Of a stretch of DNA of 53,905 nt, positions 1 through 53,905 are shown one piece after another (position 1 is the stretch's first letter; the number at the start of each line of letters is the position of its first letter). The notes below the pieces were generated by a model, which had not been told where the DNA came from, did no database searches, and worked only from the letters and a program-made list of their open reading frames with translations. The DNA comes from a virus. Position numbers and translations under genes: made by a program. Location of the stretch: positions 1 through 53,905 of the IMG/VR virus record IMGVR_UViG_3300048836_001050; one strand, written 5' to 3'.

Positions 1-664
1 CGATTTTCATGGAATCGCCGGTATTGCTGTTGGAAGTGCCGTCGCGCCGCTTGAAATCGGCGGGCAGCGTGCTGGCGACGCCATAAGGGATTTTCGGCTT
101 GCCCGGCTGCGCACCGGTAAACACCGAACCGGAGTACTCCCAGGACTGCTCATACATCCCGAATTCCGGGTTGAACTCATAAACCGGCTTGGCGAAGCGC
201 AAATACTGATTGTTGAGATTATAAATGCCGACGTTGGAGCCGAACGTCTCGCAGTCGGCGTTGTCGCCCGCAGGAGCGTTCCCCCACGTGCCGTCCGACC
301 AGGCTTTGAAGTTGGGGGTGTCGAGCCAACTCGCGTTGTCGGCGCTGGTTTGCACCTGAACGAACCCGGCGTCTCCGGGAAACTCGGGATTAAAACCGAA
401 CTCGGTGGGAAACTTCAACTCAACGTAAATACCGCGTGGCGTGCCTAATACGGGAGAATGCATAGTTTTGTCCTTACGATTTTTTTCACTTCTCTTGCCG
501 GATTGCCGGATTGCTGCCGCTTTTGCCGGTTTCGTCTTTACATCCGGCACTACCTCACGACCTCGCCAACCCGCCACCGTCAGCAGTGCCAGAATGGGGA
601 GTACTCCCAGCGTCACCGCCAGCAGCGTGCGCGGGCTGATTTCTTCTTCGTTTTGCCGCTTCAT
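1..664 (-). CDS. Partial hypothetical protein, possibly membrane-anchored (runs off left edge)
   Basis: The frame is open from an ATG at 664 to the window edge. It begins MKRQNEEEISPRTLLAV, has one hydrophobic segment (about residues 14-33, TLLAVTLGVLPILALLTVAG), then a basic stretch. An internal ATG at 463 (MHSPVLGTPRGIYVELKF) has a much better ribosome binding site (AAGGA about 8 nt upstream), so the real protein may start there and lack the membrane segment. The downstream part (GDAGFVQVQTSADNASW, FAKPVYEFNPEF) looks like a soluble beta-rich structural or tail-associated protein, but I recognise no family. It is the last leftward gene visible in the tail block, beyond the pilin cargo gene. 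Confidence 0.6.
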   Translation of the reverse strand, partial: MKRQNEEEISPRTLLAVTLGVLPILALLTVAGWRGREVVPDVKTKPAKAAAIRQSGKRSEKNRKDKTMHSPVLGTPRGIYVELKFPTEFGFNPEFPGDAGFVQVQTSADNASWLDTPNFKAWSDGTWGNAPAGDNADCETFGSNVGIYNLNNQYLRFAKPVYEFNPEFGMYEQSWEYSGSVFTGAQPGKPKIPYGVASTLPADFKRRDGTSNSNTGDSMKI

Positions 665-687
665 CTCAACTCAGGAAAATTATTTAA

Positions 688-717
688 TTGACACCGGCTA
701 TCACTGCGATATACAAT
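688..717 (+). promoter_or_regulatory. Sigma70-like promoter of the pilin cargo gene
   Basis: TTGACA at 688-693 and TACAAT at 712-717 are separated by 18 nt (an alternative TATACA overlaps at 710). The predicted start point is about 724-725, exactly at the ATG at 725, and no Shine-Dalgarno sequence lies between. This implies a leaderless mRNA. The promoter faces away from the surrounding leftward tail genes. Confidence 0.55.
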
Positions 718-724
718 ATCCACC

Positions 725-1690
725 ATGAAACAAGGCTCGTTTTTTCGTCTGCCCGAAACCACGCGCGACAAGCTGCGCCGGTTGGCCGAGCAGGAACGTC
801 GCACCCAGACTGCACAGGTCGAATATCTCATTGAAAAGGAAGCAGAACGCATTCTGCCCAAGGAGACCCCAGTAAATCGTCAATCGAAAATCGTCAATCG
901 TCAATCCGGTTTCACCCTCATCGAACTTTTGGTCGTCATCGCCATCATAGCGATTCTCGCCGCGATCCTGTTCCCGGTTTTTGCCAGAGCGCGAGAAAAC
1001 GCGCGCCGCGCCAGTTGCCAATCGAACCTGAAGCAGATCGGTTTGGGCATCATGCAATATACGCAGGATTATGATGAGCACACTCCTTTGCGCGATGGTG
1101 CGGCTCCTGGCGACGTGTCGGCTTCCAATCCCTACGGTTGGGCGGATGCGATTCAGCCGTATCTTAAAAGCACGCAGATTTATAAATGCCCCAGCGCAAC
1201 CGGCACCTTTTCCAATGATCCGACACAGGAAGGCTACACGACGTATTTTTACAATACCGGCGTGAATAACATCAGCATGGCGGCGATTGAATATCCTACC
1301 CAAACGCTTTTGAATGGCGACGGCAAGGTTGAAAAATCGCGTCACGCCTCCAATGGCTGCATTACCGGTACCACGAGTACTCCCATCACTGACGCCGACG
1401 CCGGTCAAGCCGGACAGGGTACATGGGGTGTCAGCGGCACGCCCTGCACCAGTGGCGATTTTGACCCAAATAACGCTATCAATTATCTGGGCGCGGCAGG
1501 CGGCGCCGATGCTGCATTTGGCCGCCATCTCGATGGCGCGAATTATAGCTTTGTGGATGGTCATGTGAAGTGGCTTAAAGGCGATCATGTTTCCGGTTCC
1601 GGGTCTGCCATCAATGGTTCAACGAAAATTTATAACGCCAACATCAAGGCCGAAGACGCGGGCGGTAAAGCGACTTTCAGCAGAAATTAG
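725..1690 (+). CDS. RHH-like N-terminus fused to type IV pilin-like DUF1559 protein
   Basis: Residues 1-45 ([18 protein letters not shown]...[10 protein letters not shown]-like) resemble an Arc/CopG ribbon-helix-helix unit. A short repetitive linker follows, then at about residue 62 a prepilin cleavage site and class III hydrophobic helix ([20 protein letters not shown]). The globular part carries an [16 protein letters not shown] segment, [19 protein letters not shown] and an H-x9-DG box near the C-terminus ([12 protein letters not shown]). The pilin part is a bacterial DUF1559/H-X9-DG protein, abundant in Armatimonadota and Planctomycetota, so it is cargo rather than phage structure. A leader of about 60 residues is far longer than normal for a prepilin, so processing by PilD is uncertain. 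The gene is convergent with the methyltransferase gene, and their stop codons overlap at 1687-1690. It is an autonomous (moron-type) unit. Confidence 0.85.
878..906 (+). repeat. Short direct repeats CGTCAATC at the RHH/pilin joint
   Basis: CGTCAATC occurs at 878-885, 892-899 and 899-906, encoding the repetitive linker [12 protein letters not shown]. It sits exactly where the RHH-like segment ends and the pilin signal begins, which suggests a repeat-mediated fusion point. Confidence 0.7.
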
Positions 1691-2295
1691 TTGGGTTCGC
1701 AGATAAACAGCGTTGTCCATTGACGGCTGCACGCAGCGACTTCAAAGCCTGCCGCGTGCAGCGCCTTTTTCCATTCGTCGCGTGTGGCGACACCGTGAAG
1801 CGAAGTTACGGCATCGGGAGTACTCAAGAACAATCCGCGCCGCGTGCGCTGGCGAATTTCTCTCAAAAACTCCGGCACGTCCGTTGCCGCGATATGTTCA
1901 ATGACTTCGATACAAAACGCATAATCGCATATTGGCACAGAGCCGGGTGTTTCGCGCGTTAGACGAAGCCAATCGCGATTCCACAATGTTAAATCCTGCT
2001 GCGAAAACTGTTGCGAAATGCTTTGCGCCAGCGCGAAGGCATCGGCGTCCGGTTCGACGCCATAATAACGCGCCACAAAACCAGCGTTCATCATTTGTTC
2101 CAAACCATAGCCAATGCCGGTGCCGATTTCTAAAATGTCCAAATCCGGCTGGCCTTTGAGAAGCTCAATCGGCGCGCGATACATTTGTCGGTGCCCGAAG
2201 CTGTAGGGCGCGCCGCCGCGCTTTTCATGCTCGCGCGCTTCAAAGCTCGGCGTCGGCTCCCGAACATAACGCGGCGCGTATTCAGTTGGGTTCAT
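1687..2295 (-). CDS. Class I SAM-dependent methyltransferase
   Basis: This is a 202-residue protein with a Rossmann methyltransferase core: motif [16 protein letters not shown], an acidic motif II region ([10 protein letters not shown]) and a motif IV/post-IV region ([12 protein letters not shown]). That pattern matches small-molecule or sugar/protein methyltransferases of the Methyltransf_11/23 type, not DNA methylases. The ATG at 2295 is preferred because GAGGGA lies 7 nt upstream; an adjacent ATG at 2298 is possible. It overlaps the end of the DUF115-like gene and is co-transcribed with it. Phage pairs of this kind often modify surface glycans or virion parts, but the substrate here is unknown. 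Confidence 0.8.
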
Positions 2296-3409
2296 CATAC
2301 ATTCCCTCGGTGATAATCGGTTTCTCGTTGCACTCGGCAGCCGCTTTAGCAACGGCCTCGGAGTACTCCAGATAGGGAAATACTTTCAAACCGCTATCGG
2401 GCGTGCAGTTCACAACATTGAATCCGGCGCGGTCGAGATAGGGCTTAGCCTCGCCCAGTCTGCGATTGAGGGCTTTGAAAACTTCGGTATTTATCCTCAC
2501 ATCTTCCGGCGTTCTGTTCTGCTCAAAAGCATAATTGGCCTTGCCGGTTTCCATCTTACAGTCGCAGCCCAACAAATACACCGTGCCTGCGCCCAGATAC
2601 CACAGCATTTTCAATGCTAAAATCATGGTGGACTTATAGCCTTTGATGCCATAAGCATCGGGGGTTTGTGGATTAGTTCCCCACGGAAAATCTGCATCCT
2701 CTAAAAACAGCCGCGCATCAAACCATTCTCCGCGATTGAAGAAATATGTGTTGGGCATTTGATGCGTGCGAAACGCACTGTCTTTGAGATTGCCGTTTTT
2801 GTCGCGTACGCGCGGAAACACATTACGCCGACCATGCGGCGCGAATTTGGTGATGGTCGGGTCTTTCCAAATCTGTTCGATAAAGCGGCGCGGCGTATCG
2901 CCACAAATCCAGTAATTTGGTTTGAATACGGCGGGGCTATTGTTGATTCCCATCGTCACGATGCCGCGCTGATTGAGCAGTGACAAGTCCATGCTGTTTA
3001 ATGACGGCCCGGCACCAATTAAAAACGCCACGCGCCCCACCAGCACATTGTGCAACGCCGCGCGTTCGCCATCGGCGTGATAGACACGAATGCGCCGTTT
3101 ATCCGCTGCACCCGATTGTTTTTCATCGCTGGTATTAAGCGGCAACGCCGGTTTATTCGCCACCTTCGGCAACGCCACGCCGGGAGTACTCCCGCCTCTT
3201 GCCTCGCGCCCCGCGCCTTTGTTTGCCAACACGCTTTTTACGCTCATATTCTCTCCTTTTCTACTCAAAACGTTTTGAGTGGCCGCGCAGTTGTTGCACA
3301 GGCATTGGTCGCGGTCTTTATAATTCACTTCGGCCAACTGGCCGCACGGCTGGCAGAACTCGCCTTTGCACATGCGGCAGTAAAACGCGGGTTTTTCTTT
3401 GGTATTCAT
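2282..3409 (-). CDS. Zinc-ribbon + DUF115/MptE-like Rossmann protein
   Basis: The ATG at 3409 overlaps the stop of the upstream gene (ATGA). Residues about 8-45 hold paired CxxC motifs (CRMCKGEFCQPC, CLCNNC), a likely zinc site. From about residue 125 comes VAFLIGAGPSLN, then GIVTMGINNSPAVFKPNYWICGD, and later YLLGCDCKM. The GAGPSL motif followed by a 'where is the ghost object' strand pattern is typical of the DUF115 / 6-hydroxymethylpterin diphosphokinase MptE-like superfamily, which includes glycan-transfer enzymes. Phage members occur near tail-gene ends. A role in decorating a surface or virion component with the adjacent methyltransferase is inference. Confidence 0.65.
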   Translation of the reverse strand: MNTKEKPAFYCRMCKGEFCQPCGQLAEVNYKDRDQCLCNNCAATQNVLSRKGENMSVKSVLANKGAGREARGGSTPGVALPKVANKPALPLNTSDEKQSGAADKRRIRVYHADGERAALHNVLVGRVAFLIGAGPSLNSMDLSLLNQRGIVTMGINNSPAVFKPNYWICGDTPRRFIEQIWKDPTITKFAPHGRRNVFPRVRDKNGNLKDSAFRTHQMPNTYFFNRGEWFDARLFLEDADFPWGTNPQTPDAYGIKGYKSTMILALKMLWYLGAGTVYLLGCDCKMETGKANYAFEQNRTPEDVRINTEVFKALNRRLGEAKPYLDRAGFNVVNCTPDSGLKVFPYLEYSEAVAKAAAECNEKPIITEGMYDEPN

Positions 3410-5886
3410 GCTCTTCGATCCATCACAGGCGCGCGCACTTCGCCTGCATCCTCCGGCACCAAAACGCAAATCTCCACCCGCTCGCTCGCCGCGCGCGGCA
3501 GATTCACCAGCTCGTTCCACTTGATTGGCGTGGTGTAGCTGCTCAAATCGTCTCTGGGCGCGTCGCTGTCAATGCGCAGCCACAAGTTCGGAATGACGGC
3601 ACCCGCCGCATGGAGCTTGCGCAAGCGCGTGGTTTCGTCAATATCCGAGACATCCGAAACCTGAATTGCTTCCCAAATGTTGCCGCCGGTTTCCTGCCCC
3701 ACGATGATGTATTTCTGGACGTTCACGCATCCGGCGTTTTCGCAGCGTGGGCGCGGCGGCCAGAAATCGCCGTTCACGCCGCCGTCGTCATACACCGTAA
3801 AACAAAAGTGATCCCAGACATCCGGCGAATACGGGAGACTGGAAACAGGAATCGGGGCGTAGGCGATGGTCGTGCCATCGTCCGTCAGCGCCAGAAACGG
3901 CACACCTTCCGGCTGCGTTTCACTCCGCGTCCAGTAGCCGCCGGCGGGCTGCGCGGCGTCCGCGTTCCATTTCAAAAACGCCGCCAGTTTGTCGGGATCG
4001 AGGCCGCGCGAAACCGCATCGGCGCGCGGGAAAGTAAACGCTTCCCGCAGCTCGTCCCAGTAGGAGCAGACTTTCACGAACTCGCCGCTCAAAGCGATTA
4101 TGCTCCAACTTGCCGACATTTGCGCCACGCCTTCGGCTTCTTCGACGAAGCGCCCGACGCAGTAAATGCGCTCGCTCCCATCTTCCAATGTGCAGCGCGT
4201 CAAACGGCGCGCGCGAAAATTCAAACTCGCGTCGCGCAGCGTTTGCCCGTCCGTGACGGCCCAGATCGCGTTCTCGCTTTGCGCCTCTTTGCCGCAGCAA
4301 ACGAGCTTTTGCCCGCCGGGAATACTCACGCTGCGCAGCCGTTGCCAGCGAGTATCGCTCGCCGCAAACGGCGCGTAATCGAGAGCCGTCCAGCGTCCAT
4401 CACTCATGCGCGCCAGGTACTGCTTTGCCTCTTCATCGCCGAACGGTTCATTTTGCACCCAGCCGTAGTAATCGCCCTGAAAAACTTCCGCGCAGTTGTC
4501 GCCGTGGAAAACCGTGCCGCGCCCGCTGCTGGTGCCTTGTGCCGACAGCGTTTTGAGCGTGTTGTAGAACTGCGCGAATTCGTCGTTGCCGATCGGCGCA
4601 CCCACGCCGCCGAAAAATTCCGTGAACCAGTGCAGGCGCCCTTCAATCTCTCGCAAACAGCGCCCGCCCGGATGCCCGTTCGTCGAGAGCGGCAGGCCGG
4701 GCAGTGCGTCGGCAATCGCAGCAGCGGAATCGTAGCGATGCAGGTGCGAGTGCGTCAGCATCAATTCCGTGCCGTCGCTCAGCGTTCCGCTTGAGCCGCG
4801 TTGCAAAATATCGCTCACGTTGGGATACAGCGACGCCTCGCACACCGGCACAAAATCGTTTTGTGAAATGCCGAGCAACACGGCTTTGGCGGGAGTACTC
4901 GCCTCCGGCGTGAAATGCCAGTAGGCGCTACGCGTGCCGCGCGTGGTGGCGATGGTACCGCCGAGTCGCGCCTCGCCCGCCGTTTCGCCGACTGTCATCA
5001 CGTCAAACGCCGAAACCGAAAGCGCGAGCGGATCAATCAAAACCAGCGTCTTTGTCGTTGTGGTATCGAGCCGGTTCAAAACCGCGCCGGGTGCTGGTTG
5101 AAAACCTTCGCCAACAGCAAACTCATCGCCGCCGACCGCAATCCGCAAAGCCGACCACGGCCCGCCGTCTGCGCCGGCGTCGCCATCGGAGATATATTGC
5201 GACCACGCGCCGACGTGCTGCAAACCGCCGTTGAGCAGCAGCGCGCTGTATTCGTCCCACATGACCGCGCCGGTCAATGACTCCTGCGTTTTGTCGGATG
5301 GCCTGCGCCCCACGTCAGCTTCCCAGTCCCAGATATAGTTTTGTCCGTTTTCCTCATACGAAAAACGCGCGGGAACGCTTTGAAGGCCGCGGACAGATAA
5401 ATAATCCGGCGGCAATGCCCAATCGCGCAGGGCGTTTTCAAGGCGCACCCACAACACCGCGTGAGAAGCAAGCGCCGGCAGTTGGACGGATACGGCGTTT
5501 TGCAAAACATCGAGCAAAAGAGCGCCGCTTGGCGCGTCCTGCAAAATCACGCGCCACTGGCCGCGCGCTTCGATGAAGCCGGGATTGGCGCGCTCCCAGC
5601 GCGCGAGCGGAGTACTCCCGACCAGCACGCGCGCGAGATCGTCATGCCCCATGAACTCGAACTCCGCGCCGTCGAGAGAGAGATTGGCGGCGTGAATCCA
5701 GATCGCGCCCGGCCCGCGCCACCGCCCCTCGTTGTCCGATTCCCACGAGCGTTCGCTCGATTCCCACGCGCTCGGCTGCGCGCCGCAGTACTCCACGCCC
5801 GCGAAGGCAAAACCGTCGAGTGGGAGTACTCCCGTGTTCGGCGGGAAGGTGTGGACGAGTTCGGTATCGAGCAGCGGCTTAGGCAT
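3406..5886 (-). CDS. Large tail-tip/baseplate-associated protein, unknown family
   Basis: This is an 826-residue acidic, beta-rich protein with many Trp/Gly turns and no membrane segment. It shares a TGATG junction with the gene upstream and an ATGA junction with the DUF115-like gene downstream. Its place after the hub and distal-tail genes suggests a tail-tip or receptor-binding component. I recognise no domain. The gene contains at least four copies of the AGTACT palindrome, read as GSTP, GVLP, ASTP and EYC in different frames. Confidence 0.6.
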   Translation of the reverse strand: MPKPLLDTELVHTFPPNTGVLPLDGFAFAGVEYCGAQPSAWESSERSWESDNEGRWRGPGAIWIHAANLSLDGAEFEFMGHDDLARVLVGSTPLARWERANPGFIEARGQWRVILQDAPSGALLLDVLQNAVSVQLPALASHAVLWVRLENALRDWALPPDYLSVRGLQSVPARFSYEENGQNYIWDWEADVGRRPSDKTQESLTGAVMWDEYSALLLNGGLQHVGAWSQYISDGDAGADGGPWSALRIAVGGDEFAVGEGFQPAPGAVLNRLDTTTTKTLVLIDPLALSVSAFDVMTVGETAGEARLGGTIATTRGTRSAYWHFTPEASTPAKAVLLGISQNDFVPVCEASLYPNVSDILQRGSSGTLSDGTELMLTHSHLHRYDSAAAIADALPGLPLSTNGHPGGRCLREIEGRLHWFTEFFGGVGAPIGNDEFAQFYNTLKTLSAQGTSSGRGTVFHGDNCAEVFQGDYYGWVQNEPFGDEEAKQYLARMSDGRWTALDYAPFAASDTRWQRLRSVSIPGGQKLVCCGKEAQSENAIWAVTDGQTLRDASLNFRARRLTRCTLEDGSERIYCVGRFVEEAEGVAQMSASWSIIALSGEFVKVCSYWDELREAFTFPRADAVSRGLDPDKLAAFLKWNADAAQPAGGYWTRSETQPEGVPFLALTDDGTTIAYAPIPVSSLPYSPDVWDHFCFTVYDDGGVNGDFWPPRPRCENAGCVNVQKYIIVGQETGGNIWEAIQVSDVSDIDETTRLRKLHAAGAVIPNLWLRIDSDAPRDDLSSYTTPIKWNELVNLPRAASERVEICVLVPEDAGEVRAPVMDRRA

Positions 5887-6815
5887 CAGGGTTCCAATGA
5901 TCCGTCACTGTTGATGGTTAAATTTGTGGTGATGTGGTCGGGATGCGAGTTGGAGCCGTCGCCGTAAATCGAGCCGTCCGCGCGCCCCACGACGTTGGCC
6001 GACTGGCTGCGCTCGGCGTCATCAGTGGTCACCGGCGAGAGCGTTCCCAGCCGAATCACCATCTGCCGGGTAATCGCCAGTTCGTGCATCAGTTGATCCA
6101 CGACGGTCTGGCGCGGGCGAATACCTCCGTTTTGCATCTCGGCGCGTAATGTCGCAGTCAGCTCGTCCAGCATCGCTGCAATCACGATATCCGTGCGGCG
6201 CGTATCGCCCGGATCGGGCAGCCAGGGCGCGATGCCGGAATACGCGAAGCCACCACTGCCGCCACCGGAACCGCCACTTTCCAGCGCCGCTAATCGCGTC
6301 AGAATGCTTCGTTGACGCGCCTGCAAAACCGGCAAAGCGAGAATGACATCACTTTCCGCTTCGCTGGTATTGAGCAAAGTCACGGCATCGGCGCTGCTCG
6401 TGACTTTGCCTGCCGTGCCGGTGCCCAGCGCGTTTCGCGTTTCGCTGGTCGCCGCGCTCCATGTCACTACGCCGGTCGTTTCGTTCACCGTGGCAACGGG
6501 CGTTATCCAGCCGGTAAAGCCGCTCGGCACAATCAGCGTCTGGTCACCGTCCACCACGTGCAAAACGCCATCGGTAACGATTTGCGCGCCGGCGGGCAAA
6601 ATCACGGCGAGCGAGGGCGAGCCGGTCATTTGCAGTTTGCCAGCGTCGCCGTCATCAGTGACGAGGCGCCCGTCGCCGGTCAAAACGCCCGCACCAAAGC
6701 CCCCGCCTGCGTCGTCAATTTCGGCTTGCAGGTTCGGCAGCCAGAAATTATTCCACCAGGGCACCCAGTTGTCAGTGCTGTTGGTTGTGATTTTGTTATT
6801 TGGAGAGAGAGACAT
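5886..6815 (-). CDS. Putative tail fibre/baseplate protein
   Basis: This 309-residue protein has a low-complexity Gly/Ser hinge at about residues 183-192 (SGGSGGGSGGF), between a beta-rich N-terminal part (AVILPAGAQIVTDGVLHVVDG) and an alpha-helical C-terminal part (QLMHELAITRQMVIRLG). That architecture fits an elongated trimeric tail component, but no family is recognised. It begins shortly after the 83-residue gene and ends in TGATG overlap with the next gene. Confidence 0.55.
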   Translation of the reverse strand: MSLSPNNKITTNSTDNWVPWWNNFWLPNLQAEIDDAGGGFGAGVLTGDGRLVTDDGDAGKLQMTGSPSLAVILPAGAQIVTDGVLHVVDGDQTLIVPSGFTGWITPVATVNETTGVVTWSAATSETRNALGTGTAGKVTSSADAVTLLNTSEAESDVILALPVLQARQRSILTRLAALESGGSGGGSGGFAYSGIAPWLPDPGDTRRTDIVIAAMLDELTATLRAEMQNGGIRPRQTVVDQLMHELAITRQMVIRLGTLSPVTTDDAERSQSANVVGRADGSIYGDGSNSHPDHITTNLTINSDGSLEP

Positions 6816-6817
6816 AG

Positions 6818-7069
6818 TTACTCTTCACCACCACCAAAATAAAAATCACTACTCCCCGGCGTTCCATCTCCCCACGGATCGCCAGGCGTCCACAGGCGCC
6901 GCACTTTCCCGTCTTCGTCAATGCGCGTGGTCGTGGCGCTCGCGCCATTTCCGATACGCCCTGCGCTCGATTGCAGGCGCGGCGATCCCGCGCCCGGCGG
7001 TCTGGCCTGACGGATCAAGTTCTTGTAGATGACATCGTCGTCGTGCGTCGCCATAGTTAAGGTCGCCAT
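6818..7069 (-). CDS. Small tail-region protein
   Basis: This is an 83-residue protein ending in a Gly/acidic tail (DFYFGGGEE). The sequence AACTATGGCGAC is duplicated at the start, giving two candidate ATGs (7069 and 7054). It sits between the hub-like gene and the fibre-like gene with 2-3 nt gaps, so it is translated from the same tail mRNA. Function unknown. Confidence 0.5.
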   Translation of the reverse strand: MATLTMATHDDDVIYKNLIRQARPPGAGSPRLQSSAGRIGNGASATTTRIDEDGKVRRLWTPGDPWGDGTPGSSDFYFGGGEE

Positions 7070-7071
7070 AG

Positions 7072-9804
7072 TTAAAGCACCTCGATAATCTGCATTCGCT
7101 TGTCTTCGGCCAGCCGCACCGAAAGTTCCATTTGTGGCCCGTCACCAGCGTTCAGTGCTGCAAAGACAATATCTTCAGTTAAAAACTTGATGGCATTTAT
7201 CGTTACCAGATCTCCTTCGCGCACGGACGGGTCGTAATCCACCGTGATTTGCGCTGTCCACGGCAGCAATCCCTGGGGCGTGAGAGGGGTAATGTTGAGA
7301 AACTCGCGCGCCGCCAGTCGGCAGGCCGCATCGCTTTTGAGTGCTTCGTTCTGCGAAGCGGTGTAGTGATTGGGCGTTCCGGTGTAAAACATCGAATTTT
7401 CAAAGCGCGGATCAGTCGCCTGAGGAATGGACTCCGTCGCTTCGAAGGGCTGGCCTGTAAGCGGGTCTTTATCGCCGTAGAACGTTGCCGAGGTGTAGTA
7501 CTCCCGCGTGTCCTGCATCAGGACGATTCCCCCCGCTTGACCGGCCTTGCGCCGCAAGCGCAGTTTCGAATTCGGTGGCGCAGTCGTGGAATAGGCGAGG
7601 TCGGGCCGCACGCGAAAAGCCTTGCGCGTGAGATGGATACCGTCTTCGTTTTCCCAAAGCTCCCAGCGCGGCGCGTGGTCTTTGACCAACTGCTGCATCC
7701 ATTCCCAGTATTTCGTGCCTGCACTCGGCTTAATGCGAAACGGTTTCCCAACATGGCTCGGCTTGATTTGCGCCAGGTCATCTGTAATCTCACTCGGAAT
7801 GCCGACATAGCGCGAAAGCGGCAGTCCGCCGTCGCGCGCCAGTGAACGCAGAGCATCGTTCACACGAACTCCGTCACAGGAAAACCGAGCTTCGATTTCA
7901 GAATTCAAAAACCCGCTCGCGCCGCCGATTTCGACTTCGACCAAGTCACCGATGCTTGCTGCGGCTTGCAAATATCCACCGTTATCGCTCAGGTCGCTGA
8001 TCGCCGGGTGCGCATTGGTTGGGATGTAACCACCCTTTTGAATAACGGTGGTTTCCATGGTCGTGGTGTCCATCAGTTCGACATCAGCGGCAAGTCCCGC
8101 CAGTGGAATGAGAAGCCGCGATACGTTGTCGGCGTTATGAACGTGCAATTTGCTCAGGCGGCCACGCTTTTTCGTTGCCTGCATCGTAACATCTACGATG
8201 TGATTGCCGCTGTTGGCGGCGGGATTAGCGGCCTGGATTTGCGAGTTCCAGTGCTCGGTTTCTTCCTCGTCCACAACTGCCGCGATATATAACTCAACGC
8301 CGTAAAACTCCGGCGTGCGCCGGTCGCCTTCGAGCGTGACGACAATTTGATACAGGCCATCCGCCGGCACGCCGCCCCAGACTTTGGGCGCCTGCACTTC
8401 GACCAGTTGGGCTGAAAGCGTCGTCCCTTCCGGAGCCAGGCCGTTGATCGAAAACCGTAACTCGTCTTCGTCAAAGGCGAACGGAATCGGGAATGCGGGC
8501 GTCCTCGCTTTGCCCGGCGTGTGAAAAACCTCGCCATAAAGCACGCCCCATTTGCCGCCGTCGCTGTGCAATTGGATGTTCCCGCTCAGGCTGTGAGGGC
8601 GATACGAAACATCATCCGGCTTGTCTTTTTGCCATTCTTTGTTTTCGTAAATCCTGCGTTCATCGCCGACGTGAATCACGACGTGGCCACTTTCGAGCGG
8701 AATAAAAGTAATGTCCACCGGCACGTTCAAAAGGCTGCGCGAGGCTTCCTGTAAAACGAATTGCATCCTCGCGATAATCAGCTCATCTTCGATTTCGCGC
8801 TTGCGTTCTGCGTCCGCTGCCGTCAGCCCACGCTTGGATTCTTTTAAATCCTCGATCCTTTGCTCAAGGGCTTTGATGGAAGCGCTCTCCGAGGTCGTCA
8901 GTGCCTTGTCGCCTCCGTCACGCTTTTTGGCATCGTTGCGAATTTTCTGGATGTCGAGATGCCAGCCTAAAATAATTTGCTGGTCGTCGGGCGTGAGCCG
9001 CCCGCGATCTTTGATTTCTTCCAGTTCCCCACGCAAAGCTTCGGCGTCATCCGCGTCAAGGCGATAATGCACGAAGTCGGCGCTGTTGCCGTCACTGCCG
9101 ATGATCAGCGAGTACTCCCGCCCCAGCGCAATTTCAAAATCGTGGTCGGCCTGGCCTTTGGGCGGTTCCAGTCGTTTGAGCCGCAGAGCCACACCGCCTT
9201 CGATGGGAAGCACGCCAAAAACCGTGACCGGCACGTTCGCGACGCCCAAACCCCAAAAAATGCCTTCCGTGCCGCTCCCGCTCCAGTTGAATGAAGTTTC
9301 GAGGTAGCCTGCGCCGCCATCCGCGATCTGCGACAACAGATTTTCAAGAGTTTCAATTTCAGCAACGTCCTCTTCGTCTTTGTTTTCCTTGCCGAGCAAT
9401 TCGTCCAATTCGTTTTCATACTGGGCGCGGGCGAGAGCGCGGTATTCTTCTTCTTTTGCGCTGGGTGCGTAAAACCAGTCGCGTCCGGCGCGCGTGTTTT
9501 TCCACTCGACGGTGTAGTCGCAAATCAGGGCCGGCGGCTTGATGTTCTCGTAGTCGAAACTGCCTTCGGCGTCGAGGGCTTTCTCGTCAATGCCGACCCA
9601 GATCAAGCCGCCCAGATCGGCGTATTGATGCACGCTTTGGAAAATCGTGTTTGTATCGCGCCGCCCACCCCTCGCCCGAACACCTCTGGCTCGCGCCAAC
9701 GCCACCAATTCATTGGTGTAAATTTCGTAATCGAACGCCGGATGAATCACTTCATTGCGATAAAACCGCGCCCGCGGATAATACGGCGTTTTCCAATCAG
9801 TCAC
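7072..9804 (-). CDS. Tail hub / tail-associated protein
   Basis: This 910-residue protein has beta-rich ends and a charged helical centre at about residues 245-345 (RGLTAADAERKREIEDEL), probably a coiled coil. The C-terminal part contains DYDPSVREGDLVTIN followed by a final beta segment. That is reminiscent of the gp27/gp44 hub domain of tail-associated proteins, where a '(R)EGDxVxI' turn is common. Position, two genes after the tape measure, is where siphoviruses encode the distal tail and hub proteins. No peptidase or lysozyme motif was seen. Confidence 0.55.
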   Translation of the reverse strand: MTDWKTPYYPRARFYRNEVIHPAFDYEIYTNELVALARARGVRARGGRRDTNTIFQSVHQYADLGGLIWVGIDEKALDAEGSFDYENIKPPALICDYTVEWKNTRAGRDWFYAPSAKEEEYRALARAQYENELDELLGKENKDEEDVAEIETLENLLSQIADGGAGYLETSFNWSGSGTEGIFWGLGVANVPVTVFGVLPIEGGVALRLKRLEPPKGQADHDFEIALGREYSLIIGSDGNSADFVHYRLDADDAEALRGELEEIKDRGRLTPDDQQIILGWHLDIQKIRNDAKKRDGGDKALTTSESASIKALEQRIEDLKESKRGLTAADAERKREIEDELIIARMQFVLQEASRSLLNVPVDITFIPLESGHVVIHVGDERRIYENKEWQKDKPDDVSYRPHSLSGNIQLHSDGGKWGVLYGEVFHTPGKARTPAFPIPFAFDEDELRFSINGLAPEGTTLSAQLVEVQAPKVWGGVPADGLYQIVVTLEGDRRTPEFYGVELYIAAVVDEEETEHWNSQIQAANPAANSGNHIVDVTMQATKKRGRLSKLHVHNADNVSRLLIPLAGLAADVELMDTTTMETTVIQKGGYIPTNAHPAISDLSDNGGYLQAAASIGDLVEVEIGGASGFLNSEIEARFSCDGVRVNDALRSLARDGGLPLSRYVGIPSEITDDLAQIKPSHVGKPFRIKPSAGTKYWEWMQQLVKDHAPRWELWENEDGIHLTRKAFRVRPDLAYSTTAPPNSKLRLRRKAGQAGGIVLMQDTREYYTSATFYGDKDPLTGQPFEATESIPQATDPRFENSMFYTGTPNHYTASQNEALKSDAACRLAAREFLNITPLTPQGLLPWTAQITVDYDPSVREGDLVTINAIKFLTEDIVFAALNAGDGPQMELSVRLAEDKRMQIIEVL

Positions 9805-9836
9805 CTCTCAATCACCTCCTTTTGATAATTCGCCTT

Positions 9837-10970
9837 TTACTCGCCGGCCGGCAGCGAAATCCACAGCAGCCCGGCATCGTCGCTTTGCCAGCGCGGCAAG
9901 CCGGTTTCGTCGCAAATATAAACCGTTCCGTCTTCGGCGACGCTGAGGGAGTAATAGCCCTCACCGGCGTTGGCCGCGACGCGTTTGAGATCTCCGACAC
10001 CTTCATCGCTGAGTCGCCGTGTCACCAGCGCGCTGCCCCGTCGCGCCAGCGCCAGACGGATATTTTCGATTCTCACCAGTTGCGGCATTTGCACGCTCGC
10101 TTCAAAGATCGGCGCAGGCACGGTTTGTCTGACTTCGTCCGGCACCGGATAACCGACTTTGCGCCATGTTCGCTGGGTGTCGAAACTTTCATATTCAAAA
10201 TATCCATCGTCTTGAAGTACTCCCAAAATTTCGCGTCCGTCCGGCATTAAAACCAGGCTCGGCTCGCTCGCGCCGCGAACAAAGCCGTGCTCGTTCAACG
10301 TGCGATGAAACGGCCAGCTATGGCCTCCCTGTATGGCCGTCCGGCTCGGCTGGCCGCCCAATGGCCGCGCCGCGACAATCTCGCCAAAAAAGCCCGCTGC
10401 CGTATCCAGCATCCGGCGCACGCCTTCGCGGAAACGGAATTGCCACTCCGGGCGCGTGCTCGCGCCCATGCCCCAGTGATCCTGAATTACCTTGAGCTTT
10501 GCGCCCACGGGCACGTTCATTCGATAAACCGGCGACTGCCACTCCTCGATGATGGTCGCCACAATGTCGGTGTAAGAACTGCCGCCGCCCGGAATCAGAA
10601 TGCCGAACTCGCTGAACTCGGTTCCGCCCAATGTGTAGCTCCACGAAGGATTTTCCGCCGACGTTTCCGCGCCGCCGATAATGGGCGTGGTTATGACTTC
10701 TTTTTGAAACGCCCAGGTGAACAATTGCAATCCGCCGGGAAAGCCGATTGACACCATCCCGATGGTGAGTGAAACGGTTTGCTCGAAGAGCACTCTTTCG
10801 CCATCCACGATTTGAATGATCCACGTGCCGGTGGCGGAGCGGTTGCCGAAACCGAAAGAAAATAACGGCACCGCCCAGACGAGGGCGCGCTTGTATTGAA
10901 ACTGCCCCGCCAGTGCGGTGTTGGGCAGCGTGCCGTCGGACTTGGTTGATTTCCATTCGGTAAATGCCAT
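9837..10970 (-). CDS. Putative distal tail protein
   Basis: This 377-residue, largely beta protein is the first tail gene after the tape measure, the usual place of the distal-tail (Dit-like) protein. Segments such as PVYRMNVPVGAKLKVIQDHW and a C-terminal repeat-like region (DGTVYICDETGLPRWQSDD) suggest a beta-sandwich plus propeller-like tail. Assignment rests on synteny; no signature motif was identified. Confidence 0.5.
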   Translation of the reverse strand: MAFTEWKSTKSDGTLPNTALAGQFQYKRALVWAVPLFSFGFGNRSATGTWIIQIVDGERVLFEQTVSLTIGMVSIGFPGGLQLFTWAFQKEVITTPIIGGAETSAENPSWSYTLGGTEFSEFGILIPGGGSSYTDIVATIIEEWQSPVYRMNVPVGAKLKVIQDHWGMGASTRPEWQFRFREGVRRMLDTAAGFFGEIVAARPLGGQPSRTAIQGGHSWPFHRTLNEHGFVRGASEPSLVLMPDGREILGVLQDDGYFEYESFDTQRTWRKVGYPVPDEVRQTVPAPIFEASVQMPQLVRIENIRLALARRGSALVTRRLSDEGVGDLKRVAANAGEGYYSLSVAEDGTVYICDETGLPRWQSDDAGLLWISLPAGE

Positions 10971-10986
10971 CGCTTTGGTTGAGATT

Positions 10987-11014
10987 TTGTCGGATGCTGC
11001 CGGTAAGATAAAAT
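10987..11014 (+). promoter_or_regulatory. Sigma70-like promoter of the twin microprotein genes
   Basis: TTGTCG (10987-10992) and TAAAAT (11009-11014) are 16 nt apart. The expected start point is about 11021-11022, 1-2 nt before the ATG at 11023. No ribosome binding site is present, so the transcript would be leaderless or nearly so. Confidence 0.45.
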
Positions 11015-11022
11015 TTCAGATT

Positions 11023-11190
11023 ATGGAAAACAAGAATAACGGTGCGCTGCTAATGACTGCATTGAGCCTGCTGTTTTTCGCTGCGATTGCTTTTATCATC
11101 ATTCAATTCATGTACAACGGGCCAGCAGAAAACGAGGCCACCAATAGTCTCGGCACTCAGCTTTCTGAAAAACGCGCGCGGGGTGAATAG
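11023..11190 (+). CDS. Membrane microprotein 1 (55 aa), tape-measure-like tail
   Basis: This single-pass membrane protein begins MENKNNGALLMTALSLLF, with a hydrophobic helix at about residues 9-29 and a short charged C-terminus, FMYNGPAENEATNSLG followed by TQLSEKRARGE. It lies on the opposite strand to the tail genes on both sides. The C-terminal segment resembles residues about 638-662 of the neighbouring tape measure protein (LYNRPAEK...GSKLSEKRAK). The shared YN-PAE...LSEKRA pattern and the preceding hydrophobic stretch suggest common descent. Known superinfection exclusion proteins of some phages are small membrane proteins that act through the tape measure; such a role here is inference. 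Confidence 0.65.
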   Translation: MENKNNGALLMTALSLLFFAAIAFIIIQFMYNGPAENEATNSLGTQLSEKRARGE

Positions 11191-11192
11191 TC

Positions 11193-11354
11193 ATGAAAAA
11201 TAATAAAAGTAACTATTTGCTGGTTATCGGACTGAGCCTGCTCTTTTTGGCTGCGGCTGCTTTTGTTACTGTGCAGTTCGGTTTTAATAGACACGCGGAA
11301 AATGAAGCGACTAATAGCCTTTCGATTCAGCTTGCGGAAAATAGAGCGCGTTAA
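11193..11354 (+). CDS. Membrane microprotein 2 (53 aa), paralogue of microprotein 1
   Basis: This protein starts 2 nt after the stop of microprotein 1, so translation is probably coupled. It begins MKNNKSNYLLVIGLSLLFL, has one transmembrane helix, and ends in NRHAENEATNSLSIQLAENRAR. It shares the GALSLLF/GLSLLF helix and the AENEATNSL...QL.E.RAR tail with its neighbour, so the pair arose by tandem duplication. Its stop is 18 nt from the convergent stop of the tape measure gene. No terminator is evident. Confidence 0.65.
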   Translation: MKNNKSNYLLVIGLSLLFLAAAAFVTVQFGFNRHAENEATNSLSIQLAENRAR

Positions 11355-11372
11355 GTAATCATTTTTCCCATT

Positions 11373-13904
11373 TCAATAGGTAGGCATCGGCGTCATGGCC
11401 GCGTGATGCCGGTTGCGGTGTGCAATGTCAGCCGGACGGTTCGGGATTTTTACGTTCACAATGGTTTCTCCATTCCTTTGATGGGTGTACTGTGGCTGTT
11501 CCTTAGCTCTGACCTCTCTTAGCCACTGCTCATCTTTCCGGCGCTGTTCGCGCTGCCATCTGGGATCGAGGCCGCGATTATACAGCCCTTTCGCTTTTAA
11601 CTCCTCGTCACGCGCGCGCATCCCTTCCGCCGAATGCGGATCGGGCAGTTGTCTTCGCTGCTCTTCGCGTGCGGCTATCGCTTCAGCCGAATTCGGGTTG
11701 TAAATCTGCACATCGCGTTTGCGGGCAAGGTTGCGATAATTTTCAGCAGCGATGCGCTTTGATTCAGCTTCGGTTTCCAAATCGATGATGTCCTGATCGT
11801 CCCACGTCCAGGCGTTTTCTCGATTCAATTTGTCGGCCTGAGCCTGTAATTTGTTTGCGTCCTCTTCGGCCTGTTGCGCCCGTTCTTCCAGCGTCAGTTT
11901 CCGTCCGACATTTTCCTTCGCACGCTTTTCGGATAGCTTGCTACCAAAATCTCCTTCCTCTGCAATTTTTTCAGCCGGACGGTTGTACAGCATATTTGCG
12001 CCCTCACGCAGCGTCACAGCGGCTCCGATCAAAAGCGCTGCCGGTGGGTTAAACGCGGCCAGTGCCGCCGCGCCCAGCCCGACGCCCAACCCCGCCGCCA
12101 TGCTCTCGCCCTGCGATTTTCCCAGCACTTTCAGGTCTTCGTACACACCGACACCGGCGAAAGCACCGGTCAAAGCGCCACCGGCGGCCGCGCCAACCGA
12201 AGTGCGGCCCAGCAGCCCTTTGAGTCCTTTTGAGTTTTTCGCGGCAGTGGCGATCTGACTTTCCCACGCCTTGACCACGTCGCGCGCAGCGAAGCGACCC
12301 GTTAGAGTGTCACGGTAGCGACCGTATCCCAAAAACTGATATCGGCTGGCGGCGCCCGGCAGATTCGTGGCGGAGGTTCCGCCCGTTATCAGCGGGCGCC
12401 CCAGAAAGTCGCGTGCCCTGCCCAATGCTCCCGCAAAACGTCCACCGCGCGCGGTGGCGGCTGCATCCGCCGTTTTCGCCGCTGCCGCCGAAGCATCGCG
12501 CGCCGCGTTCAAAGCCGTCTGCGCGTTGGCCTGCGCCGCGTTCAGCCCGGTGCGCGCGTTGCGAAGCGTCGCAATTCTCTTTTCCGCTTCGAGAACCTTT
12601 TGCGCCGCATCCGCTGCTTTAGCCGCCGCCGCCGCCTCGCCTTTGGTACCGACGGCGGCTTGCGCCGCCTTGGACGCAACAGAGGCTTTGCCGCGTGCCG
12701 TGTCCAGCGCCACCATCGCGCGCGAAAGACTTTTGCTGGTGACGATGCGTGCTTTTTCGATCTGGGTGATTTTTGCCGCTGCCTGAAGTTCTGCCGCCGA
12801 CGCAGCAGCGGCTTTTCCGGTTTGGGTTGCCAATGTGCCTTTGGCCGCTGCCGCCGCGGTCGCCGCGTCACCAGCAGCGCCGATGGCAGCGCCTTCTTTT
12901 CCTGCGACAACCGTTTTTGCGGCTTCGGCGGCGGCGTCGGATTTGGTGGCAAGTTCCAAAGTTTTTTTCGCCGCCGCCGTGGTTTTTAGGATGTGGTTCA
13001 GTTTGATATACGCGCCGGCGATAATCGCGGCCCCGCTTCCAATCCCGGCGAGAATTAACCCGGTTTTGACCAGTTCGGGATTGTTCCTGACAAACTTCGT
13101 CGTCGCGTCCGTTATTCCCGTCAAATCGCTGATCAGGCCGGTGCCGTCGGCAGAAAGGATTTCGCCGAGGGCGTCGCCCAACTGAAAAACCGCGCTTGAA
13201 AGGTTGGAAACCTGTCCGGGAAAGGTCTTGGACGCTTCCATCATCGCGCCGCCGTACAATTCCCGGAAACCTTTCAAAAGCGCATCCACGCCGACATCAC
13301 TCTTGATGGTGTAGGTGCCTTCCATCAACTTTTGTTTTTGTTCGTCGGTCAGGCGCAGTTGCTTTTGGAGAATAGCCAGAGCATTGATGCCGCGATCGCC
13401 CAGCTGATTGATTTCCTCCATCGAAATCCGGCCTTTGCTTTTCATCTGGCCGATGGCACGAGAAATCCCCATGAAATCTTCGGTGCCGCCGCCGCTGCCC
13501 GAAGTCGCATCACCGATATCCCGCAGCGTTCCCATCAACTCTTCGGCCTTGAATCCGACGGCCGAAAGCCGTTGTGCGCCTTTGACGGATTCTTTGAACG
13601 AAAACGGCGAAGTGCGGTCAAACTGGCGCAGTTCCTCGATTTTGGCTTTGGCGGCATTCATGCTGCCGAGGGTTTTTGAGAACCCGATTTCGGCCATCTG
13701 AATTTCGCCGTGCGCTTTCAGCGAGGCAAGGCCCAGCGCGCCCAGCCCGGCAGCACCGGCAGTCCCTAACGCCAAAAGGCGGTCGCTGAGCCGGTCGGCG
13801 CGGCCTTCTGCAGTCGCCATGTCGCCGCCGATGGCGCGCAAGTCGCCGCGCAAGCCGGAAACGCCTTCCTGTATAAATCGGGTGACGACGGTATCGATGG
13901 CCAT
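11373..13904 (-). CDS. Tape measure protein
   Basis: This 843-residue protein carries the typical tape-measure N-terminal domain (TIGR02675-like: GFSKTLGSMNAAKAKIEEL, FDRTSPFSFKESVKGAQRL, AIGQMKSKGRISMEEINQLG). An extended Ala-rich helical/coiled-coil region follows at about residues 300-480, with two hydrophobic stretches (for example VKTGLILAGIGSGAAIIAGA and a region at about 590-640), then a charged C-terminus. It sets tail length and is ejected during DNA entry. At about 1.5 angstrom per residue it predicts a tail near 125 nm. Residues about 638-662 resemble the microproteins encoded just beyond its stop. No AGTACT palindrome occurs in this gene, although it is frequent elsewhere. Confidence 0.93.
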   Translation of the reverse strand: MAIDTVVTRFIQEGVSGLRGDLRAIGGDMATAEGRADRLSDRLLALGTAGAAGLGALGLASLKAHGEIQMAEIGFSKTLGSMNAAKAKIEELRQFDRTSPFSFKESVKGAQRLSAVGFKAEELMGTLRDIGDATSGSGGGTEDFMGISRAIGQMKSKGRISMEEINQLGDRGINALAILQKQLRLTDEQKQKLMEGTYTIKSDVGVDALLKGFRELYGGAMMEASKTFPGQVSNLSSAVFQLGDALGEILSADGTGLISDLTGITDATTKFVRNNPELVKTGLILAGIGSGAAIIAGAYIKLNHILKTTAAAKKTLELATKSDAAAEAAKTVVAGKEGAAIGAAGDAATAAAAAKGTLATQTGKAAAASAAELQAAAKITQIEKARIVTSKSLSRAMVALDTARGKASVASKAAQAAVGTKGEAAAAAKAADAAQKVLEAEKRIATLRNARTGLNAAQANAQTALNAARDASAAAAKTADAAATARGGRFAGALGRARDFLGRPLITGGTSATNLPGAASRYQFLGYGRYRDTLTGRFAARDVVKAWESQIATAAKNSKGLKGLLGRTSVGAAAGGALTGAFAGVGVYEDLKVLGKSQGESMAAGLGVGLGAAALAAFNPPAALLIGAAVTLREGANMLYNRPAEKIAEEGDFGSKLSEKRAKENVGRKLTLEERAQQAEEDANKLQAQADKLNRENAWTWDDQDIIDLETEAESKRIAAENYRNLARKRDVQIYNPNSAEAIAAREEQRRQLPDPHSAEGMRARDEELKAKGLYNRGLDPRWQREQRRKDEQWLREVRAKEQPQYTHQRNGETIVNVKIPNRPADIAHRNRHHAAMTPMPTY

Positions 13905-13936
13905 GGATTAGGAAAAAGTGAGTGCGGCGAGTAGCG

Positions 13937-14605
13937 TTATCCGTCTTCTTTCATCAGTGCTTGGGTGATTTTCTCGGCTTGAAGTTGCCTCGCCCATTCC
14001 GGTGCCGCAGCTTCAAGTTTGGCGAGTTTGTGAACGGCTTCGCGGGCTTCGGGAGTACTCAGGTCGTTGCTGGTGACATACTCCACCCAATAAGCGACAA
14101 AGCCGCTTTTAACAAGCAGATCATGAAAGGCGGCTTCCCAGCGCGAATGCGCCGTGACGAGGTTAAGTTCCCTTGATTCCGGCGTCGCACTCTCGTCTTT
14201 TGTGCCCCACGTCGCGGTAAGAATCGCTAGTGTCAAGCGGCGATTGTCCGGTCCGCTCACTTCGTCTTTCAGCAGCCATTCTACAGTCGCGTCATCCAAC
14301 ATCTTGCCGTCGCCAGCGCGCACGCCGTAGCGCAAAAGCAATCGCTCGCGGTTGAGTTCATCGAGTTCCGAAGTCGAGGACTTCATACCGCGCAACTTCG
14401 GATCGGGGTGATCGAGCGGATAATACTGCTCGATGTTTTCATAGCGGTGCATGGCAAAGCTGGGAATCGTTCCGTAGTAAACGGTGCCGCCCAAACCCTC
14501 ATGCTCGAATGTTTTTAGTGTCGACAAGTCCGGCTGTCGTCCCTGTCTTTCCTGCACGCGCTCGCGGATTTCTTCCAGCGAAAGGACTTTTTTTTCTTCG
14601 TTCAT
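13937..14605 (-). CDS. Putative tail assembly chaperone
   Basis: This 222-residue charged, helical protein lies directly upstream of the tape measure gene, the standard place of the tail assembly chaperone pair (lambda G/GT). Only one long frame is present here. I did not see a clear slippery heptamer with a second frame, so a single-chain chaperone or a separate tape-measure partner is possible. No domain recognised. Confidence 0.5.
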   Translation of the reverse strand: MNEEKKVLSLEEIRERVQERQGRQPDLSTLKTFEHEGLGGTVYYGTIPSFAMHRYENIEQYYPLDHPDPKLRGMKSSTSELDELNRERLLLRYGVRAGDGKMLDDATVEWLLKDEVSGPDNRRLTLAILTATWGTKDESATPESRELNLVTAHSRWEAAFHDLLVKSGFVAYWVEYVTSNDLSTPEAREAVHKLAKLEAAAPEWARQLQAEKITQALMKEDG

Positions 14606-14612
14606 GGCAATG

Positions 14613-15029
14613 TTAGGTGGGCGTCGGGCCTTGCTCGCTCAAAGTAAAGGAAAGTTCACTGTTTTGTTGGAACTGGTGATTGATGTTGCGTGAGGTCACC
14701 ACAAAGCGCTTGCCGATGGCGTCCGGCTCACCGCTGACAGCCATTTCGCCGCTGAGCGCCGCTGTCGCTTTGCAATCGAAAACTTCGCCGCGATTGAAGC
14801 GCGCCACGAACGCTGCACGCGCGGCGTCATCGTCGCCGACAACGCGCGTTGTCACATTCCACGTCAGGCGCGAGCGGACATCGACATCAACGTCCATCGC
14901 AGGCGGGCCGCCAATCGGAGTCGAATCGTATTCAACTAATTCGCCCCCACCGCCCTGTACGCCGTTGGCGTGCGTCAACACGCCGCCGACGTTGAGAATA
15001 ATGTTTGTGTCCTTCATGGTTTCAGACAT
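14613..15029 (-). CDS. Putative tail tube protein
   Basis: This 138-residue beta-rich protein (LTWNVTTRVVGDDDAARAAF) starts at an ATG that overlaps the upstream stop (TAATG). It sits between the tail-terminator-like gene and the chaperone-like gene, where the major tail tube gene normally lies. The size is small but within the range of tube proteins. Assignment is by synteny. Confidence 0.45.
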   Translation of the reverse strand: MSETMKDTNIILNVGGVLTHANGVQGGGGELVEYDSTPIGGPPAMDVDVDVRSRLTWNVTTRVVGDDDAARAAFVARFNRGEVFDCKATAALSGEMAVSGEPDAIGKRFVVTSRNINHQFQQNSELSFTLSEQGPTPT

Positions 15030-15244
15030 TATTTACCACCATCCTTTTTCACGATTGTTGCCGCTGAATCGGGTGCCTGGTGAAACTCTTCAATCGGCGT
15101 GATTTTGAATCGGCGCCGGGCAGCGGCTTCTGCAACTTTCGGCATGAGTTCGTCCGGCACATCGGCCAGCCCCGCGCCAAAACCGCGCGGGTTGCCGTCC
15201 TTGTCGTAAACCGTCACGACTTTTTCCAAAATGACTTTGGGCAT
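15029..15244 (-). CDS. Small conserved-looking tail-region protein (71 aa)
   Basis: The start MPKVILEKVVTVYDKDGNP is followed by FGAGLADVPDELMPKVAEA and a short Lys-rich end. It is in the head-tail joining block between tail terminator and tail tube candidates. It could be a small joining or tail protein. Function unknown. Confidence 0.5.
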   Translation of the reverse strand: MPKVILEKVVTVYDKDGNPRGFGAGLADVPDELMPKVAEAAARRRFKITPIEEFHQAPDSAATIVKKDGGK

Positions 15245-15253
15245 GAGTACTCC

Positions 15254-15727
15254 TTAATCAAGTAAAGTGTCGGTCGTGCAGGTCAAATTGATTGGCCTGT
15301 TGAATTCAACGCCGTCCAACTCCAGCGCGTCGGCACTTTCTCTGATATTAAAAACGCCCAACCCGATGAGGGTTTGCCGCTCGGTTGGGCTGGATAAAAT
15401 CTGGCGGATGATGCTCGCCACTTTCGCGGTTTCATCGGCCTTAGCGCCTTTTTCATCGCTTTTTACATCGATGGTCACACGGTGGTATTCCTCCATCACG
15501 CGACCATCGTCGGAATCGAATTCATGCGGCGGGTTTTCATCGGCCCCGGTGTAAAGCAAAACTTTGATGCTGCCCGCTATTTTCTCGGTGCCTTTGGGCG
15601 CGGCAAACTTGAGACTGCGCCGCGGCAAGCGCGCTTTAAACGGCGCGGCGGCCAGGCGTCCTTCCAGCCAGGCCAACAGCACGGTTTTCAAATTGTTGGT
15701 TGCGTCCGTCCCCGCTGCCCAAGCCAT
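15254..15727 (-). CDS. Putative tail terminator/completion protein
   Basis: This 157-residue protein starts at the ATG at 15727, which overlaps the upstream stop (TGATG). Its mixed alpha/beta pattern (ATNNLKTVLLAWLEGRL; HRVTIDVKSDEKG; NRPINLTCTT) and its place after the HK97 gp10-like gene match tail terminator (lambda U/gp11-like) proteins. It closes the tail tube for joining to the head. Identification is by position and size. Confidence 0.5.
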   Translation of the reverse strand: MAWAAGTDATNNLKTVLLAWLEGRLAAAPFKARLPRRSLKFAAPKGTEKIAGSIKVLLYTGADENPPHEFDSDDGRVMEEYHRVTIDVKSDEKGAKADETAKVASIIRQILSSPTERQTLIGLGVFNIRESADALELDGVEFNRPINLTCTTDTLLD

Positions 15728-16116
15728 CAATCTCCAATGATTCCACGCTGCGCATCGCGGCTCAATCTTTTCAGCTGTCCGCGCGTCTTTTTTTCCAGTG
15801 CCGGCGCCGGATGCATTTCCAGATTGTGTCCGCCCTTTTTCGAGCGTCCTTTCATGTTCAGGCGCGGCCCGGCGTACAGTGCTTTCGGGCCGTTACCGAT
15901 GTTGTAGCCGACTTCCACGCTCTGCCCTTTGATGCGTCCACCAATCGAACGGCGCATCCGTCCGGTGATCGGTAAATTCGTCACGTTGGTGAGCTGGTCG
16001 TCGTGAACTTCACGCAAGCCTTCGACGAGGACGGCTTTGCTTTCACGACGCAACTTTTGAGTTTGCCCGCGCACCGCGCGAATACGGCGGCGATATTTTT
16101 CCGAAACTTTGGCCAT
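15727..16116 (-). CDS. HK97 gp10-like head-tail connector protein
   Basis: This 129-residue basic protein has an N-terminal helix rich in Arg/Lys (RRRIRAVRGQTQKLRRESKA), the middle segment LPITGRMRRSIGGRIKG and a short loop VGYNIGNGPKALYAGP. The 'TGRLRRS...G...VGxN...YA' pattern is characteristic of HK97 gp10/neck proteins. Neighbours on both sides are connector-type genes. Confidence 0.65.
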   Translation of the reverse strand: MAKVSEKYRRRIRAVRGQTQKLRRESKAVLVEGLREVHDDQLTNVTNLPITGRMRRSIGGRIKGQSVEVGYNIGNGPKALYAGPRLNMKGRSKKGGHNLEMHPAPALEKKTRGQLKRLSRDAQRGIIGD

Positions 16117-16119
16117 ATC

Positions 16120-16635
16120 TCACCACTTCTTCGTCACCCTGACGCTCTGCGAATACAGTTCACCGAGGCTCGGCGCGCCATCGGCGCCCGATCCCGCGCC
16201 TTCAGATTTGATCAGCGCACTCGCCCAGTCCAGCAGCTTTTCCAATCGCTGATTGCCCTGAATTCTGTCCTGATCGCTATCGCGGTCGTAGCTCTGGTCG
16301 TTGGAATCAATGCTCTTATTGATTTCCGAGCGCCCGTAGCTCAAAACTGCGCCGTCATACAGCGCGTTGCCTTTGGCGATCCATCCATCGCGCGTGGCTT
16401 GCAGCACAGATGCAAAACGCTCGTTGATGAAGCCGGCGACGGTGTCATAGCCGCAAACCTTCAAAAGCGGCACTGACACCTCGGCGTCGGCGATCGGCAA
16501 CACATTTTCCGTCAGCCAATCGAGCGTCGCCTGCTTTTGCGCCTCATCGCCCAGCTCGGGGCTGACGACATCCTCGCCCAGATCGCCGGGTTCGAGTTGT
16601 GCCGCCTGATAGAGCCGCTCTGCCGTGATCGCCAT
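16120..16635 (-). CDS. Putative head completion/connector protein
   Basis: This 171-residue helical, acidic protein lies between the HhH protein and the gp10-like gene. The size and order (capsid, HhH protein, this, gp10-like, tail terminator) fit a head-completion adaptor (gp6/gp15-like). No motif is conclusive. Confidence 0.45.
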   Translation of the reverse strand: MAITAERLYQAAQLEPGDLGEDVVSPELGDEAQKQATLDWLTENVLPIADAEVSVPLLKVCGYDTVAGFINERFASVLQATRDGWIAKGNALYDGAVLSYGRSEINKSIDSNDQSYDRDSDQDRIQGNQRLEKLLDWASALIKSEGAGSGADGAPSLGELYSQSVRVTKKW

Positions 16636-16641
16636 GATTGA

Positions 16642-17166
16642 TTATTTCAACAGCTCGCGGATTTTCTTGACGGTTGCCGGGCCGATACTGGGCAACGCTT
16701 CCAAATCCTTGTCGCTCGCCGCCGCCACCGCATCGAGCGTGTCGTAACCGGCGGCGGTCAGGCTTTCGAGCACGTCACCGCCCAGCGATTCCAATGCGAC
16801 CAGAGGCGGCGTGTGCGTGTCCGGCTGCAACACTGGCGCGCTTTTGAGAACGTCCAGTTCGGCGCGGGCTTGGTCGCGCTCCTGAATCAGACGCACGATG
16901 AACTGCTGGCCGTCTTCTTCGCTGTGGCGCTCAATGCCCAACTGCCCGGAAACAATGGCGGCGACGGCTTCAAAAGCATCCGGATACGGTGCGCCGGGAG
17001 TACTCCCACCTTCGCCGCTCACATCCCACTCGCCTTCGATGAGGCCGCGCGCTTGCAGGCTGTCATGAAGCGCGGGCGTCAGCACGGCGGCAAACGCAGC
17101 CTCGTCGCCTGGCTTATAAGTTTCGGTGCCATGCCGCAGGCCGGTTAAAATTTTCGGTTCGTTCAT
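16642..17166 (-). CDS. Head-region protein with C-terminal helix-hairpin-helix
   Basis: This 174-residue protein has an N-terminal part resembling short capsid-adjacent proteins (LRHGTETYKPGDEAAFAAVL) and a C-terminal HhH unit at about residues 130-174: LTAAGYDTLDAVAAASDKDL then LPSIGPATVKKIREL. HhH hairpins bind DNA backbone non-specifically. It follows the major capsid gene, so a role at the head-tail interface is plausible. It carries a full GGGAGTACTCCC palindrome, read as GGSTPG. Confidence 0.65.
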   Translation of the reverse strand: MNEPKILTGLRHGTETYKPGDEAAFAAVLTPALHDSLQARGLIEGEWDVSGEGGSTPGAPYPDAFEAVAAIVSGQLGIERHSEEDGQQFIVRLIQERDQARAELDVLKSAPVLQPDTHTPPLVALESLGGDVLESLTAAGYDTLDAVAAASDKDLEALPSIGPATVKKIRELLK

Positions 17167-17209
17167 GATGTCCTTTTAGTAAAGTTTCAGGAAAACGACC
17201 GGCGTAACT

Positions 17210-18268
17210 TTAGGAAGTCACGCCGGTGTCGATCACGTCCACTCTGCTCTCGTCGGGAACCGGCAAAACATTGCTTTGCGCTTCCACGACCAGCGAGCGC
17301 CCGCCGTTGTCGGCTTCGGGGAAAACGGCCACGCCGTTCACATCAATCTGTGCTTCGGGCACCTGGCGCGAAAGCGAAACGGCGCGCGCCACGGGGGCGA
17401 ATGCCGCGTTGCCGATGCGACGATCCGAGGGGATGGCCGCGATCTTGGAAACCGGCCACTTCTTGGTGCGCGTGGTGGCGATACCGCCATCGGAGAACAC
17501 ATCCACCGTGTCTTCCACCAGAAAAAACTGGAACGGCGAAGCCGTGTCCTGCGATACGCGATCCGAAAGGTTCGCCAGGCTCATCGCCGCGCCGCCGGCC
17601 AAAGTCGGCGCATCGGCGAGAATCGCCAGCAAAGGCGGGTAGCGCAGCGCCACGCCTGCCAGCGGCCCGACTTTATCCACCGCGTCGCGCAGCCAGGCGA
17701 TGAACAGATTGTAAGCGTTCACGCCCGCGTCGTTCCAGGCGGTCGTGGCGGTCTGCATTCGCGCGGTGTCCAGTTGAAAGTCGGCGTCGTAGGTCTCGCC
17801 GGTTTCCGGGTCGCGCACGGTGATCTTGCCGGAAGTCCACGCCTGGAACGCATCGAGTTCGAGGCGGCGATAATTGGCCGCCGCCAAGCCTTCGGTGCGC
17901 GCCGGGACATCCGCCTTGATCTGGTCGCGGATGAGCGTTTCGGTTCCGGCAAAGCGCTCGACCAAACGCTGCATTTCGCGTTCGTCAATGCGGAAGTTCG
18001 ACTCGATCGGCACCATCTCCAGATTGCGAGAGTCGGGCGTTTTGAGCGGAATGCGGCGACCGCGCTGATCCCACTCGCGCCGGTCGGCGGCGGGGCGGTA
18101 ATCGAGCGAAACCAGATTGCGCAAATCCACGCTCGGCACGTCCTTGCGCGGGAAAAACTGATCCCACAGCAAGCGCCCGTTGTCGTTGGGCGAAACGGTT
18201 TGCGCCAGAACGGTCAGCGCGGCAGGCGAGAGCTCCTCGGCCTGATCAATCCACGAAAAAGTAGACAT
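17210..18268 (-). CDS. Major capsid protein (gpE-like)
   Basis: This 352-residue protein starts at the ATG at 18268, with AAGGAG 7 nt upstream. Features fit the phage capsid protein E family of the HK97 fold: an N-terminal segment with DQFFPRKDVPSVDLR, an arm with PLKTPDSRNLEMVPIESNFR, a DPETGETYDADFQLDT loop and a C-terminal domain. It lies between a decoration protein and connector genes and downstream of a scaffold, as in lambda-like head modules. It would form the icosahedral shell. Confidence 0.85.
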   Translation of the reverse strand: MSTFSWIDQAEELSPAALTVLAQTVSPNDNGRLLWDQFFPRKDVPSVDLRNLVSLDYRPAADRREWDQRGRRIPLKTPDSRNLEMVPIESNFRIDEREMQRLVERFAGTETLIRDQIKADVPARTEGLAAANYRRLELDAFQAWTSGKITVRDPETGETYDADFQLDTARMQTATTAWNDAGVNAYNLFIAWLRDAVDKVGPLAGVALRYPPLLAILADAPTLAGGAAMSLANLSDRVSQDTASPFQFFLVEDTVDVFSDGGIATTRTKKWPVSKIAAIPSDRRIGNAAFAPVARAVSLSRQVPEAQIDVNGVAVFPEADNGGRSLVVEAQSNVLPVPDESRVDVIDTGVTS

Positions 18269-18306
18269 TTTCAATACTCCTTAAAATTTTCCGGGTTGTG
18301 CCGCGC

Positions 18307-18714
18307 TTAAGTGCGGGTCAAAACCAGCTTCGATCCGGCAGCATCGAAAGCCGCGATTTCATTGGCGCTGTAAGCGCGACCCAGCACGTCTTCGGCGATG
18401 TCGCGGTTCACCTGCGCGATGGTCGCCACCGCCACCGGCGCCACGCCGGTATTGGCGCCGAGCGTGGTATTGGTCGGGCCTTTGTCCACGATCTGGTTGC
18501 CGCCCACGCTCACGCCGAAAATGAATTCGCCCGAGGTGCCGTCCGCGAGGGTGCCGTCTTTCTTGAACGGGACGCCGGGCTTGAGGCGCCCGAATGCGTC
18601 CACTTCAGCGGTCGTGAGTTCGCTGATATCAGCTCGCACCGACGCAGTTTGAATGTCCCCGATAAAGGGAGACGCGTGGCTCAGGCCGCCACTGGTTTTC
18701 TTTACGTTAATCAT
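18307..18714 (-). CDS. Head decoration protein
   Basis: The ATG at 18714 is preceded by TTGGAGG, 5 nt away. The 135-residue beta-rich protein (SVRADISELTTAEVDAFGRL, ANTGVAPVAVATIAQVN) precedes the gpE-like capsid gene with a short gap. That is the lambda D position, so it is likely a capsid-stabilising decoration protein. It could also be a head fibre base. Confidence 0.6.
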   Translation of the reverse strand: MINVKKTSGGLSHASPFIGDIQTASVRADISELTTAEVDAFGRLKPGVPFKKDGTLADGTSGEFIFGVSVGGNQIVDKGPTNTTLGANTGVAPVAVATIAQVNRDIAEDVLGRAYSANEIAAFDAAGSKLVLTRT

Positions 18715-18761
18715 CACTGCCTCCAAAAAGCTGCGCTCCAAAAGCGTCAGCCGGTTTTCCG

Positions 18762-19691
18762 CTATCCGGTTTTCATGTTCAATCGTTCTTCGAGCGACGG
18801 GCCGGACGGTTCCTGCGCTTTGTGACGTTCTTCGGCGGTCTTGCGAATCTTGTCGAACACGTTGCCCGCGCCACTGGTTCCGCCGCTGCCCTGCTGCACG
18901 TGCCGCGCGCCGGGAGTACTCTCGCTCGCGCCGCCGGACTTAATCGAATCGGCCAGCGCCGGAAAAACTTCGCTCACGACTTCTTTCAGCGCCTTGCGCG
19001 TTTCGACGCCTTTTTCATCCTTGCTCACGACGTAGGCGACCGGCACGTCCTTGCCGTCCTGCTTTTCGGTCTTGACTTCGTATTGCCAATCGTCCACGCC
19101 TTTCAAAGCCGAAAACTTGGCCGGATCGTATCCGGCGGCGGCGGCGGCCTTGTCACGCAGTTCGGTCTTGGTGCGCTGCTCTTCGCGGCCTTTGAACTCA
19201 TCGCGCTCGGCTACCAAGGCGCTCACATCCTCCGGCTTTTTGATTCCCGATTCATCGAGCTTGCGCCACGCCGCCAGTTCCGCAGCATCGGCCTGGGCTT
19301 GCTTGCTGTCGGGCAACTGCGCTTTGAGGCGTCCGATTTCCTGCACTTTGGCATCGCGGTCGGCTTCCAGACGGGCGTTGCGACCGGCGAGTACTTCCAG
19401 GGCTTTGGCCTGATCGCCGTTGACGGAATTCGCCGCTAAAACTTCGGCGACAACCGCCTGGGCAATGGCCTTGAAATCGGGTTGATGGACAGACTGCGGG
19501 TTTTGGGACTGGGAGGAGTTTTGGGACTGGTTGCCGTTATCGGCGTTGCCGCCTTGGGCGTTGTCGGACTGATCGCCGTTTTGATTGTTTTCGCCACCGG
19601 CAGAACTTCCACCGCCAGCGGCGGCTCCATCGGGGCTAAAGAAAACGGTCGGGGAATGACTGAGGAAACGACTGAGGGAATGACGGTTCAT
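18762..19691 (-). CDS. Scaffolding protein
   Basis: This 309-residue protein has a disordered Asn/Gln/Ser/Gly-rich region (about residues 22-68), a long charged coiled coil (about 85-185, LEADRDAKVQEIGRLKAQL), and a C-terminal basic helix (NVFDKIRKTAEERHKAQE). This is the usual layout of phage scaffolds such as those upstream of HK97-fold capsid genes. A good ribosome binding site (AGGAGT) lies upstream of the ATG at 19691. It follows a leftward terminator at 19.78 kb, so an unseen promoter may drive the capsid block. Confidence 0.8.
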   Translation of the reverse strand: MNRHSLSRFLSHSPTVFFSPDGAAAGGGSSAGGENNQNGDQSDNAQGGNADNGNQSQNSSQSQNPQSVHQPDFKAIAQAVVAEVLAANSVNGDQAKALEVLAGRNARLEADRDAKVQEIGRLKAQLPDSKQAQADAAELAAWRKLDESGIKKPEDVSALVAERDEFKGREEQRTKTELRDKAAAAAGYDPAKFSALKGVDDWQYEVKTEKQDGKDVPVAYVVSKDEKGVETRKALKEVVSEVFPALADSIKSGGASESTPGARHVQQGSGGTSGAGNVFDKIRKTAEERHKAQEPSGPSLEERLNMKTG

Positions 19692-19778
19692 ATTCTACTC
19701 CTGTGGAAATTGGTTTGTCAAGAGCTACTAATTAAACTCGCGATTATCGTGTTGCAAAATTAACTACAAAAACAAAAA

Positions 19779-19832
19779 CGCCCGCATCCAAAGCACGCGG
19801 GCCACTTGGCCGGAGTACTCTTGATGCGGGCG
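19779..19832 (-). terminator. Rho-independent terminator, leftward
   Basis: A 10-bp perfect stem (CGCCCGCATC at 19779-19788 with GATGCGGGCG at 19823-19832) is followed on the minus strand by TTTTTGTTTTTG. The 34-nt loop contains the palindrome CGGAGTACTC and a GGCCACTTGGCC sub-hairpin. It separates the small MuF-linked genes from the scaffold gene. The rest of 19692-19881 holds no gene that I can see. Confidence 0.75.
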
Positions 19833-19881
19833 GCGGGTAACTTTGCGATCCGTTAAACGAGGCCCTTTATGTAGTTGTGAT

Positions 19882-20064
19882 TTACGGCTTTTTCAAGTCG
19901 GCAAACCCGCTCTTCCGGCTTGCGCCATGACTTACGGCATCCTGCCTCCTGAGCGTTTCACGGAATTTCTCCGCGCCCGCGCGCACGTTCGGATCATCGC
20001 TTTTTTGCAGATGCCCGAACGTGCGCACGAGGAGCTGTTTAAGTTGCGTGCATTCATGGCACAT
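19882..20064 (-). CDS. Small protein of head block (60 aa)
   Basis: This protein starts MCHECTQLKQLLVRTFGHLQ at the ATG at 20064, with GGGAGGGG 5 nt upstream. An in-frame GTG at 20070 is possible. It overlaps the end of the previous small gene by about 11 nt in another frame. A CxxC pair near the start hints at metal binding. Function unknown. Confidence 0.5.
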   Translation of the reverse strand: MCHECTQLKQLLVRTFGHLQKSDDPNVRAGAEKFRETLRRQDAVSHGASRKSGFADLKKP

Positions 20065-20233
20065 CGTCACCCCTCCCGAGCTCCCGGCGCAGCTTTTTCA
20101 TGGCTCTGTTTGCCGAGCGCTCGTCCTCTTGCGTCCACTCGATTTCCTCCGCCACATGGCTGGTAATATCAAAGCCGGGACTATCAGCGGGCGCCACCGG
20201 TTTTGTGGGCGATGATTGTTTGGTGTCGTTCAT
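20054..20233 (-). CDS. Small acidic head-block protein
   Basis: This protein of about 59 residues (MNDTKQSSPTKPVAPAD..., ending MKKLRRELGRGDDVP) lies just after the MuF-type gene. The ATG at 20233 has GGAG upstream; an ATG at 20248 would add five residues. The disordered Pro/Ser N-terminus and helical C-terminus resemble small head proteins. Function unknown. Confidence 0.5.
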   Translation of the reverse strand: MNDTKQSSPTKPVAPADSPGFDITSHVAEEIEWTQEDERSANRAMKKLRRELGRGDDVP

Positions 20234-20255
20234 TTTGCTTTGCTCCATGTCTTAC

Positions 20256-21554
20256 TTATTTTACAACAACTTCGTTCTCATCTAAATACGCGTTCAAAAT
20301 TTTTGAATGCAGACTACTCGGATCGGTATCGAATTCTACGCGTGTTTCAATGCCGTTTTCTTTCCACCACTTTGGCCCGTCTTCGGCCAACATTAAATCA
20401 TGCAAGTCTTGAGCGCCTTTGAGTGAATCCGGCAGCCTTCGTTTCTGATCAGCGGTCAATCGAGCATTGAATCCCAATCGCGGCCAAGTGTAATAGCCGT
20501 TAAATTCGGGATCGCCCGGATAGCCTTGAGCGAGCGTTTTGATACGCCGAATTCCCAGCTCGCGCGCCGCCCTGACTTGTGTGGCGAAGACCCTGACGCC
20601 CATGCCTTGAAAAGCAGTTGGTTTTTTCTCGAAGCCGATATTGTTGAGAAATAAGCCGTCAGCGTCCACTTCCAGCGACCGGAACATCGTGCCTTCCAGA
20701 AGGTCGTCATGCTCCGTGCTGATGACGATGCTTTGGCCGGTATGCTTCACGCGCACTCGTGATCCATTCGGCGCACCCACTAAATCGGCCCACTCCCGTT
20801 GCGCCAGTTCTCTTCCGAAATGCTTGCGCGAAAATTCATGGATTTTACTCTCGTTATCAAGTTTCACATCGACAGACCCGCCGAAATGCTTCGTTGAAAT
20901 CGGGTCCTGATCACCTTCGCCCCGCTTGCGGAAAATCTTGTCGCACTTGCATTTGCGCCGGCACCGCCGCGCGCCCGGATGCGGCGAACTCCCGCGCGGC
21001 ACCCAGCCCTTTGCAGCCCAGTAAAGGCAATCCTCACACGAATCCTGCGCGTGGCGAACGGAACGCTCCTCATCCAGTCCAAGCCGCTCGGCTTCCAAAT
21101 CCTTAAAAACGTAAAACGTGTGCCGTCCGGCCTGCGAGTATTGCTCGACGCGCGCCGTGAACCGGCCATCTAGAGGCAGGCCGTTTTCAATCTGGACAGC
21201 AAATTCGCGCAGATATTTGTACTCCTGCTTGACCAAAGAACCAATGCGGCCATAGTCACTCTGCCCAAGCGCGTGCCAGCCGCCTTTGGCCGCCGCCGCG
21301 TTTGCCAGATGAACGCGCGCGATGTTTTGCTCCATCGCGCGTTGCCACTGTGCGATAGAGATTTCCCGATTGCGAAGCTGCTCGGCAAGAGTGCGAACTT
21401 GCTTGCTCTTGTTTTCAAGGTACTCGTCAATGACGCGCCGCACTTCCGTGCGCGGCACGAAGCGGCCTTTATTCGGGCCGTTCAGCCAGTAGTATTGGCC
21501 GGTGGCGTCGTTAAAGCCGAACTGCGGCGTGATCAGACTGCGGCGCGTCGCCAT
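20256..21554 (-). CDS. MuF-like minor head protein with GNAT-like C-terminal domain
   Basis: This 432-residue protein has an N-terminal helical region (about 1-215) that looks like a phage Mu gpF/SPP1 gp7 minor head domain. It ends with the Cys-containing signature ARSVRHAQDSCEDCLYW-type segment and a basic Cys cluster (RRCRRKCKCDKI). From about residue 265 a separate module begins, with SIVISTEHDDLLEGTMFRSL, GMGVRVFATQVRAARELGI and a YYTWPRLGF end. This is reminiscent of a GNAT fold with the acyl-CoA helix. MuF proteins with variable C-terminal effector (toxin-like) domains are known; a few copies enter the cell with DNA. Whether this domain is active is unknown. It overlaps the protease-like gene by TGATG. 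Confidence 0.65.
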   Translation of the reverse strand: MATRRSLITPQFGFNDATGQYYWLNGPNKGRFVPRTEVRRVIDEYLENKSKQVRTLAEQLRNREISIAQWQRAMEQNIARVHLANAAAAKGGWHALGQSDYGRIGSLVKQEYKYLREFAVQIENGLPLDGRFTARVEQYSQAGRHTFYVFKDLEAERLGLDEERSVRHAQDSCEDCLYWAAKGWVPRGSSPHPGARRCRRKCKCDKIFRKRGEGDQDPISTKHFGGSVDVKLDNESKIHEFSRKHFGRELAQREWADLVGAPNGSRVRVKHTGQSIVISTEHDDLLEGTMFRSLEVDADGLFLNNIGFEKKPTAFQGMGVRVFATQVRAARELGIRRIKTLAQGYPGDPEFNGYYTWPRLGFNARLTADQKRRLPDSLKGAQDLHDLMLAEDGPKWWKENGIETRVEFDTDPSSLHSKILNAYLDENEVVVK

Positions 21555-22141
21555 CAGAGTTTTTCGACGTGAAACGGGCCGTCCACACCGCGCTGGAATT
21601 CCGCCGCTGCATAAAGCGCGCCGCGCACCATGCGTTCGGCCTCCAACGAATCGGATGAGGGTTCACGCCAATCCGACACAGCGCGTAAATAGCCGGTGGC
21701 GACTTCACAGCCCGACCCGATGGCTTCATAACCACGTTCGATTTCATACACCGCCAGTTCGCTATCCAGCAGAAAAAGGGACGCTTGAAAAGCGATGAGC
21801 AAGTGAGAAGAACTGACAATTTTCGGCTCTCCTGCGTCTGCTTTATCAGGCGCCCATCGCTTGAATTCTTCGAGTTTTGCCGCAAGTGCCGGAACAAAAT
21901 CAGCGCACAGATAATCCATTGGATCATCGTAACCGGAAGCATCAGGAAACGTAAAAGAGTACTCCATGATCTGCGCGACGCGCGGCGCACCCGAAATGCC
22001 GATGAGCATTTCGCCGCCGGCAAACTTCTCACGAAACATTTTCCGGTTCTTCATGCGAACGCGCGTCTCGCCAAAAGATACCGCGCCGTCCGCGCCCATC
22101 CACACTTCGCCGTTTTGCACCACGCCGACAATACAGCTCAT
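21554..22141 (-). CDS. HslV/proteasome-like Ntn-hydrolase, candidate prohead protease
   Basis: This 195-residue protein starts MSCIVGVVQNGEVWMGADGA, which aligns with the mature N-terminus of HslV (TTIVAVRRNGQVVxAGDGQ). It continues through an RVRMKNRKMF segment (cf. the KARKV region of HslV with its catalytic Lys) and LIGISGAPR. By that alignment Ser2 is the nucleophile after Met removal, with Cys3 next to it. In phages this family has been annotated as Ntn hydrolases. No HK97-type S49 or S78 protease is seen in the window, and this gene lies between portal and MuF, the usual place of the maturation protease. That role is inference. Confidence 0.65.
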   Translation of the reverse strand: MSCIVGVVQNGEVWMGADGAVSFGETRVRMKNRKMFREKFAGGEMLIGISGAPRVAQIMEYSFTFPDASGYDDPMDYLCADFVPALAAKLEEFKRWAPDKADAGEPKIVSSSHLLIAFQASLFLLDSELAVYEIERGYEAIGSGCEVATGYLRAVSDWREPSSDSLEAERMVRGALYAAAEFQRGVDGPFHVEKL

Positions 22142-22371
22142 AAAGATTCCTCAACTAATTTCGTTTGCCCCTGCTGAAAACACGCCGGGCACTCCAATCG
22201 CGCCGCGCCTTCGATCAATGCCTCGTCGCTGTCGGGATCGGCGCGCTCCAAATCAAGCGGCCACACGGCCACCCAGCGATGCGCGCACACGCCGCACGCG
22301 ACCAGCGACGTGACCCAGCCGCCTTCGGCTTCGCGCATGTCGTCTCGAATGGACTCGCTGAGTTCGCTCAT
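22138..22371 (-). CDS. Small zinc-ribbon protein
   Basis: This 77-residue protein has CGVCAHRW and ECPACFQQG, spaced as a CxxC...CxxC zinc ribbon. It overlaps both neighbours by ATGA. It belongs to the portal-MuF interval with two protease-like genes. Function unknown. Confidence 0.6.
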   Translation of the reverse strand: MSELSESIRDDMREAEGGWVTSLVACGVCAHRWVAVWPLDLERADPDSDEALIEGAARLECPACFQQGQTKLVEESL

Positions 22372-22781
22372 TGCAAAAATCGCATTGCTTGCATTGGGTC
22401 AGCAACCATCAATACGTCCCACTCTTTCCATTCACCCACGCCCATATCGCGGCGCGGATGTGGATCGTAAACGATTTCTCCGTCAAGGCACACAACGGAA
22501 TGCAAGCCGTCATGTCGCGGGCTTTGCGCTGCTAAAAGCGCATAGCCGCGCGGCTTCCACCCATCGTATTTGAAAGTCACAATGTAAAATCCACGCGGCA
22601 GCAAAAACTCTTGGTTTAGGCGCTCGGTGTATTGCAGCCAACCATCATCGTTATGCTTATCCAATTCCTGCGGCGTAGCTTGCGGCACTTCGTCTAAAGC
22701 GACCTCAAAAAGAGAGGCAAGACAAGCGGCGAAGCAGTTACCATCCGTGCCACTAAGCCGCGTCTGCTCAACTGGTTTCAT
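22368..22781 (-). CDS. Papain-like cysteine peptidase-type protein
   Basis: This 137-residue protein shows a likely Cys-His-Asp triad: Cys16 in DGNCFAACLASLF, His in DGLHSVVCLDGEIVYDPHP, and Asp in YDPHP. That arrangement matches small C39/papain-like phage proteins. A strong ribosome binding site (AAAGGAG) precedes the ATG. Catalysis is not proven. It could process virion proteins or a host target. Confidence 0.6.
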   Translation of the reverse strand: MKPVEQTRLSGTDGNCFAACLASLFEVALDEVPQATPQELDKHNDDGWLQYTERLNQEFLLPRGFYIVTFKYDGWKPRGYALLAAQSPRHDGLHSVVCLDGEIVYDPHPRRDMGVGEWKEWDVLMVADPMQAMRFLQ

Positions 22782-22822
22782 TATTCTCCTTTGTCTTCTT
22801 CGAACATCCGTTTACTTTGGAT

Positions 22823-23455
22823 TTAGGTTAAAGCTGGACACGACGGTAAATACCACCGCTCATCGGGAAAAGCATGGCGGCCAAATTTCTTTTCAACGTT
22901 GAGATCAATCAGGCCACGGCGCTTATCACAACCCATCTCCAATAACTTTCGCGTGATCTGGACATCCTGCAAACAATAATCGATAACCTGGCCAAAGTGC
23001 CCGCGCTGCCAAAGTTCAGGAGCGAGCGCACCGTTGCCGCTCTTGCCGTAACCAAGATTGCTCTGCGCTAAATTCCCCAAAGACAAACCCTTTGACGAAA
23101 CCCCCTGGGTGTACTCCTCTGGCTCTCCAGCCGCCCGACGAACTTTTCGAAGAAGATCATAAGTCGTTGTGATGTCGATGTTGTTGGCGCGGCAAAGAGC
23201 ATCATCAAAGGAAAGCGAATTGAAGCCGATAATATGCTCGCGCTCTTTGATCAAGGCTCGAAATTCATCCAGATTATCGGGAAGGAAAACGCGATAGCGA
23301 TCTTCCCGATAATCGTAAACGCCGATACAGGAAATCCCCATATTGGCATGATCGTCCCAGCCTCTGCAGTAATTCAAATCGTCTTCGGGTTCACCTTTGG
23401 ACGGGATACAGTTGATAATTTCGCAGTCGTAAATAATGGCGCTGTTACCGTTCAT
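22823..23455 (-). CDS. RNase H-fold 3'-5' exonuclease-like protein
   Basis: This 210-residue protein starts at the ATG at 23455 (ATGA with the upstream stop). DEDD-type motifs are visible: IIYDCEIIN (D-x-E), GFNSLSFDDALC (N..D) and VIDYCLQDVQITRKL (Y...D). That is a DnaQ/RNase T-like exonuclease core. The location inside the head block is unusual for a replication enzyme; in some phages such genes act in DNA recycling or repair. Confidence 0.65.
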   Translation of the reverse strand: MNGNSAIIYDCEIINCIPSKGEPEDDLNYCRGWDDHANMGISCIGVYDYREDRYRVFLPDNLDEFRALIKEREHIIGFNSLSFDDALCRANNIDITTTYDLLRKVRRAAGEPEEYTQGVSSKGLSLGNLAQSNLGYGKSGNGALAPELWQRGHFGQVIDYCLQDVQITRKLLEMGCDKRRGLIDLNVEKKFGRHAFPDERWYLPSCPALT

Positions 23456-23661
23456 TCGCTCTTTTCTCCGTCCAACAACGTCTTGAATTTTTTCGGCGCG
23501 TTTTCCCGCCAATCATCCGCCGCATCTTCGGCGAACGCTTCCATCGCCTCGGCGCTCGTCATTTCGTCCAATTCGGCCTCGGTGCGGCGAATTGCTTTGC
23601 CGCGCGCTTTCACGGGTTTAACGATCCCCGGCTTTTCTTCGCTCGTTTCTTTATTCGGCAT
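23452..23661 (-). CDS. Small charged protein after portal (69 aa)
   Basis: The ATG at 23661 lies inside the last codons of the portal gene. The sequence is MPNKETSEEKPGIVKPVKAR and an acidic helical remainder (ELDEMTSAEAMEAFAEDAAD). Probable translational coupling with both neighbours. Function unknown. Confidence 0.5.
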   Translation of the reverse strand: MPNKETSEEKPGIVKPVKARGKAIRRTEAELDEMTSAEAMEAFAEDAADDWRENAPKKFKTLLDGEKSE

Positions 23662-25306
23662 TATTTGCATCCTCCACAAAATCACTTCGCGCCATCGCCG
23701 CGGCGCGCTCTTCGTCCACGCCCGCTTCAAGGGCGGCTTCTTCGACGCCCGCGCCAGCCGCGCTCCACAACTGCGCGATGGTCGCCTGGTTCTTCTTCCA
23801 TTCCTGCGATGACTCCTGCTCACCCTGCAATTTTTGCTGCTCTCCATCTAAATCTTCGATTCCAAGCATGGATTGCGCGGTTTCCCGCGAGATCATTCCG
23901 CCTTCGTGCAGTTCCAGCAAAGCGCGCTTTTCATCCGGCGTCATCGGCCCGGGATCGAGGCGGCAGTCCACGCGCACGCGCAGCTCCTTGAACCGTTTCA
24001 AGCTGTCTTTATCATCGGCGAGAAACGCGGCCAAGAGCAGCACCGCGCGCAGCCGGGAGCGGAGTACGCCCTCGATCTTCGGCTTGGTTTTCAAAAGGCT
24101 TTGCACGAAGTCGGCGCGCGCCTGCACGCGGGAAACCGCCGAAGCCGTCGCATCGCCGGAAATCAAAACGTGGAGTTGCGAAACGGCCTGATAAAAGCCG
24201 CGCTCGAAGCGCTCGGCGGCGGTGATGAGCGGCTCGGGCGAAACCGGATCGCTGATAATGACCGCGCCGTTGGCAATTTTCTCGTTGCCGGTATCATCTC
24301 TGTAAACAATGCCGGTTAAAAAATTCGCGGCGTCGGCGCCGACTTCCAAAGCCGCCGCTTCCAGCCGGTAACCTTCGGCCTTGCTCGTATCAGACACCTG
24401 CACCTGCGGGCGCTGCAAGTTGATGTAGTTGCGCTCGCGAAAACCGGCCAGATCGCCATTCTTCAAAATCATCGAATTGATGACGTTGAGCGCGTTTTGC
24501 AGTTTGTGCGCGGCGGGCGAAATCAACGACGGCAGTTCGGCGACATCCACGTACAATTCGCCGCCCAGATCCTGAATCGCCTCACCACCCTCGACGATCA
24601 CGTCCTCTTCGAGAATGCGAATCACGGTTTGGCCCGCGGCGTTCACAAAGGAGATTTCGACGCGCTCGACTTCGACTTCCTTGCCGTCGCGCAGCACGTT
24701 TTCTTTGTAAACGAAGATTGAAACCGGCTGCATGGTCGCGCGCTCGACGTGAACCGTCGCGCTTTCGGGCGCCGGGCATTCCATGTAAATCGCGTCCAGT
24801 GCGCTCTTCCAATCACTGTTTTTCAGGAGCCTTCCGTCTTCGCGCAAAAGACCTGACGGCACCCACACGCGCAGCGCCGCGCGCCCGGTAGCGATCAGTT
24901 GGGCTGCGAATTCTCCCAGCACTTCATGGCCGCCCTGCGCATCCCACCACGCGCCCACGGCGGCGTTGGTTTCTTCGATGTCGCGCGCTTCTTCGGGCGC
25001 CATTTCCTCGTCTTCTTTTAATGCGCGCGCCAGCACGTATTCGAACGCCGGCTCGTGCCCGACGACGCCATCCACATGGCGACGCGTCGCTTCCTCGATC
25101 AGTGGCTGCGGCACGAACATGCGCGCGAGTTCTTCTTCAACCACGGCGCGGTTCTCGGCGTCGAGCGGTGGGCGCGTCCCGGCCCAGGCGTCCATGTTCT
25201 GCCAGTAATCGCCGTCCAGATACCGGAGCGTGGTTTTCGCGCCGGGCGAAAGCGCGGGCACGAGCGCCTTGGCGTCATCGGTTTTGGTGAGTTCGTTCGG
25301 GTTCAT
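23651..25306 (-). CDS. Portal protein
   Basis: This 551-residue protein sits directly downstream of the large terminase gene. It has the expected helical crown-type C-terminus (about 440-551) and a wing/stem region. LQNALNVINSMILKNGDLAG and RERNYINLQRPQ are typical of SPP1/DUF1073-like portals. It would form the dodecameric DNA gate and packaging motor dock. No internal protease domain is seen. Confidence 0.75.
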   Translation of the reverse strand: MNPNELTKTDDAKALVPALSPGAKTTLRYLDGDYWQNMDAWAGTRPPLDAENRAVVEEELARMFVPQPLIEEATRRHVDGVVGHEPAFEYVLARALKEDEEMAPEEARDIEETNAAVGAWWDAQGGHEVLGEFAAQLIATGRAALRVWVPSGLLREDGRLLKNSDWKSALDAIYMECPAPESATVHVERATMQPVSIFVYKENVLRDGKEVEVERVEISFVNAAGQTVIRILEEDVIVEGGEAIQDLGGELYVDVAELPSLISPAAHKLQNALNVINSMILKNGDLAGFRERNYINLQRPQVQVSDTSKAEGYRLEAAALEVGADAANFLTGIVYRDDTGNEKIANGAVIISDPVSPEPLITAAERFERGFYQAVSQLHVLISGDATASAVSRVQARADFVQSLLKTKPKIEGVLRSRLRAVLLLAAFLADDKDSLKRFKELRVRVDCRLDPGPMTPDEKRALLELHEGGMISRETAQSMLGIEDLDGEQQKLQGEQESSQEWKKNQATIAQLWSAAGAGVEEAALEAGVDEERAAAMARSDFVEDANNAE

Positions 25307-25318
25307 GGAATGAATTTT

Positions 25319-26917
25319 TTATCGCCTTGATTGAATGTTATGTTGATGCGCGCTGCGCCAGTTCGTCATGCCGCGCCCGCTGGTCGAAGGCGGAATATTC
25401 GTTTTAGGCAACGGTTCCGGTTCGTCATACAGCGTTTGAATCACGGCGTCGGCGGCATCCGTCGAGCGGTGCAGCCGTTTTTTCACGTCGTCTTTGCTTT
25501 CGACTTTGATTCGTTCGCGCCCTGCCTCTTTCCACTTGGGCGCGCTCAAATCGCCCGTCAGCCGGTCATCGGGCGGCAGCGCCCAGTTCTCGCCATACTG
25601 AGGATCGAGCATCTCGCGCATCGTCCACCACGCCCAACTCCGCAAATCGGCAAACCCGAACTCGCCGCTCCGATCCGTTTTCTCGCGCCCGCGTCGGTCT
25701 TTCAGTGGCTGCGTCGCGCCTGCTACAAAGCCCAGCACGTTACTAAACCCCAACCGGCGCAAGTGACTCACGGTTCCCGATCCCACGCCGATGGCATCCA
25801 CCACGCAGCGCAGATTCTTGTTGTCGTCCATCACGCGCGCCGCGCGGTCGCCGATCTTAAGCGGGTCGCTCGACGTCTCGTAAACCAGATTGTCAATCGC
25901 CTTTTTCACATTTCCCTGTTGCACATCAAACAATTTCGCCAATGCCGAAGGATCGCCACCCGCGCCTACATCCACGCCGAGCGCCTCGAGTACTCCCGGC
26001 TTGCCTGCCTCATCCCATTCCTTCCACCGCTCCTGCGCCGCTTCGATCCACGACAGCGGAATCACCGTGTCTTCTTCCTCCGAAGCGAAGTTGCCGAGTA
26101 CTCTCCGTTGATAAAGCGAGCTTTCTTCGCCCCACTGCGCTTTACGCTGCTCGGCCCACTCCTGCGACACGCGCCGCGCCCGGATCGTTTCTTCGAGCGT
26201 GACCGCCCGCGCCCACCAGTCTTCGAAACCGGCCTTCTTCGACTGGATGTCGTAGAACCGCCCGAACGGATCACCGGGAGTACTCACCGCGAGGGCATAC
26301 GCTTCGCCGGGCAAGTCGCCCCCTGCCGTCGAGAACGCGCCCTCGGCGGCATCGAACGTCGCGTCGGGAATCGTTTTCGACTCGTCAAACAAATAAAACA
26401 AACAATCCGCGTGCGCGCCCTCAATGTATTCCGGCACGTCCGACGCCACGGCGAACGCTTCGCCGGTCGAGAGTTTCAAGTTCAGCTTTTGCAACTCCAA
26501 CCGCTCATCAAACGGAGCGCGCCCGATTTTCTCCCAGCGCAGTTTTCGCGACCATTTGTGGATTTCGGGCCAGAGGAACTTCGTGAGCTGTCGCCAAGCG
26601 GAGGCGGTAGTGGCGATCTTCCAGTCTTCGCCGTCACGCGTCAAAGCGAACCAAAGCACGCCCCACGCCGACAGCGAGGTTTTACCCAGACCATGCGGAC
26701 CGCGCACGCACACGCGCCGCCGCAACGGGAATTCTTCCATGATTTCATTCTGGTAAAAGGACGGCCCTTCGCCGTCCTTCCACGCGATGCAATCATGGAC
26801 AAACCCTGCCCAGTTGTGGCGATACCGAGTTTTAAAGGTGCTGTGAATCGGCGCGCTCGTGCTTTGACGCCGCCGCCGCTCAAGTTCCGCCTGCGCCCGA
26901 ATCTGCAATGTCGTCAT
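25319..26917 (-). CDS. terL: Terminase large subunit
   Basis: This 532-residue protein has Walker A GPHGLGKTS at about residues 73-81, Walker B LFYLFDESK at about 171-179, and an RNase H-type nuclease with GVDVGAGGDPS at about 305 and a late acidic motif STDAADAVI at about 495. It packages DNA into proheads. The gene overlaps the end of the small subunit gene. The long opposite-strand frame (25331-27127) is only its shadow. Confidence 0.93.
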   Translation of the reverse strand: MTTLQIRAQAELERRRRQSTSAPIHSTFKTRYRHNWAGFVHDCIAWKDGEGPSFYQNEIMEEFPLRRRVCVRGPHGLGKTSLSAWGVLWFALTRDGEDWKIATTASAWRQLTKFLWPEIHKWSRKLRWEKIGRAPFDERLELQKLNLKLSTGEAFAVASDVPEYIEGAHADCLFYLFDESKTIPDATFDAAEGAFSTAGGDLPGEAYALAVSTPGDPFGRFYDIQSKKAGFEDWWARAVTLEETIRARRVSQEWAEQRKAQWGEESSLYQRRVLGNFASEEEDTVIPLSWIEAAQERWKEWDEAGKPGVLEALGVDVGAGGDPSALAKLFDVQQGNVKKAIDNLVYETSSDPLKIGDRAARVMDDNKNLRCVVDAIGVGSGTVSHLRRLGFSNVLGFVAGATQPLKDRRGREKTDRSGEFGFADLRSWAWWTMREMLDPQYGENWALPPDDRLTGDLSAPKWKEAGRERIKVESKDDVKKRLHRSTDAADAVIQTLYDEPEPLPKTNIPPSTSGRGMTNWRSAHQHNIQSRR

Positions 26918-27521
26918 GAGGATTCAGTGCGCCCGCTTCGTTTCCCGCTCCTTCGGTCAGTCCCAGAACTTTGTAAATGCTCTCGCCTTTCGACAATCGC
27001 AAAAGCTGTTCTTCGCTTAAAGTACTCAGGTCAATATATTTCACGATGTCCGACTCGCCGCCCAGCATTTTCTGTGCGGCCAGCAAGCGCGCCACGCTAT
27101 TCAAGTTCCAGCGCACCGGCTCAATAATCGTCGTGCCGCCGCTCCCGCCGCTGGTGACTTTGGCCAGCGGAAAGTCCAGCATCTTCTCGACCTTCTCCAC
27201 CAGCCGCTCGCGGACTGTGAACAAGCGATCCTCCAAAGCCTGCTGGCGCTCGCGCAGGCGCTCCTCGCTTTGCTGCTGTTGCCACACGTCCCACGCCGCC
27301 GCGCGCTCACGCCACCGCCATTTTTCAAAAACCTGATGCCACGCGCCCGACGCCTGGCTTTGCTTTTCTTTGCCTTTCTTTGCCTGAATCGTGTTGTAAG
27401 CCGCCACCAGCGAACGGGACGGCCCCAGCATCAACCACACGTGAAACCACTCGTAATGATGTTTTTTTTCGCCGGGCTGCCTCTCCCAGACCGGAATATT
27501 CTGCTCGCTCTGCGCCTCCAT
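26880..27521 (-). CDS. terS: Terminase small subunit-like protein
   Basis: This 213-residue protein lies directly upstream of and overlaps terL. The N-terminal half has SRSLVAAYNTIQAKKGKEK and WHQVFEKWRWRERAAAWDVW, typical of small-terminase HTH segments. A coiled coil at about 85-115 would support oligomerisation. It should recognise the packaging site. Confidence 0.75.
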   Translation of the reverse strand: MEAQSEQNIPVWERQPGEKKHHYEWFHVWLMLGPSRSLVAAYNTIQAKKGKEKQSQASGAWHQVFEKWRWRERAAAWDVWQQQQSEERLRERQQALEDRLFTVRERLVEKVEKMLDFPLAKVTSGGSGGTTIIEPVRWNLNSVARLLAAQKMLGGESDIVKYIDLSTLSEEQLLRLSKGESIYKVLGLTEGAGNEAGALNPHDDIADSGAGGT

Positions 27522-27542
27522 AAATCACCAACAAAAAATTCT

Positions 27543-27590
27543 CGACTTCCCTTGAACCTTCATCCGAAGCTGCTTAATATGGCAGCCATG
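27543..27590 (+). promoter_or_regulatory. Conserved promoter element, copy 1
   Basis: TTGAAC (27552-27557) and TAATAT (27575-27580) are 17 nt apart, a good sigma70-like promoter with start point about 27587-27588. The flanks ACTTCCCTTGAACC, AAGCTGCTTAA and CAGCCATG recur in the same order and spacing on the minus strand at 46443-46489. Two distant loci therefore share the element. Confidence 0.6.
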
Positions 27591-27818
27591 AATACAACTA
27601 CCACCAACCCGCCCGATATTGAAGTCCTCGCCGCCCGCGTCCGACTTTGCAAAAAGACCGTTGCCGACTACAAGCGCGGTCATGCGCTCGGTCATGTTTC
27701 CTACGACGATCTCGCCGCCGCAGGCAAAGAACTTTCCGCTGCCATGTTCGAGTACTCCCAGGCGAAGTTTCCAAACGTCAAGCCGCGCCGTATTCCGTAT
27801 CAGGCGATCATTCGCTGA
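27588..27818 (+). CDS. Small cargo protein on the counter strand (76 aa)
   Basis: This protein (MNTTTTNPPDIEVLAARVRL..., with YDDLAAAGKELSAAMFEYSQ) is helical and charged. The predicted transcript begins at the ATG at 27588, so it would be leaderless; an in-frame ATG at 27579 lies within the -10 box. The gene sits between the divergent small terminase gene and the convergent ParB-methyltransferase gene, and a rightward terminator follows at 27.85 kb. Promoter, gene and terminator make a self-contained unit. Function unknown. The overlapping minus-strand frame looks like a shadow. Confidence 0.6.
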   Translation: MNTTTTNPPDIEVLAARVRLCKKTVADYKRGHALGHVSYDDLAAAGKELSAAMFEYSQAKFPNVKPRRIPYQAIIR

Positions 27819-29334
27819 CACCTTCTTCGCCTTCTTCCACGCTCAAATCCCCGAATTCGGTTGCTCCCAGAATATCGGGGATTTTTTGTGGATCGCCTTT
27901 ATAAAAGACCTGAACGTACTGATGCGTTCGTCCCAACTTGCGATATTTTCCAAACTGCGCGTTCACGCGGATCGGCAGGCTGCCGAACGGCGTGAGCAGA
28001 ATCGCGTCGTTGTAATACGAGCAGCCCGCGCTCGTAAACGCCTCGACGGTATCTTCAATAAACGGCAATAAGCAGCCCTTGTGCTCGCCTTCTTTGGGAT
28101 CGCGGCACGAGCCGATCACGAAGCACGCGAAGCGATTTTCTTTCAGGCGCGCGGCGGCGGCGTGGATAATGGCGCGATATCCCGCGCGAAAGTCGGCATA
28201 GTCCATGCGCGACAAGTCGCGCGGATCGTCGGAGTAGATCTCCAGCCCCGCATACGGCGGGCAGGAAAAAATATAATCAGCCTGCCAGTCCGCGCCGATG
28301 CCTTCCTGCTGCGTCAGAAGTGATTCGAGCTGCGTACTGTCGCCGTTGATCCACGTCGGCTCATGAGCGATGCCGCGCTCGCCCCATGCCTCTTTAACGC
28401 GAGGCCACGTTTCTATGTTCGCGCTGATTTGCTTCGGGTTCAAGTCAAGACCGACATACTCGCGTCCCAGCAATGCGGCCATCGCTCCGCGCGTCACGCC
28501 GCCCGAAAACGGATCGAGTACTTTGCCGCCTTCAGGACAAAACCAGCGATAAGCCAATTCGCACAGGACGGGATCGAAGCCGCTCGTGCCGTGCAAAACG
28601 TTCATGCCGCGCTTTTTGGCTTCTTCGATGATTTCCGGCCAGGACGGAGTACGACCCCATTCCTGAATTAACTGCGTGCGCAGCTCGTACATCGCGGGCG
28701 ACTGGCAACTGTTGGAATACGTGATGTTGTCGTCGCGCCCGATTTCGCTGAACATCCCAAAGGCGTGCCAGGCGCGCTTGCGCTCCTGCCAGTAGCCCTG
28801 CCGCGCATCAAGCACGCTAAAAGGCGGAACGCCAAAGCGCGCAGCGAGCGTAGCTTTGGCCTGCGTTTTCTGCTCCTCGCTGGCCGCGTCCTCGGCGTTC
28901 TGCTGCTGGGATTCCAATTCACTCAGCAGATCGCTTAAAAACGCGTCGTCGTAACCCGTGCCTTCGAGGGTGCCCTGCTCTTCCTGAATCTCTTTCAAAA
29001 GCGCGGCGAGTGTGGTCTCATCATCGCTGCCCAGCCGCGCGGTGCGATTGTCGCTCGCCAGCACGCGCAGGGCATGGGCGTCGGAATCGGTTTCGATGAT
29101 CTCGACGGGAATCTGAGCCATTCCCAATTCGCGCGCCGCCATCACACGGTGGTTGCCGGCGAGGACTTTGCCGCTGCGTTTGTCCACCACCACGCGCCCC
29201 CAGAATCCGTTTTGCCGAAACGATTCGATGATGGATTCCAGATCGCCACGATTGGGATTCGCTTCGTGCAGGGACAGCGAATTCGGCTCGCGCATAGCGG
29301 TTTCGATGTTGAGGATGCGAATGTCCTGGCTCAT
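27808..29334 (-). CDS. ParB-like domain fused to DNA methyltransferase
   Basis: The 508-residue protein has an N-terminal ParB/Srx-type domain (about 1-110: NPNRGDLESIIESFRQNGF, KVLAGNHRVMAARELG). The C-terminal half is an amino-methyltransferase of the beta class, with motif IV SCPPYAG (about 377) and motif I DPFSGGVTRGAMAALL (about 289). ParB-MTase fusions are common near phage terminases; they methylate adenine or N4-cytosine, perhaps to protect or mark phage DNA for packaging. The 3' end overlaps the rightward cargo gene and its terminator. Confidence 0.85.
   Translation of the reverse strand: MSQDIRILNIETAMREPNSLSLHEANPNRGDLESIIESFRQNGFWGRVVVDKRSGKVLAGNHRVMAARELGMAQIPVEIIETDSDAHALRVLASDNRTARLGSDDETTLAALLKEIQEEQGTLEGTGYDDAFLSDLLSELESQQQNAEDAASEEQKTQAKATLAARFGVPPFSVLDARQGYWQERKRAWHAFGMFSEIGRDDNITYSNSCQSPAMYELRTQLIQEWGRTPSWPEIIEEAKKRGMNVLHGTSGFDPVLCELAYRWFCPEGGKVLDPFSGGVTRGAMAALLGREYVGLDLNPKQISANIETWPRVKEAWGERGIAHEPTWINGDSTQLESLLTQQEGIGADWQADYIFSCPPYAGLEIYSDDPRDLSRMDYADFRAGYRAIIHAAAARLKENRFACFVIGSCRDPKEGEHKGCLLPFIEDTVEAFTSAGCSYYNDAILLTPFGSLPIRVNAQFGKYRKLGRTHQYVQVFYKGDPQKIPDILGATEFGDLSVEEGEEGVSE
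27847..27888 (+). terminator. Rho-independent terminator, rightward
   Basis: A perfect 8-bp stem (ATCCCCGA at 27847-27854, TCGGGGAT at 27875-27882) with a 20-nt loop is followed by TTTTTG. It lies inside the 3' end of the opposite-strand methyltransferase gene and would end the transcript of the small cargo gene. Confidence 0.7.
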
Positions 29335-29696
29335 AAAATTTCTTCCACTCCGTCAGCATCGCGCAACACATGCACCCGCACGCCGAACAAGGCGGCGAAG
29401 CGGTGAAACCGCTCCTGCTTATCGGATAATTTACCCGTCCGGGTTTTGACTTCAATCAGCAACACTCGCGCTTCGCCGGTTGCGGGATCACCCTTGAACG
29501 CCGCCAGATCAGGAAAGCCGCACGCCGCGTTCATCCCGTAAACGATGTAGTTCTTCACGTATTTGCCGCGCGCGTCCGTAAAGCCGCCGCCGTTAAAACG
29601 CACTACCATGTAACCGTGATAGCGCAGCGTGGCGGCGATGGCGTTCTGGATCGCGCGCTCGGCGGGTTCGGGGCGTTGGAGCTTCAGGGTTTTCAT
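29331..29696 (-). CDS. VRR-NUC nuclease domain protein
   Basis: This 121-residue protein is read from the ATG at 29696. It contains the VRR-NUC core: AERAIQNAIAATLRYHGY, ACGFPDLAAFKG, VLLIEVKTRTGKLSDKQERF. The D...ExK pattern is the PD-(D/E)xK active site. Stand-alone VRR-NUC proteins are common in phages and are thought to resolve branched DNA before or during packaging. It overlaps the methyltransferase gene by ATGA. Confidence 0.85.
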   Translation of the reverse strand: MKTLKLQRPEPAERAIQNAIAATLRYHGYMVVRFNGGGFTDARGKYVKNYIVYGMNAACGFPDLAAFKGDPATGEARVLLIEVKTRTGKLSDKQERFHRFAALFGVRVHVLRDADGVEEIL

Positions 29697-29701
29697 CGCT
29701 T

Positions 29702-30304
29702 TTATGCCTCGTCGCTTTCCCGGCGCCGGTGGCAGTCGCCGATCCAGCCCAGCACTTCGCCGCCCGGCCCAAACATGCGCTTGCCGGAAATCCGCACCGG
29801 AGCGCCATTCACGAAACGGTAATGAAACTCGAAATCGCGCTTGTCGGCAACCGCGCTTTTCCACGCCGCCGAAAGTTCTTCGCGGTCATCGGGATGCACC
29901 AGGGTTTTCCAGCCCAGGCCCATGAATTCGCCCGGCGCGGCACCCGCCAGGCGAGCCATCGCCGGATTGACGTAGGTGCATAGCCCGTTGGCATCGGTTT
30001 CCCAGATACCGACCGCGTCCAGGTTATACATTGCGAGTTGGCGCTGCCCGATGAGGCCGATATTACGATTGGCGACATTGACCTTCTGCTCGATGCGGTT
30101 GGCTGCGTCGCGCAGGCTGCCGCCGCCGTTGGGGCGCAGTTCCCGCTCGATGAAGAACAGCGCCTCGCGCAATTTTTTGATGCCCTCGAGCGTCGGCTTG
30201 CCGATGAACTTCCAGATCACCGCGCAGGCCGTCAGCACGCCCGCCGCCTGTCCGAGAAAAACAGTGAGCGTCTGCCAGCTTTGGGCATCGAGGTGCAAGT
30301 CCAT
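29702..30304 (-). CDS. Membrane-anchored PAS domain protein
   Basis: The ATG at 30304 gives a 200-residue protein. Residues about 10-32 form a transmembrane helix (LTVFLGQAAGVLTACAVIW) and a short coiled coil follows. Then comes a PAS_3-type domain at about 90-195: LDAVGIWETDANGLCTYVNP, LGWKTLVHPDDREEL and VRISGKRMFGPGGEVLGW. No kinase, cyclase or HTH output follows, so it is a bare sensor or binding module. It lies between VRR-NUC and the lysis genes on the late transcript. PAS domains in phages are rare to my knowledge. No clear Shine-Dalgarno sequence precedes the start. Confidence 0.7.
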   Translation of the reverse strand: MDLHLDAQSWQTLTVFLGQAAGVLTACAVIWKFIGKPTLEGIKKLREALFFIERELRPNGGGSLRDAANRIEQKVNVANRNIGLIGQRQLAMYNLDAVGIWETDANGLCTYVNPAMARLAGAAPGEFMGLGWKTLVHPDDREELSAAWKSAVADKRDFEFHYRFVNGAPVRISGKRMFGPGGEVLGWIGDCHRRRESDEA

Positions 30305-30337
30305 AAACGTAGTTTTTGAGAAAACGTAAAAGTTGAA

Positions 30338-30375
30338 AATCAACGCCGAAAGAAGGAGTACTCCCGGCGCTGATT
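30338..30375. terminator. Bidirectional hairpin with AGTACT loop
   Basis: Arms AATCAACGCCG (30338-30348) and CGGCGCTGATT (30365-30375) pair with one mismatch. The 16-nt loop carries GGAGTACTCC. T-rich tracts follow on both strands (TTTTT on plus, TTTTC on minus). It lies between the coiled-coil membrane protein and the PAS gene. Confidence 0.5.
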
Positions 30376-30392
30376 TTTGCTCCTTGCCGAAA

Positions 30393-30791
30393 TTACGCGC
30401 TCGCTTCCGGCGCATCGCCTTCGGGCACGTCGCCTTCCGGCGTCGCTTCACCGGTTTCGCCGGATTCGGTTTCGCCGCTTTCGGCGGGTAATGTTTCGAC
30501 AGTGCCGCTCATCGAAGCGCTGATGGCTTTCAGTTCCGCGATTTCGTCGGTCAAGTCAATCTGCGGCGTGTTGGCGTTCTTTTCTTCCAGCGCCGCGATC
30601 GTCGCATCAGTGCGCGTTTTGAATCCTTCAAACGCGGTTTTCACTTCGCTAATCGCCTGCTGTAACTGCTGTTCCTGTTCGTTCATCTTTTTCTCCAAAT
30701 ACTGAAATTTTTTGCTATGTGAATAGCCCACGATGGCGTTCAAAATCACGCCGCCGCTGACTAACAAAAGCCCTGCTTCAAGTGGCGTCAT
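30393..30791 (-). CDS. Membrane-anchored coiled-coil protein of the lysis region
   Basis: This 132-residue protein has an N-terminal transmembrane helix (PLEAGLLLVSGGVILNAIV), a Gln/Glu coiled coil at about residues 30-90, and a disordered acidic repeat tail (GETGEATPEGDVPEGDAPEA). This resembles small i-spanin or holin-associated proteins, but no lipobox or second spanin is evident. ATGA overlap with the neighbour gene. Confidence 0.5.
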   Translation of the reverse strand: MTPLEAGLLLVSGGVILNAIVGYSHSKKFQYLEKKMNEQEQQLQQAISEVKTAFEGFKTRTDATIAALEEKNANTPQIDLTDEIAELKAISASMSGTVETLPAESGETESGETGEATPEGDVPEGDAPEASA

Positions 30792-31126
30792 TCGTCCACT
30801 CGCTCATAGGTCGCTTCGAACGCATCCGGCTTGCAGGGATAATACTGCTCGCCGTTTTGCTCGGTGATAATCCAATCGCCTGGACAGACCATGTGGCCAC
30901 CCTGCACATCATCAATCCATCCGTGCTCGTGAAAAGTGTGGTTGCACTGATTGCAAATTTCCCTGCCGCTAAAATCAGGAAGTCGAAAGTAGCGCACAAC
31001 TGCACCTTCGGTGCGTTCGCCCGCAACTATTTTGCTCGCAGGCGGCAAATTATCTTCGGGATGATCGCCGTTCTTAAACCACTGTGTCGCTTCCACGATG
31101 ATCGGCTTCTTTCTAAATTTCGCCAC
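30788..31126 (-). CDS. Conserved phage protein (MAKFRKKP family)
   Basis: This 112-residue protein starts at a GTG at 31126 with GGGGAG upstream. The N-terminus AKFRKKPIIVEATQWF and the C-terminus CPGDWIITEQNGEQYYPCKP define a widespread phage family of unknown function. A CxxC-H-H set (CNQCNHTFHEHGW) in the middle may bind zinc and is an addition to the usual short form. Confidence 0.65.
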   Translation of the reverse strand: MAKFRKKPIIVEATQWFKNGDHPEDNLPPASKIVAGERTEGAVVRYFRLPDFSGREICNQCNHTFHEHGWIDDVQGGHMVCPGDWIITEQNGEQYYPCKPDAFEATYERVDE

Positions 31127-31129
31127 TTT

Positions 31130-31303
31130 TCAAACTCCCCTTGCGCGATGATAACGCTGCGCTGCCGTCAAGCGATGCGTGCGATGCTGGCGTTTGCCCG
31201 TGCCGTAAAACGCGCGCGGATTGCCGCCCAAACCTTGCGGCTTTTTCAAACTCAATCCAGCTATCAAAGGCGGCATCAATGCCCACGGTTTTCTCTTTGT
31301 CAT
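31130..31303 (-). CDS. Small basic protein (57 aa)
   Basis: The frame MTKRKPWALMPPLIAGLSLK ... RQHRTHRLTAAQRYHRARGV fills the space between the endolysin and the next gene, starting 3 nt after the endolysin stop. It overlaps the RBS region of the following gene. It is very basic, suggesting nucleic acid binding. Function unknown. Confidence 0.45.
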   Translation of the reverse strand: MTKRKPWALMPPLIAGLSLKKPQGLGGNPRAFYGTGKRQHRTHRLTAAQRYHRARGV

Positions 31304-31305
31304 AA

Positions 31306-32151
31306 TTATTGAATCACCACCTTCCCGAATCCATCATCGAACGCTTTCAGTCCGTTGTGCGCGGCCAGTTTCGTCACCGGCAGCCACGCGCGCCCTTCGA
31401 TGATCTTCGGTTGCGCGGCGACTTCGCGCCCGGTGATCACCACGCTTTGCGCTTCCCGGTTCCAGCCCAATGCAGGCACGCCGTTTTTCTCCTGCCAGGC
31501 GCCGCCGATCCAGTGCGCCCACTTCCAGGCCGGTAGCCAGGCGCGGCCTTCGATGAGCGGCACGGTCGCGATTTGCTTCCCGCCCAGCAAGAGCGGCCAC
31601 ATCTGGGCGCCTTCAAGCGGCGCGGGAACCGCCACAGGCGAAACCTCGGCGCCTTTGGCCGTCGCGCCCTGCGGTAACAACGCCGCCCAGTTCACATACA
31701 GATAGCGAGAGGAGTTTTTGCGAAAGCGCGCATACACGCCGTTGCCGTTGCGTGATCCGCCCGTGTTGGTATTGCCCTCCACGGTTTTCACGCCCTGCGC
31801 GGCGATGTCGGTGACGAGAAAAATATGCGTCGCGTCGTATTTCGAGGCCATCACCAGGCCGCACGCGCCCACTGCGGGAGTACTCCCGATAATCTTTTTG
31901 CGCCGCGCCCAGTTCAAAATCTCGTCACACGACGCGCTGCGGTACCAGACCTGATCGCACAGCGTTTTGCCCAGAACCGTGAGCAGGTTCCACGCCTGGA
32001 AACTCGCGCACCATGGATAGCCCAGTCCGGGCAAGAGATCGGCGCGCTGATACTCGTCCACGCGCCGCCCGCGATTGGTATTGCCGATCTCGCGCACGCC
32101 GACTTCGCCGAGCGCGTTCTGAATGACCGCCTGCACGATGTTCGCACTCAT
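31306..32151 (-). CDS. Endolysin: CHAP amidase/endopeptidase with stalk-type binding repeats
   Basis: This 281-residue protein has an N-terminal CHAP-like domain (about 1-155) with catalytic Cys in GYPWCASFQAWN, His in DATHIFLVTDI and EGNTNTG. After a linker there are two repeats (IEGRAWLPAWKWAHWIGG, IEGRAWLPVTKLAAHNG) like the copper-amine-oxidase N-terminal/stalk domain (PF07833) used for cell-wall binding. There is no signal peptide, so export depends on the holin. ATGA overlap with the holin-like gene. Confidence 0.85.
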   Translation of the reverse strand: MSANIVQAVIQNALGEVGVREIGNTNRGRRVDEYQRADLLPGLGYPWCASFQAWNLLTVLGKTLCDQVWYRSASCDEILNWARRKKIIGSTPAVGACGLVMASKYDATHIFLVTDIAAQGVKTVEGNTNTGGSRNGNGVYARFRKNSSRYLYVNWAALLPQGATAKGAEVSPVAVPAPLEGAQMWPLLLGGKQIATVPLIEGRAWLPAWKWAHWIGGAWQEKNGVPALGWNREAQSVVITGREVAAQPKIIEGRAWLPVTKLAAHNGLKAFDDGFGKVVIQ

Positions 32152-32897
32152 ACTCCACCGCCTTTGAAGGCGTCGCCTTGCGTCATGCCTTGCGGCGGCA
32201 AAATCGTCGCGAAAAGCTGCTGCGCTTCATCGCTCTCGGTGATGTCTTCGCCCGTTTCGGGGAAAGGTTCGAGCGGCGGCGGCGCGGGAGGAATGAGATT
32301 TGTCTGGGGCGATGCGACCGGCGCGCTCACAATCTGCGTTGCCGCTTTAGGCACCGCGTCCGGTTTGGTATCGAGCAGAATTTTCAGGGCGTCCACCGCT
32401 GAAATCACCGATTGCGCTTTGTCAATCTGCTTGTTGATTTTCTGCGCCGCCGTCGGCGTTTTGGAAGTTGCTTTTTCGAGCTTGTCGGGCAAGCCGGTAT
32501 CACGCCAGAAGTTGGTAAAGAGAATTTTCGTTGCGCTCAAAATCACCGTCGCGTTGATTAAAAACCACGAGCCAAAGTTGGCGAGTTGCTCGCCAAAACC
32601 ACCGCCGCTAATGAAACGAAAGGAGTATTCCTGATTCAAAAGCGTCGCCAAAAGCGCCACGCCAAAGCAAATCACGCCACTGACGATGCGCTTGGTGGTT
32701 TGCGGCCAGTGGTGCTGCAAAATGAACGGAATCACCACGACCGGAAGGAGCCAACTTGTGATGAGGTTGAGCAACATTTCCGGCGCGCCGAGCGGCATCG
32801 AGGCGGCAGTACTCCCGGCCTCTTGCGCCCACGCTGCGCCGCATGACAAAAACAGCACGAATAGCGCCCACAACATCAACTTCAAATTGGTTTTCAT
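32148..32897 (-). CDS. Putative holin / lysis membrane protein
   Basis: The ATG at 32897 is favoured by GGGAG 8 nt upstream. The 249-residue protein has a cleavable signal-like N-terminus (MKTNLKLMLWALFVLFLSC then AAWAQ). Two or three transmembrane helices follow (LITSWLLPVVVIPFIL, IVSGVICFGVALLATLL, FLINATVILSATKILF), then a long Pro/Thr-rich hydrophilic tail. It directly precedes the endolysin, so a holin role is likely. It is larger than classic holins. Confidence 0.55.
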   Translation of the reverse strand: MKTNLKLMLWALFVLFLSCGAAWAQEAGSTAASMPLGAPEMLLNLITSWLLPVVVIPFILQHHWPQTTKRIVSGVICFGVALLATLLNQEYSFRFISGGGFGEQLANFGSWFLINATVILSATKILFTNFWRDTGLPDKLEKATSKTPTAAQKINKQIDKAQSVISAVDALKILLDTKPDAVPKAATQIVSAPVASPQTNLIPPAPPPLEPFPETGEDITESDEAQQLFATILPPQGMTQGDAFKGGGV

Positions 32898-32916
32898 GCT
32901 CATCGCTCCCAAGCGT

Positions 32917-33138
32917 TCACCGCTCCGTCAGATAGCTGTATTGATAATCCGCCCACGCCTCGAACGGCGTGTCGCCAAAGCCGACAACAGCACTGCCGTT
33001 CCTGCGGCCTTCCACGCGCCACAGGGCGCTGTCATGGCACAACCGCGCGCGATGCGTCCAGGCCACGAAGCGATAATACGCCGCGCTCCCAAACTCGGCG
33101 ATGCGTTCTGCGCAACTGTGCCTGTGTTCGTTTTTCAT
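32917..33138 (-). CDS. Small protein before the holin gene (73 aa)
   Basis: The ATG at 33138 has GGAG 6 nt upstream; longer in-frame starts at 33150 or 33273 would add a region with tandem repeats. It ends with VVGFGDTPFEAWADYQYS, resembling a short phage/prophage family of unknown function (nucleotide-level role unclear). It is the first confident gene of the late leftward block after two terminators. Confidence 0.5.
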   Translation of the reverse strand: MKNEHRHSCAERIAEFGSAAYYRFVAWTHRARLCHDSALWRVEGRRNGSAVVGFGDTPFEAWADYQYSYLTER

Positions 33139-33166
33139 CGCTCGCTCCATCGCTTTAAAATCCCGC

Positions 33167-33268
33167 TCACTCGACCACTCCACAACGCCTCGACCACTCC
33201 ACAACGCGCAGTAGCCCCCACACCAGCGTCGATAGCAAAGCGATGAGTACTCCCAGTAGCTCGCGCAT
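33167..33268 (-). CDS. Possible 33-aa membrane microprotein
   Basis: An ATG at 33268 opens a frame beginning MRELLGVLIALLSTLVWGLL and ending in an Arg-rich tail. It would be a single transmembrane helix upstream of the holin-like gene. No convincing RBS is seen, and the 3' half overlaps a 19-nt tandem repeat, so this may be chance. Confidence 0.3.
   Translation of the reverse strand: MRELLGVLIALLSTLVWGLLRVVEWSRRCGVVE
33171..33208. repeat. 19-nt tandem repeat, two copies
   Basis: The unit TCGACCACTCCACAACGC(C/G) occurs at 33171-33189 and 33190-33208. It lies between terminators and the first late gene, where a late promoter would be expected. It may be a regulatory site; no clear promoter was recognised in 33209-33284. 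Confidence 0.6.
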
Positions 33269-33284
33269 GACAACAGGGTAAATC

Positions 33285-33316
33285 AAAAGGTGCGGGAATT
33301 TCATCCCGCACCTTTT
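33285..33316. terminator. Strong bidirectional terminator
   Basis: A perfect 13-bp stem, AAAAGGTGCGGGA (33285-33297) and TCCCGCACCTTTT (33304-33316), encloses a 6-nt loop. T and A tracts on both sides make it work in either direction. It ends the leftward early/cassette transcript before the late block. Confidence 0.85.
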
Positions 33317-33326
33317 CGGACAGACA

Positions 33327-33362
33327 AAAAGCCACCGCAGAATTAAATCTGTGGTGGCTTTT
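33327..33362. terminator. Second strong terminator in tandem
   Basis: The stem AAAAGCCACCGCAGA (33327-33341) pairs with TCTGTGGTGGCTTTT (33348-33362), with one G-T wobble and a 6-nt loop. With the neighbouring terminator it forms a double block between cassettes and late genes. Confidence 0.85.
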
Positions 33363-33395
33363 CTTGATCCCGTAGGGCGTCGGTTGCAGCGATTT

Positions 33396-33490
33396 GTTCA
33401 ACACTTAGCTCACCCGCGCCCCGCCACGAAGCCTAACAGTTACCCGAAAAGCCGCGCGGCGGGGTGTCGGTGTGCAGCGCCTTGTTAGCC
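33396..33490 (-). other. attC-like recombination site 1
   Basis: Read on the minus strand, the ends are GGCTAAC (near RYYYAAC) and GTTGAAC (GTTRRRY). In between, GCTGCAC...CCCCGCC pairs with GGCGGGG...GTGAGC, leaving an unpaired G, the extrahelical base typical of folded integron attC sites. The TAA stop of the 72-aa gene lies inside the first box, as in real gene cassettes. Confidence 0.65.
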
Positions 33491-33703
33491 CGCAGTTTCA
33501 AGAGTTGCGCGCCCCTTTTCTGTGACGAAGTAACTGCCCGTGCGATACGAATCCGCCAAGCCGCGCCGTTGCAACGCCCGCGCCGCGCTCAACCATTTCG
33601 CCATGCCGTAACCCGCAACCTGACGGCCACACTGGTCTGCGCCCAGCCACTTCAACAACTTTTGCTGATGTTTCGACAATTCCTCAAATTTGATTTCATC
33701 CAT
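33485..33703 (-). CDS. Cassette ORF 1, winged-helix-like small protein
   Basis: This 72-residue protein (MDEIKFEELSKHQQKLLKWL..., ending YFVTEKGRATLETAG) has the 'helix, helix, vTekGraxL' pattern of small winged-helix proteins. Its ATG follows the GTTAGGC box of the neighbouring attC by about 30 nt, and its stop is inside attC 1. One ORF per cassette is the integron pattern. Function unknown. Confidence 0.6.
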   Translation of the reverse strand: MDEIKFEELSKHQQKLLKWLGADQCGRQVAGYGMAKWLSAARALQRRGLADSYRTGSYFVTEKGRATLETAG

Positions 33704-33731
33704 TTTGGTTCCCACCAAGCCGCGCGCAGCG

Positions 33732-33829
33732 GCCTAACGCCGAACTCACCCGCCGAAACAGCGCCCGGATTGTTCCGCCTGCTGTAAAGTATCTGCGCTG
33801 TTTCGGTCGGGTGCAGTGGTTTGTTAAGC
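33732..33829 (-). other. attC-like recombination site 2
   Basis: Read on the minus strand, the site runs from GCTTAAC (RYYYAAC) to GTTAGGC (GTTRRRY). CACTGCACCCGACCGAAACA and its partner TGTTTCGGCGGGTGAGT form a long imperfect stem with an extra G and an extra A on one strand. This matches the folded attC structure with extrahelical bases. Length 98 bp with an unstructured central loop. Confidence 0.75.
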
Positions 33830-34039
33830 CGCTGTTAATCGGTTTTGGGCGTGATATTTCTCCAACCACACCCACTCGTTTCTGATTTCGATGAGCCGCT
33901 CTGTGATGTCAAGGGGTAAACGGAACTCGTCACCCATTGCCGTTTCCGGCAGCGCATCATTACATTTCAAGACCAAGTTGATGGCTGTGTCCAGCGCGTC
34001 AATCGCCTTGATTTCCTCCCGTGTCAATTCATCTTCCAT
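33824..34039 (-). CDS. Cassette ORF 2, small acidic protein
   Basis: This 71-residue protein (MEDELTREEIKAIDALDTAI..., WVWLEKYHAQNRLTAA) starts at the ATG at 34039 with AGGAG 7 nt upstream. Its TAA lies within the GCTTAAC box of attC 2. The leader after the upstream GTTAAGC box (34078-34084) is CGCAGCGCGCGGCTTGG, nearly the same as the leader of cassette 1. Function unknown. Confidence 0.6.
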   Translation of the reverse strand: MEDELTREEIKAIDALDTAINLVLKCNDALPETAMGDEFRLPLDITERLIEIRNEWVWLEKYHAQNRLTAA

Positions 34040-34077
34040 TCGATTCTCCTTTGCGCCCAACCAAGCCGCGCGCTGCG

Positions 34078-34127
34078 GCTTAACAATGTGTTATACCGCA
34101 AAATATGGCAGTTTTGCGGTATAACAC
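34078..34127. promoter_or_regulatory. Cassette boundary box plus perfect 16-bp inverted repeat
   Basis: GCTTAAC at 34078-34084 is the complement of a GTTRRRY recombination box and starts cassette 2. Immediately beside it, GTGTTATACCGCAAAA (34088-34103) and its exact complement (34112-34127) are separated by 8 nt. No T-run follows on either strand, so an operator or recombination site is more likely than a terminator. The Xre gene ends 15 nt away. Confidence 0.55.
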
Positions 34128-34141
34128 CGCTATGTCGGAAA

Positions 34142-34414
34142 TTACCGCAAATGTTCCAGAATCCCGGCCTGAAATATTTTCAGCGGGGTCACATCGGGTG
34201 GCAGCAATTCCGCCAGCGCGAACATTTCGTCGCTTTCGCGCTGGTCGAGTTTCAAGTATCGCACATACGCCGTCAGCACAGAAACCGGCGGGCGCAGGCG
34301 GTCATTTTCATATTTTGACAACGTGCTGTTGTCGTAGCGCGTCCGCCGCGCCATCTCACGCAGGCCGATATTTTTTGCTTTGCGTTTTTCGCGCAGATAT
34401 TGTCCCAGTGTCAT
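34142..34414 (-). CDS. Xre-family HTH regulator
   Basis: This 90-residue protein has a clear Xre/Cro HTH: LGQYLREKRKAKNIGLREMA, then RRTRYDNSTLSKYENDRLRP. It is the last gene of the early operon before the cassettes. The 16-bp inverted repeat 15 nt beyond its stop is a candidate binding site. It probably binds DNA to control phage genes. Confidence 0.8.
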   Translation of the reverse strand: MTLGQYLREKRKAKNIGLREMARRTRYDNSTLSKYENDRLRPPVSVLTAYVRYLKLDQRESDEMFALAELLPPDVTPLKIFQAGILEHLR

Positions 34415-34424
34415 GTCGCGTTCC

Positions 34425-35192
34425 TCAAAAACTCACTTTGAAAAATCCCAACTGCCCACGCAGTGGCCTAAAAGCCAGCGGCTGCGCGTCTTCGATCACG
34501 AAGCCATACGGTCCGAAAAACCAATCCGATTCCGAATCGTCCACGCAATCCACGATTCGCGCTCGACCGACGATGCCGCCCAACTCGAACTCGTTTTTGT
34601 TCGGTATCTGCAAGCGAACGCTCGGCTCGCACCATTCCTGCAACGAGCGGTAGCCGTCGGCGTCAAAACTTTTTCCGGCATGGATGAAAAACTCACCGCG
34701 AAAGCGCGTCGGCCAGGTGCGATTTTCGACATCCTTGAATCCGTTGGCTATGAGCCAAGCCCACGGCTGGCGGATACTGAGCACCACGCCGGAATGCGCG
34801 GTGGCGACCTTCGGCCATTCTAACTCCTGCGTTTCCACCCCGCGCTCGTGGAATAATTCCGCACAAACGCGCCGGTGACAATGGGAGTACTCCCGGCAGC
34901 CGCACAACAAAATCACGTTGTGCGTTTCCAGCAGCTTGAAAACTTTCAGCAATCCGCGTGGTGCATCGGCTAATTTAATTGCGCCGCCTTTGTAATGGAG
35001 ATTGCCCCATTCCGGCAGCGGGCAATAACGCGCTGCGCCCAGCACGCGAAACAAATTATCTTCGTTCCACTCAAACATTCGAGAGCGGCGCATATGGCGA
35101 ATATCCAAAACCAGTGCATCAATTTTCTCAGCGGCTTGCTTCAGTTGTTCGGGCGTGTGCCCGGAATATCCACAGGTGTAGATGTTGTTCAT
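34425..35192 (-). CDS. DUF488 + ASCH fusion protein
   Basis: This 255-residue protein has an N-terminal DUF488 domain (about 1-135: IYTCGYSGHTPEQLKQ, VILLCGCREYSHCHRRVCAE). A C-terminal ASCH domain follows (about 140-255: VVLSIRQPWAWLIANGFKDV, ENRTWPTRFRGEFFIHAGKS). ASCH/PUA-like folds bind modified bases or RNA; DUF488 proteins carry a conserved Cys-rich site. Fusion of the two next to a cytosine methyltransferase suggests nucleic-acid modification or reading. The role is inferred. Confidence 0.8.
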   Translation of the reverse strand: MNNIYTCGYSGHTPEQLKQAAEKIDALVLDIRHMRRSRMFEWNEDNLFRVLGAARYCPLPEWGNLHYKGGAIKLADAPRGLLKVFKLLETHNVILLCGCREYSHCHRRVCAELFHERGVETQELEWPKVATAHSGVVLSIRQPWAWLIANGFKDVENRTWPTRFRGEFFIHAGKSFDADGYRSLQEWCEPSVRLQIPNKNEFELGGIVGRARIVDCVDDSESDWFFGPYGFVIEDAQPLAFRPLRGQLGFFKVSF

Positions 35193-35226
35193 GGCTTCAC
35201 AATGCTCCCGTCTCCTAATATGGGCA

Positions 35227-36594
35227 TTACTGCAACACCGCCTTGCAAAGCGCTGTCGCCGTCAGCTTCTCAACGGCATTGCCTGCCATTTTGGTTTTGT
35301 CTTTCTTGGTGGTTTTGTCGGGAAACTTGTAGCCGTCCAAACCCATCGCCGCCATGAGTTCATGCGGCTGGAACATCCGCAGCCGAATGTCCATGAGTGC
35401 ATACACAATTCCGTCGCGCTCAAAGATCGCAATCGGTTCCGGCTGGCACAACCCGAAACGATCTCTGGTTGTCAGAGTTGGCACGGGTGCATCGCACGAC
35501 ACCACGTCCGACTGTCCGTTGTATTGAACAAGAAAGGGTTCGATCAAAGCCAGCTCGCCGCGTTGCGCGCCGGTGATCGTTGGTAACGGCTTGTTCACGT
35601 CATGCGCCCGGCTCTCGCCACCACCATGAGTGACGGGAATGATGAACGGCTCGCAGAGCGCCAAATGCCCACCGCCCGCGCAAAGCGTTGGAAGCGGCTC
35701 GCCGGTTGAACGCGCGTTGCCGTTGTTGCGCAGCACCACGACGAAAGGTTCGACTAAGGAAATCGCGCCGGCGCATGAAATCGTAGGAATGGGTTGCCCG
35801 ACATCACGCGGCGCGCTGCATGACTGTTGACCTAAGACAAACTCCACGCCGCCGAATTTTTTCAAACCCGCTTCGATGCGCTTCAGGGTTTTGGGAGCGA
35901 GTGGCTTCTTGCGTCCGAAAATAGATTGGCTGGGATACGACCAATCAATGATCTCGCGCGCTGCGCGATAGGGCTGTTGCTCAATCAGATTCGGCGTGGC
36001 GCTATGAGTACGCGCCGGCCACAGTGGACGCCGGCGCCGCGAGGCTTGGATGAACAATCTTTCACGCGCGGTCGCCGCGCCAAACCATGCGCTGTTGAGT
36101 ACTTTGTGATCCACGCGATAGCCCAACGCATCTAAGCAGCCGAGCCAGGCGCGGAACAATTCCCCTTTTCGATGCTTGATCGGCTTGCCTTTTTTGTCCA
36201 GCGGCCCCCAGTCTTGAAACTCTTTGACGTTCTCCACGATGATATTTTCAATGCGAAGCGCCTCCGCCCATCTGATGACGTGCCATGCTGAAGCGCGGCT
36301 TTGATCCGACATCGGCTTGCCGCCGCGCGCTCGGCTGTGGTGCGTGCATTCGGGCGAAGCCAGCAGGATGTTGAGGCGGCGTGATTTCACAACGTGGCGT
36401 GGATCAACGTTGTCGAGGTTCTCGCACAAATGAGAAACGCTCGGATAATTAAGTTGATGCGTAGCGATGGCGGACGGCCAATGATTGATTGCCAGCAGGT
36501 CGGGCGTGAGTTGCAGCTCATGGCACGCTTGCAACAGCCCCGACGAAAAACCGCCGGCCCCGCAAAACAAATCGCTTGCTTGCAGAGTACTCAC
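35227..36594 (-). CDS. C5 cytosine DNA methyltransferase
   Basis: This protein starts at GTG 36594 (GTGA overlap, GGAGGTGG upstream). Motif I ASDLFCGAGGFSSG, motif IV SPECTHHSRARG (catalytic Cys in SPEC rather than the usual PPCQ), motif VI IIVENVKEF and motif VIII ATARERLFIQ are all present. The target-recognition part contains three tandem repeats built around '(E)PLPTLxxGGHLALCEPF', a known phage C5-MTase style. It would protect phage DNA from host restriction or mark it. It can act on a sequence different from that of the ParB-MTase fusion. Confidence 0.88.
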   Translation of the reverse strand: MSTLQASDLFCGAGGFSSGLLQACHELQLTPDLLAINHWPSAIATHQLNYPSVSHLCENLDNVDPRHVVKSRRLNILLASPECTHHSRARGGKPMSDQSRASAWHVIRWAEALRIENIIVENVKEFQDWGPLDKKGKPIKHRKGELFRAWLGCLDALGYRVDHKVLNSAWFGAATARERLFIQASRRRRPLWPARTHSATPNLIEQQPYRAAREIIDWSYPSQSIFGRKKPLAPKTLKRIEAGLKKFGGVEFVLGQQSCSAPRDVGQPIPTISCAGAISLVEPFVVVLRNNGNARSTGEPLPTLCAGGGHLALCEPFIIPVTHGGGESRAHDVNKPLPTITGAQRGELALIEPFLVQYNGQSDVVSCDAPVPTLTTRDRFGLCQPEPIAIFERDGIVYALMDIRLRMFQPHELMAAMGLDGYKFPDKTTKKDKTKMAGNAVEKLTATALCKAVLQ

Positions 36595-36971
36595 GCCGCC
36601 ACCTCCGTTTCTCCAAAACCTGCTGCGCGCAAGCCGCGCATTGCCTCGCGCCACGCCTTAACTTCTTCGACCGCCAGATCGAAATACGGCTCGTCCTCAA
36701 CGCCGCAGCGCGAAAGCCATTCATCTACACTCGACAGCGTGCCGATGCAATCTTTTACCATCTCGCGGTAGTGCCCGATTTCCAGGCGGAGCTTTTCTAT
36801 CGTTGCCCCGTCCGCTCGCTCCGCTTCCTTCTGTCCCGCCGCCTGCGCTACATCCAGCAGCGCCGCCAACTCGGTTTCAAACAAAGGCCGCGAGCCGGTT
36901 TGATCGCGGCCCGGCCCCCAGTTGCGTGCGAATTGCTCGCGCTTGATTTCTAATAGTTCGTGATTGTTCAT
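36591..36971 (-). CDS. Small coiled-coil protein of the modification operon
   Basis: This 126-residue, mainly helical acidic protein (MNNHELLEIKREQFARNWGP...) is coupled by ATGA to its upstream gene and by GTGA to the cytosine methyltransferase. No domain recognised. Confidence 0.55.
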   Translation of the reverse strand: MNNHELLEIKREQFARNWGPGRDQTGSRPLFETELAALLDVAQAAGQKEAERADGATIEKLRLEIGHYREMVKDCIGTLSSVDEWLSRCGVEDEPYFDLAVEEVKAWREAMRGLRAAGFGETEVAA

Positions 36972-37711
36972 TTGCTCCTCCTGCTTTTACTGCTCTGGCT
37001 GCGCCGCTCGAACGCGGCGCGCTCCTCATCGCTCATCGCCGCGATGCGCCGCTCTCGCTTTTGGTTTTGCAGTTCCCGGTGCCGCGCGACTTTACGCGGC
37101 GCTCGCGCAAAGTAGGCAGGCGTGAGACTCTTGGCATATTTGCGAATCTCCAACCACGAACGCGCCGGGCCAAGCTCCGCCACCCGCGCCACAATCTCCT
37201 CGCGGATTTGCTGCGCGCGTGCCGTCTTCGCGCCAAAGCCGCGCTTAGGCCAGAACGAGGAATTGATGCATGACGCGATGTAGGCGCGCTGCGGATGCGG
37301 CCACTGCCGCCCGTGCTTGACGGCTGCCGCCTCCTTGAACACACCCATGCGGTTGCAGAGTGCGCGCAGCGTCCCGGCATCGCGTCCCGTCAGGGCAACC
37401 AATCGCGCTACGTTCGCGCGTGGATAATGCACGCGCAGGAAAACGCGCTCGACGCCGGTTATGCCTTTCACGAAATCGCCCGTCGCGCGAGGATTTCCCT
37501 TGCGAGCATCCCGCGCGCGATATGGACGCGGATCGGCGTGCGGACACGGCGCGAGTTGCATCGGCCAATTGCGCTTGAGCCGGCGGCAGAAAATCGGCAC
37601 TGCATCGTAGGATTGCTCCATCGCCGCTTTGGAGTGCGGGAGCAACTTGCAGTGACGGCAACGCAGGCAGTTGATGGCCTGACCGGGCGCGATAGTTTGT
37701 TTTTCGTTCAT
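36968..37711 (-). CDS. Cys-rich basic protein, unknown
   Basis: The ATG at 37711 overlaps the upstream stop. The 247-residue protein begins with a Cys cluster (CLRCRHCKLLPHS, IFCRRLKRNW, APCPHADPRP) likely to bind zinc. A helical basic region with an HTH-like centre (VARLVALTGRDAGTLRALCN) follows, and a very basic end (RRSQSSKSRRSK). It is probably a DNA-binding early protein. No family recognised. Confidence 0.55.
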   Translation of the reverse strand: MNEKQTIAPGQAINCLRCRHCKLLPHSKAAMEQSYDAVPIFCRRLKRNWPMQLAPCPHADPRPYRARDARKGNPRATGDFVKGITGVERVFLRVHYPRANVARLVALTGRDAGTLRALCNRMGVFKEAAAVKHGRQWPHPQRAYIASCINSSFWPKRGFGAKTARAQQIREEIVARVAELGPARSWLEIRKYAKSLTPAYFARAPRKVARHRELQNQKRERRIAAMSDEERAAFERRSQSSKSRRSK

Positions 37712-38478
37712 GCGGCCACTTCCGTATTGCCATATTCGCCGTAATCGAAATCTTCTTCGAGCGCGCGAGTACTTTCCGCACCCAGCATCTCGCGTCCCAG
37801 CGGCCCGACTTCGCCGCGCAGGGGCGCGTCCATCGTGTCGCGGATCGGCCAGTGAAACGCGCATCGCCCCGCCGCGCACACCCAGTGGGTTTCAAACGTA
37901 TCGAACACGGCGGGAATCGCATAGCCCGCGCTGTCGTCGCATTCGCAGCACACGGCCAGCAAACCGCGCCCCCAGCGCCGGCGGTTCCATTGCGCCGCGC
38001 GGTAGCCCGGCCCGTCGCGCAGCTCGCCGCTCTGGGCTTTGGCCTGCCACTGTGAATCCTGCCGGCGGCGTTCTGCGTCCTGGCGCCGCGCGAACTCTTG
38101 CGCCTGCCCGGCACGCCAGGCGTCCAGAAACTCGCCCGCACTTTTGAAGCCGCAGCGCAGCCCCTCGCGGCGGAGTGCGTCTAAACCAGATGTCGGCACT
38201 TCGAGCAGTACTTCGTCCCAGTCCTCAATGGCGTCGAAAAGCTGCGCGTCCGACAACTGCGAAATCGCCGCGACATTACGCGTGCCCTGAATCATGCGCG
38301 CCAGCAGCGCCTCACGGTCATGCGCCTCACGGTCATGCGCCTCACGGTCATGCGCCTCACGGTCATGGTTTTCTTCGTGGTGTTGTTCTGCGTGGTTTTC
38401 TGCAAAATTACTTGCGTCCATAGGCGCGCTGCTGTGCGGCGCGGGCGCGTAGAATTCGCTCGTTACGCGTTCGTTCAA
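37708..38478 (-). CDS. Early protein with HDREA repeats
   Basis: The strongest start is TTG at 38478 with GGAGG upstream; an ATG at 38421 is possible and would avoid most of the 70-nt overlap with the initiator gene. The 256-residue protein has four HDREA repeats near the N-terminus, coded by a 15-bp tandem repeat. A Cys-rich part follows (LLAVCCECDD, CAAGRCAFHW). Possibly a replication partner (loader-like) given its place directly after the initiator-like gene. Not identified. Confidence 0.5.
   Translation of the reverse strand: MNERVTSEFYAPAPHSSAPMDASNFAENHAEQHHEENHDREAHDREAHDREAHDREALLARMIQGTRNVAAISQLSDAQLFDAIEDWDEVLLEVPTSGLDALRREGLRCGFKSAGEFLDAWRAGQAQEFARRQDAERRRQDSQWQAKAQSGELRDGPGYRAAQWNRRRWGRGLLAVCCECDDSAGYAIPAVFDTFETHWVCAAGRCAFHWPIRDTMDAPLRGEVGPLGREMLGAESTRALEEDFDYGEYGNTEVAA
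38311..38369. repeat. 15-bp tandem repeat in coding sequence
   Basis: CTCACGGTCATGCGC is repeated exactly at 38311, 38326 and 38341, with a partial fourth copy at 38356. It codes for HDREA units, so copy number can change in frame. Confidence 0.9.
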
Positions 38479-39412
38479 GGGAATTTCCTCCGTTGTGATT
38501 TTTGTGATTGTCTTCGGGCGGCGCGGCCATCACGCGCGCCCAGTGCCCTGCGATCTGCGACAGGTAGGGGCTGCGCCGCCCCTCGCTCGCCCAGCGCCGC
38601 CCAAACTCCCCGATAGCCGCAGCGCGCTCTTCGGGTGATGCGTCCGGCAGCGCTTCGCGAACAGTGGCGATGGCCCCGGGCCATTGCTCCCGGTCGCGCT
38701 CGGCGGGACGGGACACGTTGACGCAGCACAAGCCCAGTAACGCTTTGGCATCCACCACGTCGGCAGGCGGAGAAAACGCACTGTTTTGAAAATTTTTGGT
38801 TTGAGAACTTGTGGTTTGAGATTTTTGTTGCAAGCCATCCGGCGGAGGCGGAGTGTTGCCTTGCGCTTCGCGCCCGCGTGCGAGGTTATTACACACACCA
38901 CCGCTTTCTATTGATGGTTCATTATGATGGTTCTTATGATGGTTAACGCGCCCGCGTTCCTTATATGCAGAGGTGTTTTCGGTGCGCGATTTTTCACCCT
39001 TTAGTGCTGGATTTTTCACCCTTTCCGTGTCGGATTTTTCACCCTTTACGCCATCCAAAGGGTGAAAATCCTTCACCCTTTGGCAAGGGTTAAAGGGTGC
39101 AATCATTTCGCCCTTTGGCGCGCGATACGGAGGCTTGCGAACACCGTTGTTGATGTGGATGTGATACTCCGTCCGATGCCCACGTCCGCCGTGTTCGCCC
39201 GCAACCGGTTCGATGATTTCGTCGGCTTCCAGTTGCCGCAGAATCATCTGCACATTGCGCTGCGAATAGCCGGTTTTCCACGCCAGATACGGCACGCCTG
39301 GAAAGCAGCGTGTACCGTCGTCATGGGCGTGATCCGCCAAAGCGAGCAGCACGTTTTGCTGGTTGGGCGGTAGTTTCAATTCCCAAACCTGCCCCATCAG
39401 CTTGGCGCTCAT
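38408..39412 (-). CDS. Replication initiator-like HTH protein (O-type)
   Basis: The ATG at 39412 overlaps the upstream stop. The 334-residue protein has an N-terminal winged-helix region typical of phage replication initiators (LPPNQQNVLLALADHAHDDG, GTRCFPGVPYLAWKTGYSQR, NVQMILRQLEADEIIEPVAG). A low-complexity centre with repeated VKGEK-type units follows, then a C-terminal helical part (ASPEERAAAIGEFGRRWASE). As in lambda O, the centre of the gene carries DNA iterons, which make a likely origin. Confidence 0.75.
   Translation of the reverse strand: MSAKLMGQVWELKLPPNQQNVLLALADHAHDDGTRCFPGVPYLAWKTGYSQRNVQMILRQLEADEIIEPVAGEHGGRGHRTEYHIHINNGVRKPPYRAPKGEMIAPFNPCQRVKDFHPLDGVKGEKSDTERVKNPALKGEKSRTENTSAYKERGRVNHHKNHHNEPSIESGGVCNNLARGREAQGNTPPPPDGLQQKSQTTSSQTKNFQNSAFSPPADVVDAKALLGLCCVNVSRPAERDREQWPGAIATVREALPDASPEERAAAIGEFGRRWASEGRRSPYLSQIAGHWARVMAAPPEDNHKNHNGGNSLERTRNERILRARAAQQRAYGRK
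38911..39099. other. Candidate replication origin: iterons and AT-rich repeats
   Basis: Three direct copies of GATTTTTCACCCTTT start at 38988, 39010 and 39033 (22-23 nt apart). Three further CACCCTTT cores at 39057 (inverted), 39074 and 39092 (inverted) follow at about 17-nt spacing. Just beside them, 38911-38945 holds three near-copies of TTATGATGGTTC in an AT-rich stretch, like unwinding-element repeats. All are inside the initiator-like gene. Confidence 0.65.
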
Positions 39413-39606
39413 GCCGAACCTCCGTTTTGCCAAAAGATTTCCATGTGCCGCTCGTCGCACAGCAGTTGCAGCAACTGACTGCGACTCAGTTGCAGATGAT
39501 GAGCGAGAATCTCGGCATCCTGCGGCCAGCGTCGCCACAGGCCGGTCTCGGCCACTGCTTTGGGAACCTCCGGCACGCTGCGGTTCAATTCCTGCCGCTC
39601 GTTCAC
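39409..39606 (-). CDS. Small HTH-like protein (65 aa)
   Basis: It starts with GTG at 39606, coupled to its neighbour by GTGA, and ends in the initiator start (ATGA). The segment DAEILAHHLQLSRSQLLQLL looks like a helix-turn-helix. Possibly a small regulator of replication. Confidence 0.5.
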   Translation of the reverse strand: MNERQELNRSVPEVPKAVAETGLWRRWPQDAEILAHHLQLSRSQLLQLLCDERHMEIFWQNGGSA

Positions 39607-39836
39607 AATCCCAGCTTCTCCATACGCGCGGCTTCACGACGCGAGGCAAAATAACATTCCAGATATTCGCGACGGCGCTGCTGTTCGCGTTTTTTAAGGA
39701 CGTGGCGCACCACGCTCCAAAACGCGATCACGACTGCGCCGCCAATGATGATCCACCAGAACAACTGACTCGCCCGCGCGCCGCTTTCAGCCAGAAGGCG
39801 CGCGCGCTCGGCGTTTTCCAAAAGCATCGGATTCAT
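39603..39836 (-). CDS. Small single-pass membrane protein (77 aa)
   Basis: An N-terminal helix is followed by a transmembrane segment (LFWWIIIGGAVVIAFWSVV) and a very basic cytoplasmic tail (RHVLKKREQQRRREYLE). ATGA overlaps on both sides place it in the early operon. Function unknown. Confidence 0.6.
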   Translation of the reverse strand: MNPMLLENAERARLLAESGARASQLFWWIIIGGAVVIAFWSVVRHVLKKREQQRRREYLECYFASRREAARMEKLGL

Positions 39837-40198
39837 GGCAATTCCCCTATGGCATCCGCTTTAGCGCCGGCATCCGCTTTAGCGGCACGAATGGCAGCGT
39901 GCAGCATCTCCATCGTTTTGCACGATACGCGATAGTTGTTCGCGCCGTTCATGCCGTCGCTGTTGGCGGCTTCGCATGCTTTCAGTAAGAGATCAAACGA
40001 ATTGCACGCGCGCACGATGAAACGGGCGTTGGCCGCGTCTACCTCCGCGTTGTTCTCGCCACCGGTTTCGGTGTAGGCGACATCATGATTATTTGCACCC
40101 AACACCACACCATACGCCGGCAAATCAATTGTCCACGGCGTAGGCGTGTATGGCACAGTAGTCGTGTGTGGCACATTTTTTATTTCGATTTCGGGCAT
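39833..40198 (-). CDS. Conserved phage protein with ARFIVRACNSFDLLLKA motif
   Basis: The ATG at 40198 has AGGAGT upstream. The 121-residue protein carries NARFIVRACNSFDLLLKACE, a motif widely seen in small phage early proteins of unknown function. It is the first gene after the intergenic hairpin at 40.24 kb. Confidence 0.65.
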   Translation of the reverse strand: MPEIEIKNVPHTTTVPYTPTPWTIDLPAYGVVLGANNHDVAYTETGGENNAEVDAANARFIVRACNSFDLLLKACEAANSDGMNGANNYRVSCKTMEMLHAAIRAAKADAGAKADAIGELP

Positions 40199-40239
40199 GA
40201 ATACTCCTTTGTCAAAATTCAAACTCCAAAACATTCGGT

Positions 40240-40277
40240 GCGTGGTGTGCGGCGTGAGTACTCCCCGCACACCACGC
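40240..40277 (-). terminator. Intergenic hairpin with AGTACT loop
   Basis: A 13-bp perfect stem, GCGTGGTGTGCGG (40240-40252) and CCGCACACCACGC (40265-40277), has a 12-nt loop CGTGAGTACTCC. A second outer stem (ATTCGGTG/CACCGAAT) continues it with a bulge. On the minus strand ATGTTTTGG follows, so partial termination after the Gp157 gene is possible. Confidence 0.55.
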
Positions 40278-40285
40278 GCCGCATT

Positions 40286-40813
40286 TCACCGAATCCGAAT
40301 TGATTTACCGCGCTCACCCAGGCGAGCGAATTCCAAGCACTCGCCGTGCTCCAAAGCCGCGCGAATCATCTCCCTGTCCAATTCACGCCTGGTAAACACA
40401 ACCGGCACGTCTTCGGGATCGGTTCCTTCATCAATGACCAACGGCACCTTGCCGCCGTTTTGAGCGAGCGTAAATTTGTGGGCTTCGGTTTCGCGCGTGG
40501 TGAAGCCGCGCGCTTCAAAGAACCAGCACAAACGCTCTTTCATTCCCGCCACCGCGTTTTCGTCGGCTTGCGCCAAAGCCCGATAACGCGCGGCTTCGGC
40601 TTTACGCGCGCTGGCGAGTGCTTCGCGCTCGGCGATCACGGCGGCATAGGCATCGAGTTTTTTATCGATGTCGCCGCCGCTTTCTTCGAGCCACCCGGTA
40701 ATGACCGTCTCCGCCTCCGGCGTCATTTCGCCGCCGCTTTGCGTCAGGTGCTGGTCGATCAGCGCGTCCAGCGCCCGCGCCTCGTCGTTCAGTTGAAAAA
40801 TACTTTTGCTCAT
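40286..40813 (-). CDS. Siphovirus Gp157-family protein
   Basis: This 175-residue protein begins FQLNDEARALDALIDQHLTQ, GGDIDKKLDAYAAVIAERE, followed by ERLCWFFEARGF and a beta-rich C-terminus. This matches the Gp157 family (PF05565), first linked with phage resistance in Streptococcus thermophilus Sfi phages and often next to recombination or replication genes. AAAAAGGATTC precedes the start. Confidence 0.8.
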   Translation of the reverse strand: MSKSIFQLNDEARALDALIDQHLTQSGGEMTPEAETVITGWLEESGGDIDKKLDAYAAVIAEREALASARKAEAARYRALAQADENAVAGMKERLCWFFEARGFTTRETEAHKFTLAQNGGKVPLVIDEGTDPEDVPVVFTRRELDREMIRAALEHGECLEFARLGERGKSIRIR

Positions 40814-40869
40814 TTGAATCCTTTTTGAATCCTTTTTTATGGGGTATCTGCTTGCGGGAGCGTTTGCGT

Positions 40870-41874
40870 TTACTCGTCTTCAAAACTCACCATGCGCGTC
40901 GGTTTATCCACCAGCAGGGAGTTGAGTTGGGTTTCGATTTCGCCGAACGCGCCCGACAGGCTCGCGCGCAAGTCCGCCGACCTGCGAAGCGTCTGCGCGT
41001 CCACGCCGTTCAGCAATTCGCGCGCGCTGGCAACCAACGCCGCCAGTTCTGCGTCGCCCGTCACGTTCAGCGAATCGAAATCTTCCAGAAACTCGTCGAT
41101 ATTTTCGATCATCGAATTGCGAAAGGTTTTGGCCTTGCCGTCCGCGCCGGGCGCGAGGCGCTCGGTCATGTGCGCCACCATCTCCAGCGTCCGGGCGCGC
41201 AGCAAGTCCTGCACGACGCTCTGGGCTTCCTGCCACTGCGCGGCCTGCTTTTGCTTTTGCTCTTCAAAGAGCGCCTGGTCGATCGTTGCCAGCGACTCGG
41301 GCACGCCGAACGAAACGTAGTTCCACGAAAGGGAAAACAGGTTTTGCACCTGATCGGCGGGCGGGTAATCGTCTTCGCTGAACAATTCGCGCAGCCTCAT
41401 GCGCGCGGCTTCGATCAGGTTCGGATACACCGCAACGAAGTTCTCCACGAGCGTTTGGCGTTGTGCGGAAAACTCATCGAGCCGGACGTTCACCTTCGAG
41501 ATCGAAGTGAGCGGGAGCAGGAACACGCCTTTGCGCAGCACCGAGGGAAGGCACTTGCGCTTGATGTAACTTTTGATTTCGCTATCAAGCGCTCGGATTG
41601 CCTTGAGTTCGTTACTGTCGAGCAGGGTTTTCGAAACGCGAATCAAATCTTTATCCGTGTCGGCGGCGACGCAATCGTTGTTGACCTTGCGCGCGTTGCC
41701 CATGCGCTTCACGTCAATTTGCAGCAGGATCGCTTTTTCCAGCATGGCCGGCGCGGGTGGGGCCGGAGTCTGCAACGGCGGCAAGCTGCTGTTTGTCCCG
41801 TCGTGATGCTGTCCGTTGAGATGCGCAGTTGGCATCAAAACAGGCGGTTCGAGTATGGCGGTTGTTTCGTTCAT
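40870..41874 (-). CDS. DUF3150-like protein, partner of the AAA+ ATPase
   Basis: The ATG at 41874 has AAAAAGGATTC upstream. The 334-residue protein, after a Pro-rich N-terminus, has a helical region (IRALDSEIKSYIKRKCLPSV, VFLLPLTSISKVNVRLDEF, LVENFVAVYPNLIEAARMR) resembling DUF3150 proteins, which often accompany MoxR/CbbQ-type AAA+ ATPases. Co-location with the AAA+ gene 1.5 kb upstream fits. The assignment is tentative. Confidence 0.45.
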   Translation of the reverse strand: MNETTAILEPPVLMPTAHLNGQHHDGTNSSLPPLQTPAPPAPAMLEKAILLQIDVKRMGNARKVNNDCVAADTDKDLIRVSKTLLDSNELKAIRALDSEIKSYIKRKCLPSVLRKGVFLLPLTSISKVNVRLDEFSAQRQTLVENFVAVYPNLIEAARMRLRELFSEDDYPPADQVQNLFSLSWNYVSFGVPESLATIDQALFEEQKQKQAAQWQEAQSVVQDLLRARTLEMVAHMTERLAPGADGKAKTFRNSMIENIDEFLEDFDSLNVTGDAELAALVASARELLNGVDAQTLRRSADLRASLSGAFGEIETQLNSLLVDKPTRMVSFEDE

Positions 41875-41912
41875 TCGAGAATCCTTTTTGTCTTGTTTGT
41901 CTTGATTTGGCT

Positions 41913-42194
41913 TTACAGATAGTTGGCGTTCAGCCAGTCCACTTCGGCGGCGAGCGCGGCGGCGCGGCTGGGAAACGGCCCCAGGAGCGGGCCATCCACG
42001 GGCGCGAGGTCGGCGATCCACTGCGTGCCGCTGGGTTCGCAGTGCGATGCGCGAGAGATGCGCGCCTCGCCCTCGTTCAGCAGAGCATTGAACTCATCGT
42101 CATGCAGCAAAGCGATTGCGCCGCTTTCATCAACGCTGATGAGTAGCTCTTTGGCCGGTCGTGGCGCGCTGGTAGTACTCGCTCGTTTTTTCAT
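41913..42194 (-). CDS. Small protein of the AAA+ cluster (93 aa)
   Basis: This protein starts MKKRASTTSAPRPAKELLIS with GAGGTGAG upstream. It ends GPFPSRAAALAAEVDWLNAN, a pattern seen in short phage proteins. It overlaps the DUF2997 gene by 65 nt in a different frame. Function unknown. Confidence 0.55.
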   Translation of the reverse strand: MKKRASTTSAPRPAKELLISVDESGAIALLHDDEFNALLNEGEARISRASHCEPSGTQWIADLAPVDGPLLGPFPSRAAALAAEVDWLNANYL

Positions 42195-42324
42195 CTTTGC
42201 TCACCTCACCCAGTGCGTTTTCGATGTCTTTGGTCAGCGCCTTGCAGCCTGCTCCGGCGCAGCCTTTGACGGCGACTTGCGTTTCGCCTGCTTCATCAAT
42301 CGTGATCTCGATACGCTCGCTCAT
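42130..42324 (-). CDS. DUF2997 protein
   Basis: This 64-residue protein reads MSERIEITIDEAGETQVAVK, then CAGAGCKALTKDIENALGEV and EKTSEYYQ. The 'IxIdxxGexxxxvxGxxGxxCxxlTkxiExaLGxv..kTxEYy' pattern is that of DUF2997, usually encoded beside DUF1257/Ycf35 and Ycf46-type ATPases. Here the same partners are present. Function unknown. Confidence 0.75.
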   Translation of the reverse strand: MSERIEITIDEAGETQVAVKGCAGAGCKALTKDIENALGEVSKDEKTSEYYQRATTGQRATHQR

Positions 42325-42548
42325 CGCAGCTCCTTCATCAGCGTCTTGTCAATTTCGCGGAGTTGTTTTTCAATGGTGTTGGCGAGGCTGCAAGTATGTT
42401 CGGCAGCTGCCTCGCTGAAGCTCTCCCACGTTTCGTTCAGGCGTGCCACCTGAACCGCCAATGCCAGCGTCGCGGCGGCTTGGGCCGGTGCGCCCTTTGC
42501 CTGCAATTCGTCAAAGGTTTTCAAAACCCGTTCGGCGTGTTTGTCCAT
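42321..42548 (-). CDS. Small helical protein of the AAA+ cluster (75 aa)
   Basis: The ATG at 42548 (AGGAGAAAAATC upstream) gives MDKHAERVLKTFDELQAKG, an all-helical protein. It is coupled by ATGA to the DUF2997 gene. Perhaps an adaptor; no family recognised. Confidence 0.6.
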   Translation of the reverse strand: MDKHAERVLKTFDELQAKGAPAQAAATLALAVQVARLNETWESFSEAAAEHTCSLANTIEKQLREIDKTLMKELR

Positions 42549-42567
42549 GATTTTTCTCCTGAATTTT

Positions 42568-43008
42568 TCAGCGCGTGCAGATGAGCCGGACTTTGCCATC
42601 CTGCCCGACGCTTTGCTGCACGCGATAACCCTGCTTGCGCGCCTGCTTCGCCGCGACCTGCACGGCGTAGGACTGGCGCAGCTTTTTACAATCCTGCCCG
42701 GCCTTTTCTTCCAGCCCGAAGCCGCCGTGCCAGAAATCCCACAGCAGCGCGTAGCCGGGTTTGCCGTCGCGCCGCGCCACCACGCCGATCTCGTAAGCGC
42801 TGGGCTGTCCGGGAATGCGAATCGCGTGCTCGCACTGGCCGAGTTCATGCGCCCCGAAACCGGCGGGCAGCGGATAATCGCCGACGCTGCGGCCATACCA
42901 CTTGTAGGTTTTCTGGCCGCGCACCAATTCCAATCCCAACTGCGCGCACGCTTTTTCGAGCGCGCTTAAATCCTTGATGTGTAAATCCACCTGAGCGATG
43001 TGGCTCAT
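42568..43008 (-). CDS. DUF1257 (Ycf35-like) protein
   Basis: This 146-residue protein starts MSHIAQVDLHIKDLSALEKA and has WYGRSVGDYPLPAGFG, ECEHAIRIPG-type and YEIGVVARRDGKPGYALLWD segments, followed by LRQSYAVQVAAKQARKQGY. These match DUF1257, the family of plastid/cyanobacterial Ycf35. In bacteria it occurs with DUF2997 and Ycf46-like AAA+ genes, as here. Biochemical function unknown. Confidence 0.8.
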   Translation of the reverse strand: MSHIAQVDLHIKDLSALEKACAQLGLELVRGQKTYKWYGRSVGDYPLPAGFGAHELGQCEHAIRIPGQPSAYEIGVVARRDGKPGYALLWDFWHGGFGLEEKAGQDCKKLRQSYAVQVAAKQARKQGYRVQQSVGQDGKVRLICTR

Positions 43009-43346
43009 TGTGTTTCTCCTTGTGGTTCTGCCTTTTGTCTTGCCAGATAAACCTCGATGCACTTCTGCAACCGCACATTGGACTGCGCGATTTTCGAGGG
43101 CGCAAAGCCTTGCTCGATGAGGCGATCAATTTTTTCGCTACAGCCAGGACAAAACGGGAATCGGGTATAGGCGCTGTCCTCGCACGCTTCACAAATAGCG
43201 CCGACCGCAATGGTTCCCTCGTCATTTGCAGAGCGATGCAACGCCATTTCCAACTCGCGTTTTTCGTCTTCCAGATTGGAGATTTCGCCCTCGATGCGGT
43301 CGATCTCGTATTCGATATCCTCCTTGGTCATGCGCTCGGCAGTCAT
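43005..43346 (-). CDS. Coiled-coil zinc-ribbon protein
   Basis: The ATG at 43346 overlaps the AAA+ stop. The 113-residue protein has an N-terminal coiled coil (DIEYEIDRIEGEISNLEDEK) and a CxxC...CxxC zinc ribbon (AICEACEDS, FPFCPGCSEKI). It links the ATPase and DUF1257 genes. Possibly an adaptor. Confidence 0.6.
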   Translation of the reverse strand: MTAERMTKEDIEYEIDRIEGEISNLEDEKRELEMALHRSANDEGTIAVGAICEACEDSAYTRFPFCPGCSEKIDRLIEQGFAPSKIAQSNVRLQKCIEVYLARQKAEPQGETQ

Positions 43347-44860
43347 CCGGTTTCCTCCTGCAATTGAATGGCGCGCCCACTCGCGGCGAGCGGCGCGGGA
43401 GTACTCTTCTCGAGGCGATAAACGCCTGGCTGCGACGCGGAGATGAACCGCCCGCTGGCTGTGCCGCGCAGTTGCTCGATCTGGTCGGCGGCACTGCGCG
43501 AAACGGGGACAATGTAGGCGGCGGCTTCGGCCAGCGTGCAGCGCAGCCGGTAGGCGATCTCGCAGCATTGCTTGATTTCCGCGCCCGTCCAGCCGTCGTC
43601 GTGGATTTGCTCGCCGAAAGCGTTTTCCGGCAAATCGTATTTGCGCGTGTATAGCCCCCAGATAAGATCACGCTCAGCGGCGGTCGGCAAATCAAAAAAG
43701 AAGGTGCCGAACGTAAAGCGCCTGCGAAGCTCCGGTGGCAAAACCGCGATCCGGTTGCACGTCGCGATGAAGAGTACTTTGTCCTGCGCCATCGCTTTGA
43801 CAACCTTCAAAGCCGTGCGCAGCCGCTGCTCGCTTTCGCCGACGAGCGAGCCTTTCATCGCGCCCAAATCAAGCGCGATCGTCGGCACGCCCGCTTCATT
43901 GCCCGTCGCTTTGGCGATCTGGCTTTTGGCGGTTCCGGGCGGGCCGATGCAGATAATCCCCGCCGCGCTGTTGTCCTGCATCCATGACAGCAATGTTCCC
44001 AGTTGGTCTTGCGAAACGCCGGAGGTGTCGTGCCCTGCCCCACCGCCCGCGCCCGCGAGCGCCTTTTCGATTTCGTCAATGAAGACAATCGCGCGCGGCG
44101 GCGCGGCTCCGGCAATCACGCGCGAAAGAAAAGCCTTGATGTTTTCCACGCCGCCGATGTCGGCAAAGGTTTCGCCGCCGCGCCAGACATTCAGCCCCGG
44201 CGTTTGCTCGATGGTCTGGCGCTTGAGTTCCCACAGGCCGGACAAATCCAACCCGTCCGAGGTGAGGTTCATCATCGTGACCTGCTCGGCGGGAAACGCC
44301 GCCAGCCCCGCGAGAGCGTCCGTCGCCTGCCCCAGAGTACTCCCATCCGGCTCGGCCAGTTCGGCGGCGGCATAAGCATCTTTGACGATCTGCTCCAATT
44401 CGGCATGGATGGGCAGCGGCTCATCCAGCAGCAGCACGTCGTTGGCCAGCTCGGGCGGAAGTTGAACGTCCGGGCAAAGCAAAACGAGCGTTCTCATGTT
44501 CTGCTTGAACGCGTCGCGCAGATTCCACACGGCCTGCACCACGATCGCGCTTTCCAAAGCGCGCTGCGCGTTGTGCAGGAAAAGCAACGACTTCGTGGGC
44601 AATCGCTCGGCGGCGATCAGCGAGGAAACCGGATCGGTGGCGTCCATCATCTCATCGCCCAGCGTAGCGAGCGCGGTCTGGCCGGATTCGTTAAGACCAG
44701 CCAGACCGCGCACCGCGTCCCACTGCAACAGCGGCGGTGCGGATCCGTTGAGGGCGGCGGCAATGCTTTTGATCGTCGCGGCCGAGTCCGGCGTGCGAAC
44801 GGCAACGAGCGGAGTACTCACCCGGCGCGCAGCGCGGAACTGTTTGAGAAAATCGCTCAT
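43343..44860 (-). CDS. Ycf46-like AAA+ ATPase with permuted core
   Basis: This 505-residue protein has an N-terminal region like Ycf46 (LLQWDAVRGLAGL, SLLFLHNAQRAL, LVLLCPDVQLPPEL, LLLDEPLP). In the AAA+ core the Walker B segment AIVFIDEIEKALAG and helix LGTLLSWMQDN (residues about 257-296) come before the Walker A segment IICIGPPGTAKSQIAKATG (about 302-320) and the VPTIALDLGAMKGSLVGESE segment. Sensor 1 LFIATCNR (about 363-370), Arg-finger region LPPELRRRF and a lid follow. Normal AAA+ order is A, then B, then sensor 1. So the beta3-alpha3 unit has moved ahead of the P-loop. All catalytic motifs remain. Neighbours are DUF1257, DUF2997 and a DUF3150-like gene. Confidence 0.85.
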   Translation of the reverse strand: MSDFLKQFRAARRVSTPLVAVRTPDSAATIKSIAAALNGSAPPLLQWDAVRGLAGLNESGQTALATLGDEMMDATDPVSSLIAAERLPTKSLLFLHNAQRALESAIVVQAVWNLRDAFKQNMRTLVLLCPDVQLPPELANDVLLLDEPLPIHAELEQIVKDAYAAAELAEPDGSTLGQATDALAGLAAFPAEQVTMMNLTSDGLDLSGLWELKRQTIEQTPGLNVWRGGETFADIGGVENIKAFLSRVIAGAAPPRAIVFIDEIEKALAGAGGGAGHDTSGVSQDQLGTLLSWMQDNSAAGIICIGPPGTAKSQIAKATGNEAGVPTIALDLGAMKGSLVGESEQRLRTALKVVKAMAQDKVLFIATCNRIAVLPPELRRRFTFGTFFFDLPTAAERDLIWGLYTRKYDLPENAFGEQIHDDGWTGAEIKQCCEIAYRLRCTLAEAAAYIVPVSRSAADQIEQLRGTASGRFISASQPGVYRLEKSTPAPLAASGRAIQLQEETG

Positions 44861-45264
44861 GCAGCCTCACCGCCTTCGGCTTCGGCCAGACCTTCGATAA
44901 AATCGCCCTGCGCCAGAATCTTCCCCAGTCCCGACAGCGTATAAACCGTATGCCACTCGCCGTTACAGCGCACGCTCAAATGCTTGTCGCCGTCGCGCAC
45001 GCGCAGCAGCAAGCCGTCCATCTCGAAAACGAACGCCGGACACCCCAACGGGTCGGACGTGCGCTCGAATGGTATACGCTCGAACTCGGTTTTGTTTGAG
45101 TCGGCGAGATGCAAAACATTGGCAGCCACGCGCCGCGCCCGCACGCTCGCCGCTTCCATTTCCTGTTCTTCGCGCTCGCGTTTTTCGCGCGCCATGCGCG
45201 CTTCTTCTTCGACGTGCGCGGCGACGGCGCGCTGAATGAGACTGAATTTATTGAGGTTCTTCAT
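44857..45264 (-). CDS. Coiled-coil early protein
   Basis: The ATG at 45264 overlaps the upstream stop. The 135-residue protein has a strongly charged coiled coil (VEEEARMAREKREREEQEME) and a beta-rich C-terminal domain (CPAFVFEMDGLLLRVRDGDK). It precedes the AAA+ gene with ATGA coupling, suggesting a partner. Function unknown. Confidence 0.55.
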   Translation of the reverse strand: MKNLNKFSLIQRAVAAHVEEEARMAREKREREEQEMEAASVRARRVAANVLHLADSNKTEFERIPFERTSDPLGCPAFVFEMDGLLLRVRDGDKHLSVRCNGEWHTVYTLSGLGKILAQGDFIEGLAEAEGGEAA

Positions 45265-45734
45265 AGTCCCCGCGCCTCCATTGCGCACAAATCGCGCTCA
45301 CGCATCAGGCGCGTAAACAAAGCCCCGGCGACAGCCTCGATGCGCTCGTCCAGCAGCATCTCGGCGCGCTCTTCAAAGGTAAAGCCCGTTGGCTCCGGTG
45401 TTGATTCCGGCTCCGCTTCCGGCTCCAACCATAACGCGACCTTTTCGGGCGAGCCGTAGTCTTCGGTGGGGGCGGCGACATGGAGCAAGCGCACGATTTC
45501 GGGCAGCGCATTCCAGATTTCAGAAGCTAATAAATGACACGCCACTTCTTCCAGATCGTTTTCCAGCACGGCGCGCAACAAACTCCCCGGCGATTGGCAT
45601 TCGTTAAAATACTTCGTCAGGGAAATTCGCACCCAGTGAGGCACGGTTTCGTTGAACTCGTCCGGCACCTGAAATGTATTCAGTTGAAATGTCGCTGGTT
45701 GAACTGTGTTTGATTTTTCGGTTACAATACTCAT
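45261..45734 (-). CDS. Early protein, unknown (157 aa)
   Basis: The ATG at 45734 has AAAAAGGATTC upstream. The acidic, helical protein begins MSIVTEKSNTVQPATFQLNT and contains ISLTKYFNECQSPGSLLRAV. First gene after a structured leader with two hairpins. No family recognised. Confidence 0.5.
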   Translation of the reverse strand: MSIVTEKSNTVQPATFQLNTFQVPDEFNETVPHWVRISLTKYFNECQSPGSLLRAVLENDLEEVACHLLASEIWNALPEIVRLLHVAAPTEDYGSPEKVALWLEPEAEPESTPEPTGFTFEERAEMLLDERIEAVAGALFTRLMRERDLCAMEARGL

Positions 45735-45756
45735 CAGAATCCTTTTTGTCGTATCC

Positions 45757-45814
45757 AGCCGCAAGGCTGGCCTTTCGGCGGCTGACGAGAATTGCGCTCT
45801 CGTCAGCCGCTTTG
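45757..45814. other. Two hairpins in the leader of the 45.73 kb gene
   Basis: A perfect 13-bp stem, GCGGCTGACGAGA (45778-45790) and TCTCGTCAGCCGC (45798-45810), has a 7-nt loop. On the plus strand TTTGTTTTTAG follows, so it is a terminator for rightward (antisense) RNA. Beside it lies CCAGCC-GCAA-GGCTGG (45757-45772). On the leftward mRNA both fold just ahead of the RBS. Confidence 0.6.
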
Positions 45815-45831
45815 TTTTTAGTCGTTGTTTT

Positions 45832-46056
45832 TTAGTCTTCGTCCTCGTCGTCCGTTTCACTCGTGCTGCGTTGGCTTTGCACGATGGTCAGTTGAAACTC
45901 GCTGCCGTCAACCAGGGAAATCACGAGGCCGCGATTGCGCGTGAGAATGCCGGCGTTCTCAAACGTGTCCACGCTTCTGACATTGAGTTCAGCTCCGTCT
46001 GAATCCGCATATTCCACCAGATCGCGCAGCAAACTCTCGAACCGTTTTTCTTTCAT
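45832..46056 (-). CDS. Small acidic protein (74 aa)
   Basis: This protein (MKEKRFESLLRDLVEYADSD..., with an SQRSTSETDDEDED end) is beta-rich in the middle (LVISLVDGSEFQLTIVQ). Its start overlaps the upstream stop (TAATG). Could be a DNA-mimic-like or adaptor protein from its acidity, but this is a guess. Confidence 0.55.
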   Translation of the reverse strand: MKEKRFESLLRDLVEYADSDGAELNVRSVDTFENAGILTRNRGLVISLVDGSEFQLTIVQSQRSTSETDDEDED

Positions 46057-46400
46057 TAGATTTCACTCCTTCCGGTAGCCGAGGGCAGCCGGCGCGCCTC
46101 GGCCAATTCAACCGCTTTTTGCAAAACGGCGATAAAAGTTTTGGTTTCCTCAATGCTGCCGTTCCATGAAGCGGCACTGATCTCAACCGGTTCAATTTGG
46201 GCATCAATCACATCACGACGCTGAATCACATCCACCGTGTCGCTCCAGCGGTCGCCGGAACTCCTGAATAGCTTGAAATTGACCGGGATATACGCGCTCG
46301 TGCGCTGCTCCCAAATCTCGCCCGCCTGATGATTGCTCAAGTCGGGTTCAGCGGGTGCGGTTTCGTCAGGCGTGGTTTCCTGCATGATTGTGTCCTGCAT
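46056..46400 (-). CDS. Early protein, unknown (114 aa)
   Basis: Two in-frame ATGCAGGA starts lie at 46400 and 46385; GAGGAGA favours 46400. The protein reads LSNHQAGEIWEQRTSAYIPV, RWSDTVDVIQRRDVIDAQIE, with a helical end. It follows a promoter element shared with the 27.5 kb locus. Function unknown. Confidence 0.5.
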   Translation of the reverse strand: MQDTIMQETTPDETAPAEPDLSNHQAGEIWEQRTSAYIPVNFKLFRSSGDRWSDTVDVIQRRDVIDAQIEPVEISAASWNGSIEETKTFIAVLQKAVELAEARRLPSATGRSEI

Positions 46401-46442
46401 GATTCTCGTCTCCTCAAATTAGTAGTTGCATTCACCATCATG

Positions 46443-46489
46443 TCAATGCATGGCTGTCATGTTAAGCAGCTTTAACCACTGGTTCAAGG
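46443..46489 (-). promoter_or_regulatory. Conserved promoter element, copy 2
   Basis: On the minus strand the sequence ACTTCCCTTGAACC, eight variable nt, AAGCTGCTTAA then CATGACAGCCATG repeats copy 1 at 27543-27590. TTGAAC and TAACAT are 17 nt apart. The ATG is followed by CAT TGA, so only a two-codon or five-codon leader frame exists. Upstream lie four TTGA(A/G) direct repeats about 13 nt apart (46482-46528). Confidence 0.55.
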
Positions 46490-46552
46490 GAAGTTTCAAA
46501 AGATTTCTCAAGAATGTTTTCAAGAATTTCACAGAAATTACTGGAAAATTTG

Positions 46553-46602
46553 AGCGGCGGCTGGCACTGCTTGAATTGGCAGTGTCGGCTCCAGCCGCCG
46601 CT
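46553..46602 (-). terminator. Large hairpin at the end of the HTH gene
   Basis: A 12-bp outer stem (AGCGGCGGCTGG 46553-46564, CCAGCCGCCGCT 46591-46602) and a 6-bp inner stem (CACTGC/GCAGTG) flank an 8-nt loop, with a 6-nt bulge on one side. It overlaps the stop codon of the HTH gene; on the minus strand CAAATTTTCC follows. It may terminate or attenuate leftward transcription after the first three early genes. Confidence 0.5.
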
Positions 46603-46858
46603 AAAAGGCGCGCTCCGCTTGCACCTTTTCTGCTTCCCGCAATTTCGACCAATACGCCGGCGGGAAAAAATACAGCGCCGGATCGCACTTCAAATGCGCC
46701 CCCATGCGGCGGCACAAATTGTCGCTGCCTCCACCGTGAATTTCGGCGCTGCGAATGGTGCGCGGATGGCAATTGACGCGGCGCGCCAAACGTTTCAAAC
46801 CGCTCGCGCCGCCATACCCCGCCGCCTCGCGCGCTTGCTGCGCGGGAGTACTCCTCAT
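46601..46858 (-). CDS. HTH-type small regulator (85 aa)
   Basis: This protein reads MRSTPAQQAREAAGYGGASG, LKRLARRVNCHPRTIRSAEI and ends in a basic helical part. The GLKRLARRVNCHPRTIRSAE segment fits a helix-turn-helix. It is the third gene of the leftward early transcript. Likely a DNA-binding regulator. Confidence 0.6.
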   Translation of the reverse strand: MRSTPAQQAREAAGYGGASGLKRLARRVNCHPRTIRSAEIHGGGSDNLCRRMGAHLKCDPALYFFPPAYWSKLREAEKVQAERAF

Positions 46859-46864
46859 GTTCTT

Positions 46865-47122
46865 TCACGCTCCTTCGACTTCGCCGATCACAACGCCCGC
46901 TTCGTTTTCGATCACGATTTTGTAGCGGCGCGCCTCATGAATTTTGCGGCGCGCGTCTTTGGCTTTTTGCGTAAACACGTCGGCGGCGTGCTGCGCGTCC
47001 GAACTGTTCATGCCGCGCGCCGTCAGCACCAGATAAATAATCCCGCCGATCTCGCCCTCAGGCGCATCGCCCGCCAGCTTGTGGCTTTCCGCTTCCACGC
47101 GGCTTAAACGTACTTCGATCAT
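46865..47122 (-). CDS. Small early protein (85 aa)
   Basis: Two copies of CACGGAGAGTGAG precede ATG 47122 and GTG 47158; the ATG at 47122 is preferred. The protein (MIEVRLSRVEAESHKLAGDA..., RRYKIVIENEAGVVIGEVEG) has a helical centre and beta end. Function unknown. Confidence 0.5.
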   Translation of the reverse strand: MIEVRLSRVEAESHKLAGDAPEGEIGGIIYLVLTARGMNSSDAQHAADVFTQKAKDARRKIHEARRYKIVIENEAGVVIGEVEGA

Positions 47123-47170
47123 AATCTCACTCTCCGTGATAAAATTGTCTTTGCTCACTCTCCGTGAGCC

Positions 47171-47199
47171 GCCCGTAGCGACTGGTCCTCGCTGCGGGC
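47171..47199. other. Leader hairpin after the excisionase-like gene
   Basis: GCCCGTAGCGA (47171-47181) pairs with TCGCTGCGGGC (47189-47199) with one wobble and a 7-nt loop. AATTTTCTTA follows on the plus strand, so it could end rightward antisense RNA; on the leftward mRNA it sits in the leader of the next gene. Confidence 0.45.
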
Positions 47200-47206
47200 A
47201 ATTTTC

Positions 47207-47416
47207 TTATGCGGGCACCGCCAAAAACTCGTCGCGCCGCGCTTTGTATTCCAGCACGTCGCTTTCCAGCAACAGCACACGCACGCTCTTACCAAAGCAG
47301 ATTCGTTCGGCCTTCAACTCTCCTTCCTTGATGAGCTGCTGCACCCGTGCGCTGCTCACACCAATCAATACTGCGGCTTGCATAACGCCGATTTTCTTTT
47401 GTTTTGCTGGCTGCAT
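47207..47416 (-). CDS. Excisionase/MerR-like HTH protein, first early gene
   Basis: The ATG at 47416 has GAGGAGGGG upstream. The 69-residue protein (KKIGVMQAAVLIGVSSARVQ, QLIKEGELKAERICFGKSVR) is an HTH_17/excisionase-like DNA-binding protein. It opens the leftward operon from a strong promoter and faces the RHH regulator gene. It may be the Cro/Cox-like half of the genetic switch. Confidence 0.7.
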   Translation of the reverse strand: MQPAKQKKIGVMQAAVLIGVSSARVQQLIKEGELKAERICFGKSVRVLLLESDVLEYKARRDEFLAVPA

Positions 47417-47465
47417 TTCCCCTCCTCTTACGTAAATAACGCCTCTTAGGTGTGCGTATGTGACT

Positions 47466-47530
47466 ATTCTAAGCGTTATAAACACACTTGTCAAGTTTTT
47501 TGAACTAACTATCATTTATAAGCGTTTATT
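47466..47530. promoter_or_regulatory. Divergent promoters sharing a -35 region, with repeated operator
   Basis: Leftward: TTGACA (47494-47489) and TAGAAT (47471-47466) with a 17-nt spacer. Rightward: TTGTCA (47488-47493) and TATCAT (47510-47515) with a 16-nt spacer. The -35 boxes overlap in the palindrome ACTTGTCAAGT. AAGCGTT(T)AT occurs at 47471 and again at 47520, next to each -10 box, as candidate operators. This is the likely lysogeny switch. Confidence 0.65.
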
Positions 47531-47551
47531 AGCACTTAATGAGGTGCTGAA

Positions 47552-48034
47552 ATGGCAACGTCCATCCCAGTCCAGAGAATTTTTATGTCACGCAGAACTC
47601 CTTCAGGTCGTCGTCCTATGGGTGGAATCGGTGGAAGTGATCGCCTGCCACCTGTCTATGCCTCTGAGGACTTTGTTCAAAAAGTCACTGAACAGGCCGA
47701 TGCGTCAGGTATGGGCTTTTCGGAATTTGGACGCGAAGCGTTTCAGTTCTATATCGAGCATCGTGGCACCAAACGTGAAAACGAGATCGCCTTCGAGCTG
47801 AGCGAGCGCGACATGAGCGAGTTGGCAAAGCTTTCCGACGACGCGCTCAAGCTGGACGACCCCGACTTGTTCGCCAAAATGATCGTGCGCCGGGCGCTGG
47901 ATTTGGGGCCGGAAGTGGTGCGCGAGTTTCTGCTGGGGCAAGTCAAGCGCGAGGTGGCAGCGCGCGTGGAAGCGGAGAACGAAGCGCGGGCCAACACGCC
48001 GACTTCTTCGCGCAAGACGCGCAAAGCGGCTTAG
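47552..48034 (+). CDS. RHH-type regulator of the rightward arm
   Basis: This 160-residue protein has a ribbon-helix-helix-like segment at about residues 32-72 (RLPPVYASEDFVQKVTEQAD then ASGMGFSEFGREAFQFYI). A long helical region and a basic tail (SSRKTRKAA) follow. Its RBS GAGGTG is inside a small hairpin (AGCAC...GTGCT), which may tune translation. Being divergent from the excisionase-like gene, it is a candidate repressor. Confidence 0.65.
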   Translation: MATSIPVQRIFMSRRTPSGRRPMGGIGGSDRLPPVYASEDFVQKVTEQADASGMGFSEFGREAFQFYIEHRGTKRENEIAFELSERDMSELAKLSDDALKLDDPDLFAKMIVRRALDLGPEVVREFLLGQVKREVAARVEAENEARANTPTSSRKTRKAA

Positions 48035-48048
48035 CAATTCAAAACATC

Positions 48049-48666
48049 ATGTCCGCCCCCGCCTGCGATTATTATCCCGATCCGCCGGTATGCGGTTACG
48101 AACCGGAGTACTCCCGACCTGCGGATTTATCGTGGATGAAAAGTTGCCTAAAGACGCAACATCGGCCTCGGGTGATACATCGGTCTCAGCCGCAACCTCG
48201 GGCCGGAGCAGAGCGGTCGTTGGGAAGCACTCCGCTTTTCCTCGTGCCGCACAGCAGCGCGGCTAACGGGCTGCGCGAAGAGTTTGCGCCGCCGTCGTTA
48301 ACCGTCATCGCGGGCGGAAAAACCGCCCAAATGAAAGCCCTGGTGGAAGAACCGCGACGCGACGGTGTGGCCGTGGTGGTGGAGTGCGCGGCGGAGCTGG
48401 AGTGGGTGTGCCAGGTGTTCAAGCTGGAAGCCAACGAGCGGGCGATTTTGGACGTGGAGCCGCACCTGCGCCGCGTGACGCGCGCAGCCAATCAGCTCAC
48501 GCGCGAAGCCGCACGCGTACGGCGCAAGCAATTAATGAACGAATCTGACGATAGTTTGTTTTTGGAATTGGAGATGAACAACTCCAATGAGCACTCTGTG
48601 CGGATTCCAGTGTTTAACAATCTGGACGCTGCTGTCGAATACCTGAAGCGGCGGCGCGAGAGATAA
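48049..48666 (+). CDS. Unknown rightward protein (205 aa)
   Basis: A Pro/Tyr-rich N-terminus is followed by an alpha/beta part (PSLTVIAGGKTAQMKALVEE, VAVVVECAAELEWVCQVF) and a helical end (NNLDAAVEYLKRRRER). It follows the RHH gene by 14 nt. A GGAGTACTCCC palindrome near the start is read as EYS. No family recognised. Confidence 0.5.
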   Translation: MSAPACDYYPDPPVCGYEPEYSRPADLSWMKSCLKTQHRPRVIHRSQPQPRAGAERSLGSTPLFLVPHSSAANGLREEFAPPSLTVIAGGKTAQMKALVEEPRRDGVAVVVECAAELEWVCQVFKLEANERAILDVEPHLRRVTRAANQLTREAARVRRKQLMNESDDSLFLELEMNNSNEHSVRIPVFNNLDAAVEYLKRRRER

Positions 48667-48679
48667 GTTCGTTTGCATC

Positions 48680-48696
48680 GGTTCACCGGCAGAACC
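48680..48696 (+). ncRNA. CACCGGCAG-loop hairpin, copy 1
   Basis: GGTT-CACCGGCAG-AACC, 16 nt upstream of the zinc-ribbon gene start. The stem differs from copies 2-5 while pairing is kept. Confidence 0.5.
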
Positions 48697-48711
48697 ACTA
48701 AGGAGTAAAAA

Positions 48712-49380
48712 ATGCAATGTCCCGCGTGTAAATACATGATGGATTCGTTTGACACCGAATGTCCTCGGTGTCAAGGAAAAGGAATCGCACCGGCTCCCAC
48801 TGCACCGCCGCCTCCAACTCCCCCGGCGCAAAAGCAGACGCTGCCTCCTGCCCCTCCCGCAGCGCCGACACTTTCACCTGCCCTGAAAAACGTCGGGTTT
48901 TGCTACAAATGCGGGGAAAAGATTCATAAAACAGCCGCTCACTGTAGCCACTGTGGGGCCATGCAGGGGAAGCAAGTCGGCGGGTTCCCTTGGGGCAGCG
49001 TCATCGGCGGCCTATTTTTGATTCTTTTGGTTGGCGGCGTTCTTTATGGTTTTAAGTTCGCGGGCGGCTTAATTAACAGTGATGGCACGCTGACCGACGA
49101 CATCAAAGTCACCAGGAAAATCAAAGTCACCAAAGAAGAGCTTCAAGATCAGATTCAATCGGAATACACCAGCGAGCTATTGGCGAAACAAACTGACGTG
49201 GAATCAAGCGAAAAGGTATCATGCACGAAGGTTGAGCTGGTGAAGGAGTCTGAAACCGATGTCGCCATCAAATACACCGGTTTTGCCGAGTTGTCCGACA
49301 ACACCAGTATTGATGTCGTCGTCACCATCGATAAGAGCGACGGAAGCAGAATTTGGAAAACGGGCCGTGGGCGTTCGTAG
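48712..49380 (+). CDS. Zinc-ribbon membrane protein
   Basis: This 222-residue protein has two N-terminal zinc ribbons (CPACKYMMDSFDTECPRC; CYKCGEKIHKTAAHCSHC) joined by a Pro-rich linker. A transmembrane helix follows (SVIGGLFLILLVGGVLYGF), then an extracytoplasmic beta domain with repeated 'KVTRKIKVTKEEL'. It may be a membrane sensor. The first 28 residues are duplicated in the 43-aa gene at 50689. Confidence 0.6.
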   Translation: MQCPACKYMMDSFDTECPRCQGKGIAPAPTAPPPPTPPAQKQTLPPAPPAAPTLSPALKNVGFCYKCGEKIHKTAAHCSHCGAMQGKQVGGFPWGSVIGGLFLILLVGGVLYGFKFAGGLINSDGTLTDDIKVTRKIKVTKEELQDQIQSEYTSELLAKQTDVESSEKVSCTKVELVKESETDVAIKYTGFAELSDNTSIDVVVTIDKSDGSRIWKTGRGRS

Positions 49381-49401
49381 GGGCATGACGTAGATATAAA
49401 C

Positions 49402-49416
49402 GGCCACCGGCAGGCC
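49402..49416 (+). ncRNA. CACCGGCAG-loop hairpin, copy 2
   Basis: GGC-CACCGGCAG-GCC, 19 nt upstream of the nuclease-like gene. Confidence 0.5.
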
Positions 49417-49434
49417 AGCTTTGGAGAAACCAAT

Positions 49435-50610
49435 ATGGATTTCATCGAACAGTTGCAACAACTCGCCAAGCGCATTCCGGCTTTATGCGAGCACTTGCAA
49501 ACCGAAGAAGCAACCAAAAACGCCCTTGTGATGCCGTTCATCGCCGCTTTGGGTTACGACGTTTTTAATCCGCTTGAAGTCGTTCCCGAACTGAACGCCG
49601 ACTACGGCACCAAAAAAGGCGAAAAGGTGGATTACGCCATCAAAAAAGACGACAAGATCATCATGCTTTTCGAGTGCAAGCACTGCGGCGGCGATCTTTC
49701 CATTGATCATGCTTCCCAACTCTTTCGCTACTTTTCCGTGACCGAAGCGCGCATCGGAGTACTCACCAACGGCATGACGTATCGCTTTTTCACCGATCTG
49801 GAATCGCCCAACAAAATGGACGAAAAGCCTTTTTTGGAAGTGAATATGCTGGAGCTAAGCGAGGCGGCGGTCAGTGAACTGAAAAAACTCACCAAGCCTG
49901 CGTTCAATTTGGACGAGCTGATGACCTCAGCAGGCGAACTCAAATACACGCGCGAAATCAAGCGCTTGCTGGCCGAGCAGATGGCCGCGCCATCGGAAGA
50001 ATTTGTGAAGCTGTTCGCTTCCAAGGTTTACAGTGGCGTGCTGACGCAGGGACGTCGCGAGTTTTTTACCGACATCACCAAGCGCAGTTTCAATCAATTG
50101 GTCAATGAGCGTATCAATGTACGCCTCAAGTCGGCACTGTCCGCGCCGGGCGATACCGAGCGCGACGCGCCGACCGTCGCAGTAGATGACACGGACAGCG
50201 TTACATCCGCATCTGTTGCTGAAGCCGAAGTTTCTACACCCTCGCGCGAAGATCTACTCGAAACCACCGAAGAAGAATTGGAAGGGTTTTACATCGTGAA
50301 GTCCATGCTGCGCGATGCCGTCGAACCGTCGCGGATCACGCATCGCGATACGCAAAGCTACATGGGCATTTTGCTGGACGACAATAATCGCAAACCTTTG
50401 GCACGTCTTTATTTCAATCGCTCACAAAAACATCTTGGGCTGTTTGACGAGCAGCGAAATGAAGAGCGCCTGCCGATTGACGACTTGAACGACATCTATA
50501 AACACGCCGCGAAACTCAAACGCGTACTGGCGTTTTACGAAAAAAGTGCAGAGAGAGGCGACGGTGCCGGAGGCGAAGCGTCTGGCGACAATGATGCGCC
50601 GGGCGCTTGA
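49435..50610 (+). CDS. HsdR-N-like restriction endonuclease domain protein
   Basis: This 391-residue protein has an N-terminal nuclease fold (about 30-130) with the PD-(D/E)xK pattern KVDYAIKKDDKIIMLFECKH: the acidic residue in VDY and ECK. This matches the type I restriction HsdR N-terminal family found as stand-alone phage/prophage proteins. The C-terminal part has DTQSYMGILLDDNNRKPLAR, a short domain often found with this family. No helicase is encoded, so it is not a full type I system. It may degrade incoming DNA or act in phage-phage competition. Confidence 0.75.
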   Translation: MDFIEQLQQLAKRIPALCEHLQTEEATKNALVMPFIAALGYDVFNPLEVVPELNADYGTKKGEKVDYAIKKDDKIIMLFECKHCGGDLSIDHASQLFRYFSVTEARIGVLTNGMTYRFFTDLESPNKMDEKPFLEVNMLELSEAAVSELKKLTKPAFNLDELMTSAGELKYTREIKRLLAEQMAAPSEEFVKLFASKVYSGVLTQGRREFFTDITKRSFNQLVNERINVRLKSALSAPGDTERDAPTVAVDDTDSVTSASVAEAEVSTPSREDLLETTEEELEGFYIVKSMLRDAVEPSRITHRDTQSYMGILLDDNNRKPLARLYFNRSQKHLGLFDEQRNEERLPIDDLNDIYKHAAKLKRVLAFYEKSAERGDGAGGEASGDNDAPGA

Positions 50611-50651
50611 AGAAATCGCAGGAGTCGTTGATTGAGTACAGATATCTAAAA

Positions 50652-50675
50652 AAGCAAGCACCGGCAGCTTAGCTT
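50652..50675 (+). ncRNA. CACCGGCAG-loop hairpin, copy 3
   Basis: AAGC-AAG-CACCGGCAG-CTT-A-GCTT: the inner and outer stems pair, with a single unpaired A. It lies 14 nt before the small zinc-ribbon gene. Confidence 0.5.
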
Positions 50676-50688
50676 TCATGAGTAAAAA

Positions 50689-50820
50689 ATGCAATGTCCC
50701 GCGTGCCGTTACATGGTGGACGACTTCGATAAGGAGTGCCCGCGCTGCCACGGCCAGGGTATCGCGCCGCCACCAGAAATGGCTGACCGCAGCCAGGGCG
50801 GGAATTTGCCGGGATTTTAA
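50689..50820 (+). CDS. Zinc-ribbon microprotein (43 aa), duplicate of an N-terminal domain
   Basis: MQCPACRYMVDDFDKECPRC then HGQGIAPPP is nearly the same as the N-terminus of the 48.7 kb protein (MQCPACKYMMDSFDTECPRC...). The duplicated unit includes the identical upstream GAGTAAAAAATG. It ends after a short tail without transmembrane segment. It may act as a soluble partner or inhibitor of the full-length protein. It overlaps a longer frame that I consider a shadow. Confidence 0.6.
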   Translation: MQCPACRYMVDDFDKECPRCHGQGIAPPPEMADRSQGGNLPGF

Positions 50821-50857
50821 TCAGGGACGGGATTTCGTTCAGTCCGGGAGGATTTCG

Positions 50858-52069
50858 ATGAGGAAGATAAAGCTGGTATTGGTGTTCGCGCTGGTGGCGA
50901 TGGTGAACTGCTCCGCTCCCATTTTTGCCCAAACCGTCAACGACTATTATCAGGCGGCGCAGGCCAAATCCGCACAAGGGGATCACGAAGGCGCCCTCGC
51001 TGCCCTCGATACCGCCATCAAGATGAACCCCAAGCTGTGGGAGCTTTACGACGCCCGAGGCAAGCAGTACGCTTACTTGGGCAAACTAAAGGAAGCCTAC
51101 GACGATTTCACGGCGGCGATCGGAATCAATCCCAACTCCTTCGAATCGTATAGCAATCGTTCCACGATCCTGGCGGACGGGGGGCATTACGCGCTGGCGG
51201 TCGCCGACGCCGATGCTGCAATCAAAATCAACCCGAATTTCTCCTCGGCTTACTCAAACCGGGCCCGCGCCGAATCAATGCTCGGCCACTATGAAAAGGC
51301 AGTCGCCGATTGTGATCAGGCCATTCTGCTCGATCCCAAAAATACCAACGCCTATAACTCGCGCGGCGCGGCCAACTATAAATTGGAGCGCTACGCGGAC
51401 GCGATTGCCGATTACAGCAAAGCGATTGAACTTGATCCGGCCTACGCCCTGCCTTACAACAATCGCGGCCTGGCCAAACAGTGGCTGAACGATTACCGCG
51501 GGGCGATTGCCGACCACACCAAAGCGATCGAACTCAATCCGAAGTACACCAACGCTTACTATTCGCGGGCTCTTTCCTTTTATCTGTTGCAGGACTGGCA
51601 AGCGTCGCTGGCGGACTTTCGACAACTGCTGGCGCGCTCGCCCCAAGGCGCTCTCGCCAAATCCGCACATCATTTCATCTGGATACTGCGCCACCGGCTG
51701 ATCCCGCCCGACCAGGCGCCCGCCGACAGCCAAAAGGAACGGGAAGCGGCCACTGCGGAATTGAAGAGATTTTTCGCATCCCTACCGGGCTCCGGAGTGC
51801 GGGACTGGCCGTCCCGGCTCGCCGATTTTCTCAGCGGGGCACTGACCGAGCAGGAGTTGCTGGCCGCCGCCCGGACCGACGACGAAAAGACGACGCAGGG
51901 ACAGTTGGGCGAGGCGCATTACTTTGCGGGGCTGAAGCGACTGATCGAAGGCGATCGGGCCGGCGCGATCAAGCAGTGGGAGCGAGCCGTCGCGCTAAAA
52001 GCCAAGACCTTTGAATCACGAGCGGCAGCGATTGAGTTGGCGAATGTGCAAAAAGGAAGGGCACAGTAG
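50858..52069 (+). CDS. Secreted TPR protein
   Basis: The ATG at 50858 has GGGAGGATTTCG upstream. The 403-residue protein has a signal peptide (KIKLVLVFALVAMVNCSAPI) followed by about seven TPR units between about residues 28 and 260 (for example AYNSRGAANYKLERYADAIA then DYSKAIELDPAY). A C-terminal helical region without clear TPRs follows. It is bacterial in style and may be cargo acting in the periplasm or at the cell surface. Confidence 0.75.
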   Translation: MRKIKLVLVFALVAMVNCSAPIFAQTVNDYYQAAQAKSAQGDHEGALAALDTAIKMNPKLWELYDARGKQYAYLGKLKEAYDDFTAAIGINPNSFESYSNRSTILADGGHYALAVADADAAIKINPNFSSAYSNRARAESMLGHYEKAVADCDQAILLDPKNTNAYNSRGAANYKLERYADAIADYSKAIELDPAYALPYNNRGLAKQWLNDYRGAIADHTKAIELNPKYTNAYYSRALSFYLLQDWQASLADFRQLLARSPQGALAKSAHHFIWILRHRLIPPDQAPADSQKEREAATAELKRFFASLPGSGVRDWPSRLADFLSGALTEQELLAAARTDDEKTTQGQLGEAHYFAGLKRLIEGDRAGAIKQWERAVALKAKTFESRAAAIELANVQKGRAQ

Positions 52070-52108
52070 CTTGGCGATCGCCTTTTGACAAAAAGCCAGA
52101 CCACAAGC

Positions 52109-52123
52109 GGTCACCGGCAGGCC
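52109..52123 (+). ncRNA. CACCGGCAG-loop hairpin, copy 4
   Basis: GGT-CACCGGCAG-GCC (one wobble pair), 17 nt upstream of a small membrane ORF. Confidence 0.45.
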
Positions 52124-52139
52124 GGCGACGATCTTAGGC

Positions 52140-52280
52140 GTGGAAGTCGGCGGTGGGCGCGTGAACAACATCGGGCTGATGGCGCAGCGCCAGAACGGGA
52201 TTCTGTTTGGGTTTGGGGCTTCCATCGTGAGCGCCATTGTTTATTTTTTGCTGCAAAACCAGATTAAGCAGAGTGAGTAA
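52140..52280 (+). CDS. Small membrane protein (about 46 aa)
   Basis: A frame with GTG at 52140 (or GTG 52161, or ATG 52179) encodes NNIGLMAQRQNGILFGFGAS then IVSAIVYFLLQNQIKQSE, a single transmembrane helix. It is bounded by two CACCGGCAG hairpins, which supports it being a real gene. The start is uncertain. Confidence 0.45.
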   Translation: MEVGGGRVNNIGLMAQRQNGILFGFGASIVSAIVYFLLQNQIKQSE

Positions 52281-52284
52281 AAGC

Positions 52285-52299
52285 GGCCACCGGCAGGCC
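52285..52299 (+). ncRNA. CACCGGCAG-loop hairpin, copy 5
   Basis: GGC-CACCGGCAG-GCC, 23 nt upstream of the lipoprotein gene. Confidence 0.5.
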
Positions 52300-52321
52300 A
52301 GCGAGTGGGAGAGTTGAGACG

Positions 52322-52636
52322 ATGGCAGAATACAAAATTTCAAGACTATTGACAGTCGGAGTACTGCTAATGCTATTGATCGGCTGTAGTGCCGGTCATC
52401 AAGTCATCACGCTGGACGAATATAATCAGGTCAGCGACGGTATGTCCTATTCGCAAGTCGTTTCCATCGTTGGCGAGGACGGCAAGGAAAACTCCAGCAG
52501 TACCATGCCGGGTGTTCCCGGCTACACAGAGGCCATCATAACCAAAGCCTATTCTTGGCAAAACGCCGATGGCTCCAACATGATCTGTATGTTTCAAAAC
52601 GATAGGCTGATCAGTAAGGCGCAGGCCGGGCTTTAG
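52322..52636 (+). CDS. SmpA/DUF3862-like lipoprotein
   Basis: This 104-residue protein has a lipobox (LLMLLIGCSAG) with acylated Cys at about 22. A domain follows with 'ITLDEYNQVSDGMSYSQVV...GEDGKE', ending in YSWQNADGSNMICMFQNDRL. The pattern matches SmpA/OmlA- and DUF3862-type lipoproteins. Cargo-type gene; role at the envelope unknown. Confidence 0.7.
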   Translation: MAEYKISRLLTVGVLLMLLIGCSAGHQVITLDEYNQVSDGMSYSQVVSIVGEDGKENSSSTMPGVPGYTEAIITKAYSWQNADGSNMICMFQNDRLISKAQAGL

Positions 52637-52647
52637 AGAAAAATGCA

Positions 52648-52794
52648 GTGGCTGCAAGCGCAACCACTAATCCTAACATGCCTTCTTCCTCCTCTCCTGG
52701 CGCCGCCATCACCGGCAATCCCGCACTCGAAAACGCCGTCTGGCTTTCGCCCGAGGCCATCGAGCCGAATCCGCTACTCGAAAGAAAAGCGCGG
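52648..52794 (+). pseudogene. Possible ParB N-terminal remnant cut by the HNH gene
   Basis: From 52648 the plus frame reads ...NPALENAVWLSPEAIEPNPL, close to the ParB start further right (LPFENAVFLDINSIESSPF). The frame is interrupted after about 50 codons by the opposite-strand HNH gene. It may be the 5' part of a ParB-type gene broken by homing, or a coincidence. Confidence 0.4.
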
Positions 52795-53421
52795 TTATTT
52801 AGATTTAGCTCTGACTGGAGCGGTAAGTGCTCGCTCTACATCCCACCCTGCCGCCAAGCGGCGCTGAAGCGTACTGTATTCGATCTGCATATCTTGCGCC
52901 CAAGCCGCGAGGCATTGGGTTTTACCCTGGAAGGTAAGTCTTCGGTTCGTGTGTTGATTGCGGTTTTGCTCTTTTGTCGTCGCCCATCGGCAATTTTCAG
53001 GGCAGTAGTTACCGTCATTGTCAATTCTATCCAAGGTCATTCCGTTCGGCGGTTCGCCCATGTCGTCAAGGAAATTTTCAAAACTGCGCCATCGCTCACA
53101 AACACCAATGCCCCGGCCACCGTATCTTGGATAATTGTCGTGCGCCGGATTAGTACATCGCTGGATCATGGAAGTCCACCGCGTGTAGGCAGAAGACCGG
53201 CACATACGGTGTTTGGCCTTAAATAAAGAGGAGGAGTTATGCCGCAGGCATCCACATGACTGTACTGCGCCTTTACGCAGATGCCCTGTCCTGACGCGCT
53301 TCAAGCCGCCGCAATCGCAACGACATTCCCAGTACACGCCATGTCCTTGCTGAGACTCTGCTTTTCGAAGAACCACCAGCCGGTTAAATCTCCGGCCTAT
53401 TAGATCGAGTTTCGTCGGCAT
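52795..53421 (-). CDS. HNH homing-type endonuclease
   Basis: This 208-residue protein has an N-terminal zinc-binding DNA-contact domain (WECRCDCGGLKRVRTGHL, SCGCLRHN). An HNH core follows: GGRGIGVCERWRSFENFL then GMTLDRIDNDGNYCPENCRW and ATTKEQNRNQ. A good RBS (GGAGG) precedes the ATG at 53421. It is opposite to its neighbours and stands between a ParB-like remnant and an intact ParB gene, as expected of a mobile intron-less homing endonuclease. Confidence 0.85.
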   Translation of the reverse strand: MPTKLDLIGRRFNRLVVLRKAESQQGHGVYWECRCDCGGLKRVRTGHLRKGAVQSCGCLRHNSSSLFKAKHRMCRSSAYTRWTSMIQRCTNPAHDNYPRYGGRGIGVCERWRSFENFLDDMGEPPNGMTLDRIDNDGNYCPENCRWATTKEQNRNQHTNRRLTFQGKTQCLAAWAQDMQIEYSTLQRRLAAGWDVERALTAPVRAKSK

Positions 53422-53456
53422 AACACCTCCATTAAACGCTTACTGATGAATTTTAC

Positions 53457-53905
53457 ATGACTAATAACATCGCCGTTTTACCATTTGAGAATGCTGTTTT
53501 TCTTGACATTAACTCAATCGAAAGCAGCCCCTTTCAGCCGCGCCGGGAATTTCCCGAAGCCGAAATGCGCGAGCTGACGGATTCGATTCGCACCCACGGC
53601 GTACTCCACCCCATCGTCGTGCGCCCGGTGAAAGGTAAAAAGCACAAGGGCGTCGCCTACCAACTGGTGGCGGGCGAGCGGCGCTGGCGGGCGGCAACGG
53701 CAGCGCACCTGAAACTGCTCCCGGCGACCGTGCGGGAGATGAGCGATTTTGAAGCGGCCACGCTCGCTTTGGTCGAGAACATTCAGCGCAACGATCCCGA
53801 CGACTGGGGCATGGCCGAGCGGATGCGCTGGCTGATGCAGGAGCACGAGCGCCGCCACAAAGCGCCCATGAGCGAGCGCCAGCTCGCCAGGCAACTGGGA
53901 AAAAG
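53457..53905 (+). CDS. parB: ParB/Spo0J-family partition protein (truncated at right edge)
   Basis: The frame starts at the ATG at 53457 and runs off the window. It has the ParB N-terminal domain: SPFQPRREFPEAEMRELTDS, HGVLHPIVVRP, QLVAGERRWRAATAA (GERRxRA CTPase box) and LALVENIQRND. The start of an HTH (MSERQLARQLGK) is just visible. ParB on a phage suggests plasmid-like partition of the prophage; a parA gene and parS sites would lie outside. Confidence 0.88.
   Translation, partial: MTNNIAVLPFENAVFLDINSIESSPFQPRREFPEAEMRELTDSIRTHGVLHPIVVRPVKGKKHKGVAYQLVAGERRWRAATAAHLKLLPATVREMSDFEAATLALVENIQRNDPDDWGMAERMRWLMQEHERRHKAPMSERQLARQLGK

Follow-up and report, generated by a model that had tools for sequence, protein, structure and literature searches.

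Arrays of at least two attC sites with no intI gene nearby (CALINs) have been described in phages by Qi et al. (2023; PMC9892861), and IntI1 recombined phage-borne attC sites in the laboratory (Qi et al., 2023; PMC9892861). Phage CALINs are therefore not new as a class (PMC9892861). Sedentary chromosomal integron arrays (such as our training loci L138, L143 and L149) share the attC anatomy described below and the pairing of each R'' box with the start box of its own cassette, whereas the locus presented here has no intI, no recognisable attI and two cassettes only. A third point of comparison is insertion at attG (Loot et al., 2024, Nat Microbiol 9:228-240); as described in papers that cite this work, these insertions are likewise cassettes outside an integron with a border at an IntI-type crossover point, but with two or more cassettes plus half of a third attC our locus is not a single clean insertion. 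In comparison with the phage CALINs of Qi et al., we have an unrelated phage, a visibly truncated array and a 35-nt leader common to two cassettes.

The DNA analysed here (the window) is a whole IMG/VR virus record of 53,905 bases, classed as linear. Our reading, to which we give a probability of about 0.88, is that it carries a CALIN: a truncated piece of a cassette array, made up of two full cassettes plus a third attC site of which only the left half is present, in a phage or provirus genome between early and lysis/late genes. The record may be a fragment, and the CALIN assignment applies to the record as it stands.

Two attC sites on the minus strand

An earlier note on this DNA had placed attC-type boxes around two small ORFs, and both sites are on the minus strand as described there. 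attC1 (33829-33732) has the layout GCTTAAC-AAACC-ACT[G]CACCCG[A]CCGAAACAGCGC...GCGCTGTTTCGGCGGGTGAGT-TCGGC-GTTAGGC and attC2 (33490-33396) the layout GGCTAAC-AAGGC-GCT[G]CAC...GTGAGC-TAAGT-GTTGAAC. Each has R''/R' boxes with the invariant AAC and GTT, L''/L' arms and spacers of 5 nt, within the 5-6 nt expected of attC, and the R'' box of attC2 is off at one position. The boxes had been written as RYYYAAC/GTTRRRY; the anatomy stands and has the support of our model, but GGCTAAC departs from strict RYYYAAC in having G at the second position. The extra G in the paired arms was correctly recognised: it is the first extra base, it is at the canonical place in both sites, and the GAC follows at an offset of 5 in attC1 and 6 in attC2, both of which occur in the training set. 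The two extrahelical bases of attC1 are canonically spaced. attC2 is less regular, with one additional A in L'' as well as the deviant R'' and mismatches within both the R and the L arms, and given these irregularities it may work poorly.

We scored the window with a covariance model (R1) of 21 attC sites from integrase-linked integrons of Pseudomonadota, none of them taken from the window, in which the R and L pairs were included. The source arrays lie next to integron integrases of family TIGR02249 in Pseudomonadota genomes; 91.9% of cells in the alignment pair, as against 22-48% when the partners are slid. The earlier note had named an attC covariance model as the check to be made, and with our own model the sites pass it: R1 matches attC1 with 47.7 bits (E=4.5e-9) and attC2 with 32.7 bits (E=1.5e-5), the next-best match in the window being 14.6 bits. 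In a joint R1 search of ~0.95 Mb the two sites rank among the true (IntI-linked) integron sites, and 22 terminase-related phage loci in the same search gave no match at E<=1.

The simple box/stem finder gave attC1 a score of 51, compared with 46 or less in 20 dinucleotide shuffles. attC2 was not reported by the looser box/stem finder at its cut-off, strict RYYYAAC/GTTRRRY rules fail to recover it, and the Rfam search returned no match. Folding of the re-closed bottom strand gave -30.5 kcal/mol for attC1 and -20.5 kcal/mol for attC2. A single genome-wide scan with an attC pattern was too strict and yielded one bacterial site. Similar boxes do occur elsewhere, a point on which the earlier claim had been made to depend, since three viral loci (L083, L086 and L087) and one bacterial locus (L091) share the core CTGCAC..GAC..GGTGAG.

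Two units that behave as gene cassettes

The mobile form of a cassette is a circle, and R'' should therefore match the start box of its own cassette and not the box that follows in the array. Of 54 bacterial cassettes, 94% have an R'' that is fully complementary to the own start box, and 18.5% have one that is fully complementary to the following box. Cassette 1 (346 bp; 33738..34083, minus strand) runs from TTAAGC through the G of attC1's R', and cassette 2 (336 bp; 33402..33737, minus strand) has the corresponding limits, TTRRRY and the G of the R' that comes next. The R'' box of cassette 1 pairs at 7/7 positions with its own start box, GTTAAGC (34084-34078), of which it is the exact reverse complement, a match overlooked by the earlier note; with the following box it pairs at 6/7. 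For cassette 2 the values are 6/7 with the own start box and 4/7 with the following box. With this better pairing to their own boxes, the two units behave as cassettes.

There is one ORF in each cassette, running along the attC direction, and the TAA stop of each is inside R'', as had been claimed. The cassette-1 ORF (71 aa; 33824..34039, minus strand) has AAAGGAG before its ATG, and the cassette-2 ORF (72 aa; 33485..33703, minus strand) encodes a putatively winged-helix-like protein. The leaders had been called nearly the same, and that of cassette 2 (33704-33738, minus strand) is 83% identical over 35 nt to that of cassette 1 (34050-34084, minus strand). Copies of the leader sequence elsewhere in IMG/VR have no adjacent attC and resemble ordinary coding sequence.

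The cassette-1 protein is predicted to be all-helical (mean pLDDT of the structure model 79), and family searches with it gave no match. The cassette-2 protein has a winged-helix-like order of elements in a weak, low-confidence structure model. Searches with it recovered a single relative, a hypothetical protein from Luteibacter phage Pluto (45% identity across 64 aa, E=6e-5), and no attC was found near the gene for that relative. There were no matches to the cassette-2 protein in 398 Pseudomonadota genomes; for the cassette proteins generally there were none in plasmids and a single record in phages, and the cassette DNA matched nothing in phages or plasmids. The two small genes run in the same direction as their neighbours, with two terminator-like hairpins after them, and probably serve the phage as accessory genes.

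The genome around the array

The record has genes for the large and small terminase, a tape-measure protein, the major capsid protein, an endolysin, a replication initiator, a Mu Gam-like protein and two DNA methyltransferases. Upstream of the array there is a gene for a Cro/C1-type HTH regulator (34142..34414, minus strand; family match), together with genes for a DUF488 protein, a C5 methyltransferase and the replication initiator. Downstream there are two terminator-like hairpins and then the endolysin gene. The earlier placement of the array between the early operon and the late terminators is thus right in outline. The absence of intI was also borne out: there is no tyrosine recombinase domain in the record at E<=1, and this is not a complete integron. 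With R1 matches to attC, no such recombinase and phage genes on both sides, the earlier description of a CALIN carried by a phage holds.

No DNA relatives of the 29.0-53.9 kb part of the record were found in the phage collection, and a 76%-identical relative of the large terminase gene is found only in a 4.1-kb contig. Prepilin-like DUF1559 proteins with an H-X9-DG motif are typical of PVC bacteria. There is one such gene, with an H-X9-DG C-terminus, at the left end of the record (725-1690, plus strand). The phage is possibly one of a PVC host, and Verrucomicrobiota and Planctomycetota are known to have integrons (PMC8618304). With this host-type gene at its left end, the record may represent a provirus flanked by host DNA, and if it does, the cassettes may have a bacterial history. 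The same gene, and the bacterial flanks that it makes possible, could be taken to mean that the stretch is not phage DNA but a piece of bacterial chromosome or an assembly join. We consider this very unlikely, because the cassettes are ~32 kb inside the record with phage genes in the same orientation on either side and the base composition shows no break around them.

The record has a further repeated feature. The palindrome GGAGTACTCC (with at most one mismatch) is present in 39 copies, against 0.4 expected, across the whole record (for example at 131-140, 598-607, 5609-5618, 16997-17006, 34884-34893 and 48105-48114). AGTACT is present in 45 copies in the record and eight in the 4.1-kb sister contig L001. 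GGAGTACTCC is missing from 182 of the 183 other loci, and has the appearance of a highly iterated palindrome belonging to this lineage, much as HIP1 does to cyanobacteria.

The array is truncated on the right

The GTTGAAC box that forms R' of attC2 doubles as R'' of a third site and continues directly into AAATCGCTGCAACCGAC. This left half (R''-L''; GTTGAACAAATCGCTGCAACCGAC; 33402-33379, minus strand) was overlooked by the earlier note. In a search with a left-half position weight matrix trained on 25 of 37 bacterial attC sites, the stretch 33398-33379 is the top half-site of the window with 24.9 bits, the left half of attC1 scoring 21.1, and none of ~2.4 million background positions reaches 24.9 bits. 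No matching right half follows. What comes next is the first terminator-like hairpin, found by an inverted-repeat scan directly downstream of the array (33327..33362), and then the second (33285..33316), a 13-bp perfect stem with an A tract before it and a T tract after it; neither is assigned to a strand. A left half with no right half means that the array is truncated on this side. Beyond the hairpins there is an exact tandem duplication of 19 nt at 33170-33207 (CTCGACCACTCCACAACGC).

As the region is rich in hairpins, the attC-like elements might be ordinary phage terminators or regulatory hairpins with a chance resemblance to attC. This is extremely improbable in view of the E values of the two R1 matches, which have no counterpart in the 22 terminase-related phage loci, and of the third half-site with no match in the background, the own-box pairing and the extrahelical bases.

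The left border and the route of entry

At the left border there is a core, GTATAAC-ACATT-GTTAAGC (34078..34096, minus strand), of two inverted boxes 5 nt apart, in which G|TTAAGC is the start of cassette 1. Just past the HTH gene there is a perfect inverted repeat of 16 bp around an 8-nt loop (34088..34127, with no strand assigned) whose arms carry GTTATAC and GTATAAC; the outer arm, which ends in GTATAAC, supplies the first box of the core. No other perfect short-loop inverted repeat of the window is longer, and only 4 nt separate it from the start of cassette 1. In loci L144 and L148, GTATAAC and GTTATAC are R boxes of true attC sites. On the strength of its sequence the box pair may be an attI/attG-like receptor, and the palindrome may simply belong to the upstream HTH gene. 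When the array is removed, the joined flanks read GTATAACACATTG|TTGAACAAATCG, an inverted box pair 5 nt apart that ends in a valid GTTGAAC.

These features bear on how the array arose. It may have been built in place, a host integrase having inserted the cassettes singly at a phage attI/attG-like receptor, GTATAAC-ACATT-G|TTGAAC, beside the 16-bp palindrome, so that the phage would carry its own landing site. The exact cassette-1 start so close to the palindrome and the structure of the joined flanks argue for this, as does a phage CALIN of Qi et al. (PMC9892861), which adjoins a terminator hairpin with inverted boxes of the GTTRRRY type, a likeness to our locus. On the other hand, an empty receptor would have no need of an attC half, and the right flank is one. 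No empty-site relative was found: the search through the neighbouring genes gave none, the 251-aa gene having no relatives and the DUF488 gene only partly similar ones. We regard building in place as possible but unlikely. The more general idea of a palindrome-linked, attI-like landing site in a phage, outside any integron, where host integrases drop cassettes, is doubtful; if it were true, the phage would sample the host cassette pool without an integrase of its own.

For the truncated CALIN we infer recombination in trans, expression of the cassettes and a route of entry, as follows. The attC sites would fold as single bottom strands and the integrase of a host integron, supplied in trans, would recognise the folded sites, which would allow cassettes to leave the phage genome by excision or to be captured from it. 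IntI could have inserted the array at the attI/attG-like left-hand core, or the array could have entered as a captured fragment whose third cassette was lost by illegitimate recombination. Entry by capture of a fragment is favoured because the third half-site is present.

attC sites on other phage-gene contigs

Pattern scans of IMG/VR led to further records in which R1 matches and phage genes occur together. Four of them (G003, G006, G007 and L171) have, like the window, attC sites on contigs with phage genes, but their phages are different from ours. G003 (L157 and L158; IMG/VR 3300048583_000185) has genes for a capsid and a portal, an integron integrase (417 bits) and two attC sites, and may hold a complete integron, within or next to a phage. 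G006 (L159-L161; IMG/VR 3300027740_000026) has genes for a portal, a capsid, an internal virion protein, a helicase and a primase, and several attC model matches on both strands in its first 20 kb. G007 (L163; IMG/VR 3300026518_000031) has terminase, portal and DnaB genes and an attC array of five matches at L163:11008-12755. Finally, there are seven attC model matches at E<=1, three of them strong, at L171:1-3152 beside Mu-like baseplate genes, and this array may be host flank.

Significance

Integron cassettes have already been reported in other phages but not in a phage like this one, which is unrelated at the DNA level to the phage records compared. The locus is a well-supported addition to a short list of cassette-carrying phages. 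R1 also detects attC on several further phage-gene contigs of IMG/VR, and the number of such phages known so far is therefore probably an underestimate. That phages carry cassettes has a bearing on how cassettes move between bacteria, and the truncated third site, with a palindrome at the opposite border, has a bearing on how cassette arrays enter phages.
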